DNA from: Apostichopus japonicus
Lineage: Eukaryota; Echinodermata; Holothuroidea; Aspidochirotida; Stichopodidae
Direction: 5' to 3'
Assembly: GCF_037975245.1 (NCBI RefSeq)
Contig: NC_092575.1
Coordinates: 7,723,001 to 7,787,000 of the forward strand
DNA length: 64,000 nt
A program made the translations under genes and the position numbers. Positions 1 through 64,000 of this stretch are shown here, in pieces. Under the pieces are notes generated by a model. That model did not search any database. It worked only from the letters and a program-made list of their open reading frames with translations, and was not told where the DNA came from. Within the stretch, counting starts at the first letter, position 1; every line of letters begins with the position of its first letter.

Positions 1-1339
1 ACTAGCCAATCTATGACGCAAGCAAAGTATCAATGCGTTTTGTATAACGCTTTCATGCACGAATGTATGTAGACACACATGTGTACCGTGCGTTTATATC
101 TATACATTTAAACTATAACTTACAGCTTTGTCTGTCCAACGGTAAGTAAGCGCAACTAGCCTATCTATGACGCAAGCAAAGTATCAATGCCCTTTGGTAT
201 AGCGCTTTCATGCACGAATGTCCTATGTATACTCTGTGTACCGTGCCTTTCTATCTATACATTTAAACTATACCACACAGCTTTGTCTGTCCAACGGTAA
301 GTAAGCGCAACTAGCCTATCTATGACGCAAGCAAAGTATCAATGCGCTTTGGTATAACGCTTTCATGCACGAATGTCCTATGTATACACACATGTGTACC
401 GTGCGTTTATATCTATACAATTATACTATACCACACTGCTTTGTCTGTCCAACGGTAAGTAAGCGCAACTAGCCTATCGATGACTCAACCAGAGTATGTA
501 TGCGCTTTGGTATAACGCTTTCATGCACGAATGTATGTATACACTGTGTACCGTGCGTTTATATCTATACATTTAAACTATAACTTACAGCTTTGTCTGT
601 CCAACGGTAAGTAAGCGCAACTAGCCTATCTATGACGCAAGAAAAGTATCAATGCGCTTTGGTATAACACTTTCATGCACGAATGTATGTAGACACACAT
701 GTGTACCGTGCGTTTATATCTATACATTTAAACTATAACTTACAGCTTTGTCTGTTAAACGGTAAGTAAGCGCAACTAGCCTATCTATGACGCAAGCAAA
801 GTATCAATGCGCTTTGGTATAACGCTTTCAAGCACGAATGTCCTATTTATACACACATGTGTACCGTGCGTTTATATCTATACATTTAAACTATACCACA
901 CAGCTTTAACTGTCCAACGGTAAGTAAGCGCAACTAGCCTATCTATGACGCAAGCAAAGTATCAATGCGCTTTGGTATAACGCTTTAATGCACGAATGTA
1001 TGTATACAAACATGTGTACCGTGCGTTTATATCTATACATTTAAACTATAACTTACAGCTTTGTCTGTCCAACGTTAAGTAAGCGCAACTAGCCTATCTA
1101 TGACGCAAGCAAAGTATCAATGCCCTTTGGTATAACGCTTTCATGCACGAATGTCCTATGTATACTCTGTGTACCGTGCCTTTCTATCTATACATTTAAA
1201 CTATACCACACAGCTTTGTCTGTCCAACGTTAAGTAAGCGCAACTAGCCTATCTATGACGCAAGAAAAGTATCAATGCGCTTTGGTATAACACTTTCATG
1301 CACGAATGTATGTAGACACACATGTGTACCGTGCGTTTA

Positions 1340-4300
1340 TATCTATACATTTAAACTATAACTTACAGCTTTGTCTGTCCAACGGTAAGTAAGCGCAACT
1401 AGCCTATCTATGACGCAAGCAAAGTATCAATGCGCTTTGGTATAACGCTTTCAAGCACGAATGTCCTATTTATACACACATGTGTACCGTGCGTTTATAT
1501 CTATACATTTAAACTATACCACACAGCTTTAACTGTCCAACGGTAAGTAAGCGCAACTAGCCTATCTATGACGCAAGAAAAGTATCAATGCGCTTTGGTA
1601 TAACGCTTTAATGCACGAATGTCCTATGTATACACACATGTGTACCGTGCGTTTAAATCTATACATTTAAACTATAACTTACAGCTTTGTCTGTCCAACG
1701 GTAAGTAAGCGCAACTAGCCTAACTATGACGCAAGCAAAGTATCAATGCGCTTTTGGTATAACGCTTTCAAGCACGAATGTCCTATGTATACACTGTGTA
1801 CCGTGCGTTTATATCTATACATTTAAACTATACCACACAGCTTTTTCTGTCCAACGGTAAGTAAGCGCAACTAGCCTATCTATGACGCAAGCAAAGTATC
1901 AATGCGCTTTGGTATAACGCTTTCATGCACGAATGTCCTATGTATACACTGTGTACCGTGCGTTTATATCTATACATTTAAACTATACCACACAGCTTTG
2001 TCTGTCCAACAGTAAGTAAGCGCAACTAGCCTATCTATGACGCAAGCAAAGTATCAATGCGCTTTGATATAACGCTTTCATGCACGAATGTCCTATTTAT
2101 ACACTGTGTACCGTGCGTTTATATCTATACATTTAAACTATACCACACAGCTTTAACTGTCCAACGGTAAGTAAGCGCAACTAGCCTATCTATGACGCAA
2201 GCAAAGTATCAATGCGCTTTGGTATAACGCTTTACTGCACGAATGTCCTATGTATACACACATGTGTACCGTGCGTTCATATCTATACATTTAAACTATA
2301 CAACACAGCTTTGTCTGTCCAACGTTAAGTAAGCGCAGCTAGCCTATCTATGACGCAAGCAAAGTATCAATGCGCTTTGGTATAACGCTTTACTGCACGA
2401 ATGTCCTATGTATACACACATGTGTACCGTGCGTTTATATCTATACATTTAAACTATAACTTACAGCTTTGTCTGTCCAACGGTGAGTAAGCGCAACTAG
2501 CCTATCTATGACGCAAGCAAAGTATCAATGCCCTTTGGTATAACGCTTTCATGCACGAATGTCCTATGTATACTCTGTGTACCGTGCCTTTCTATCTATA
2601 CATTTAAACTATACCACACAGCTTTGTCTGTCCAACGGTAAGTAAGCGCAACTATAGCCTATCTATGACGCAAGCAAAGTGTCAATGTGCTTTGGTATAA
2701 CGCTTTCATGCACGAATGTCCTATGTATACACACATGTGTAACGTGCGTTTATATCTATACAATTTAACTATAACTTACAGCTTTGTCTGTCCAACGGTG
2801 AGTAAGCGCAACTAGCCTATCTATGACGCAAGCAAAGTATCAATGCCCTTTGGTATAACGCTTTCATGCACGAATGTCCTATGTATACTCTGTGTACCGT
2901 GCCTTTCTATCTATACATTTAAAGTATACCACACTGCTTTGTCTGTCCAACGGTAAATAAGCGCAACTAGCCTATCGATGACTCAACCAGAGTATGTATG
3001 CGCTTTGGTATAACGCTTTCATGCACGAATGTATGTATACACTGTGTACCGTGCGTTTATATCTATACATTTAAACTATAACTTACAGCTTTGTCTGTCC
3101 AACGGTAAGTAAGCGCAACTAGCCTATCTATGACATAAGAAAAGTATCAATGCGCTTTGGTATAACACTTTCATGCACGAATGTATGTAGAGACACATGT
3201 GTACCGTGCGTTTATATCTATACATTTAAACTATAACTTACAGCTTTGTCTGTCCAACGGTAAGTAAGCGCAACTAGCCTATCTATGACGCAAGCAAAGT
3301 ATCAATGCGCTTTGGTATAACGCTTTCAAGCACGAATGTCCTATTTATACACTGTGTACCGTGCGTTTATATCTATACATTTAAACTATACCACACAGCT
3401 TTAACTGTCCAACGGTAAGTAAGCGCAACTAGCCTATCTATGACGCAAGCAAAGTATCAATGCGCTTTGGTATAACGCTTTCAAGCACGAATGTCCTATT
3501 TATACACTGTGTACCGTGCGTTTATATCTATACATTTAAACTATACCACACAGCTTTAACTGTCCAACGGTAAGTAAGCGCAACTAGCCTATCTATGACG
3601 CAAGCAAAGTATCAATGCGCTTTGGTATAACGCTTTCAAGCACGAATGTCCTATTTATACACACATGTGTACCGTGCGTTTAAATCTATACATTTAAACT
3701 ATACCACACAGCTTTGTCTGTCCAACGTTAAGTAAGCGCAACTAGCCTATCTATGATGCAAGCAAAGTATCAATGCTCTTTGGTATAACGCTTTCATGCA
3801 CGAATGTATGTATACACACATGTGTACCGTGCGTTTATATCTATACATTTAAACTATAACTTACAGCTTTGTCTGTCCAACGGTAAGTAAGCGCAACTAG
3901 CCTATCTATGACGCAAGCAAAGTATCAATGCCCTTTGGTATAGCGCTTTCATGCACGAATATCCTATGTATACTCTGTGTACCGTGCCTTTCTATCTATA
4001 CATTTAAACTATACCACACAAGTTTGTCTGTCCAACGGTAAGTAAGCGCAACTAGCCTATCTATGACGCAAGCAAAGTATCAATGCGCTTTGGTATAACG
4101 CTTTCATGCACGAATGTCCTATGTATACACACATGTGTACCGTGCGTTTATATCTATACAATTAAACTATACCACACTGCTTTGTCTGTCCAACGGTAAG
4201 TAAGCGCAACTAGCCTATCGATGACTCAACCATAGTATGTATGCGCTTTGGTATAACGCTTTCATGCACGAATGTATGTATACACTGTGTACCGTGCGTT

Positions 4301-7300
4301 TATATCTATACATTTAAACTATAACTTACAGCTTTGTCTGTCCAACGGTAAGTAAGCGCAACTAGCCTATCTATGACGCAAGAAAAGTATCAATGCGCTT
4401 TGGTATAACACTTTCATGCACGAATGTATGTAGACACACATGTGTACCGTGCGTTTATATCTATACATTTAAACTATAACTTACAGCTTTGTCTGTCCAA
4501 CGGTAAGTAAGCGCAACTAGCCTATCTATGACGCAAGCAAAGTATCAATGCGCTTTGGTATAACGCTTTCAAGCACGAATGTCCTATTTATACACACATG
4601 TGTACCGTGCGTTTATATCTATACATTTAAACTATACCACACAGCTTTAACTGTCCAACGGTAAGTAAGCGCAACTAGCCTATCTATGACGCAAGAAAAG
4701 TATCAATGCGCTTTGGTATAACGCTTTCATGCACGAATGTCCTATGTATACACACATGTGTACCGTGCGTTTATATCTATACATTTAAACTATAACTTAC
4801 AGCTTTGTCTGTCCAACGGTAAGTAAGCGCAACTAGCCTATCTATGACGCAAGCAAAGTATCAATGCGCTTTGGTATAACGCTTTCAAGCACGAATGTCC
4901 TATTTATACACTGTGTACCGTGCGTTTATATCTATACATTTAAACTATACCACACAGCTTTAACTGTCCAACGGTAAGTAAGCGCAACTAGCCTATCTAT
5001 GACGCAAGCAAAGTATCAATGCGCTTTGGTATAACGCTTTAATGCACGAATGTCCTATGTATACACACATGTGTACATTGCGTTTATATCCATACATCTA
5101 AACTATACCACACAGCTTTGTCTGTCCAACGTTAAGTAAGCGCAACTAGCCTATATATGATGCAAGCAAAGTATCAATGCGCTTTGGTATAACGCTTTCA
5201 TGCACGAATGTATGTATACACACATGTGTACCGTGCGTTTATATCTATACATTTAAACTATAACTTACAGCTTTGTCTGTCCAACGGTAAGTAAGCGCAA
5301 CTAGCCTATCTATGACGCAAGCAAAGTATCAATGCCCTTTGGTATAGCGCTTTCATGCACGAATGTCCTATGTATACTCTGTGTACCGTGCCTTTCTATC
5401 TATACATTTAAACTATACCACACAGCTTTGTCTGTCCAACGGTAAGTAAGCGCAACTAGCCTATCTATGACGCAGGCAAAGTATCAATGCGCTTTGGTAT
5501 AACGCTTTCATGCACGAATGTCCTATGTATACACACATGTGTAACGTGCGTTTATATCTATACAATTAAACTTTACCATACTGCTTTGTCTGTCCAACGT
5601 TAAGTAAGCGCAACTAGCCTATCTATGACGCAAGAAAAGTATCAATGCGCTTTGGTATAACACTTTCACGCACGAATGTATGTAGACACACATGTGTACC
5701 GTGCGTTTATATCTATACATTTAAACTATAACTTACAGCTTTGTCTGTCCAACGGTAAGTAAGCGCAACTAGCCTATCTATGACGCAAGCAAAGTATCAA
5801 TGCGCTTTGGTATAACGCTTTCAAGCACGAATGTCCTATTTATACACACATGTGTACATTGCGTTTATATCTATACATTTAAACTATACCACACAGCTTT
5901 AACTGTCCAACGGTAAGTAAGCGCAACTAGCCTATATATGACGCAAGAAAAGTATCAATGCGCTTTGGTATAACGCTTTCATGCACGAATGTCCTATGTA
6001 TACACACATGTGTACCGTGCGTTTATATCTATACATTTAAACTATAACTTACAGCTTTGTCTGTCCAACGGTAAGTAAGCGCAACTAGCCTATCTATGAC
6101 GCAAGCAAAGTATCAATGCGCTTTGGTATAACGCTTTCAAGCACGAATGTCCTATTTATACACACATGTGTACCGTGCGTTTATATCTATACATTTAAAC
6201 TATACCACACAGCTTTAACTGTCCAACGGTAAGTAAGCGCAACTAGCCTATCTATGACGCAAGAAAAGTATCAATGCGCTTTGGTATAACGCTTTAATGC
6301 ACGAATGTCCTATGTATACACACATGTGTACCGTGCGTTTAAATCTATACATTTAAACTATAACTTACAGCTTTGTCTGTCCAACGGTAAGTAAGCGCAA
6401 CTAGCCTAACTATGACGCAAGCAAAGTATCAATGCGCTTTTGGTATAACGCTTTCAAGCACGAATGTCCTATGTATACACTGTGTACCGTGCGTTTATAT
6501 CTATACATTTAAACTATACCACACAGCTTTTTCTGTCCAACGGTAAGTAAGCGCAACTAGCCTATCTATGACGCAAGCAAAGTATCAATGCGCTTTGGTA
6601 TAACGCTTTCATGCACGAATGTCCTATGTATACACTGTGTACCGTGCGTTTATATCTATACATTTAAACTATACCACACAGCTTTGTCTGTCCAACAGTA
6701 AGTAAGCGCAACTAGCCTATCTATGACGCAAGCAAAGTATCAATGCGCTTTGATATAACGCTTTCATGCACGAATGTCCTATTTATACACTGTGTACCGT
6801 GCGTTTATATCTATACATTTAAACTATACCACACAGCTTTAACTGTCCAACGGTAAGTAAGCGCAACTAGCCTATCTATGACGCAAGCAAAGTATCAATG
6901 CGCTTTGGTATAACGCTTTACTGCACGAATGTCCTATGTATACACACATGTGTACCGTGCGTTCATATCTATACATTTAAACTATACAACACAGCTTTGT
7001 CTGTCCAACGTTAAGTAAGCGCAGCTAGCCTATCTATGACGCAAGCAAAGTATCAATGCGCTTTGGTATAACGCTTTACTGCACGAATGTCCTATGTATA
7101 CACACATGTGTACCGTGCGTTTATATCTATACATTTAAACTATAACTTACAGCTTTGTCTGTCCAACGGTGAGTAAGCGCAACTAGCCTATCTATGACGC
7201 AAGCAAAGTATCAATGCCCTTTGGTATAACGCTTTCATGCACGAATGTCCTATGTATACTCTGTGCACCGTGCCTTTCTATCTATACATTTAAACTATAC

Positions 7301-10300
7301 CACACAGCTTTGTCTGTCCAACGGTAAGTAAGCGCAACTATAGCCTATCTATGACGCAAGCAAAGTGTCAATGTGCTTTGGTATAACGCTTTCATGCACG
7401 AATGTCCTATGTATACACACATGTGTAACGTGCGTTTATATCTATACAATTTAACTATAACTTACAGCTTTGTCTGTCCAACGGTGAGTAAGCGCAACTA
7501 GCCTATCTATGACGCAAGCAAAGTATCAATGCCCTTTGGTATAACGCTTTCATGCACGAATGTCCTATGTATACTCTGTGTACCGTGCCTTTCTATCTAT
7601 ACATTTAAAGTATACCACACTGCTTTGTCTGTCCAACGGTAAATAAGCGCAACTAGCCTATCGATGACTCAACCAGAGTATGTATGCGCTTTGGTATAAC
7701 GCTTTCATGCACGAATGTATGTATACACTGTGTACCGTGCGTTTATATCTATACATTTAAACTATAACTTACAGCTTTGTCTGTCCAACGGTAAGTAAGC
7801 GCAACTAGCCTATCTATGACATAAGAAAAGTATCAATGCGCTTTGGTATAACACTTTCATGCACGAATGTATGTAGAGACACATGTGTACCGTGCGTTTA
7901 TATCTATACATTTAAACTATAACTTACAGCTTTGTCTGTCCAACGGTAAGTAAGCGCAACTAGCCTATCTATGACGCAAGCAAAGTATCAATGCGCTTTG
8001 GTATAACGCTTTCAAGCACGAATGTCCTATTTATACACTGTGTACCGTGCGTTTATATCTATACATTTAAACTATACCACACAGCTTTAACTGTCCAACG
8101 GTAAGTAAGCGCAACTAGCCTATCTATGACGCAAGCAAAGTATCAATGCGCTTTGGTATAACGCTTTCAAGCACGAATGTCCTATTTATACACTGTGTAC
8201 CGTGCGTTTATATCTATACATTTAAACTATACCACACAGCTTTAACTGTCCAACGGTAAGTAAGCGCAACTAGCCTATCTATGACGCAAGCAAAGTATCA
8301 ATGCGCTTTGGTATAACGCTTTCAAGCACGAATGTCCTATTTATACACACATGTGTACCGTGCGTTTAAATCTATACATTTAAACTATACCACACAGCTT
8401 TGTCTGTCCAACGTTAAGTAAGCGCAACTAGCCTATCTATGATGCAAGCAAAGTATCAATGCTCTTTGGTATAACGCTTTCATGCACGAATGTATGTATA
8501 CACACATGTGTACCGTGCGTTTATATCTATACATTTAAACTATAACTTACAGCTTTGTCTGTCCAACGGTAAGTAAGCGCAACTAGCCTATCTATGACGC
8601 AAGCAAAGTATCAATGCCCTTTGGTATAGCGCTTTCATGCACGAATATCCTATGTATACTCTGTGTACCGTGCCTTTCTATCTATACATTTAAACTATAC
8701 CACACAAGTTTGTCTGTCCAACGGTAAGTAAGCGCAACTAGCCTATCTATGACGCAAGCAAAGTATCAATGCGCTTTGGTATAACGCTTTCATGCACGAA
8801 TGTCCTATGTATACACACATGTGTACCGTGCGTTTATATCTATACAATTAAACTATACCACACTGCTTTGTCTGTCCAACGGTAAGTAAGCGCAACTAGC
8901 CTATCGATGACTCAACCATAGTATGTATGCGCTTTGGTATAACGCTTTCATGCACGAATGTATGTATACACTGTGTACCGTGCGTTTATATCTATACATT
9001 TAAACTATAACTTACAGCTTTGTCTGTCCAACGGTAAGTAAGCGCAACTAGCCTATCTATGACGCAAGAAAAGTATCAATGCGCTTTGGTATAACACTTT
9101 CATGCACGAATGTATGTAGACACACATGTGTACCGTGCGTTTATATCTATACATTTAAACTATAACTTACAGCTTTGTCTGTCCAACGGTAAGTAAGCGC
9201 AACTAGCCTATCTATGACGCAAGCAAAGTATCAATGCGCTTTGGTATAACGCTTTCAAGCACGAATGTCCTATTTATACACACATGTGTACCGTGCGTTT
9301 ATATCTATACATTTAAACTATACCACACAGCTTTAACTGTCCAACGGTAAGTAAGCGCAACTAGCCTATCTATGACGCAAGAAAAGTATCAATGCGCTTT
9401 GGTATAACGCTTTCATGCACGAATGTCCTATGTATACACACATGTGTACCGTGCGTTTATATCTATACATTTAAACTATAACTTACAGCTTTGTCTGTCC
9501 AACGGTAAGTAAGCGCAACTAGCCTATCTATGACGCAAGCAAAGTATCAATGCGCTTTGGTATAACGCTTTCAAGCACGAATGTCCTATTTATACACTGT
9601 GTACCGTGCGTTTATATCTATACATTTAAACTATACCACACAGCTTTAACTGTCCAACGGTAAGTAAGCGCAACTAGCCTATCTATGACGCAAGCAAAGT
9701 ATCAATGCGCTTTGGTATAACGCTTTAATGCACGAATGTCCTATGTATACACACATGTGTACATTGCGTTTATATCCATACATCTAAACTATACCACACA
9801 GCTTTGTCTGTCCAACGTTAAGTAAGCGCAACTAGCCTATATATGATGCAAGCAAAGTATCAATGCGCTTTGGTATAACGCTTTCATGCACGAATGTATG
9901 TATACACACATGTGTACCGTGCGTTTATATCTATACATTTAAACTATAACTTACAGCTTTGTCTGTCCAACGGTAAGTAAGCGCAACTAGCCTATCTATG
10001 ACGCAAGCAAAGTATCAATGCCCTTTGGTATAGCGCTTTCATGCACGAATGTCCTATGTATACTCTGTGTACCGTGCCTTTCTATCTATACATTTAAACT
10101 ATACCACACAGCTTTGTCTGTCCAACGGTAAGTAAGCGCAACTAGCCTATCTATGACGCAGGCAAAGTATCAATGCGCTTTGGTATAACGCTTTCATGCA
10201 CGAATGTCCTATGTATACACACATGTGTAACGTGCGTTTATATCTATACAATTAAACTTTACCATACTGCTTTGTCTGTCCAACGTTAAGTAAGCGCAAC

Positions 10301-10840
10301 TAGCCTATCTATGACGCAAGAAAAGTATCAATGCGCTTTGGTATAACACTTTCACGCACGAATGTATGTAGACACACATGTGTACCGTGCGTTTATATCT
10401 ATACATTTAAACTATAACTTACAGCTTTGTCTGTCCAACGGTAAGTAAGCGCAACTAGCCTATCTATGACGCAAGCAAAGTATCAATGCGCTTTGGTATA
10501 ACGCTTTCAAGCACGAATGTCCTATTTATACACACATGTGTACATTGCGTTTATATCTATACATTTAAACTATACCACACAGCTTTAACTGTCCAACGGT
10601 AAGTAAGCGCAACTAGCCTATATATGACGCAAGAAAAGTATCAATGCGCTTTGGTATAACGCTTTCATGCACGAATGTCCTATGTATACACACATGTGTA
10701 CCGTGCGTTTATATCTATACATTTAAACTATAACTTACAGCTTTGTCTGTCCAACGGTAAGTAAGCGCAACTAGCCTATCTATGACGCAAGCAAAGTATC
10801 AATGCGCTTTGGTATAACGCTTTCAAGCACGAATGTCCTA
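1340..10840. repeat. Higher-order duplication, lag 4686 bp (about 30 monomers)
   Basis: Rare monomer variants recur exactly 4686 bp apart: the extra T in GCGCTTTTGG (1741 line and 6427), GTTTAAATC (1651 and 6337), CACGAATATCC (3955 and 8641), ACATTGCG (5075 and 9761) and TTCACGCAC (5665 and 10351). Between about 1340 and 6150 nearly every base matches its partner; one visible difference is TGTGTACC near 2578 against TGTGCACC near 7264. The copies are therefore recent. The edges are judged by where variants stop matching and may be off by about one monomer. Confidence 0.93.
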
Positions 10841-11890
10841 TTTATACACTGTGTACCGTGCGTTTATATCTATACATTTAAACTATACCACACAGCTTTA
10901 ACTGTCCAACGGTAAGTAAGCGCAACTAGCCTATCTATGACGCAAGCAAAGTATCAATGCGCTTTGGTATAACGCTTTAATGCACGAATGTCCTATGTAT
11001 ACACACATGTGTACATTGCGTTTATATCCATACATCTAAACTATACCACACAGCTTTGTCTGTCCAACGTTAAGTAAGCGCAACTAGCCTATATATGATG
11101 CAAGCAAAGTATCAATGCGCTTTGGTATAACGCTTTCATGCACGAATGTATGTATACACACATGTGTACCGTGCGTTTATATCTATACATTTAAACTATA
11201 ACTTACAGCTTTGTCTGTCCAACGGTAAGTAAGCGCAACTAGCCTATCTATGACGCAAGCAAAGTATCAATGCCCTTTGGTATAGCGCTTTCATGCACGA
11301 ATGTCCTATGTATACTCTGTGTACCGTGCCTTTCTATCTATACATTTAAACTATACCACACAGCTTTGTCTGTCCAACGGTAAGTAAGCGCAACTAGCCT
11401 ATCTATGACGCAGGCAAAGTATCAATGCGCTTTGGTATAACGCTTTCATGCACGAATGTCCTATGTATACACACATGTGTAACGTGCGTTTATATCTATA
11501 CAATTAAACTTTACCATACTGCTTTGTCTGTCCAACGTTAAGTAAGCGCAACTAGCCTATCTATGACGCAAGAAAAGTATCAATGCGCTTTGGTATAACA
11601 CTTTCACGCACGAATGTATGTAGACACACATGTGTACCGTGCGTTTATATCTATACATTTAAACTATAACTTACAGCTTTGTCTGTCCAACGGTAAGTAA
11701 GCGCAACTAGCCTATCTATGACGCAAGCAAAGTATCAATGCGCTTTGGTATAACGCTTTCAAGCACGAATGTCCTATTTATACACACATGTGTACATTGC
11801 GTTTATATCTATACATTTAAACTATACCACACAGCTTTAACTGTCCAACGGTAAGTAAGCGCAACTAGCCTATATATGACGCAAGAAAAG
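9488..11890. repeat. Nested higher-order duplication, lag 1252 bp (8 monomers)
   Basis: The marker ACATTGCG at 9761 recurs at 11013, and TTCACGCAC at 10351 recurs at 11603, both 1252 bp apart. The matched stretch begins near 9488/10740 and ends near 11890, where CTTTCATGC is replaced by CTTTAATGC. The duplicated segment lies at the end of the second 4686-bp copy, so this event came after that one. Confidence 0.9.
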
Positions 11891-12699
11891 TATCAATGCG
11901 CTTTGGTATAACGCTTTAATGCACGAATGTCCTATGTATACACACATGTGTACCGTGCGTTTATATCTATACATTTAAACTATAACTTACAGCTTTGTCT
12001 GTCCAACGGTAAGTAAGCGCAACTAGCCTAACTATGACGCAAGCAAAGTATCAATGCGCTTTGGTATAACGCTTTCAAGCACGAATGTCCTATGTATACA
12101 CTGTGTACCGTGCGTTTATATCTATACATTTAAACTATACCACACAGCTTTTTCTGTCCAACGGTAAGTAAGCGCAACTAGCCTATCTATGACGCAAGCA
12201 AAGTATCAATGCGCTTTGGTATAACGCTTTCATGCACGTATGTCCTATGTATACACTGTGTACCGTGCGTTTATATCTATACATTTAAATTATAACTTAC
12301 AGCTTTGTCTGTCCAACGTTAAGTAAGCGCAACTAGCCTATCTATGATGCAAGCAAAGTATCAATGCGCTTTGGTATAACGCTTTCATGCACGAATGTAT
12401 GTATACACACATGTGTACCGTGCGTTTATATCTATACATTTAAACTATAACTTACAGCTTTGTCTGTCCAACGGTAAGTAAGCGCAACTAGCCTATCTAT
12501 GACGCAAGCAAAGTATCAATGCCCTTTGGTATAACGCTTTCATGCACGAATGTCCTATGTATACTCTGTGTACCGTGCCTTTCTATCTATACATTTAAAC
12601 TATACCACACAGCTTTGTCTGTCCAACGGTAAGTAAGCGCAACTAGCCTATCTATGACGCAAGCAAAGTATCAATGCGCTTTGGTATAACGCTTTCATG

Positions 12700-15600
12700 C
12701 ACGAATGTCCTATGTATACACACATGTGTACCGTACGTTTATATCTATACAATTAAACTATACCACACTGCTTTGTCTGTCCAACGGTAAGTAAGCGCAA
12801 CTAGTCTATCGATGACTCAACCATAGTATGTATGCGCTTTGGTATAACGCTTTCATGCACGAATGTATGTATACACTGTGTACCGTGCGTTTATATCTAT
12901 ACATTTAAACTATAACTTACAGCTTTGTCTGTCCAACGGTAAGTAAGCGCAACTATCCTATCTATGACGCAAGAAAAGTATCAATGCGCTTTGGTATAAC
13001 ACTTTCATGCACGAATGTATGTAGACACACATGTGTACCGTGCGTTTATATCTATACAGTTAAACTATAACTTACAGCTTTGTCTGTCCAACGGTAAGTA
13101 AGCGCAACTAGCCTATCTATGACGCAAGCAAAGTATCAATGCGCTTTGGTATAACGCTTTCAAGCACGAATGTCCTATTTATACACACATGTGTACCGTG
13201 CGTTTATATCTATACATTTAAACTATACCACACAGCTTTAACTGTCCAACGGTAAGTAAGCGCAACTAGCCTATCTATGACGCAAGAAAAGTATCAATGC
13301 CCTTTGGTATAACGCTTTCATGCACGAATGTCCTATGTATACACACATGTGTACCGTTCGTTTATATCTATACAATTAAACTATACCACACTGCTTTGTC
13401 TGTCCAACGGTAAGTAAGCGCAACTAGCCTATCTATGACGCAAGAAAAGTATCAATGCGCTTTGGTATAACACTTTCATGCACGAATGTATGTAGACACA
13501 CATGTGTACCGTGCGTTTATATCTATACATTTAAACTATAACTTACAGCTTTGTCTGTCCAACGGTGAGTAAGCGCAACTAGCCTATCTATGACGCAAGC
13601 AAAGTATCAATGCGCTTTGGTATAACGCTTTCAAGCACGAATGCCCTATTTATACACTGTGTACCGTGCGTTTATATCTATACATTTAAACTATACCACA
13701 CAGCTTTAACTGTCCAACGGTAAGTAAGCGCAACTAGCCTATCTATGACGCAAGCAAGGTATCAATGCGCTTTGGTATAACGCTTTAATGCACGAATGTC
13801 CTATGTATACACACATGTGTACCGTGCGTTTATATCTATACAATTAAACTATACCACACTGCTTTGTCTGTCCAACGGTAAGTAAGCGCAACTAGCCTAT
13901 CGATGACTCAACCAGAGTATGTATGCGCTTTGGTATAACGCTTTCATGCACGAATGTATGTATACACTGTGTACCGTGCGTTTATATCTATACATTTAAA
14001 CTATAACTTACAGCTTTGTCTGTCTAACGGTAAGTAAGCGCAACTAGCCTATCTATGACGCAAGAAAAGTATCAATGCGCTTTGGTATAACACTTTCATG
14101 CACGAATGTATGTAGACACACATGTGTACCGTGCGTTTAAATCTATACATTTCAACTATAACTTACAGCTTTGTCTGTCCAACGGTAAGTAAGCGCAACT
14201 AGCCTAACTATGACGCAAGCAAAGTATCAATGCGCTTTGGTATAACGCTTTCAAGCACGAATGTCCTATGTATACACTGTGTACCGTGCGTTTATATCTA
14301 TACATTTAAACTATACCACACAGCTTTTTCTGTCCAACGGTAAGTAAGCGCAACTAGCCTATCTATGACGCAAGCAAAGTATCAATGCGCTTTGGTATAA
14401 CGCTTTCATGCACGTATGTCCTATGTATACACTGTGTACCGTGCGTTTATATCTATACATTTAAATTATAACTTACAGCTTTGTCTGTCCAACGTTAAGT
14501 AAGCGCAACTAGCCTATCTATGATGCAAGCAAAGTATCAATGCGCTTTGGTATAACGCTTTCATGCACGAATGTATGTATACACACATGTGTACCGTACG
14601 TTTATATCTATACAATTAAACTATACCACACTGCTTTGTCTGTCCAACGGTAAGTAAGCGCAACTAGTCTATCGATGACTCAACCATAGTATGTATGCGC
14701 TTTGGTATAACGCTTTCATGCACGAATGTATGTATACACTGTGTACCGTGCGTTTATATCTACACATTTAAACTATAACTTACAGCTTTGTCTGTCCAAC
14801 GGTAAGTAAGCGCAACTAGCCTATCTATGACGCAAGAAAAGTATCAATGCGCTTTGGTATAACACTTTCATGCACGAATGTATGTAGACACACATGTGTA
14901 CCGTGCGTTTATATCTATACAGTTAAACTATAACTTACAGCTTTGTCTGTCCAACGGTAAGTAAGCGCAACTAGCCTATCTATGACGCAAGCAAAGTATC
15001 AATGCGCTTTGGTATAACGCTTTCAAGCACGAATGTCCTATTTATACACACATGTGTACCGTGCGTTTATATCTATACATTTAAACTATACCACACAGCT
15101 TTAACTGTCCAACGGTAAGTAAGCGCAACTAGCCTATCTATGACGCAAGAAAAGTATCAATGCCCTTTGGTATAACGCTTTCATGCACGAATGTCCTATG
15201 TATACACACATGTGTACCGTTCGTTTATATCTATACAATTAAACTATACCACACTGCTTTGTCTGTCCAACGGTAAGTAAGCGCAACTAGCCTATCTATG
15301 ACGCAAGAAAAGTATCAATGCGCTTTGGTATAACACTTTCATGCACGAATGTATGTAGACACACATGTGTACCGTGCGTTTATATCTATACATTTAAACT
15401 ATAACTTACAGCTTTGTCTGTCCAACGGTAAGTAAGCGCAACTAGCCTATCTATGACGCAAGCGAAGTATCAATGCGCTTTGGTATAACGCTTTCAAGCA
15501 CGAATGTCCTATTTATACACACATGTGTACCGTGCGTTTATATCTATACATTTAAACTATACCACACAGCTTTAACTGTCCAACGGTAAGTAAGCGCAAC

Positions 15601-18600
15601 TAGCCTATCTATGACGCAAGAAAAGTATCAATGCCCTTTGGTATAACGCTTTCATGCACGAATGTCCTATGTATACACACATGTGTACCGTTCGTTTATA
15701 TCTATACAATTAAACTATACCACACTGCTTTGTCTGTCCAACGGTAAGTAAGCGCAACTAGCCTATCTATGACGCAAGAAAAGTATCAATGCGCTTTGGT
15801 ATAACACTTTCATGCACGAATGTATGTAGACACACATGTGTACCGTGCGTTTATATCTATACATTTAAACTATAACTTACAGCTTTGTCTGTCCAACGGT
15901 GAGTAAGCGCAACTAGCCTATCTATGACGCAAGCAAAGTATCAATGCGCTTTGGTATAACGCTTTCAAGCACGAATGCCCTATTTATACACTGTGTACCG
16001 TGCGTTTATATCTATACATTTAAACTATACCACACAGCTTTAACTGTCCAACGGTAAGTAAGCGCAACTAGCCTATCTATGACGCAAGCAAAGTATCAAT
16101 GCGCTTTGGTATAACGCTTTAATGCACGAATGTCCTATGTATACACACATGTGTACCGTGCGTTTATATCTATACAATTAAACTATACCACACTGCTTTG
16201 TCTGTCCAACGGTAAGTAAGCGCAACTAGCCTATCGATGACTCAACCAGAGTATGTATGCGCTTTGGTATAACGCTTTCATGCACGAATGTATGTATACA
16301 CTGTGTACCGTGCGTTTATATCTATACATTTAAACTATAACTTACAGCTTTGTCTGTCTAACGGTAAGTAAGCGCAACTAGCCTATCTATGACGCAAGAA
16401 AAGTATCAATGCGCTTTGGTATAACACTTTCATGCACGAATGTATGTAGACACACATGTGTACCGTGCGTTTAAATCTATACATTTAAACTATAACTTAC
16501 AGCTTTGTCTGTCCAACGGTAAGTAAGCGCAACTAGCCTAACTATGACGCAAGCAAAGTATCAATGCGCTTTGGTATAACGCTTTCAAGCACGAATGTCC
16601 TATGTATACACTGTGTACCGTGCGTTTATATCTATACATTTAAACTATACCACACAGCTTTTTCTGTCCAACGGTAAGTAAGCGCAACTAGCCTATCTAT
16701 GACGCAAGCAAAGTATCAATGCGCTTTGGTATAACGCTTTCATGCACGTATGTCCTATGTATACACTGTGTACCGTGCGTTTATATCTATACATTTAAAT
16801 TATAACTTACAGCTTTGTCTGTCCAACGTTAAGTAAGCGCAACTAGCCTATCTATGATGCAAGCAAAGTATCAATGCGCTTTGGTATAACGCTTTCATGC
16901 ACGAATGTATGTATACACACATGTGTACCGTACGTTTATATCTATACAATTAAACTATACCACACTGCTTTGTCTGTCCAACGGTAAGTAAGCGCAACTA
17001 GTCTATCGATGACTCAACCATAGTATGTATGCGCTTTGGTATAACGCTTTCATGCACGAATGTATGTATACACTGTGTACCGTGCGTTTATATCTACACA
17101 TTTAAACTATAACTTACAGCTTTGTCTGTCCAACGGTAAGTAAGCGCAACTAGCCTATCTATGACGCAAGAAAAGTATCAATGCGCTTTGGTATAACACT
17201 TTCATGCACGAATGTATGTAGACACACATGTGTACCGTGCGTTTATATCTATACAGTTAAACTATAACTTACAGCTTTGTCTGTCCAACGGTAAGTAAGC
17301 GCAACTAGCCTATCTATGACGCAAGCAAAGTATCAATGCGCTTTGGTATAACGCTTTCAAGCACGAATGTCCTATTTATACACACATGTGTACCGTGCGT
17401 TTATATCTATACATTTAAACTATACCACACAGCTTTAACTGTCCAACGGTAAGTAAGCGCAACTAGCCTATCTATGACGCAAGAAAAGTATCAATGCCCT
17501 TTGGTATAACGCTTTCATGCACGAATGTCCTATGTATACACACATGTGTACCGTTCGTTTATATCTATACAATTAAACTATACCACACTGCTTTGTCTGT
17601 CCAACGGTAAGTAAGCGCAACTAGCCTATCTATGACGCAAGAAAAGTATCAATGCGCTTTGGTATAACACTTTCATGCACGAATGTATGTAGACACACAT
17701 GTGTACCGTGCGTTTATATCTATACATTTAAACTATAACTTACAGCTTTGTCTGTCCAACGGTGAGTAAGCGCAACTAGCCTATCTATGACGCAAGCAAA
17801 GTATCAATGCGCTTTGGTATAACGCTTTCAAGCACGAATGCCCTATTTATACACTGTGTACCGTGCGTTTATATCTATACATTTAAACTATACCACACAG
17901 CTTTAACTGTCCAACGGTAAGTAAGCGCAACTAGCCTATCTATGACGCAAGCAAAGTATCAATGCGCTTTGGTATAACGCTTTAATGCACGAATGTCCTA
18001 TGTATACACACATGTGTACCGTGCGTTTATATCTATACAATTAAACTATACCACACTGCTTTGTCTGTCCAACGGTAAGTAAGCGCAACTAGCCTATCGA
18101 TGACTCAACCAGAGTATGTATGCGCTTTGGTATAACGCTTTCATGCACGAATGTATGTATACACTGTGTACCGTGCGTTTATATCTATACATTTAAACTA
18201 TAACTTACAGCTTTGTCTGTCTAACGGTAAGTAAGCGCAACTAGCCTATCTATGACGCAAGAAAAGTATCAATGCGCTTTGGTATAACACTTTCATGCAC
18301 GAATGTATGTAGACACACATGTGTACCGTGCGTTTATATCTATACAGTTAAACTATAACTTACAGCTTTGTCTGTCCAACGGTAAGTAAGCGCAACTAGC
18401 CTATCTATGACGCAAGCAAAGTATCAATGCGCTTTGGTATAACGCTTTCAAGCACGAATGTCCTATTTATACACACATGTGTACCGTGCGTTTATATCTA
18501 TACATTTAAACTATACCACACAGCTTTAACTGTCCAACGGTAAGTAAGCGCAACTAGCCTATCTATGACGCAAGAAAAGTATCAATGCCCTTTGGTATAA

Positions 18601-19400
18601 CGCTTTCATGCACGAATGTCCTATGTATACACACATGTGTACCGTTCGTTTATATCTATACAATTAAACTATACCACACTGCTTTGTCTGTCCAACGGTA
18701 AGTAAGCGCAACTAGCCTATCTATGACGCAAGAAAAGTATCAATGCGCTTTGGTATAACACTTTCATGCACGAATGTATGTAGACACACATGTGTACCGT
18801 GCGTTTATATCTATACATTTAAACTATAACTTACAGCTTTGTCTGTCCAACGGTGAGTAAGCGCAACTAGCCTATCTATGACGCAAGCAAAGTATCAATG
18901 CGCTTTGGTATAACGCTTTCAAGCACGAATGCCCTATTTATACACTGTGTACCGTGCGTTTATATCTATACATTTAAACTATACCACACAGCTTTAACTG
19001 TCCAACGGTAAGTAAGCGCAACTAGCCTATCTATGACGCAAGCAAAGTATCAATGCGCTTTGGTATAACGCTTTAATGCACGAATGTCCTATGTATACAC
19101 ACATGTGTACCGTGCGTTTATATCTATACAATTAAACTATACCACACTGCTTTGTCTGTCCAACGGTAAGTAAGCGCAACTAGCCTATCGATGACTCAAC
19201 CAGAGTATGTATGCGCTTTGGTATAACGCTTTCATGCACGAATGTATGTATACACTGTGTACCGTGCGTTTATATCTATACATTTAAACTATAACTTACA
19301 GCTTTGTCTGTCTAACGGTAAGTAAGCGCAACTAGCCTATCTATGACGCAAGAAAAGTATCAATGCGCTTTGGTATAACACTTTCATGCACGAATGTATG
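12700..19400. repeat. Nested higher-order family, lags 1863, 2334, 1091 and 471 bp
   Basis: Private variants place the copies. ATGCCCTATT occurs at 13641, 15975, 17838 and 18929 (steps 2334, 1863, 1091). CCGTACG occurs at 12731, 14594 and 16928 (steps 1863, 2334). TCTATACAGT occurs at 13051, 14914, 17248 and 18339 (steps 1863, 2334, 1091). CCGTTCG occurs at 13354, 15217, 15688, 17551 and 18642. In monomer units these are about 12, 15, 7 and 3. The pattern fits repeated unequal exchange with different register shifts. Confidence 0.9.
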
Positions 19401-20639
19401 TAGACACACATGTGTACCGTGCGTTTATATCTATACATTTAAACTATAACTTACAGCTTTGTCTGTCCAACGGTAAGTAAGCGCAACTAGCCTATCTATG
19501 ACGCAAGCAAAGTATCAATGCGCTTTGGTATAACGCTTTAATGCACGAATGTCCTATGTATACACACATGTGTACCGTGCGTTCATATCTATACATTTAA
19601 ACTATAAAACACAGCTTTGTCTGTCCAACGTTAAGTAAGCGCAACTAGCCTATCTATGACGCAAGCAAAGTATCAATGCGCTTTGGTATAACGCTTTCAT
19701 GCACGAATGTATGTATACACACATGTGTACCGTGCGTTTATATCTATACATTTAAACTATAACTTACAGCTTTGTCTGTCCAACGGTGAGTAAGCGCAAC
19801 TAGCCTATCTATGACGCAAGCAAAGTATCAATGCCCTTTGGTATAACGCTTTCATGCACGAATGTCCTATGTATACTCTGTGTACCGTGCCTTTCTATCT
19901 ATACATTTAAACTATACCACACAGCTTTGTCTGTCCAACGGTAAGTAAGCGCAACTATAGCCTATCTATGACGCAAGCAAAGTATCAATGTGCTTTGGTA
20001 TAACGCTTTCATGCACGAATGTCCTATGTATACACACATGTGTACCGTTCGTTTATATCTATACAATTAAACTATACCACACTGCTTTGTCTGTCCAACG
20101 GTAAATAAGCGCAACTAGCCTATCGATGACTCAACCAGAGTATGTATGCGCTTTGGTATAACGCTTTCATGCACGAATGTATGTATACACTGTGTACCGT
20201 GCGTTTATATCTATACATTTAAACTATAACTTACAGCTTTGTCTGTCCAACGGTAAGTAAGCGCAACTAGCCTATCTATGACGCAAGATAAGTATCAATG
20301 CGCTTTGGTATAACGCTTTACTGCACGAATGTCCTATGTATACACACATGTGTACCGTGCGTTTATATCTATACATTTAAACTATAACTTACAGCTTTGT
20401 CTGTCCAACGGTAAGTAAGCGCAACTAGCCTATCTATGACGCAAGCAAAGTATCAATGCGCTTTGGTATAACGCTTTCAAGCACGAATGTCCTATTTATA
20501 CACTGTGTACCGTTCGTTTATATCTATACATTTAAACTATACCACACAGCTTTAACTGTCCAACGGTAAGTAAGCGCAACTAGCCTATCTATGACGCAAG
20601 CAAAGTATCAATGCGCTTTGGTATAACGCTTTACTGCAC

Positions 20640-21600
20640 GAATGTCCTATGTATACACACATGTGTACCGTGCGTTCATATCTATACATTTAAACTATAC
20701 AACACAGCTTTGTCTGTCCAACGTTAAGTAAGCGCAACTAGCCTATCTATGATGCAAGCAAAGTATCAATGCGCTTTGGTATAACGCTTTCATGCACGAA
20801 TGTATGTATACACACATGTGTACCGTGCGTTTATATCTATACATTTAAACTATAACTTACAGCTTTGTCTGTCCAACGGTGAGTAAGCGCAACTAGCCTA
20901 TCTATGACGCAAGCAAAGTATCAATGCCCTTTGGTATAACGCTTTCATGCACGAATGTCCTATGTATACTCTGTGTACCGTGCCTTTCTATCTATACATT
21001 TAAACTATACCACACAGCTTTGTCTGTCCAACGGTAAGTAAGCGCAACTATAGCCTATTTATGACGCAAGCAAAGTATCAATGTGCTTTGGTATAACGCT
21101 TTCATGCACGAATGTCCTATGTATACACACATGTGTACCGTGCGTTCATATCTATACATTTAAACTATACAACACAGCTTTGTCTGTCCAACGTTAAGTA
21201 AGCGCAACTAGCCTATCTATGATGCAAGCAAAGTATCAATGCGCTTTGGTATAACGCTTTCATGCACGAATGTATGTATACACACATGTGTACCGTGCGT
21301 TTATATCTATACATTTAAACTATAACTTACAGCTTTGTCTGTCCAACGGTGAGTAAGCGCAACTAGCCTATCTATGACGCAAGCAAAGTATCAATGCCCT
21401 TTGGTATAACGCTTTCATGCACGAATGTCCTATGTATACTCTGTGTACCGTGCCTTTCTATCTATACATTTAAACTATACCACACAGCTTTGTCTGTCCA
21501 ACGGTAAGTAAGCGCAACTATAGCCTATCTATGACGCAAGCAAAGTATCAATGTGCTTTGGTATAACGCTTTCATGCACGAATGTCCTATGTATACACAC
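20640..21600. repeat. Local three-monomer duplication, lag about 470 bp
   Basis: The variant GCGTTCATATC occurs at about 20672 and again 470 bp later, followed in both copies by the same order of monomer types (GTTAAG donor-site variant, then GTGAGTAAG, then the CTATAGCC variant). This is the smallest clear higher-order step in the array. Confidence 0.8.
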
Positions 21601-24600
21601 ATGTGTACCGTTCGTTTATATCTATACAATTAAACTATTCCACACTGCTTTGTCTGTCCAACGGTAAGTAAGCGCAACTAGCCTATCGATGACTCAACCA
21701 GAGTATGTATGCGCTTTGGTATAACGCTTTCATGCACGAATGTATGTATACACTGTGTACCGTGCGTTTATATCTATACATTTAAACTATAACTTACAGC
21801 TTTGTCTGTCCAACGGTAAGTAAGCGCAACTAGCCTATCTATGACATAAGAAAAGTATCAATGCGCTTTGGTATAACACTTTCATGCACGAATGTATGTA
21901 GACACACATGTGTACCGTGCGTTTATATCTATACATTTAAACTATAACTTACAGCTTTAACTGTCCAACGGTAAGTAAGCGCAACTAGCCTATCTATGAC
22001 GCAAGCAAAGTATCAATGCGCTTTGGTATAACGCTTTAATGCACGAATGTCCTATTTATACACTGTGTACCGTGCGTTTATATCTATACATTTAAACTAT
22101 ACCACACAGCTTTAACTGTCCAACGGTAAGTAAGCGCAACTAGCCTATCTATGACGCAAGCAAAGTATCAATGCGCTTTGGTATAACGCTTTAATGCACG
22201 AATGTCCTATGTATACACACATGTGTACCGTGCGTTTATATCTATACATTTAAACTATACCACACAGCTTTGTCTGTCCAACGTTAAGTAAGCGCAACTA
22301 GCCTATCTATGATGTAAGCAAAGTATCAATGCGCTTTGGTATAACGCTTTCAAGCACGAATGTCCTATTTATACACACATGTGTAACGTGCGTTTATATC
22401 TATACATTTAAACTATACCACACAGCTTTGTCTGTCCAACGTTAAGTAAGCGCAACTAGCCTATCTATGATGCAAGCAAAGTATCAATGCGCTTTGGTAT
22501 AACGCTTTCATGCACGAATGTATGTATACACACATGTGTACCGTGCGTTTATATCTATACATTTAAACTATAACTTGCAGCTTTGTCTGTCCAACGGTGA
22601 GTAAGCGCAACTAGCCTATCTATGACGCAAGCAAAGTATCAATGCCCTTTGGTATAACGCTTTCATGCACGAATGTCCTATGTATACTCTGTGTACCGTG
22701 CCTTTCTATCTATACATTTAAACTATACCACACAACTTTGTCTGTCAAACGGTAAGTAAGCGCAAATAGCCTATCTATGACTCAACCATAGTATGTATGC
22801 GCTTTGGTATAACGCTTTCATGCACGAATGTATGTATACACTGTGTACCGTGCGTTTATATGTATACATTTAAACTATAACTTACAGCTTTGTCTGTCCA
22901 ACGGTAAGTAAGCGCAACTAGCCTATCTATGACGCAAGAAAAGTATCAATGCGCTTTGGTATAACACTTTCATGCACGAATGTATGTAGACACACATGTG
23001 TACCGTGCGTTTATATCTATACATTTAAACTATAACTTACAGCTTTGTCTGTCCAACGGTAAGTAATCGCAACCAGCCTATCTATGACGCAAGCAAAGTA
23101 TCAATGCGCTTTGGTATAACGCTTTCAAGCACGAATGTCCTATTTATACACACATGTGTACCGTGCGTTTATATCTATACATTTAAACTATACCACACAG
23201 CTTTAACTGTCCAACGGTAAGTAAGCGCAACTAGCCTATCTATGACGCAAGAAAAGTATCAATGCGCTTTGGTATAACGCTTTAATGCACGAATGTCCTA
23301 TGTATACACACATGTATACCGTGCGTTTATATCTATACATTTAAACTATAACTTACAGCTTTGTCTGTCCAACGGTAAGTAAGCGCAACTAGCCTATCTA
23401 TGACGCAAGCAAAGTATCAATGCGCTTTGGTATAACGCTTTCAAGCACGAATGTCCTATTTATACACACATGTGTACCGTGCGTTTATATCTATACATTT
23501 AAACTATACCACACAGCTTTAACTGTCCAACGGTAAGTAAGCGCAACTAGCCTATCTATGACGCAAGCAAAGTATCAATGCGCTTTGGTATAACGCTTTA
23601 ATGCACGAATGTCCTATGTATACACACATGTGTACAGTGCGTTTATATCTATACATTTAAACTATACCACACAGCTTTGTCTGTCCAACGTTAAGTAAGC
23701 GCAACTAGCCTATCTATGATGCAAGCAAATTATCATTGCGCTTTGGTATAACGCTTTCATGCACGAATGTATGTATACACACATGTGTACCGTGCGTTTA
23801 TATCTATACATTTAAACTATAACTTACAGCTTTGTCTGTCCAACGGTAAGTAAGCGCAACTAGCCTAACTATGACGCAAGCAAAGTATCAATGCGCTTTG
23901 GTATAACGCTTTCAAGCACGAATGTCCTATGTATACACCGTGTACCGTGCGTTTATATCTATACATTTAAACTATACCACACAGCTTTTTCTGTCCAACG
24001 GTAAGTAAGCGCAACTAGCCTATCTATGACGCAAGCAAAGTATCAATGCGCTTTGGTATAACGCTTTCATGCACGTATGTCCTATGTATACACTGTGTAC
24101 CGTGCGTTTATATCTATACATTTAAACTATAACTTACAGCTTTGTCTGTCCAACGTTAAGTAAGCGCAACTAGCCTATCTATGATGCAAGCAAAGTATCA
24201 ATGCGCTTTGGTATAACGCTTTCATGCACGAATGTATGTATACACACATGTGTACCGTGCGTTTATATCTATACATTTAAACTATAACTTACAGCTTTGT
24301 CTGTCCAACGGTAAGTAAGCGCAACTAGCCTATCTATGACGCAAGCAAAGTATCAATGCGCTTTGGTATAACGCTTTCAAGCACGAATGTCCTATTTATA
24401 CACTGTGTACCGTGCGTTTATATCTATACATTTAAACTATACCACACAGCTTTGTCTGTCCAACGGTAAGTAAGCGCAACTAGCCTATCTATGACGCAAG
24501 CAAAGTATCAATGCGCTTTGGTATAACGCTTTAATGCACGAATGTCCTATGTATACACACATGTGTACAGTGCGTTTATATCTATACATTTAAACTATAC

Positions 24601-26768
24601 CAGACAGCTTTGTCTGTCCAACGTTAAGTAAGCGCAACTAGCCTATCTATGATGCAAGCAAAGTATCAATGCGCTTTGGTATAACGCTTTCATGCACGAA
24701 TGTATGTATACACACATTTGTACCGTGCGTTTATATCTATACATTTAAACTATAACTTACAGCTTTGTCTGTCCAACGGTAAGTAAGCGCAACTAGCCTA
24801 TCTATGACGCAAGCAAAGTATCAATGCCCTTTGGTATAGCGCTTTCATGCACGAATGTCCTATGTATACTCTGTGTACCGTGCCTTTCTATCTATACATT
24901 TAAACTATACCACACAGCTTTGTCTGTCCAACGGTAAGTAAGCGCAACTAGCCTATCTATGACGCAAGCAAAGTATCAATGCGCTTTGGTATAACGCTTT
25001 AATGCACGAATGTCCTATGTATACACACATGTGTACAGTGCGTTTATATCTATACAATTAAACTATACCACACTGCTTTGTCTGTCCAACGTTAAGTAAG
25101 CGCAACTAGCCTATCTATGACGCAAGCAAAGTATCAATGCGCTTTGGTATAACGCTTTCATGCACGAATGTATGTAGACACACATGTGTACCGTGCGTTT
25201 ATATCTATACATTTAAACTATAACTTACAGCTTTGTCTGTCCAACGGTAAGTAAGCGCAACTAGCCTAACTATGACGCAAGCAAAGTATCAATGCGCTTT
25301 GTTATAACGCTTTCAAGCACGAATGTCCTATGTATACACTGTGTACCGTGCGTTTATATCTATACATTTAAACTATACCACACAGCTTTGTCTGTCCAAC
25401 GGTAAGTAAGCGCAACTAGCCTATCTATGACGCAAGCAAAGTATCAGTGCGCTTTGGTATAACGCTTTCATGCACGTATGTCCTATGTATACACTGTGTA
25501 CCGTGCGTTTATATCTATACATTTAAACTATACCACACAGCTTTGTCTGTCCAACGGTAAGTAAGCGCAACTAGCCTATCTATGACGCAAGCAAAGTATC
25601 AATGCGCTTTGATATAACGCTTTCATGCACGAATGTCCTATTTATACACTGTGTACCGTGCGTTTATATCTATACATTTAAACTATACCACACAGCTTTA
25701 ACTGTCCAACGGTAAGTAAGCGCAACTAGCCTATCTATGACGCAAGCAAAGTATCAATGCGCTTTGGTATAACGCTTTACTGCACGAATGTCCTATGTAT
25801 ACACACATGTGTACCGTGCGTTTATATCTATACATTTAAACTATACCACACAGCTTTGTCTGTCCAACGGTAAGTAAGCGCAACTAGCCTATCTATGAAG
25901 CAAGCAAAGTATCAATGCGCTTTGGTATAACGCTTTCAAGCACGAATGTCCTATTTATACACTGTGTACCGTTCGTTTATATCTATACATTTAAACTATA
26001 CCACACAGCTTTAACTGTCCAACGGTAAGTAAGCGCAACTAGCCTATCTATGACGCAAGCAAAGTATCAATGCGCTTTGGTATAACGCTTTACTGTACGA
26101 ATGTATGTATACACACATGTATACCGTGCGTTTATATCTATACATTTAAACTACACCACACAGCTTTGTCTGTCCAACGGTAAGTAAGCGCAACTAGCCT
26201 ATCTATGACGCAAGCAAAGTATCAATGCGCTTTGGTATAACGCTTTACTGCACGAATGTTCTATGTATACACACATGTGTACCGTGCGTTTATATCTATA
26301 CATTTAAACTATAACTTACAGCTTTGTCTGTCCAACGGTAAGTAAGCGCAACTAGCCTATCTATGACGCAAGCAAAGTATCAATGCGCTTTGGTATAACG
26401 CTTTCAAGCACGAATGTCCTATTTATACACTGTGTACCGTTCGTTTATATCTATACATTTAAACTATACCACACAGCTTTAACTGTCCAACGTTAAGTAA
26501 GCGCAACTAGCCTATCTATGATGCAAGCAAAGTATCAATGCGCTTTGGTATAACGCTTTAATGCACGAATGTCCTATGTATACACACATGTGTACCGTGC
26601 GTTTATATATATACATTTAAACTATAACTTACAGCTTTGTCTGTCCAACGGTGAGTAAGCGCAACTAGCCTATCTATGACGCAAGCAAAGTATCAATGCC
26701 CTTTGGTATAACGCTTTCATGCACGAATGTCCTATGTATACTCTGTGTACCGTGCCTTTCTATCTATA

Positions 26769-26975
26769 CACTCTAATAACAAAAGAGTGAACTTTTCACT
26801 CTTTTCACGGAGTGAAAAAAATTTAACTCCAAAGGAGCGGAAATTCACTCCATTAGACAACAGAAATCTTCGTATTTCAAAGCTAAAGTACTTAATATTC
26901 ACTCTTTACAAAGGAGTGAACAAATGAGCCAATCAAATGCTAAGAACGCTCACTCTTACTTTGGAGTGAAGGATC
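26769..26975. repeat. Left terminal region rich in TTCACTC/GAGTGAA motifs
   Basis: Both orientations of the motif recur at least seven times in about 200 bp, often as facing pairs around a short spacer (for example ATTCACTC, then TTTACAAAGGAGTGAAC). Repeated subterminal motifs are a known binding-site arrangement for transposases of several DNA transposon families; binding here is inferred. Confidence 0.8.
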
Positions 26976-27337
26976 AACCAATCAGTCAGTACGCGTTTCT
27001 TCGAATACAGAAATATTTGTAGTTACGCCATTTTTTTTACTCGTTTGCCTTCGCTCGTTCTTGTCGTTTTACATCTTAAAACATGTCAGTTTCGCAGTGG
27101 CTTGAAGAAAGCGGATTTGGACGTGATGGTATTCAGTTGTTTGGAGGTAAGGTTAACAAGCAAATGTTGAAAGAACGTGAAATTATATAGAATTTAGAAG
27201 GTTGCCATGGCCGCAGGTCGTCGTTGCCTACAGTCGATTGGCTAGGCTCTTAAACGTTACGCTTAACAGTGTAGCGGAAACATTTAACATTAGGCTTGGT
27301 ACCATACACATTAACACATTGGCTAGTTGTTTGGAGG

Positions 27338-27408
27338 CACAGGCACTCGTAACGTTATGTAGGTGTATAGTATATAAACACGCCTACATAACGTTACGAG
27401 TGCCTGTG
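27338..27408. repeat. Perfect 26-bp inverted repeat hairpin
   Basis: Arms 27338-27363 and 27383-27408 are exact reverse complements (core CACTCGTAACGTTATGTAGG), separated by a 19-base loop. A short open frame across it is simply the palindrome read through. It could be a tiny fold-back element or a structured RNA; nothing decides. Confidence 0.85.
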
Positions 27409-27850
27409 TTCGGAGGTAAGGCCTATGCCTAAGGCTAATGTTAGGCCTATGAGTAATGGGCCAGAAGTTAATGCAGCTAAGGTCCAGGAATTGTGTTTTC
27501 TTAATGAACGTTTTCCTTTATGATTTTTTGTTATTTCACGTATCAAGATGTAACGTCACAAACTGAAACAGAGACAGCAGAATTACCAGGTTGTTTTTGG
27601 ATACATTTATTCACAGGTGGAAAATTCGGAATTAGGGGAAATTTCCTGAAAGAAAATTACAAAATAATAGTAGAAACAATCAACTTCGGACGACAAACAA
27701 TTGCAATGTTCAATCATAACTATCATGAATAGCAATAGCTAATAATATATATGTATGTCCCTCTTTACAAAGTTCACTAGGCCTATATCAATTTAACCTC
27801 AATATACGGGAGAAAAATACTACATGGCATTAAGGTTAAATAGCATTTAC

Positions 27851-28598
27851 AGTACAAACAGCAATGAGTCATACTGTAGAAAACCAGTCAGAGCCTTAAA
27901 GGAATACCAATATTAAACAACATTGCCTTTTACCAGTTAATACAACAAAGTTGAACCACTTTCACTATTTAATTTACAAGGGAATGCAAATATGGACAGA
28001 AAATACAATTAAACTTGAACTGTGTTGGATTATCCGAATGATTGATTACAATTCAGGTATGTTTATGGTCCTACGCAGCTGAGAAAGAAACTTATGCCAA
28101 AAGATTGCATGACCTTCTAACCCCTTAAAAACGAATATCCAAAGAGAGTTACAAATGCCTATACACAGTGTATGGACATAGCAACTGAAACACCCTCCAA
28201 AGCAAACACAAGATTCATCTACTTTAAGATGGGTACTATCTGTGATGTTGAGTAACTTCTTCATTCATAGTACAGACAGCAATGAGTAATAATGTAGAAA
28301 ACCAGTCAGGGTCTGAAAGGAATATCAATAATTAACAACGTTGCCCTTTACCAGTTAATTATACAACAAAGATGTATCCCCTTTCACTATTTAATTCACA
28401 AGGGAATACAAAATTAATATGGACAGAAAATAGAATTAATCTATCAACTGTGTTGGAAAATCTGAATGATTGCTTACAACAGGGATGTTAATGGTCCTAT
28501 GCAGCAGAGAGAGAAACTTATGCCAAAAGATTGATTGAACTTCTAACCCCTAAAAGGGAATATCCTAAGAGCGTTATATATGACTACACACAGTGTAT
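27851..28598. repeat. Diverged tandem duplication, lag 418 bp
   Basis: The segment starting AGTACAAACAGCAATGAGT at 27851 recurs as AGTACAGACAGCAATGAGT at 28269. Both run through GTAGAAAACCAGTCAG, TTTCACTATTTAATT, AAACTTATGCCAAAAGATTG and ACACAGTGTAT (ending near 28173 and 28598). Copies differ by many substitutions and small indels, so this is an old duplication within the transposon. No coding sense was found. Confidence 0.85.
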
Positions 28599-29207
28599 TG
28601 TTCTGTTAGTGCAGTACCAAAGGTAAGGACCATTTGTTGTGTTTGGTGTAAAGGTTATTACCCTTCCTGCTTCAACTGTTGGATAGTTTTTAATAGACAA
28701 AATTGATAGTGATGTAAAGACGTTATTTTGTCAACTAAAGTGTACCACAGAATTATAAACTAAAAAAATCTATCCATTATATCCATAACCACACATTTTT
28801 AACTGGGTAATAATGACTTGAAATAACTTTGTCGTTTCAGGTAGGCTGTGTGCACCAACGTTGGCCAATTTGTTAAGGAGAAGCCCCTGAAGTGTACCCA
28901 ACCTTTTCTGCTGGGCCAAGGTCCAGACAGGAGGCCAACCCAATTCTTTTTCATTTTTGATTCAACAAGCTCACCAGTTTGGGACTCCATCACAGTTGCA
29001 ATTGGCAGGATTTTTAAATTTCATTTGTTTTAATATTCATTTTGCCATTCCATTAACAACATTTTACAATTATATTTTTGAAGGGCTAATATTTAAGGTG
29101 CATAGTAAGACCAGATAAGGTAAGTCCAAAAGTTAGGTCTCTGAATGTTTCTCTAGCAAATGTGTGAGCATTCATAGATTCAAAGATTAAAAGTATGTAG
29201 ACAGGTA

Positions 29208-29321
29208 GCTATTACTTCAGTTGAAATATCATAACCCCCCCCAAAAAAATAAAGTATATATATATATACTTTTTTTGGGTGGGGGGGGGGTGGTTTATGA
29301 TATTTCAACTGAAGTAATAGC
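29208..29321. repeat. 114-bp near-perfect hairpin
   Basis: The outer arms GCTATTACTTCAGTTGAAAT (from 29208) and their reverse complement (ending 29321) enclose opposed C-run/A-run and T-run/G-run tracts and a central (TA)n. Almost the whole 114 bp can fold on itself. It resembles a small fold-back MITE. Confidence 0.88.
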
Positions 29322-30046
29322 ACCCTGTCAGAGGGGTTATGACATTTTGCTATCAAATTTTGTCAGCTTAAAATTAAAGTGGATATTACTTGAAAAGTGC
29401 AGCTGCTATTTTGACTTTTTCAGAGACCATCTTACTCAGAATTTCATACACTTCTATATGAATGGGAACTTTGACCTGTCTGTTTACCTTTAAATTCCAA
29501 CATTGGTTATTCTTTATTAACAAGTTTGATAGTTTTAAGAAGCATATGAAGGTATGTTTTATTCATTACGTACTGCTATGTTAGTAATTAAAAGGTTTAA
29601 TTTAACCTTTAATGAATGATGCATTCTTTGTAAAGGAATTATTCAATAGCATATTATGAACTCAAAATTTAGACTACTTGACTAACTTTCTATTTTGATA
29701 TATTTTTCATTCATCTTTATTACTTTACATGGTACCAATTAGAGCGGGAGCCCAGAGGGTTTGGTTAGCTGGGAAGGTAACCAATTGCCTTGTACATCAC
29801 AATGTTCACAGTGCATTCCTGTATATGAAACCAGACGACTGGCAAACCGGCTGTGGTGGGTGTGGCTGGGAGAGCAATTTTAAAGTCACCTAATAGCTAA
29901 CCTAGATCAGCTTTCATGGTAACCACATCAAAGTAAGTACAATGTGTCAGGTACAGTATGGCCCCAAGAGCAACAAATGGCCATCGCCAGTAATTATTGG
30001 TGGTGGGGTACCCCTGCCAGTCATCAATAATTGACCCCTCACGGCT

Positions 30047-30900
30047 GACCTAGGTCAGCTCACGAGGTAACCAATTGAAACCTACTGGAAAATGATTGTT
30101 AGGACTTCAGATACAAGGGATGGGCATTGCCAGTGATTTTTATTGGTGGGGTACCCCTGCCAGTACACCCCCAAAATGCCCCTCCTCTCATTGACCTAGG
30201 TCAGCTCATGAAGTAACCAGTTGAAAACTACTGGAAAATGATTGGCAGGACTCTATATGTAAGGGATGGGCATTTCCAGTAATTTATATTGGTGGGGTAC
30301 CCCTGCCAGTAGACCCCCAAAATGCCCATCCCCTCATTGACCTAGGTCAGCTCATGAGCTAACCAGTTAAAAACTACTGGAAAATGATTGGCAGGACTAT
30401 ATATGTAAGGGATGGGCATTTCCAGTAATTTATATTAGTGGGGTACCCCTGCCAGTAGACCCCCAAAATGCCCATCCTCCTCATTGACCTAGGTGAGCTC
30501 ATGATGTAACCAGTTGAAACGTACTGGAAAATGATAGGTATCACTTCATATGTAAGGGATGGGCATTTCCAGTAATTTATATTGGTGGGGTACCCCTGCC
30601 AGTAGACCCCCAAAATGCCCATCCCCTCATTGACCTAGGTCAGCTCATGAGCTAACCAGTTAAAAACTACTGGAAAATGATTGGCAGGACTATATATGTA
30701 AGGGATGGGCATTTCCAGTAATTTATATTAGTGGGGTACCCCTGCCAGTAGACCCCCAAAATGCCCATCCCCCTCATTGACCTAGGTGAGCTCATGATGT
30801 AACCAGTTGAAAACTACTGGAAAATGATAGGTAGGACTCCAGATTTAAGGAGAGTCATTTCCAGTAATTTCCACTGGTGGGGTACCCCTGTCCATTGTCC
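30047..30900. repeat. 146-bp tandem repeats in the left fold-back arm (about six units)
   Basis: GACCTAGG recurs at 30047, 30193, 30339, 30486, 30632 and 30779, a period of 146-147 bp. Each unit carries TGACCTAGGTCA (or a one-base variant), CTACTGGAAAATGAT, GGATGGGCATTTCCAG and the palindrome GGGGTACCCC. An 82-codon open frame on the minus strand (30374-30622) is only this repeat read through, seen from its repeated MGILGVYWQGYPTN. Confidence 0.93.
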
Positions 30901-31539
30901 CAATTGTCAATTGTACTAAAAACTGAACAAATTAAAGTTTACCTCTAATAATAGGTCTTCATATAAAGTTATTACACATACTGACATAGGGGAGGGTTAT
31001 AAAAAGTCATAACTTCTTTCTTTCATGGCATGTAATTTTATATTCACAGTGGTTATCGAGAGGTCAAAGTCAATGATCAGAGTTTATATATAGTCCTCTC
31101 AAAGAAACCAAGTTTCAGGTCATAGGTCGTAGATTATTGTTTTATGGTTTTTCACAAAAAATGTCCCCATGCTAAAAGAAATTGGAATGGCAACAAAAAT
31201 CACAAACAGTGAATCATTCACCAGATTAAGATATTTTTCCTTGACCCCTGGAAACAGGCTGGTGACACTGGCATGGACCACGTGTTTCAATCAGACAATC
31301 ACCTTGGCATTAGTAAAGCTACGGTAACTTGAACGGACCACTTCAGAACAGCTGAATGAAATGAACGTAGACTGTCAAGAACATACTTCCTGAATAACCA
31401 CACAGGTTGTATTCAGTCATTTGAGGCCACCTATGAGTGGTTACACTGTATCTGGGGTGTTTCGGGGAGTCTTGGGGTGTGAGCTATAATATAATGTGAG
31501 ACAGTGGTTGGAGATGTTGGGACAATGGACAGGGGTACC

Positions 31540-32280
31540 CCACCAGTGGAAATTACTGGAAATGACTCTCCTTAAATCTGGAGTACTACCTATCATTTTC
31601 CAGTAGTTTTCAATTGGTTACACCATAAGCTCACCTAGGTTAATAAGGGGGGGGGGGCGGACTCTGGCAGTGGTGGCCCACCAATATAAATTACTGGAAA
31701 TGCCCATCCCTTACATATAGAGTCCTGCCAATCATTTTCCAGTAGTTTTTAACTGGTTACTTCATGAGCTGACCTAGGTCAATGACAGGAGGGGCATTTT
31801 GGGGGTCTACTGGCAGGGGTACCCCACTAATATAAATTATTGGAAATGCCCATCCCTTACATATAGAGTCCTGCCAAACATTTTCCAGTAGGTTTCAACT
31901 GGTTACTTCATGAGCTCACCTAGGTCAATGAGGGGATGGGCATTTTGGGGGTCTACTGGCAGGGGTACCCCACTAATATAAATTACTGGAAATGCCCATT
32001 CCTTACACATAGAGTCCTGCCAATCATTTTCCAGTACTTTTCAACTGGTAACTTCATGAGCTGACCTAGGTCAATGAGGGGAGGGGCATTTTGGGGGTCT
32101 ACTGGCAGGGGTACCCCACCAGTAAAAATCACTGGCAATGCCCATCCCTTGTATCTGAAATCCTAACCATCATTTTCCAGTAGGTTTCAATTGGTTACCT
32201 CGTGAGCTGACCTAGGTCAGCCGTGAGGGGTCAATTATTGATGACTGGCAGGGGTACCCCACCACCAATAATTACTGGCG
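31540..32280. repeat. Inverted 146-bp tandem repeats in the right fold-back arm
   Basis: The same unit appears in opposite orientation, with CCTAGGT palindromes near 31635, 31770, 31917, 32062 and 32208. About five units are present, one fewer than the left arm. Confidence 0.9.
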
Positions 32281-33499
32281 ATGGCCATTTGTTGCTCTTG
32301 GGGCCATACTGTACCTGACATATTGTACTTACTTTGATGTGGTTACCATGAAAGCTGATCTAGGTTAGCTATTAGGTGACTTTAAAATTGCTCTCCCAGC
32401 CACAACCACCACAGCCGGTTTGCCAGTCGTCTGGTTTCATATACAGGAATGCACTGTGAACATTGTGATGTACAAGGCAATTGGTTACCTTCCCAGCTAA
32501 CCAAACCCTCTGGGCTCCCGGTCTAAATATGCATCTGATTAAAAATTGGACACTCTTAGACTGTTTTCAGACGCCACCACTATTTTGAACTTTGAAACTC
32601 TGTTATGAGTACCCTATAACATGAAATTCTTTTAGGTGGGTATTGTTTTCAAAAAGCAAATTGAATTGTTGTGATCCAATTCCCATAGTTAAAATATTTA
32701 GATATTTTTTTTTATTAAAATATATTTACTAGTGCCTTAATATGAATTAATAATACGTGGTATGTACTGAGTTAATTTCCTTTCAAATGTTTGCATAAAT
32801 TACTATTCTAAACCTAAAAGTGTTGCCACCCAGAGGGTTGACGGGTTTAGATGTACATAGGATGGAGCGTTTAATTACTATCTGTCAGGAATTAACCATT
32901 TTGCTGTAAAATATCGGTTCACCAGTCATAGACAGTAGTATCCCAGTGTGATTGTTGTTCTTCATACATTTTTCACAGATTTATAAAGACGCCAAAACGA
33001 GTTCGAAAATGATAAATGTTTGCATATTGCAAATTGAAATTGTAAGATTGAGTTATTTGCAAAAACATTTTTGAGGTATTGCCAGCACACTCTGGTACAT
33101 GTTTCATAGACGTAACTAGAATTATTTTTTAATTATAAGAAAATCACATTTGTATGAGAGGAATATACAAGTGGGGTGAGTGAATCATTCACTGCCCATT
33201 TTTGTGCCTTTGTATGTTTGTAATTTTGCTTCATTCTGTGTTTGTATATGAAACTTGGTATCATTTTCACTATTTAATATATATTTAGTACCATAAATTG
33301 TTGTCTTTGTCCTTTTTTATATTTGTTAACAGTGTCTAAATCTAGTAAATCGTCTTATCATCAGCGTAGTAGCCCATTCCATTGTCTTGATCTTTGGATG
33401 CATCCTTGTTTAGCAATATTTCTGTGAATAGATAGGGCCTTTCCATTGAGTCTCAAACTCATTCTATCAATCCCGTCCCTCAAAATCAGCTGTAAAATA

Positions 33500-33734
33500 T
33501 CATTAACTCTTTAAAGAGTGAAATTCACTCTTTTAAAAGAGTGATTCTCAATCTTTCTAGAGTGAAAAAGCCCACTCTTTCAGAGTGAAAAGCTCACTCT
33601 TTGAAGGAGTGAACATTCTCACTCTTTTGAAAGAGTGAATTTCACTCTTCATGGAGTGATCACTCACTACACTCTCAGAAAGAGTGAGAATTCACTCCAA
33701 ACGAGTGAAAATTCACTCTTTTGTTTTTAGAGTG
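33500..33734. repeat. Right terminal region rich in TTCACTC/GAGTGAA motifs
   Basis: More than fifteen copies of the motif in both orientations occupy about 230 bp, many as close facing pairs. This end is denser than the left end. The last 32 bp form the terminal inverted repeat. Confidence 0.85.
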
Positions 33735-35685
33735 TACATTTAAACTATACCACACAGCTTTGTCTGTCCAACGGTAAGTAAGCGCAACTATAGCCTATCT
33801 ATGACGCAAGCAAAGTATCAATGTGCTTTGGTATAACGCTTTCATGCACGAATGTCCTATGTATACACACATGTGTACCGTTCGTTTATATCTATACAAT
33901 TAAACTATACCACACTGCTTTGTCTGTCCAACGGTAAGTAAGCGCAACTAGCCTATCGATGACTCAACCAGAGTATGTATGCGCTTTGGTATAACGCTTT
34001 CATGCACGAATGTATGTATACACTGTGTACCGTGCGTTTATATCTACACATTTAAACTATAACTTACAGCTTTGTCTGTCCAACGGTAAGTAAGCGCAAC
34101 TAGCCTATCTATGACGCAAGCAAAGTATCAATGCGCTTTGGTATAACGCTTTCATGCACGAATGTCCTATGTATACACACATGTGTAACGTGCGTTTATA
34201 TCTATACAATTAAACTATACCATACTGCTTTGTCTGTCCAACGTTAAGTAAGCGCAACTAGCCTATCTATGACGCAAGAAAAGTATCAATGCGCTTTGGT
34301 ATAACACTTTCATGCACGAATGTATGTAGACACACATGTGTACCGTGCGTTTATATCTATACATTTAAACTATAACTTACAGCTTTGTCTGTCCAACGGT
34401 AAGTAAGCGCAACTAGCCTATCTATGACGCAAGCAAAGTATCAATGCGCTTTGGTATAACGCTTTCAAGCACGAATGTCCTATTTATACACACGTGTACC
34501 GTGCGTTTATATCTATACATTTAAACTATACCACACAGCTTTAACTGTCCAACGGTAAGTAAGCGCAACTAGCCTATCTATGACGCAAGAAAAGTATCAA
34601 TGCGCTTTGGTATAACGCTTTAATGCACGAATGTCCTATGTATACACACATGTGTACCGTGCGTTTATATCTATACATTTAAACTATAACTTACAGCTTT
34701 GTCTGTCCAACGGTAAGTAAGCGCAACTAGCCTAACTATGACGCAAGCAAAGTATCAATGCGCTTTGGTATAACGCTTTCAAGCACGAATGTCCTATGTA
34801 TACACACATGTGTACCGTGCGTTTATATCTATACATTTAAACTATACCACACAGCTTTGTCTGTCCAACGGTAAGTAAGCGCACCTAGCCTATCTATGAC
34901 GCAAGCAAAGTATCAATGCGCTTTGATATAACGCTTTCATGCACGAATGTATGTATACACACATGTGTACCGTGCGTTTATATCTATACATTTAAACTAT
35001 AACTTAAAGCTTTGTCTGTCCAACGGTAAGTTAGCGCAACTAGCCTAACTATGACGCAAGCAAAGTATCAATGCGCTTTGGTATAACGCTTTCAAGCACG
35101 AATGTCCTATGTATACACTGTGTACTGTGCGTTTATATCTATACATTTAAACTATACAACACAGCTTTGTCTGTCCAACGGTAAGTAAGCGCAACTAGCC
35201 TATCTATGACGTAAGCAAAGTATCAATGCGCTTTGGTATAACGCTTTCAAGCACGTATGTCCTATGTATACACTGTGTACCGTGCGTTTATATCTATACA
35301 TTTAAACTACACCACACAGCTTTGTCTGTCCAACGGTAAGTAAGCGCAACTAGCCTATCTATGACGCAACCAAAGTATGTATGCGCTTTGGTATAACGCT
35401 TTAATGCACGGATGTATGTATATACTGTGTGCCGTGTATTTATATCTATATATTTAAACTATAACATACAGCTTTGTCTGTCTAGCCAAAAGTAAGCACG
35501 ACAACCCTATAGCTATGACTGAACCAAAGTATCTATGCGCTTTTGGTTAACGCTTTTATACACGGATCGGTATGTATACACTGTGTACCATGTATTTATA
35601 TCTATGCATTTAAACTATAACATGCAGCTTTGTCTATCCAGCGAAAATTAAGCGCGACAACCCTAGCTATAGGACGCAACCAAAT
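33735..35685. repeat. Satellite array, right block and decaying edge
   Basis: The array resumes in the middle of the monomer broken at 26768; the order of variants (CTATAGCC, then ATGTGCTTTGG, then CCGTTCG) is the same as at 19930-20050. About 12-13 monomers follow. From about 35350 they diverge: AACCAAAGTATGTATGCG, CACGGATGTATG, AGTAAGCACGACAACCC, until homology is lost near 35685. Confidence 0.95.
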
Positions 35686-37500
35686 GAGCCTCACGGACGT
35701 ACCTCAAGTAAGAGTAAATTAATGTCAATATGCTTAATGTCTTTTCGTCGTTATATATACATCCATTGAATGTTTGATACGTGTTACCGGAAGCCGATTA
35801 AAGCGCTAAACGTTCACTGTTGAAGTCTCGACTGCTCATATAGTGTAAACATCTTGTCGTACAGGTTTGAGAAGTATGAACGTAAATGGACCACTTGAAT
35901 GGCATTAATCTCTGTTGTTATAAACTTTTTATCAAATAAGGCAGATGCGGTTCGTCATTGAGTATCGATAAAGTCCATTAGTCAGTTACGTGTTCGACAT
36001 AACGGGGACTACTTGGTATTCCAAAAATGGCAGTTATCTTCATCTGTTCATTGTTCATCAGAGTGCAGTTCATTGACTTAAAATGAAACAAATAGAATAA
36101 AGAACAAGGAATCGGAAAACATTCTTCCGAGATCAAACTATAGTTTTATCCTGAATCGTGTACAACTAACAGATCGACCAAAGGGTTGAAAACATCCCCC
36201 AAGATCATGTGTAGTATCTGTTCCCTTTCGATGGGAATGGTGATACACACCTGACGATGATCACACAGTCACAGTCTCGATGCAAGGGGACTGGGGTTGA
36301 GAGCGGATCAGACGGTCGGTGGTTTGATTTTCGTGCCCATGCAGGTTCTTTCCTGGGTGACTTTTCTTAAAATTATCCCCGGTATTTCAATCATGGGAGA
36401 ATGATCGACAGATAGATTTTGCTGACACTTTATAACTTAATAAAAATTAAATAATGAATAAGGCAGAATTTTGGTTTTGATATGTTATAATACCAAAAAA
36501 TAACAGACAACTTTGAGTCCAATAATATTCCTGTAGCTATTCCAGTATTTTGCAAGATATGTTTCGTTAAAGACACTTATTTCTGGAATATTCGTTTAGG
36601 CTAACTTGATGGTGACGTCGGCTCCTCATTGCAGTTCTTATAGTTAATGTTAATCCGTTGGTTTTGAGGTCAACCAGAATACGTTCGTTAAACTTCATTT
36701 AAGCAACAGAGCACCCTTGAATGGCATTCAACACCATTTGTCCTTCATAAATTTGTAATAATTATAAACATGTCATTTTAGACCATATGATCTGAATTTT
36801 TCCCAATGAGTTTTGTAGTGCAACTGAGGAACTAGTCCAATGGGCTGTGTACTAAACTAAAAGGTCCAGTCACTTTAACTAGTGAACCTCAACTGTTTAA
36901 AGGGTCATTCCAAAAACAAACAACAAATAAGTAATTGTGTTATAGGAATACAACCCTAGCTAGACCGAGAGCAGTGGTTTTTAACGGTCCACGGCATATC
37001 AAAGTTAATTTTGTTCCTGAAGTTATCAAAACACAATACGGTGTATTTTTTCGGTGAATCTCAAACAAAGTTCTTAGGAACCACTGTTTCCAAAACTACC
37101 TACTATCCGGTATGAGAATTTGCTACAACACTGTGGCTTAGAATGGGACCATATTGACACTTTCGTTTTCTTGCAAAAGTGATATAGATTGAATTCTATG
37201 TATATTAATATATTATCTCATGGTCTTGCTGGCTTGTATGTCTCTGGCATTGCAACGAATATAATGCTTGTTTTGGTGTAGGTAGTATAAATCTTTGCCA
37301 ACACATTTATGTCAAACAATGAGTTTAATTAAGTTCCTGCAAACTCTTGTGAACTGCATGACTGTTTTGCTTGGCTTACCACAAAGAACCATTACAATAA
37401 AATTCATTCCACCTTCAGGGTGACAAGAAAACCAAACCTTTTAAGGAATTCGATGGCGCTAGTTTGAAACAGGGTGTTTTTTAATATAAAATAATTATAT
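35686..37500. other. Non-coding stretch, nothing firmly identified
   Basis: No long open frame, RNA gene or clear repeat was recognised. A short interval near 36260-36370 has GGTTTGATTTTCG preceded by GATCAGACGGTCGG, loosely like the B-box side of a tRNA-derived SINE, but this is too weak to call. Confidence 0.5.
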
Positions 37501-37501
37501 G

Positions 37502-37865
37502 GCTTTTAAAGGCATCCGTAGATTCCCTTTTAGGAGAATAGCGCATCATCAGGCCACGTATTCAGTGGACGGTGGCTGCAAGCATGCCGGTCGCAGAGAG
37601 TGTCCCCACCTCTGGCCAAAGGCAAGGATTCACGCACGCCGCCTAGTACGCTTCTGGTCGATTTGACCGACCCTCTGCGCATCCTCCCGGGTTCTTTTGC
37701 GACAACAAGGGAGACATGGCACGGGATCCTAGGCCACAAAAAGCACCATGCCACAGCCAGAGGTATTATCGCCTCAGGCCTGTCTTGAACCCTAGCCACG
37801 ATTTACACGACCGACGAGGAATGAGTCTTTCGTCACCCTCTTAACAGCATCGGCCACCACATCAG
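37502..37865. other. GC-rich island of unknown origin
   Basis: This roughly 360-bp stretch is clearly richer in G and C than the AT-rich surroundings and has short open frames on both strands (37530-37799 minus, 37600-37788 plus), as GC-rich sequence tends to. Neither product is recognised. The composition shift suggests an inserted fragment or old coding sequence; a retroelement piece is possible but unproven. Confidence 0.5.
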
Positions 37866-37952
37866 CTAGTAAATTATATGGTTGAATTAATACATAAAGA
37901 CTTCAGTGTCGACTACTGAAAGAGAAAAAGAAATTTTAAACGTGTATAACCA

Positions 37953-38022
37953 ACCATTGATGGAGTCGAACTCAGTTTTATCAGGTTACCAGTCCACTGC
38001 TCTACCCTCTGAGCCATTTGAC
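37953..38022 (-). pseudogene. tRNA-like sequence (tRNA pseudogene or SINE head)
   Basis: On the minus strand the sequence has an A-box-like TGGCTCAGAGGGTAGAGC and a B-box-like GAGTTCGACTCC at tRNA-like spacing. The middle could form an anticodon loop CTGGTAA (GGT, threonine type), but the anticodon and acceptor stems do not pair well, so a functional tRNA is unlikely. A tRNA-derived SINE head is the main alternative. No SINE body or tail was recognised beside it. Confidence 0.55.
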
Positions 38023-38520
38023 AAGTTAACTTTTAACGAGCTTTAATTGGTATTATTGGTTGGATACAATCTATTGGTAACAGTGCATGACACTGCCTTC
38101 AACGAAATCTCTATCCATCCTGTTTTACTCTCATAAGAACAACGGATCTGAATATCTTTATTAACAAGAAGCTCACGCTTGTCTTTGTTTACATTGCAGC
38201 AAGCAGTAAGAATATCGTTTCCTTCCAAGACGTAAATATAAAATAGGCTTATGCCCCGATACTATCGATGACTTCGAAGCAAGCAGTAAAAGAAAAACGG
38301 ATTCCGTGAAATCTTCTTATTCACAAAAGGTTGCTTAAAGTGGCCATGACACGAAAATTTCAAAGTCCTATATTTTTGGGATCCATCAAAGAATGTTCTC
38401 TAGAACATGTATCAACCAATCTGCCAGTTTAAAACTTGATTTTTCAAGTCGAAAATTGAGAATGAATTTACCCTTTTCGGCGTTTGAAACTTTGTTTACT
38501 CAAAAATTTTCCGATTCGCA

Positions 38521-38538
38521 TGACGTCATGTGACGTCA
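38521..38538. promoter_or_regulatory. Two CRE-like palindromes upstream of the P2X7-like fragment
   Basis: TGACGTCA occurs at 38521-38528 and again at 38531-38538, about 145 bp before the first ATG of the plus-strand fragment. This is the full palindromic site bound by CREB/ATF proteins in animals. A single TGACGTCA also lies at 41358-41365, upstream of the opposed THAP fragment. A promoter role is inferred. Confidence 0.5.
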
Positions 38539-38681
38539 CGTTTTGAACACATTTGTTTTCACTGCTACGATCCTCCGAACATACCATTCACGTACACAGT
38601 AGACAAGTACACATACCACTAGTAGTTACTAAACAAAACACCGATCACAAGTGAGATATCAAATCAAAATTTCCTGTGAAA

Positions 38682-39640
38682 TGGCGGATCCAGAACCAAT
38701 TGCGGCAACCGAAGTTCAAAGTGATAATGGTTCTTCACTAGGCAGTGAAATTGGGCTATAATTTGAGTGCCCTTTCTCATATTCGAAGCAGAGAGTGAAG
38801 GCGATGATTATTCCAATATTGAACCGAACGTTGAGGGTGGAGCGGAGGTGTTAGAACCGTATCAGTTCGAGCCTGTTAAACGAGCCGAAATTGAAGCTCC
38901 ACACATATCGAAGAAGAAATCCGTTCGAAACCATTGCAAGGAACATACAACGTGGTAAGAATTTATTAACGAAGCATTTAAAAACAAAATCCAGTCCATT
39001 TTGTGCATGTGTTGTTGGAATTCGCGGAACACCCTAAACCGTATTGTGCGTTGTGTTACGGTAACTTACAACCCATATGTAGAGTGTGTAGTACTAGTAG
39101 GGTTGGTTGCATACTGAAAGTTTGGCTCGGGGATGTAAGTTGCATTATGCAGCCATGCTAGGTAGGCATATGTGTTATTCCATACTCATTATTACTTGGC
39201 TAGTACTTTGGCCTGGAGTTTTGCAAATCAATTTTCTGAAACAAAAGAATGTTTCATGATACGTGATGTGTAAAATCACAACAAATGTAACCATAACTGT
39301 ACATTGTATGCCTGCTTGTTATTGTGGACATCATGGCCAACATTAATACATTTTGAACTTTCATAAATTTTTTCCCAGGCAGTACAGATACATAGCCTAC
39401 GGTCAACAGGTTCAATGATACTTGGGGTTCCTAGCAAGACACGTCAGGGTTGTGCTACCATCATGTGCAGTCCAAAGGATCAGAAGTGATTTTCCAGCCA
39501 ATGGTCATTACACTGGATTCAAGTTGCCAGGAGAAAACTCATTGTATAGGAAGCCTTGGTTGAGAAATTCCTCCAGAAACACCTTTTCTAAACTACGATT
39601 GTGTTGGATTATCAATCCGTCAGGGTTCCCTCAGTGTTGA
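38682..39640 (+). pseudogene. Broken gene resembling the P2X7 C-terminal (ballast) domain family
   Basis: An ATG at 38682 opens a short acidic N-terminus that stops at the TAA at 38760; the adjacent frame continues with acidic residues and EPYQFEPV near 38850-38880, a motif I associate with invertebrate P2X7-like domain proteins. A donor-like GGTAAGAAT follows near 38950 and an acceptor TTTCCCAG ends at 39378. The next exon reads YIAYGQQVQ, a stop (TGA at 39416, probably from Trp), then YLGFLARHVRVVLPSCAV, QRIRSDFP and HYTGFK, close to the family's usual ending. The zinc-binding cysteine cluster expected between these parts is not visible, so that exon is lost or decayed. The family is recognised from memory of its motifs; the ion-channel part of P2X7 is absent. 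It is non-functional as it stands. Confidence 0.6.
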
Positions 39641-40944
39641 TATATTGAAATTCAAGACTTTTAATTCAGGATGAAAAGGTTATTTTCCAGACCCAACATC
39701 AACAATGAAAGAAAAGGCATGTTTTGAAGCATTTGGACACAAGTATTGGCGTGACCGTGATGTCATATAATATGTGCATAAGGGAACGGGCATTGACCTT
39801 TTTAAGGGGCATTTACCTCCCAGACGTTTGATTCGTACCTTTAATCTGGAAGCCAAAATATCCATATCACCAATGATATTTGACAGAAAAGTCATAATAA
39901 AGACCAATGGAGGCAGCAGAACTCTTGAATGTTTAGACTTTGTTTCTTCAGCAGCAGTTGGTTTGTTTTGTAGTCTTTCTTCAAAAACTCAGCAGTACAC
40001 CCTGTTAATGGTCTTCGATTGTTTTAATGCGTGTGATGCTGTGTTTCACATTGCCCATCAGTGTTGTATGTGTCGTCGTGCTTGTGTAACATTTTTGCAT
40101 GTGAGTTACTTCGTGCAGTGTTTCTTGGTTTAAATATCCCTTTATTGTATTTGCTTCTGGATTATTCTAATTAATTTGTCACAACAACGATTGATAGCGA
40201 TGGACATGCAACTGCTTTGTAGGCTTAAAGCCAAAAAATTCATGTAAGTTGTTTTCTTTTAACCTCCTTTGATGTCACAAATTACATTAGTGTAATTTAA
40301 GAATGATAATGTTTATGGAAAGTACAGTTTTACTTTTTTGTCATATAATACAATGATTGTTGTTAATGTTAGTTCAGATTGTCCAGAATGACTGTCTAGA
40401 ACTGATATTGAATAAATTTTGTTCAATGATTTAACACTTGAACTATGTTGTGTGAATTTTTGGCTCTGTGACTTTAAAATAAATCGCTTTGAGATTTAAT
40501 TAAACACCCTTTGGAATAAAATCTTTTTACCTACCTAGTATTTTGACCCATCCCCATTACCCCCACTCCCTCCACAACATTAAAAATGGTTTTCCTGGAA
40601 TAGGAATAAGAAATTATTGCTATAACTAACTGATCCAGCATATTCCAGAAATAAATTGGGGCACTGAGATTTGTTCACAAGAAGATGTAACCCATCGCTT
40701 CTGAAGCTAACCTCATAGCTTATTAGTATACAACAGAGCAATGAAGGGGGTGTTAATTTAGATGATACAGTAAAATCTCTTCGTCTATTGCGACTTCACT
40801 GTAGTAACGCTAATACTACAGTACTACTAGTTCTCGGCGCGCTACCTCCTAAGGATCGCCACTTTCCCCATTGGAGGTTTCCTGTTCCCCGATCTGGTCT
40901 TCAGAGTAGTTTTTTGTGGATTACTTGACAGAAGAATGACTCTT

Positions 40945-41190
40945 TTATGTCGAAACGTTAAAGTCCATTTGTTTTATTTCATAACAAAAAGGAGGGATCG
41001 CAGTATGCTTCCGTGAAGTGTTCGCTTCATTCGGAGCTGCATACTGGCTAGGCCCAGTGAAATCGGCGCTGGTGTTGTGCACTAACTTGGTCATAATCGC
41101 CGTGTTTTTTTCGTCCTTCAGCCATGGATGAAGGCTAATTGCATGGGTAATGATATTTATGCAGCCCCCAACAACACAACGGACCGGCAT
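40945..41190 (-). pseudogene. Broken THAP zinc-finger domain (transposase N-terminus)
   Basis: The minus-strand product begins MPVRCVVGGCINI, followed by ISLHPWLKDE and SADFTGPSQYA, matching the start of THAP domains (Met-Pro, Cys-x4-Cys, then a Phe/Trp-Pro-like segment and an Asp-Phe near the helix). The second half of the C2CH zinc site, a Cys-Ser-x-His-Phe pattern, is found just downstream but in another frame and after an in-frame TGA (SEHFTEAYCDPS). One frameshift and one stop therefore break it. THAP domains bind DNA at the ends of P and Kolobok elements. Its place near the right end, reading inward, fits the N-terminus of a lost transposase. Confidence 0.75.
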
Positions 41191-41727
41191 TTCTCTCGGA
41201 TAGTTTACAACAGTTGTAAAAATAACTTGAAATTTCTAACGATATAGCGTAATACAGTGGTTGTTCTCTCCGTGTAAATGTGCGTGTACTGTATATGGAA
41301 CGGTATGATCGTCGCGCATCCGATACATGCCTGGGCTTTGCACGTGTGTTCCTAACATGACGTCATCATTGTCTTGTTGTGAAATCGCATTCTCAGATAT
41401 CTATTTTCGGATGCGAATATTAAAACGTTAATTACTAATTAGTCCTTGAGGTTTTCAAGGTGTTGAGGATAGTTTTGAACATAGATTTTCTCATAGATTC
41501 AGAGGAAGTTACTCTCGATGAGTTGGATTTTTCGTGTCATGGTCTCTTTAAGATTGTGCTCGCAAGAGAGGTCTTGTTGTAAGTTGTGTCCTTTTGCAAT
41601 TATATTCTATGCAGACAATCTTGAACTGGAATAAGCCTGAAATTTCAACAAACAATACCTATTCACATTTCAGTACCGTTTTTAATGAGGAAAGGACAAT
41701 TCTTTTTAAGTCAAACACGTTAACTGA

Positions 41728-41855
41728 AAAGTAAGCGCAACTATAGCCTGTCTCTGACGCAAGCAAAGTATCTATGCACTTTTGTAAAACTTTTTCATGT
41801 ACAGATGTATGTATACATTGAGTACCGTGTATTGATATCTATACATCTATACATC
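41728..41855 (+). repeat. Orphan diverged satellite monomer
   Basis: AAGTAAGCGCAACTATAGCC, then GACGCAAGCAAAGTATCTAT, ATGTATGTATACATTG and TATCTATACAT follow the monomer order, though with many substitutions. It stands alone 6 kb beyond the array edge and 180 bp beyond the Kolobok-like element. It shares TATCTATGC-type changes with the decayed edge monomers. Confidence 0.88.
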
Positions 41856-41929
41856 GACGAGCTGGAAAGATACACAGATACTCTTGCTACTGTGGCAGCT
41901 ATTTCGCATAACTGATCAATTCCTTCATT

Positions 41930-42300
41930 AACGAAGGAAAACTAGCATACCATGAATAAAGATTTTCGTACCTTTCTACCAACGAATGGAACTAACTGCC
42001 ACTTAATGTTAGAAAGTCTGTATACTATGTGTTATAAACGTCATAATGAAACTGCATCTTACATGTAATTCATATTTTTAAATTACAATCTCAAATTCAT
42101 GTTATCATTTACTAATATTTCTTTAATCTGTTTGTTATTCTTATTTCTCGTAATTGTTTTGTAATTGTATTTCTTTTTAATACCTTTTTGTTCTTGGTTT
42201 CTTTAGAGAGCGTCAAGGGAGATTAGCACTTTGCTCAACGAGTTTTTATTGTTGTTATAATTATGATAATAGAAATAATAAAATTAATAACAGTAATGAA
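41930..42300 (+). pseudogene. LINE 3'-end remnant
   Basis: Mixed frames around 41955-42010 give FRTFLPTNGTN and YLSTNEWN, like the end of LINE ORF2 proteins where a Trp-Asn precedes Leu-Pro. An AT-rich tail follows, ending in TTTTTATTGTTGTTATAAT and an imperfect A/T microsatellite. It is severely truncated at the 5' side and too short to place in a clade. Confidence 0.5.
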
Positions 42301-43800
42301 ATCCCTTTGCAATATTTGTCAATGCACTACATGCCCTAATATCAATGGCCCTTGGTGAACACTGACAGACAAGACATACCAACTTTTTTTAGGTTTATCT
42401 GCAAAACTTCATGAAGGAGGTGAGGGGGGGGGGGCGGTGGGGTGGCAGAACATGTTGTACTAGGGTCTCAGACTGTTGGATCTGAGCCAAGAATATATAT
42501 TCACGGACAAACAGCGCAAAAATATATTTTAAGAAGGTAAATTGTATAATATATTATTCAAATTGTTAAGCTTTCTACTCCTCTTGAAACGAATTAAATA
42601 ACTGAAAGAGATTTATTAAGTAGAAATTGCAATGAATACCATAATTCTGTTTGCTACTTTCCATTTCCTATTATTATTTGTGCAGCCAGTTTTCCGTTGC
42701 ACATTAACAAGATTAACAAACAAGATTAGATTTCAAGGATGTGACAATCTTTCTCCATAATTTCGATCTTGAAACCTTCAAACACCCATCGTCAATCTTT
42801 TGAGTGTTCGGTAATTCGGATAGTGACCGTTGTAATATTCAAAACTAACCCATTTTTTTTTTATGTATCTTTATCTATATTAAGCCTTTCTGCTCTTAGA
42901 AAAATATTAAGTCAATACTTTAAACTGTAAAAAATGAGAATTGATGATAATCGCCCATGTCAAGGTGATGTGTTATCTAACGTAGCATCGCTTTTGTATC
43001 TTCTCGCATGATTTATGACAGCCCTACATATACGTTGAGATCTTTTAGTCTTTAAGAAAGAAAAAAAAACAGTAATATATAATAATGCCGACGTCAAATG
43101 CTATGAATTGATTACCGGCAATTGCAATAATATATATAATTATTATTACACTAAGTATGGCATAAATGAATTCAACGTCCAGAGTGCGGTATAAATGAGT
43201 CCGTAACTCCGTATTATATATACTCGAGTACATTTTATGTACGCGTATTCATGACTCTGTACTAATATATGGGACCTACACGCGTACGGTATACTGCAGG
43301 ATCTTGTACTCTGATCGTTGCATATATTCATCACTTCCCCTTTAAACACAACATATATATATAAATATTGCTGCATGGGAATTTGTCTTCAGATACATTG
43401 TTCAATTATGAAAGGATGAATTTGCTGAATGCATTTTGGTTTTCAAGTAATATTAATTGTCAGTAACAAGACTATATTATGCATGTATATGTGTATACTG
43501 ATCGTAATTTGTATGGCGCTTGTATAATTAACGCATGTTGGTTGATGACATATTTCAACTTTCGGTCACAGATGTTCTCGAGGTAGGCTACTAATTCAAG
43601 GGTTCACTTTATCCCCGGAGTTGAAAAGTAGCTTTTAAACACCAGATCCTGCTAGGATCGAAACGTCAGACCCTCTTATGGTTACACATTAAATATCCTC
43701 AACAGAAACGACAATAACAGCTTCAGCCCCAGTGTGTTTTTGTTTTTTGCAAACGTAGGTTACAGACTGCTTATATCTACATATATACTAAAGTGTGGTT
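42300..43800. other. AT-rich non-coding stretch
   Basis: No gene was seen. A G-run with GGGGGGGGGGGGCGGTGGGG lies near 42423-42445. Near 43650-43700 the words AGGATCGAAACGTCAGACCC resemble a motif seen near the ends of Penelope-like elements, but nothing else supports that. Confidence 0.5.
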
Positions 43801-43816
43801 GTTAAATAGAGTTATT

Positions 43817-44400
43817 TTACTTCCTTGACATGTAGCTGCAGCGCAACACAACAGGGAGCAGCTGTTTACACGCCGGAGTGAGCAGCGTTATTGTTTGAAG
43901 TCGGTCAGTGACCGTCGATAACGATCCCTTATGTGACAAAAAATACCAAATATACTTAAGGAGAGACTTAACTAATTCATTTATATGTTGCCCCCGGTTT
44001 AGATTTTCATCAAAGTAAAACCCGAGTACAAATTGTGCTTCCCTCAAAAGAAAACCGTCGAAAAAAAAAAACACAGACCAGTTTAGACATTATTCTTGCT
44101 AGCCTTAATAAAAATTGTACGATTAGTTTTAACTAATATGTAAAGTGAGTATTTTTTTGTTATTGTTGCCTGAAACCAATCTTTCAGTTGGCAGCTTCGT
44201 ATCGCAGTACCCATCTCAATCAAATTCTCGCAGTTATTTATTAGTAATAAAATCGCGTGAGTCGTCAGTCAAGGGAATAATTCAAATATTGCCATTCTGG
44301 GTATCATTAACATATATAGAATAAAGAACAATAGCCCCCCCCCCCACCCCTCCCCAAACAGAAACCTGTGGGAATCCCAATGGAGACACCCAAATCATAG
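43817..44400 (-). pseudogene. LINE reverse transcriptase fragment
   Basis: Reading on the minus strand from about 44390, a motif like the RT Gly-rich turn (WDSHRF region, now expanded by a C-run at 44336-44350) is followed by SIYVNDTQNGN near 44302-44325, the Tyr-x-Asn-Asp that precedes the catalytic segment. Further on, PLTDDS occupies the place of the Tyr/Phe-Ala-Asp-Asp site. The longest open piece (43817-44074) gives GFYFDENLNRGQHINELVKS, typical of the RT thumb region of CR1/Jockey-like LINEs. Frames change several times and stops occur. The endonuclease and 3' tail were not found. Confidence 0.65.
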
Positions 44401-44595
44401 GGATAGAAATTGTTTACGAAATAGCACAAAACTAGGTAGTTTAACGAGAAACTTGACTATAGAATGCCATGGTGACCCAGTTTCCTTAGAAGTATATTGC
44501 ATCCCTGTCAAACGCCATAATCGTAAACCTATTTGTGGTCATGCAGGGGGATGAGTGTATATGTGTGTATGTGCGGTATGTGTGACGCCTTGCTT

Positions 44596-44880
44596 GTAAA
44601 CACGATATCTCAAGAGGGGAAGATTGAACCAATCATATTTCGTGTGTAGGAGTACCACATTGAGTAGAAGGAGACTATTGTTTCTGGAGGAGGTTAAAGG
44701 TCATTTGGGGTCACCAGTGGTAAAATTGTGAAAACCTCGTAAACACGATATCTCAAAAAGAAAAACTTGGACTAATCTTATAGTTCATGTTTAGAAGTAC
44801 CACATTGAGTAGAAGAAGCCTATTGTTTCTGGAGGAGATCAAAGGTCATTGGGGGTCACCAGAGGTCAAAATGTGAAACC
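44596..44880. repeat. Two tandem copies of a ~143-bp repeat
   Basis: GTAAACACGATATCTCAA occurs at 44596 and 44739. Each copy continues through AAGTACCACATTGAGTAGAA (AGGAGTACCAC in the first), TATTGTTTCTGGAGGAG and AAAGGTCAT, then GGGGTCACCAG. The copies differ at several positions. AGGTCA/GGGTCA words recur within them. Confidence 0.88.
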
Positions 44881-44899
44881 TTGTTTCATAATCTACCGT

Positions 44900-47800
44900 A
44901 TCTCCAACCGACCAGCCTGTAAGATAACATGTGCGTATAACAAGAGGAGAGGCTGTTGGCAATTTTTATGGGCATCCGTAGATAGTACCAGAGAAAGTCG
45001 AACCAATCGCCATCGGTTTACTGTTTAGCTAACTGCATACGTCGTTGCATTACAAACTGAGGTGTGCAGTTTGTACATCAATCGTTCATTAGTTTGTACA
45101 TAAATCGTACCGTTGTAAATCACAGGTATTAAATCTTTGCTTCCGTTGTTGAAGTTTTCCGTCGTATTTCGCAATTGTCGAGATTCAGTGCCAAATACAA
45201 ACTTCAGGTTTGGATGTCGTTACGTTGGGGAAATTACCAGGTGTTTATCCTGTCCATAGTGTAATTGTACATCAAAATAGTAGTTCGGGCCAATAGCTAT
45301 ATCTGTTTAACAAGCAGAAGTCTAGCGCAATGAAGTCATCGAAACCTTAACGCATTTTGCATTCTGGTTAAATATAAGTATATACAATCCAAAAACGTAT
45401 TTACATTTGCTCTAGGTTGGAACGGATGTAATTTTATAAACACTTTTCGATGTATAGTGAAAGCATGACATTGAGACTAGACATCTCGTAATCCGAACTG
45501 GAAAACATGTCGTTTTGTCTTAAGGAAAAATAGTTAACGGTTTTTAATGACGCTTTCCATGAATTTACAATACACGAGAGAAAATATAGTTATCGGTCTG
45601 CAACAGAGTATGTATTAATCATCATTAGTCTTTTTGCTTTTTATATGAAAACACAGACCTTTTTACCTTTGTCTGGATGTATATAACCAAGTATAAATTT
45701 ATAGAAAATATAATCTAACTCAGGGTTTCCCTAACTTTATCCTCCCATGAATCCCCTTGTGGATGTCAGAGTTGTCCACGAACTTTTGGAAACATGAGTC
45801 ATTATTATACTATAATACGCATAACAGCCTGTGTCTGTTTCATAATTAAGTTATTTATCACATGCACGGTACGGTACGGCAACATTAACTGAGAAATGGC
45901 GACAATATCACTTCCATTTGTTTGTAATGAAATAACGTTATACCTCGCTGAAGAAAGATATAAATTTTTCTTTAGACCAGCTTCAAGGAAGGAGAGGGGG
46001 GGGGGGGACGATATGATATCTTTGGCCTAGATATGGTTTTTTGTTGTGATCACTTTTTCTTATATTATTCTATTAGATGGGTCAGTAAGAGGACGTATTT
46101 TTGGTTTCCCAATGTTTTAGGGTTGAGGTTAGCCCGAGTGTAGTGACTTGGACTGGTGACGAGAATAAATATTTGATGGTCCTTAAAAGAGCCGTTACTT
46201 AACATGACCCAGAGTCATTCCAGAAGGGACGGTGTTTTGCTATATGGAACGCTGAAAAGGCAACATTTCTTCTGTTGTCCAATTTAGAGTTGCTGTGGTT
46301 GTTGTTTTCTTATTATGTTGTTTAGTCACAATTTCTGTTGCTTGTATTCTGTTCTTTGACCATGCGGGTTGTACATCTATACTTGGTTATCCGAAGATTC
46401 GACTTTTGTAGACGAAGAAGGCAGGAATAGCTGGTATGAGATTGCCCATTTTAGTGATATGGATATCATCCATATTTTAGCGTTATCTTATTTAGGAGAA
46501 TCTAGTCTCAATTTCGATATCAAAAGCCTTATCATCACGAGAATGTTATTGAATATTTGAAAAACAAACACTCGGACTTCGAAATGGTTTGCCTATATTT
46601 TCGAGTGTATAGACGAAAGTTTGAGATCGAATGGTCACCGGACAATGCTGGGGAAAAAATGTCGAAATGGAGACTTTTCCCCCGAAATTTTGACGACTGT
46701 ATCCAAGGAAAACGTTAAAATATAAATTTTGGGAAGATAGTCGAACTTTTGAGACAAAAAGTTCCTAATTCCAATATATATTATTTGAGCTATCGTAGCA
46801 TCTAAAAATATAAACTTTTAATAAGGACTCACATCTCCAAACTGCATCGGGTTTCTGCCCCCCCCCCCCCCCTCCAATCCCGCTTCAGTTGTTTATATAG
46901 ATTCCGTCGCCGTTGGTGCGTTTTGCCTTCCTACTGTCGTTTTCATAAACATTTGAGTCAATATAATATAATATAATACAATATAACATAACATAATTTA
47001 TATACATAACTGGTACAAATTTAACTGGGGAGCCCTAAAAATTGAGCAAATTTCAAAATTTGCTCTGTGTATGTAATGAATACTGGGGTAAAGTAAGTGT
47101 CTTGACGACGGAATTTCTCACATCAAATAGAGTGCATAGAATTGCACATCTAGCAAATTTCTCTCAGTGGTGATCGAATCTATGAGGGTGCTTCATTTCG
47201 ATAAATTTTATTCTTATTATGAAAGAAGTACAATGCAAGTTCGTTAAAATTGCCAGAAATTGACGAATCACACACACAGAAAAAGCTGCTGTAACTCACG
47301 TCATTGAGACGTTTCTAAATACGTAATCTCATAAAGGAAACAAAACTCTTTGCATGCAACCCTCCATAATACTTTGTATGATTGTTAAAATACCCCATGA
47401 AAATTGTTACTCAAAGGGGTAATCCGGTGCCTGAATATACATGTATATGTAAAAAAAAAACTATCGTAATTGCATTTTTATGGCATTTTGTCTTCCTTCA
47501 AATTCGGTGACATTTTGTGAATGCAACTGGCAACCACAGAGTGTATGATGCCATCTCGGCAATTCAGTTGAAAACTTATTTATTATTTTTTTTTAAATGA
47601 TATTTAGGCCCACTTATTCACATCAGAGGAATATTATATTTCTGCAACACATTTGCATTTTGATGAAATTCTAAATACAAAGAACTTCAACATCTAAGGA
47701 AACATTGTAAAATGTATCAGGTTTCAAGAATAAATAATCAACCACAATGTAACAGAACAGTGAAACTTCTGAAGAAGCTAACATGACGTCACACACCACC

Positions 47801-48940
47801 CTCTGTTATATAGTCTACGGACGAGCCGAGGGTTTAGCCAATCAAAATAAACTCCTTTCAATCAACCATATCTTAAGTTAGGTACAAGTTATTGAAATTG
47901 GGAATTCAATTAACATCGTGAATTTGTTCTCCTTGTCCATAAAAGTGTCACATTGTCTGCTCCGTAAATACCTTTAGCTTGCGACATCATTTGACTTTCC
48001 AATTTGTAAAATTCTTTAATGATTTTCAAGAGCAGACGAAAGTTGGAACGATTTGAATAATAATTTGCAAAATCAGTTTTTAAAACAAATATTTAATTTG
48101 TGTTTGTGAGTTTTGTCGTCTCAGCCCCTGTGCTTGATTAATTAAACATATGTTTCTTTTACATCTCCTGTCATTGCTAATGTTTTATTTTCTCACTGTA
48201 ATTTATCTTTCGTCCTTTTTGTAGCATTTTCTTTCCTTTATTTTCATAAGCTTTGAATTGCCTGTTTTGTTGTTGTTGTGATTCTTTGCCTTAGGTCTTA
48301 ATTTATTCACACTTTTGGTTCATATGTTGTTTTATATTTGTACCACTGCTACATATGGAAAGTAAATTGTAATTGAATTCCGTTATTCAGCTTAAGTGCA
48401 TTTGTCATGTTTAAAGTCCCTGTAGCGGAAGACATCAGAGAAGGCTGCTAGCCCTTAGGGCTGAAAACAGAGCTGTTGTCAGAGTACTGCACAAACATTA
48501 CAATAATTAAGCCATTATAAATAAAGTAGGCAATCGTCATTGGAGCAATATTAAATTTGATAAACCATAAGCTTCTTCTATACTTGCATGATAGGTTGCG
48601 ACCTACCGATTTGATTATCCAATCTAAGTCGATTACAAATATTCATTTGCCTTGGTCATTTATTTGCATTATATATACATCAATATCGCCTCAAAATATA
48701 TATGGCTATACTTACACATAATTACTATGCATGCTCAAGCTTAGGGCTATCGCCGTCCGCCATAGAGCAGGAAGAAATTATATCTCGTAAGGAACAGCTG
48801 CGAATTCAGAGCGTGTAGGAAGAGCGTAAATTACTGTCAATCGCAAGTTATGGAACGCCATAACGGCCACCAAATATGATAATGTTCGGCCGGTTATGTT
48901 CAAGAAGTTCATGTAAGATTTAACCTGCTACATTGTGAGC
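44900..48940. other. Long non-coding stretch with simple repeats only
   Basis: I found no gene, RNA or clear transposon here. Simple tracts include a G-run near 45995-46008, a C-run near 46858-46872 and a degenerate (ATAAT)n near 46960-47000. A 63-codon open frame at 46369-46560 has no recognised features. Around 48411-48490 the sequence starting TTTAAAGTCCCTGTAGCGG may be a transposon end but has no partner. Confidence 0.55.
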
Positions 48941-48949
48941 ATGTATAAA

Positions 48950-49925
48950 TTTAAAATTTAAAAGACGGGTTTATGCAGCAAATCTGAAAATCAGCGTTGG
49001 GGTCCCCCAGGGAGGTCCATCATCAGCACTGTTATTTACAGTTTACAATGACGAAATAAGATGGCAATCTAACTGTTCTGTCATAAAAATATGCAGACGA
49101 CAAAGCAATCTCTGTTAGAATATCTAAATCCTCACATAATGTGTATCAAAGTAATTATGAATCTGTGGTATCTCATGTTGCTTTTGTCTGTGATGAAGAG
49201 AACTTACTTCTTAACCCAAAGGATTCTAAAGAGCTGATTTTTGAAAATAACAATATTAAACATGAAGGCCTACTCACTGCCAAAGCACGGAAAACTGTGA
49301 TACAGGGTCCCGAAGTTGACCGTACTGAACAGACGATGTATTTAGGGTTGTGTATAGACAATAAGCTTAATTTTATGTGTCATATTTCCATAATTTTAAA
49401 GAGGGTTTATTTTATCATTTCTACTCTATCTTTTATTGTGACATATTTTAAGATAGACGTAAGAATGGAAGTTTTTAATACCTATATTTTTTTTACCTCA
49501 TATTATATACGCTGTTCCTGCCTGGTACCCTTTTTTTTTACTTGTAAAGGATCAGAAAAGAATTATAGCCTCCTTGCGTTACAGTGCCAAAAATGTTTAG
49601 CCTAGATTTGATCACCCTTATTATAACCAATGCAGCAACAGACTAATTATAATTTGAGAAATAGAACAATCACGCAAACATTTCAAACTTTACATTTGAG
49701 AAATTCTTTCGTTTATAGGGCTGCCATATTGATTATTAAGGGAGTTGTTCCACAAAACCTACTTTAATTCCATCATTCACTTTTTGATTTATTATTTGTA
49801 CCTATAGCACATGCTATTTCAAGCTTTATAACTCTTAACTGTTTTTCATATCCTATTTATAAATATGTAATTTCATGTATTTACACTGGATTTTAATAAA
49901 CTTGAAACTTGTCTCATTTTGTTCC
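48950..49925 (+). pseudogene. LINE reverse transcriptase remnant with 3' UTR
   Basis: From about 48998 the frame gives VGVPQGGPSSALLF and VYNDEI, the classic RT motif before the catalytic site. A one-base shift in the A-run near 49085 moves to another frame, which starts with YADD (49090-49101), the catalytic Asp pair intact. This frame continues open to 49605 with NLLLNPKDSKELIF and YLGLCIDNKLNF, the usual thumb region of CR1/Rex-like LINEs. A further shift near 49530 exposes AVPAWYPFF and RIIASLRYSAK in the neighbouring frame, and translation would end near 49600. The AT-rich 3' part ends with AATAAACTTGAAACTTGTC near 49915. The 5' half, including the endonuclease, is missing, as is typical of truncated LINE insertions. 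Confidence 0.8.
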
Positions 49926-51460
49926 ATTCGATGTGTTTGGCTAGTTAAATGTCAAGCTGTGATGGGGAGAGTTGTAGAATTTTGCACTTGATTGGGCTAT
50001 AGACATCATTGCGTCTACTGTGACCTTCTGTCTACTTAATGTTTCTTTGTTTTATGATAAATCAACATTCCATATGCATTCATTTGTTCATTACGTGAAA
50101 ACAAATTAAACAGTGAAGATACACATCATTAGGCCGGGGTATGCATGGTTGGTTAATAATTATTTTAGTAAGCCAAACATTAGGCCAATATCACTAATAG
50201 TTATATTTGTAATAACCTACCATTTCGTAGCTTGCTATTCAGACTCTTAATCATGGACGTTTAATATGAATCTAAGAGACTGACTTCGGTCAGCTTGCGG
50301 CTTTGAAAGGCCAACGATGGCTTCTTCGCGAGTTCCTGCTTGCAGAGGATCTAACATACATACATTCTATATGGCCATTGCAACTATAGTCTTTACAGTT
50401 ATACAACAGTAAATACAAGTTTTTTTTTTACAAGCTGTGAGTAAAAAATAACCATTATAGTAACCAATGGAAAAGAATTATGTGGAAATATTGTGAACTG
50501 TGGTTTATAACAGCTGCAGTTGGTTTGTCTTGATGGGTATTAAATACTGTGTCAGATCTGTTTTTGTTGCTACATTATGATACTAAATTATTTTTCAATT
50601 TTTTTCTCTTTGTATTTTGATTTGTTTATTTCTTTATGCTTTCCTTTCAGTAAATGAAATCATTGTGGACACAGAAAGACAGCGAACAGTGAGGAAGACA
50701 CACTGAAGTATGTGAATGATCAAAAAATTACCATGTAAAAGGTAAACATTTTCAAGATTAACTGCGTAGGGTATTCGATATTGAAAGAGCTTTTTATATT
50801 GGGAGTTGTCAGAGGTTGATTCACTTCTACAAATTTAATTAGAAAACAATCATGCAAGTTGTCATTTTGGATAGACAGTTTCAAACAATGTTATAGTCTG
50901 TATATACTTGTGCAGGATAAAAATAGTAACATTTTATGTAAGGTAGGTTGATCTCATTTGATAGCTGAATTTGTTGTCTTTCATATGTTGTTTTTCATAT
51001 ATTTATTCCTGCATTTTTCCAACATTTTTAGGTTATAGGTAGAGGACTGATAACTAGCAATAGTTTTACAAAAAAACTGCCAGTTCCTGTTGCAATACAA
51101 TGGACGGTTTTGCACATGCGTGGTAAGATAGTGACCTATTAGAGGGAAAGGCTTCATCAGGATTTCCATTCTTTTTCAAATTCAAAGGCAAGAGTTAATT
51201 ATGTTTTTGAAAGAAAAAATCATAAATTGATATAAATAGCTATCAGTCAATTTGTCTTCAGATTTACTCCTCTTTTGACCTTGATCCCAACGAACATTGT
51301 ACAAGTTAAAAAAAAAATATGTTAGCATTTTGACTTTGATCCGAACGTGCACACGTTAGAAACATATATGTGAGCATGTTGAATTTGATCTTAAGGTGCA
51401 TTTTACAAGTGCGAAACACATGTGAGCATTTTGAATTTGGTTACTGTTTGATTTTAGTAT
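49926..51460. other. Non-coding stretch between LINE remnant and SET fragment
   Basis: No coding region was recognised. A possible acceptor CTTTCAG ends near 50650 and is followed by a short open stretch (VNEIIVDTERQRTVRKTH, then stop), which might be a decayed exon but matches nothing I know. Confidence 0.4.
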
Positions 51461-51465
51461 TGATT

Positions 51466-51658
51466 GCAACCCAAGAGCCAAGAGAAGGACCGTTTCTTGG
51501 TCGCCTAGTTTATCATGGTAAAAGGAACAAAATTCACACAAACTTCAAAGTAATTGATGTCCATGGGCAACCAGCTCAATATCGCTTTGCGAGACATTGA
51601 GAAAGGCGCAGAACTCCAGTATGATTACAATGTGAGCAACTTACCTCGGAAAAATGAG
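51466..51658 (+). pseudogene. SET-domain exon fragment (lysine methyltransferase-like), frameshifted
   Basis: One frame gives EPREGPFLGRLVYHGKRN, then KVIDVHGQPAQYRF; a one-base shift near 51585 continues as ALRDIEKGAELQYDYNV and SNLPRKNE, before a donor-like GTACAT. This is the C-terminal half of a SET domain: the usual Gly-Arg-Leu-x-Asn-His motif, a core strand (Val-Ile-Asp-x-x-Gly), Arg-Asp-Ile-x-x-Gly-x-Glu-Leu, and the Tyr-Asp-Tyr of the active-site pocket. The Asn of the Asn-His motif, which contacts the methyl donor, is Tyr here. The frameshift and this change make a working enzyme unlikely. It resembles KMT5A/SETD8-like SET domains best, but the assignment within the SET group is weak. 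Flanking exons were not recognised with confidence. Confidence 0.65.
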
Positions 51659-51659
51659 G

Positions 51660-52942
51660 TACATTTTGATTCTTTAACTTTCAGTACTTCTGCAGCATCT
51701 GTCTTCATTATTGAAACTTGCCAGATGGGTTAATCATGTAATAAAGTTGTTTTCTTAGATCTCCCGAAATTTGGAAAATTCCTTTAGAAATGCAGTTAGT
51801 GCAGTACAGGTTAGCTACCAGTCAAGTTACATGTATTCATACCGTGAACATTACCAAGTTGATTATCACCATTTTAGCTACAATATCTTGCTACAATTCT
51901 AACTATGTAGCTGTAAATAATCAATCCCAAGTTCCTTTCTGTATTTTCCTTTCACAATTGCAGATAGAAATGACTATATCGATCTTTCAGATGTGATTGT
52001 CCCTTTAAACAGAATAGGCAAAATATAGATTTGCTGGCATGTAAGTTTGTTAGTTTGAACTAAAAAAAAAAAAAAAAAAGCTTGCAATAAGCAAATAATT
52101 AATTAATTAATTTTATAAGTCCTCGAAATTTTATAAGTCCTTATCAAACTGTATTGTGATCACATTGAATTCGAATAAAGTATTATTTTTAATAATTGTA
52201 GAAAGATATTCTTGTAATTTCTAATCAGTCTATCTATTTCATAGACTTTATCTCATTCTGCACAGTCAACACCTGAATTAACTGAAGTCAGCTGCAGACC
52301 ACTCACAGTCCGCCAAAAAAAAAAAAACGGGGAGTGCAATTTAAGGTACAGTAAACAGACAGTCACATAACACGCATTCAAAGAGTGGGGTCGCGTGGGA
52401 GGGGGTGGAAAGCCTACAGGGTTTGCAGCCCTTCCTGATTATGTCAGTGGAAGATGTCTTAAGGACAATATGTAGTTTTGGATTTGTTGCTCAAACCTAA
52501 GCCTAACAATGGTTTGTTTTATAACTCAAAAAAAATGGTCCTTGCTTGTAATTTTCGAAATATGACAGACATCGATTACAGTGAGCAATCATCATGTAAG
52601 ATGAGGGAGGGGTTCGAAGTCATTGTCAGAAAAGGCAAGATCATTTATGAGTTCCCAATATACAGGTATTATTATTATTATTATTTTTATTTGTTAATAG
52701 AAAAACCGGGATCTCTTGCTGCGGCTTGGGCGAGCGGGGTTCGGGCGGGAGGGGGGGGGGGTGGGTGCTAATGGAATGAAGGTGTTGGCGTGATGGGGAG
52801 GGGAGTCAACACAGGCATGTGGACGTTGACATTGAAGCTTTTATTTATTGTCTAATTATTGTTTCATTGATGACCTATAAGCATGACTAATATATGTAAT
52901 GTTGATAAATGTAAGAAAAACATCTGTAAAAAGACTTAGAAG
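51660..52942. other. Non-coding stretch with simple repeats
   Basis: Contains an A-run at about 52061-52079, an ATTA tract near 52098-52113, an A-run near 52315-52327, a (TAT)n near 52667-52686 and a G-run near 52750-52761. The open frame 52478-52771 crosses the (TAT)n and G tracts and has no recognised domain. Confidence 0.5.
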
Positions 52943-54330
52943 CAGTAGTGTAGCCAGGATTTTTTTCAGTTGGGGCGCTGGGGGGGGGGCTTGACCATTT
53001 CTTGGGAGGGCGTCTTGTTACTATCTAAGCGGAGCGCCACCATGAGTTGGCGCGCAACGTACAAAAATGTTTTAAAAGGCTAAAAAGGCCGCCTATAGAT
53101 CGTTGGAAATGACACTTCCCAGGCCTTGTAAGCTGCTGTAAAGTTTCTCAACATCCTTTATTTTGAGATCCCATGTCTTGATATCAAATAGTTTAGTGAA
53201 ATAGAAAGAAAAAACAGTCTGGTAAGTTACTTTGAAATACCATGACATATCTTTTGTGAGTTTGACACCGGCATTGACATTTTTCGGCAAATCTGCAAAT
53301 TGCGCATGGAAAATAAGGAAAGATTGACTGGGCTTTCATGCAAGTAACATACTGAAATGACCGAACTATATGTAAAACTAACAGCAAAGATTGCGTCTGA
53401 AATATTATTAGGGTGATAGACTGATTGGCCGGTAGTTCTCAGCAATAGTATTGTCTTGCAAATTTGTTTTTTTAGCGGTTTTAAGAGCATCAGGGCACGT
53501 CCCAGAAGTGAAAACCCGGTTGAAAATGTAACAGAGCATCGAGGCAATGACGCGAGCAATGATGTGAGAAACCTGTATGATGTCAGCATTTTTTTACCTT
53601 TTAACATCTTCTTTGGCATTCAGTACCTGGAAACCACCTTTCTATAAGGGTATAGTATAGCTCACTAGCTTGTTTGATCAGTTAATGTGCACTGGTTACA
53701 TGATCGGTTGGCTGTTTATATTAGTATTTTTTATTCAGGCGCGTATAGAGAGGGATTTTCGAAGGGAGGGGCGAACCTGTAGGCAAATTATCAGAGCCGT
53801 AGATTCGGCATTGGAAACTATCTAAGCGTAGCGCCACTATGAGTTGGCGCGAAGCGCAGCAGAAAATTTTGGTCGAAAATGTCTGGAAATGGCACTTCCC
53901 AGGCATTGCAAGTTGCATCTAAGCATTTTCTATTTTGAAATTACTAGCGATATCATAAAAACGTACAAAAAAATATGCTCAAGGGGGGGGGGGGTGGGAG
54001 CAGTCTCCCCCTTCGCCCCCTGGCTACGCGCCTGTATTTATTAGAGCAGGAATTTTATAATTCGAAGGTCGTTAACATGCGTTTTCAGTACAGTGCGACT
54101 ACTGTAGATGTCTTCTCGGCCTATGCGCTATGTCACGTCAGGTTTTTTCAGCAACTATAGCCTTCTGCCGGTCCACGGTCGAAGGGTCATGAGTGGTCAT
54201 CATGGAGATTCGAGACCACTCAGACCAATGATATATTTTTCGCACATGTAATTTTTTTTCGACACCCAAAATCCCAGTGGGGGGCGACAAGCCTCGCCCC
54301 CACGCCCCCCCCCCCGTAGCTACGCCACTG
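52943..54330. mobile_element. 1388-bp hAT-type element, 8-bp target duplication
   Basis: The ends are CAGTAGTGTAGCCAGG (from 52943) and the inverse CAGTGGCGTAGCTACGG (ending 54330). An exact 8-bp duplication, CTTAGAAG, lies at 52935-52942 and 54331-54338. CAG-type short inverted ends with 8-bp duplications define hAT elements. G/C runs lie just inside each end. Subterminal CTAAGCGGAGCGCCACCATG is shared with the two smaller elements at 53736 and 61849, so all belong to one related group. A 130-codon minus-strand open frame (53227-53619) is not recognisable as transposase. A smaller element is nested inside. Confidence 0.85.
53736..54034. mobile_element. 299-bp hAT-type MITE nested in the larger element
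   Basis: It starts CAGGCGCGTATAGAG and ends GGCTACGCGCCTG. The flanking 8 bp TTTTTATT and TATTTATT match at seven of eight. It contains CTATCTAAGCGTAGCGCCAC, GAGTTGGCGCGAA and GAAATGGCACTTCCCAGGC, also found in the copy at 61849. It has no coding capacity. Confidence 0.87.
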
Positions 54331-54339
54331 CTTAGAAGC

Positions 54340-55590
54340 ATTGTTGACAAAACTGCAGTGTAAACTCTCGAAACAGATTTACAATTTGGTCATATTTTGC
54401 ACATTCAGAAGATCACTATAGAGTGGTTAATTTACCATTTACGCGGGTAATCCTTGGTTATTCTGTCTGATGAAAGACAAAGGTCTAAGAAAAAACAACT
54501 GAGTTATGTGAAACAAATTGAAAGAAATTTGAAAGAAAACAGAAATTATTCTATTTTGATTATTGCACAACGCTTTTCCTTCTTTAAAGATACTAAAATT
54601 TTATAAATATTGTTGGCTCACATTCAAGCCTACCAGTTTGGGCTTAGGCAGTTAGATTCTTAATGGTTTGTTAGTTTCGCAGTATTTAATATTTTATGGA
54701 GCGTGAGGTACCACAAGCATGTGGGATTTTATCATTGAAAACTGTTGTTTTATTATCCAATGTTTCTTTTTCGATGTTGTGTTAACTTATTTCCAAACCG
54801 TTTAACAATTTGATAAGTTTTATGCATGCAGATGATCATTTCTAGAGTAGTTCGGTCATCATTTAAGAGGTTCTATTATTGATATTTCAAATATATATTT
54901 GCTTGATATGCAGTTGGCAGTATGTGTTTTATTGTGGTTTTATGCTAAATATTCTTTCAGAAACGAAGAAGGGGAAGAGATGCATTAAATAACCAACTGG
55001 GAAAGAGCGTCATAAAGCACATTCAAAATGATCACTTAGAAATTCATGCATATTTATCATTTCTTACGAGTGTTTTGAAACTAGCATGTAAACAGAACAA
55101 GAAAATTTCCAATTTCAGTTGTAACGCATGTAAATGTGTGTTGTGTTTTGAAACAGTGGTAGTTTTAAACCCATGGTGAAAGCAGTTTCCTTGTAATGGT
55201 CCCTGGGCACATTATAAAAATGAGTGAAAGTTAGGGTTGTGGTTTCGGCTTTCTATATTCCCTGTATATCTTACGAAGAGGCGAAAGAGACTTGCATGCC
55301 ATAAAACATAGTTTACATAAAATGATCAATCAACACATCAATGAAAAAGAATACAATGTAAAATAGGGAAATATATGGGGAGTCTGTCATTGACTATATC
55401 CAATTACAGAGTAGTAACATCACTGTGTATCCCCTGTTTAAATATGACACTACTAACAAACACATACAGACGATCCAACCACATTATAGACCGTGGACTT
55501 CAGTCAAGACATTAATCTCTCTGCTTCCTCGCCACCTTCCCTCGTAAATAGATACTTTAAAATGACATATTACTATACACTATTTGAGTA
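54340..55590. other. Non-coding stretch, nothing identified
   Basis: AT-rich sequence without recognised repeats or domains. An acceptor-like TTCTTTCAG ends near 54960 and the next ~230 bases are open in one frame (KRRRGRDALNNQLGKSVIKH onward), which could be a decayed exon. There is no match in memory to support it. Confidence 0.4.
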
Positions 55591-55592
55591 TA

Positions 55593-55817
55593 TATACAAC
55601 ACCTAATTATATTCCGGCCATTTGATTGGTCAATTGCTCGTCGATTGCATGCAAAATCCGCTCTATTGCACGCTATGATGATAGAACCATGCGTTATACT
55701 TTTTTGATAGCACTTTTTTCAATGGTAAGAGAGCAGAGAAACCTGTCTGTTCAAAACAATCTGTTGCATGAGTGCATTTTTACATCCAATTATATCCAAA
55801 TTTGAAGGTGTTGTATA
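55593..55817. mobile_element. 225-bp MITE-like sequence with 12-bp inverted ends
   Basis: TATACAACACCT at 55593-55604 is exactly inverted at 55806-55817 (AGGTGTTGTATA), and both ends continue with an ATTATAT word further in. If TATA or TA is the duplicated target the element itself begins CAACACCT. No coding sense. Confidence 0.6.
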
Positions 55818-55990
55818 AAACAAATAATGAATGGTTTCCATTCGTGCAATAGTGCAAATATTTCATTCGTTGAAAGATGTAAATTGTTCCATTCAACTCG
55901 GCTGCGCCTCGTTGAATGGAACATTCCATCTTTCAACTCATGAAATATTTGCACTATTGCACTCATAACCATTCATTGTTTGTATAATAT
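55812..55990. repeat. ~175-bp fold-back (palindromic) element
   Basis: Arms of about 75 bp face each other around a short centre, CTCGGCTGCGCCTCG (near 55896-55910). Matching words are AATGAATGG, TGCAATAGTGCAAATATTTCA and GTTCCATTCAAC on the left and their complements on the right. It overlaps the end of the preceding inverted-end element, so one probably inserted beside or into the other. Confidence 0.88.
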
Positions 55991-56403
55991 ACAATGATGA
56001 TAACTGAAAGTCAACTTTTACATTTGAACAGAGAAGCACCATTGATTATCCGTGCAGTTTCATCTCAAATCGACACCATTCTGTGTAACCCCAGTGTGAA
56101 TGCAGTGGTATTAACACCTACACCCACACCCACAACACCAGCCATCTTAATAACAGGGACTTCCGTGCAGACATTACCTCTCACCTGCACCCTCGTCATC
56201 TTCCCTTGCCCCCCCAAAAAAAAACCCGGATGGTTGCGTCTCATTCAATGGTTATGAAGTTAAAGGAAAACTGTTGTAGAGCCCTTTTAAGCAGTGTCCA
56301 AAATTCAAATATATATCTACAATCACGAGGATACCATTTAAAAGTATTAATACTCCATATCTATAGGGATAAACGGGTTTTTGTTTTGGTTTAATAAAAT
56401 CCT

Positions 56404-59400
56404 CAGTGGCGTTGCCATGGGGTGGCCGGGGGGGGGGATACGTGCCCTCCCCCAAAAAGTCGTGCCCCCAGGTCCCCCCCCCCCCGATGCGATTTGTAGT
56501 GTTGAAAAAATACTCAAACAAAAACTTCATCTGCCTCACTTAAAATCATAAATATCGGACAGACTAAGCCCGTAAATTCTTGAACATAAAACATAAATTA
56601 TTAAGGTTTTTTTTTGGACATGACAACAATTTATTTCCAGCAATTTTGTATTTGTACAATACATTTATGTTTAATAATGCATAAACGAAACTTATTTGAT
56701 ATACACTAGAGACAAAAAAAAATACATTCATTATGATAATTTATATACAATATTTAAGCTATACAAATGCATGGAAAGGAGAAAAAAAAGGAGCGCAATG
56801 CTTTTATCATCTTTTCCCCATTTGAATATATTAACATAAATTGATAAAGAAACAAAACCCCATAACAAAATTAAATAATATAAAATTAAAAAAAAAGAAA
56901 GAATTTTGTCGCTAATCAATACAGTAAAAGCTGGAAGTTAGAAATTAGTTTTGGCATTGATAAGCTGACAATATGTTTTGTATATAGTTTTAAAATGGTT
57001 CAAGGTCAAGGCTGACTTAATTATAATATCTAATGAGTTCCAGAGTTTAACCACAGATATGGAGATGGAAAACTGCTTTGTCCTTGTCATCATTATATCA
57101 AACATTATATTGAAATCGTTTATTCGAAACTAAGGAAAAATAATTTTGTAGAGCATTGAAGGTTAAACCATGTGAAAAACTTTGAATATAAAAACACCCG
57201 TGTTAAAATCTATACTATGATGTTACTTTAATGTTCTTAACTTGAAAAAAATGCTCAAAGGTATGGTCCAGAAATTTAGCATGACAAACGATACGAATAA
57301 CCCTCTTCTGTTTCAAGGATAAGGGGGAAGTGTTGGTTTTATATGTATTTCACCATGCTTCAACGCAATAAATCAGGTAGGGGAGAAAAATAGCACAATA
57401 TAAAGAAACAGGGCATTGGTTTTTAACACGTGGCTAGCTTTATGAATAACTGCAATACTTTTAGAGAGTTTCTTTGAAATATGAGTAACATGATCATTCC
57501 AAGTAAGTTAATGGTTTACAAATACACCAAAAAGCTTTGTACTGTACACTTTTTCTATGTTGAAATCATTTATGGAGATATTTAAGTTATTTTTCCACTC
57601 TACTGTTTGAGAATATCATAAACTTTGTTTTATTTACGTTTAAAGATAATTTATTTTATGCAAACCATTTACTTAAATTATAAAGTTCATTGCTCACCAG
57701 ATTACATAATACATTAATATCTTTGACAACAGAAAATATCTGTGTCGTACGCAAATAATACGAAATTTCAAATATTTGAAGCACTACAAATATCATTTAA
57801 GTAGAGAATAAACAACTTGGATCCAAGGATGTATCCCTGGGGTACCCCGCATGAGACAACAAGTAAACCGGACTTGAAATTATTTATTTGGACATATTGT
57901 TTTCTATTAGAGAGATAACTTCGAGCCAGTCTTGGACTACACCACGGAAGCCATAATGATCCAGTTTCTTGAGTAAAATTTGGTGATCTATTGTATCAAA
58001 AGCTTTTTTTAAGATCTATGAATACCCCAGGGTTGGTTTGTTTTGTCCAGAGATGTTGTAATTTTTTTCAGCCAACTGTAGTATAGCCATATTTTCTGTC
58101 AGTCCTAAAACCATATTGTATCTCATTTCTCTGCAAGAATGTGATTTTTAATGATGAAATCATTTAACCGTTTGTAAAAAGTTTTTCAAGAACCTTTGAA
58201 AACTAAGGGAGCAATAAAATTGGTTTGTAGTTATTAAATGTATTTTTATTACCAGTTTTGAAAATATGAATCATTTTTGCGACCTTCATAGCATCAGGAA
58301 ATTTAAAGTACCTTCGGAGAAAGACTTGTTACAAATAAAGGTAAAAGATTGTACTACATATGACATAATATTCTTAACAAATAACATGTTCATATCATTA
58401 CAATCAATTGATGTTTTATTGGAAAAATTCTTAACAAGTACTTCATTAACATCAGTATCAGCTAAAAACATGGAATTAATGTTACTATTGGCAAGATAAT
58501 GAAGGATAGACCCAGTTTGATCAGGAATATTAGCTGCTAAATGTAGTCCAATGTTTGTAAAGAAATGATTAAATCCATCAACAATATCATCCTTTTTAAC
58601 TTCCAAATTGTTATCTACAAAAGAGTCAGGATAATTACTTTCACCTCGATTGTTTTTATTTATGATATACTGTTCAAAACCTTCCATTTTTCTATCAAAT
58701 TATTTTTGTGCTTATCAATGAGTTTTGAGAAGTAATAATTTTTACAGGATTTCAGAACTGAATTCAATCTGTTTTATAGCTTTTATACCTTTGTTCGGCC
58801 TCTGCTGTTCTGTTTTTAAGAAATCTTATAAAAAGTGTTTTTTTTCTGTTTACAAGCATTATTTAATCCTTTGGTCATCCAAGGTTTGTCAATAACCTAC
58901 TTTTTCAATGATACCTTCTTAATAGGACAACTTTATGTTTACAATTTAGTAATTATTTTGATGAATTATCATATGAGACATTGACATTATCAGCTCTATA
59001 AACCATGTCCCATGATTGCTGGCTTAACTTATCATAAAAGAGATTAATGGATGCATCATCACTTTGCCTCATGTAAATGCACCCCTCGCTCGGCCTGTGA
59101 CTCTCTTGCATTGGGCCCATAATTACATACCAAAACTACTGGAAGGTGGTCACTAACATCATTTATGAGTTAATCGCTGCATAACTCAATACATAGTACA
59201 TTTGTAAAAATATTGTTAATCAATCTCGCAGAATGACAGGATACATGTTGATCTATTTATTGACGGTAACAGACCTAAGCTGAAAAGTCCATCCACAAAT
59301 TCTCGAGGACTGTTACGATGTTAAGTTGCAAATATAGCACCAGATTGCATCTAAGGACCCTTAATGAATCAAAAATTTCTAAATTTTCTCAATAAGGGGG

Positions 59401-59488
59401 TACCCCCTCCCCTTAGACCCCTCACCAGGACGGCATTCACAAATAAACATTGTGCCCCCCAAGATTAAAATGTCTGGCGACGCTGCTG
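56404..59488. mobile_element. Possible older hAT-like element containing a LINE
   Basis: CAGTGGCGTTGCC at 56404 faces CAGCAGCGTCGCCAG (inverse, ending 59488). Both ends are followed inward by G-rich tracts and a GTGCCC or GGGCAC word, as in the other hAT-type elements here. The flanking 8-mers AAAATCCT and GAAAGCCT agree at six of eight. Nearly all the interior is the LINE on the minus strand. The pairing is plausible but not proven, since the two ends could come from separate elements. Confidence 0.4.
56606..59330 (-). pseudogene. Degenerate LINE (endonuclease end, linker, RT and 3' tail)
   Basis: Read on the minus strand, the 5' part near 59150 has SDHLPVVL, like the end of an APE-type endonuclease. 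The open segment 58286-58687 (133 codons) is the linker to the RT, with DDIVDGFNHFFTNIG and SIDCNDMNM. RT motifs follow in shifting frames: FNNYKPILLL near 58230, [14 protein letters not shown] near 58000 (with an extra A), and GVPQGYILGSKLFILYLND near 57800-57853. The catalytic Tyr/Phe-Ala-Asp-Asp site reads LRTT (57741-57755), so both catalytic Asp are lost. The 3' end is an A-run seen as T-run at about 56607-56617. It is nearly full length for the ORF2 part but dead. Confidence 0.8.
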
Positions 59489-59496
59489 GAAAGCCT

Positions 59497-61200
59497 ATAC
59501 CTACCCTTTCTGCAAGCTGCCATATTTTTTTGTGAAATGTCAAATTACCCACGATGCAACGTTTTCATGACGTCACAAATGCACTTCGGTAGTGTCAGAC
59601 TATGCAGATTCTCTCGTAATACCGCTGCACACAAAACAACTCTCGCGTACGGTATATGCTGAAACTATTAAACTATCACGGATTTTCAAATTATTACAAC
59701 GGTTGAATTGTACATAATTATTCAGAAATCTAAAGAATAATATCTTTAGTCATCATGGAGCCATCATGCGGACCAAATGCGTTCGATTTTGAGTTATCTA
59801 TACAGATGAGATTTAGCCTATAGGCCTAAACTAGTAGTGTATCATTCAATGTCTATCACAAACATAGTACCGGTAACAAGTAGTTACTATATAACTTAGT
59901 AATAGTAACACTGCTCGACATATTGTGACTGTGAGCATCACTTTGTCGATAAAAAGTAAGGTTCATTCGAGCAATTCAACATGACTCAAGCACACACTAA
60001 CCCAGACGACTATTGCGTAGAACTTACTCCATCACCAGACATAAAGTGCGACAAAAAAATCGTTATTTTCAGAAGAAATTGATTGAGCCGTATTCCAGAC
60101 TTTGGTTGAAAACAATGACTTACACTCTGCGTCTGCTTTGACAATCAGCTTGCAAAATACCGATTTACGCAAATTCAATGTATAAACGACATTTAGCGAA
60201 CGTATGCATCTATAATTCAAAATTGGATAAAAATATGGTACATTTACTTGAATTTTGAAGGTATTTAACATTTAAAAAAACAAGTATTCTAAAGTCTTAC
60301 AAGTTTAAGTTGGCAACGCATTTTCAGGAAATCTCTCGGGTGCATGTATGACGTCATAAACAGCTGATTGTCTACCTCCCTCTCCTCCAATATTGCGACA
60401 CGCATCGGGAAGAGGGCGGGCAATTTGAATTTATTTTTATTCAATGAAGTCGTATAAGGAATGACACGATTGACGTAAATATGTAGACTTAAAGTATGTG
60501 AAGAGTCAATCAGGCAGTATTGCTCCCCTTTAATAACTGTCAGTTATAGGGCTAGCATATACTACATGAAAATGTCATATGTCATATGCCTCGTATACAG
60601 ATCATAAAAAATTAAATTACAACACAAAGTAAAACGCATCTTATTAGGTTAATGTAAGCGTCGCCGACTGCTGGTATATAAAGATATAAACCACAATAAA
60701 TCAACAGGACGAGAGGTGACGCTTTTACGATTATAATACAAAATAACATTTATCTCTTTGAAATTATTTCAAAAGAAGACTCACTTAAAAACAGCAAAAA
60801 AGACTCACTGACAGGCAACGTCAAGTGATGAAGTCGGTATCGTTGCTTCCCAATTCTTCATTTCTTATCATATGTCAAGCACCGTTCAATAGTTATACTA
60901 TTATACACAGTATAAGTTACATACACTTGATTTCCTTTACACATTAGTTCCTTGTGCAGTTGTGATACTACTATATATAGCTCAATGTAAAATGATAAGA
61001 TCTTTTTTTCTGCTATTTTGTTGCAATCCATCGTTTTGCTGCAAAATGTTGATATGATAACTTTCTGATGCGAACGATAGACAATCATTTTGTTGCAAAA
61101 TTGACGAGATTTATCAATTAATTGATCAACTGATCAAAAACAAATGATCTTAACATTTTCGACGGCAACGACAATGCGTAACGTTATAAATACATTGATC
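59497..61200. other. Non-coding stretch, no gene identified
   Basis: Two CRE-like TGACGTCA words (59568-59575 and 60349-60356) lie 781 bp apart. GCAGTATTGCTCCCCTTTAA near 60513-60532 looks like one end of a TTAA-type transposon, but no matching opposite end was found. Several 70-90 codon open frames here show no features. Confidence 0.5.
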
Positions 61201-61206
61201 GTCTGC

Positions 61207-61848
61207 CTAAGCATTTGGAGTGTCGGGAGTGGTACCTGACGCAAGGAATGGTGTCACCGAATCAGGTTTGATTCCCAAGGACTTCATTACGCCATATCTG
61301 AACGGCTTATGCTTAAGTGTATAAATAAATGGATTTATACAAGAATTACAGAGCGCTAACATCACTGAGAAGTGATAATATATGCGCGTAAAATCGATCG
61401 GCGCACCAAGATTATACAGAAAGAATATGATTTGGTTTGGCGCCCAGCAGACGGCAAACGTCACCACTATAATCAACAGAGTCTTCTCCAGATCTTGAGC
61501 CGTTTTTAACTTCCATGAACTGGCTGGATTTTCTTGACGTTGTTCCCCCTCTCCGCCTATGGATTAAATGAAACAAGTATTGGCTGGATATCCCACACAT
61601 AATATAACAACAACATAAATTACACACATTATCAGTAAACGAAGTACTATCTCGCCAAGAATATAGCAGAAACACCGTATAGGCAGATGGACAGATCAAT
61701 GCATGTAAAGAGGGTTGTGTCGGTCCCTTCTTGGTAAGTGATATTACTTGGGACTTGGGACATGCCCATTTGGGGAGCAAACGATGAAAATCACAAAGGA
61801 ATCACGCATGCAACCAAACCATTCATTTGACTTGTTGTTTAGTCGATC
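61207..61848 (-). pseudogene. Rhodopsin-family (class A) GPCR fragment, TM4 to C-terminus
   Basis: The minus-strand frame ending at the TAG at 61207 encodes TM6 with TLLIIVVTFAVCWAPNQ (the Cys-Trp-x-Pro motif) and TM7 with NSCINPFIY (the Asn-Pro-x-x-Tyr motif), then an amphipathic helix-like KHKPFRYGVMKSLG and a short tail. Upstream in the same frame, after an in-frame TAA, lies a TM5-like LGEIVLRLLIMCVIYVVVI. The usual Pro of TM5 is Arg, eight residues before the conserved Tyr. A different frame carries TM4-like LVACVIPL, a stop (TGA), and an ECL2-like YQEGTDTTLFTCID. At least two stops and one frameshift therefore break it. A last exon starting after an acceptor CCATAG (61557-61560) with genuine introns upstream is the alternative. 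The ligand is unknown; the motifs suggest a peptide receptor. Confidence 0.7.
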
Positions 61849-62114
61849 CAGGCGCGTAGCAAGGAGTTTTCCAAGGGAGGAGCGAAACCTGTAGGCAAAC
61901 TATCTAAGCGTAGCGCCACCATCAGTTGGCGCGAAACGTTCAAGAAAATTTTGGCCGAAAATGCCTCCCAGATCGCTGGAAATGGCACTTCCCATGCCTT
62001 GTAAGTTGCATCTAAGCTTGAAATTTCTATCATAAAATATCATAAATTTTTTTTTAAAAAATGCAAAGGGGGAGGGGGCGATCGCCCCTCCCCTGCCCCT
62101 TGGCTACGCGCCTG
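61849..62114. mobile_element. 266-bp hAT-type MITE with exact 8-bp target duplication
   Basis: It runs from CAGGCGCGTAGC to GCTACGCGCCTG. AGTCGATC lies directly on both sides (61841-61848 and 62115-62122). The internal sequence matches the copy at 53736-54034 over most of its length, apart from small indels. An exact duplication shows the insertion is fairly recent. It sits immediately upstream of the TM4-like part of the GPCR fragment. Confidence 0.93.
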
Positions 62115-62334
62115 AGTCGATCAGTGATTTGATTTACACTTGGTAATAAACATTGGTTGTTTACATGCAAAGCACGTTGGTCACGGAGACCAGTTATCAA
62201 CACGAGCTGAATAAAGTATCTACTGCCTTGCAGGCAATCAAAATACTATATATTTGGTCACACGATTGAGAATCGCAGCAACCCTGCAGAAGCTCAGCTC
62301 AGCTTCTATTTGGGAAATTTGTTTAAGATAAGAG

Positions 62335-62650
62335 ATAAGATAAGATTCACTTTATTAAACCCGCTTCGGGTAATTAAATGCTCGTTGTACAGAATAAGAT
62401 GGATATAACATTAAAATACAGCACATGTAAATTAACTCACGTAAAACAATAAGACAATAAAATTGCAAAGTCCAACAATGGCAAGACTAAGTATGACAAA
62501 AACAGTGAAGGTGTTACCAGAGGGCAAGAACACTAGCGATTGTAATTTTGATTATGGATTCTGATGCACTGTGGGACGAATGAGGAGAGGTGACGATTGG
62601 CTATATTTCTGAGCAGTTTATCCATTTGTTTTTGCGAAAACTATAAGACA
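62335..62650 (-). pseudogene. LINE 3' tail with (TCTTA)-type microsatellite
   Basis: On the minus strand the sequence passes through TGTACAACGAGCATTTAATT, ACCCGAAGCGGGTTTAATAA and AAGTGAATC, and ends in repeats of TCTTATC / TCTTA (seen on plus as AGATAAGAGATAAGATAAGA at 62336). Short 3'-terminal repeats and an AATAAA-like word are typical of CR1/L2-like LINE ends. No coding part remains; the 5' limit near 62650 is approximate. Confidence 0.6.
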
Positions 62651-62654
62651 TAGG

Positions 62655-63310
62655 CGGGATAACGGTGTCATTTCCTTTCCTCTCATCTCCTTTGCCCCTT
62701 GCCTTATGCTACTTCTTATAGCAGAAAAGTTTGTCTCAATGTTAGAAAGTTATATTCCTTCAAAGTGGGAACACTGTCACGAACTTATTTTATGCAATAG
62801 GCCGTTGTACTTATTTCTAGGGGTAAACTAATGCCCCATTGCAAAACAAAAAATTAACCAACAGTATATATGCACTTCGCAGTTTTCATTCATGCAAAGA
62901 TAGAACGAAAACGTAAACAAAAAATGTTCCTCTGCTTAATTTGTTAATCGTTGGGGATATCACGTTTGATTTTTGCTGACCCAAATTGCTCACGAAAATT
63001 ACACGCACAATAACAGAGAGGCATGTAGCTTGTTTACAATCGCTGTCCCACTGAGAAACGTTAAAGAGCAGAAATCGGAATCGGCTCCCACAGGTCATTC
63101 TCACATTATCGTGTTTACACACACCAACTGTGGAAAAATTCAAATTGCAAATCTGCCAAGTTGTCCCTTTTACAGAGAATGACATCGAACTAGATAGGAA
63201 ACCTGAAACAGTTGTTGAAGTAATAATGAACAACATGTATATATCCCTGACTGATGAAAACGTATATACAAGGCTGATCTTTCGCAAAAGTATACATATC
63301 CGTCCGTGTG
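62655..63310. other. Non-coding stretch, nothing identified
   Basis: Overlapping open frames on both strands between 62886 and 63417 show no recognised domain, motif or membrane pattern, and none is clearly favoured. I see no repeat. Confidence 0.4.
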
Positions 63311-63318
63311 TGTCTTTC

Positions 63319-63548
63319 CACCCGATACTCATACTAGCTAGTTGTAGTACAGTTACTAATGTTCATGTTCCACAACCGTGCATCAGTAACTACTGCGCTG
63401 TGTTCGCAACACGGTAACATGTGTTACGTGTGTTGCATGTGCCACCTGTTACACATGTTACCGTGTTACGAACATAGCGCAGTAGTATACTGATGCACGG
63501 TCGTGGAACATGAACAGTAGTTACTGTACTAGTTATGAGTATCGGGTG
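63319..63548. mobile_element. 230-bp fold-back MITE
   Basis: The arms begin CACCCGATACTCATA and end with its near complement ATGAGTATCGGGTG. They match through GTTCATGTTCCAC, CCGTGCATCAGTA, ACTGCGCT and ACACGGTAACATGTGT around a centre near 63433. Small mismatches show the arms have begun to diverge. Confidence 0.9.
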
Positions 63549-63890
63549 GTCTTTCGATAAATGTATACATTTCGTAGCAGTTTTAAATGATTGATTTTTT
63601 TCCGTAAGTCAGCAACATATTTATTTGCTTTGAGCATTTCAAACAGAATCCGATCAGATCGGACGAGTGCGATTAATGTGCAGGTTATATTTTGTGAATG
63701 AGATTTTTATTTAGTTTTTTTTTCTGTTTTTCTGTATTTTTGTTTCCCTCCGAATTATTTGGAATTTATCTTAGGATTACAACAAGTCTATTGCTATAAT
63801 CTTTATACGTTACTTTCGTGAGAGCATATATATGTGCAATACATTGCAAACGACAAAATACTTTCGAAGTTACGAAAAGCAAAAAAAGGG

Positions 63891-63918
63891 CTCTTCGTAA
63901 TTACGAAACTACGAAGAG
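63891..63918. repeat. Small hairpin with nested palindrome
   Basis: CTCTTCGTA (63891-63899) is exactly inverted at 63910-63918, and TTCGTAATTACGAA within it is a perfect 14-bp palindrome. Two further TACGAA words lie just upstream. It could be a fragment of a larger palindromic repeat that continues past the window. Confidence 0.7.
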
Positions 63919-64000
63919 ATTTCGAATTTATCCTATTTTTCCTCGTGATTTGCATATTCATTATGAGGATACCCAGGCGTTAGCTTCTATTTATTTTTAG

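Follow-up and report, generated by a model that had tools for sequence, protein, structure and literature searches.

The window analyzed here is a 64,000-nt stretch of the Apostichopus japonicus genome (contig NC_092575.1, positions 7,723,001 to 7,787,000 of the forward strand), and it contains a 3.2-kb element at positions 38339-41547. The element is flanked by a TTAA target-site copy on the left (38335-38338) and on the right (41548-41551), the target-site duplication typical of Kolobok transposons. Because the TTAAs sit at these positions, the boundaries proposed in an earlier sequence-only reading proved exact, and the matched inverted ends that it had described were recovered as an inverted-repeat pair (38334-38363 and 41523-41552; 30 nt, 87% complementary). 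The inverted ends of the element itself measure approximately 19 bp. The left terminal inverted repeat (38339-38363, + strand) starts with 5′-AG and the right one (41523-41547, − strand) ends with CT-3′, consistent with the 5′-RR...YY-3′ rule given for Kolobok termini by Kojima and Bao 2022 (PMC9587614; here and below, published work is cited from the portions of the texts available to us).

The end pattern TTAAAGWGGCCATGACACGAAAA, TTAA included, occurred exactly 352 times in the 671.6-Mb genome (179 forward and 173 reverse occurrences), and the reversed pattern, used as a control, occurred 0 times. A search with the whole element returned 42 matches from the 40 scored of 525 candidates. Counting the window, at least 35 copies are present end to end or nearly so, the other 34 being 97-99% identical to the window copy, and TTAA was seen at both ends in the window and in four more copies (L014, L039, L040, and L043). 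The family is therefore young and has been recently active.

The left part of the element carries the remnant of a gene that reads inward. The fragment, which had been said to end like P2X7 ballast-domain proteins, matches the Pfam profile P2RX7_C (PF20478) at positions 39377-39523 (+) with 30.3 bits, above the cut-off of 23.5 bits. This match covers model positions 143-192, i.e., the C-terminal 50 residues of the ballast domain, contains one in-frame TGA, and represents the last exon of a gene that we refer to as KolX (see below); the frame continues to its stop at 39524-39640. The open piece at 39419-39640 alone scored 27 bits (E = 5e-6). The second protein with a P2X7 ballast fold that marks the Kol0 lineage of Kolobok is, hence, recognizable in the window. 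As only model positions 143-192 are spanned, the cysteine-rich part of the domain is missing and the window copy does not have the seven conserved Zn-binding cysteines of the P2X7 ballast; CxC..CC stretches are visible in KolX of two other loci (L001 and L017). Two pieces further upstream probably derive from the first KolX exon, judged from their resemblance, assessed by eye, to L017 and L020. One of them (38681-38761, +) begins with an ATG, which is followed by a stop, and resembles the start in L020. The other (38767-38958, +), an open reading frame in a different frame, has a splice-donor-like end and a stretch, EPYQFEPVKR, resembling RPYDFEPVRR of the L017 KolX exon. This second piece had no Pfam match, and the L017 exon itself matched P2RX7_C weakly, under the cut-off (E = 2e-4). 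Between the remnants of both genes lies an open frame of 120 amino acids (39771-40133, +) that has similar counterparts in several family members and no Pfam match at E values up to 1.

The in-frame TGA is a property of the family. Among the 150 PF20478 matches that were scored from 471 candidates, 61, including the window, scored 28.9-32.5 bits with one TGA, and none of the 61 had a Kolobok-type DDE match within 10 kb. The stop occupies the identical codon in the three copies read (window, L014, and L040), and those copies therefore spread with the gene already broken. On these grounds, breakage of the ballast gene seems to have preceded the amplification of the family, whose copies seem to move in trans. 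We considered whether the deleted family conserves its ballast exon in particular and rejected this idea: in six of eight relatives, the exon (95-97% identity) was no better preserved than its flanks (71-99%). In the two most distant relatives, C9_30 and C14_15, the exon was 92.5% and 95.2% identical, respectively, versus 75-91% elsewhere in the well-aligned parts, which would fit an older coding phase. The open ballast frames of 14 relatives carry no weight as evidence, because these loci had been picked as matches listed without stops.

At the opposite end of the element, a broken THAP domain had been reported to read inward from the right. No THAP match was obtained at E values up to 1 when six window open reading frames, two of them on the element stretch, were compared with Pfam. 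The domain was reached through an intermediate, L039 (C9:22148410-22150480 including the TTAAs, 2071 bases), which has the same ends as the window element and an intact exon matching Pfam THAP (E = 2.6e-13). Positions 40840-41190 (−) of the window are 45% identical to this exon (E = 5.9e-17) and contain three stops; since L039 shares the window's ends and its THAP exon matches this segment, the report was right. The THAP domain known from Kolobok transposase genes is, in this family, decayed in the window and intact in L039. Of the 145 THAP matches listed for the genome, 20 are located upstream of a DDE match on the same strand, at a distance of up to 7 kb, and one is downstream. For the remaining 124, no DDE match is listed that near, and most THAP matches here therefore derive from decayed copies or from some other source. 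Given the 20 places with a THAP upstream of a same-strand DDE, the THAP exon of the window would once have been part of a transposase gene.

No Kolobok DDE core was found in the window element (best match, E = 0.82). A DDE transposase with the C/DxxH motif is present in other ballast-bearing loci, and because none was found in the window copy, we class it as a non-autonomous derivative and not as a complete Kolobok. In 20 stretches that contain related copies, seven DDE queries gave no tblastn match at E values up to 0.01; these stretches comprise 12 loci (L014, L015, L019, L022, L023, L025, L026, and L039-L043) and 8 loci, from a set of 16, that were extended downstream. Among the loci read, with the first 100 of the 352 end positions listed, no element combined the window's ends with a DDE core. 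The tie to an autonomous parent is consequently homology of parts. The terminal inverted repeats of intact KolX-DDE loci were not located by a search for short TTAA-flanked repeats around them. Intact members with both genes, named earlier as the support to look for, thus exist in related Kolobok subfamilies and were not found among copies with the window's ends.

Those related subfamilies revealed how the two genes are arranged. Subtraction of the 61 TGA matches from the 150 scored ones left 89 ballast matches, which were compared with DDE matches from two queries (95 and 61, respectively) and with the 145 THAP matches. A Kolobok-type DDE lay within 10 kb of 41 of the 89, and all 41 pairs converge, with 0 divergent and 0 on the same strand, although the matches are non-independent and include duplicates such as C5/C9 and two on C23. 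When DDE coordinates were shifted in 1000 trials, the mean was 0.29 pairs and the maximum 3. Wherever the ballast and DDE genes are found together, they face each other; these data support the view that they constitute a fixed convergent two-gene pair across divergent subfamilies. The ballast domain can be long in such loci, with PF20478 matches in L001, L003, and L007 reaching E values of 1.6e-35 to 4.7e-33. Two of the 41 pairs (L010 and L012) showed ballast, DDE, and THAP in the expected order, the THAP being on the DDE strand and within 12 kb upstream, so that two loci besides the window family give direct evidence of THAP and ballast within a single element. For the other 39 pairs, no THAP match was listed at the DDE gene. 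The last ballast exon begins near model position 142-143 in L010, L012 (144 for L012), and the window, and no THAP is listed for the pairs in which the ballast domain is undivided. Judged from these few loci, there may be two subgroups in this genome, the THAP-bearing one of which would include the window element.

Opposite the ballast genes of other loci, intact DDE frames of approximately 550 amino acids were found. The frames of L001, L007, and L044 matched the Pfam family Mutator (PF20700); the L003 frame had no Pfam match at an E value of 0.01, and the two L012 frames gave nothing or sub-cut-off matches only. The L001 DDE had no convincing match among solved structures (best E = 0.99) and was 34-100% identical to other DDEs in the genome. 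Residues D191, D258, D281xxH284, and E409 are invariant in three aligned DDE copies, and we take them to be the catalytic positions of the Kolobok DDE. A C/DxxH motif is described for this transposase in the available text of PMC9587614. Two loci on different contigs, L044 and L045, are 99.8% identical across the full 10 kb compared, as expected from a transposition that occurred very recently or from a duplication; each has an open 550-amino-acid DDE frame and a ballast gene. A cysteine-rich frame without a Pfam match at E values up to 1 lies upstream of KolX in L044 (8776-9024, −) and could be a KolX N-terminal exon.

As observed, the element is flanked by TTAA, has AG...CT ends, retains remnants of both genes, each at the end and in the orientation expected, and belongs to a family with many copies and low divergence. 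We are therefore highly confident that it is a copy of a young non-autonomous DNA transposon of the Kolobok superfamily, from the KolX-bearing Kol0 lineage. The proposal that one TTAA transposon carries a THAP domain and a P2X7-like gene in opposed orientation is borne out, as both remnants were matched and at least 35 nearly full copies exist. The most fitting interpretation of the window copy is that it descends by internal deletion from a two-gene Kolobok whose ballast protein is KolX. Such a deletion would have taken the DDE core out of the THAP transposase gene, along with the middle of the KolX gene, and left both ends, the adjoining parts of each gene, and the last KolX exon. The copy could have kept its mobility through a transposase encoded elsewhere that would cut it out and paste it into TTAA, and KolX might, as a guess, serve as a DNA- or protein-binding accessory in transposition.

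Comparison with described systems agrees with this assignment. Kol0 elements of the Kolobok-1_XT type have in common with the window element TTAA, AG...CT ends, and a second gene with the ballast fold and, with the relatives of the window element, a DxxH DDE (PMC9587614), whereas neither the DDE core nor the cysteine-rich middle of the ballast is found in the window copy, whose two remnants are both broken. The Kolobok of Xenopus likewise has a THAP domain in its transposase, TTAA, and AG ends (PMC6004289). T2-MITE and other non-autonomous Xenopus Kolobok families share the non-autonomous state, TTAA, the terminal AG, and a high copy number with the window family (PMC6004289), which, in contrast, is 3.2 kb long and retains parts of both genes. 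KolobokP belongs to the same superfamily and is recorded in three echinoderm classes (PMC9587614); the window element differs from it in that direct repeats within positions 37800-42100 do not exceed 22 nt, and long terminal direct repeats are therefore lacking. With respect to P2X7 and nanor, the KolX of L001 aligns to residues 454-591 of a P2X7 chain (E = 1.5e-23), and the open exon of L021, which is related to that of the window, aligns to residues 543-599 (E = 1e-4). Unlike in P2X7, no channel domain was found with the ballast here.

Three other origins were weighed against the Kolobok reading. A piggyBac transposon that had captured a ballast exon would also have TTAA as its target, and a C terminus resembling KolX is described for a few piggyBac families (PMC9587614). 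However, the AG...CT ends of the window element follow the 5′-RR...YY-3′ rule of Kolobok (PMC9587614), full-length Xenopus Kolobok also ends with AG (PMC6004289), and a THAP exon lies at the right end of the element, so that we regard a piggyBac origin as very improbable.

We consider it just as improbable that the ballast sequence is not an ancestral transposon gene but a nanor-like host gene that a THAP transposon picked up as a passenger. This explanation would draw on the 48 of the 89 ballast matches that have no DDE within 10 kb. Of these, however, 14 lie in DNA resembling the window element and one, C18:105650, is a full copy of it, which accounts for the lack of DDE at these 14 + 1 places. 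The best-scoring 41 ballast matches comprise 31 paired with a DDE and 10 unpaired, and tblastn around 5 of these 10 uncovered DDE pieces, also converging, near three more (L002, L050, and, weakly at E = 4e-4, L047); no DDE pieces were found locally in L048 and L049. The convergent orientation of 41 of 41 pairs, against the mean of 0.29 for shifted coordinates, and the constancy of this architecture across subfamilies as divergent as 34-100% identity to the L001 DDE led us to reject host-gene capture. Chance nesting of two unrelated transposon fragments that together resemble one element would fit the broken state of both window genes, but it is the least probable of all and was rejected, because at least 34 other copies have nearly the whole 3.2 kb in common and the element therefore moves as one unit.

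The window element is, then, an ordinary non-autonomous Kolobok derivative, and the central claim is already published. Kojima and Bao 2022 (PMC9587614) ascribe a P2X7 cytoplasmic ballast fold to KolX of the Kol0 lineage, trace P2X7 to a fusion with a KolX gene, and suggest nanor as a domesticated KolX. The idea put forward from the sequence alone, that some stand-alone ballast relatives travel as cargo or as a second protein of TTAA transposons, is hence correct and in line with the 41 of 41 convergent pairs, but not new. Stand-alone ballast proteins across animals, sea urchin included, had been documented by Rump et al. 2020 (PMC7016195), and the main text of that paper, as available to us, does not contain the word stem "transpos". 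The data from A. japonicus support the published view that the ballast domain of P2X7 is a transposon gene, which would explain stand-alone ballast genes of invertebrates and offer a concrete route for the spread of the domain. What is new here is the A. japonicus genome, with its echinoderm-type mitochondrial code, and the uniform convergent KolX-DDE layout; we met no description of this layout or of the window family in the available portions of the KolX, Kolobok, and ballast papers cited here, in which neither was specifically searched for. The code was read from the mitochondrial cox1 (contig C35, 16,099 bp) aligned to a chain of solved structure: AAA falls on Asn at 9 of 9 positions, ATA on Ile at 11 of 22 (on Met at 3), AGA on Ser at 4 of 5, and TGA on Trp at 11 of 11, which is the echinoderm/flatworm code. 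Matches are numbered up to C23, suggesting approximately 23 chromosomes, as a sea cucumber may have.

The P2X receptor of this genome lies apart from the ballast genes. All five matches of the receptor exon search fall at C15:15099425-15190968, and within 1 Mb of these exons there is no match from the scored ballast set (150 of 471 candidates). Two open ballast frames, C15:2159299 (161 amino acids, L048) and C19:11523823 (213 amino acids, L049), have no DDE pieces in the downstream 3.5 and 3.0 kb, respectively. It is conceivable, though we think it unlikely, that these two are host-domesticated KolX genes, which would represent a capture in an invertebrate that took place independently of those behind P2X7 and nanor.

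A convergent pair of another kind was observed in L013 (C5:19868000-19877999), where a YqaJ gene (5690-7390, +; E = 3e-14) faces a THAP and DDE_Tnp_4 transposase gene (7479-9179, −; E = 2.8e-41), a layout like that of ISL2EU elements.
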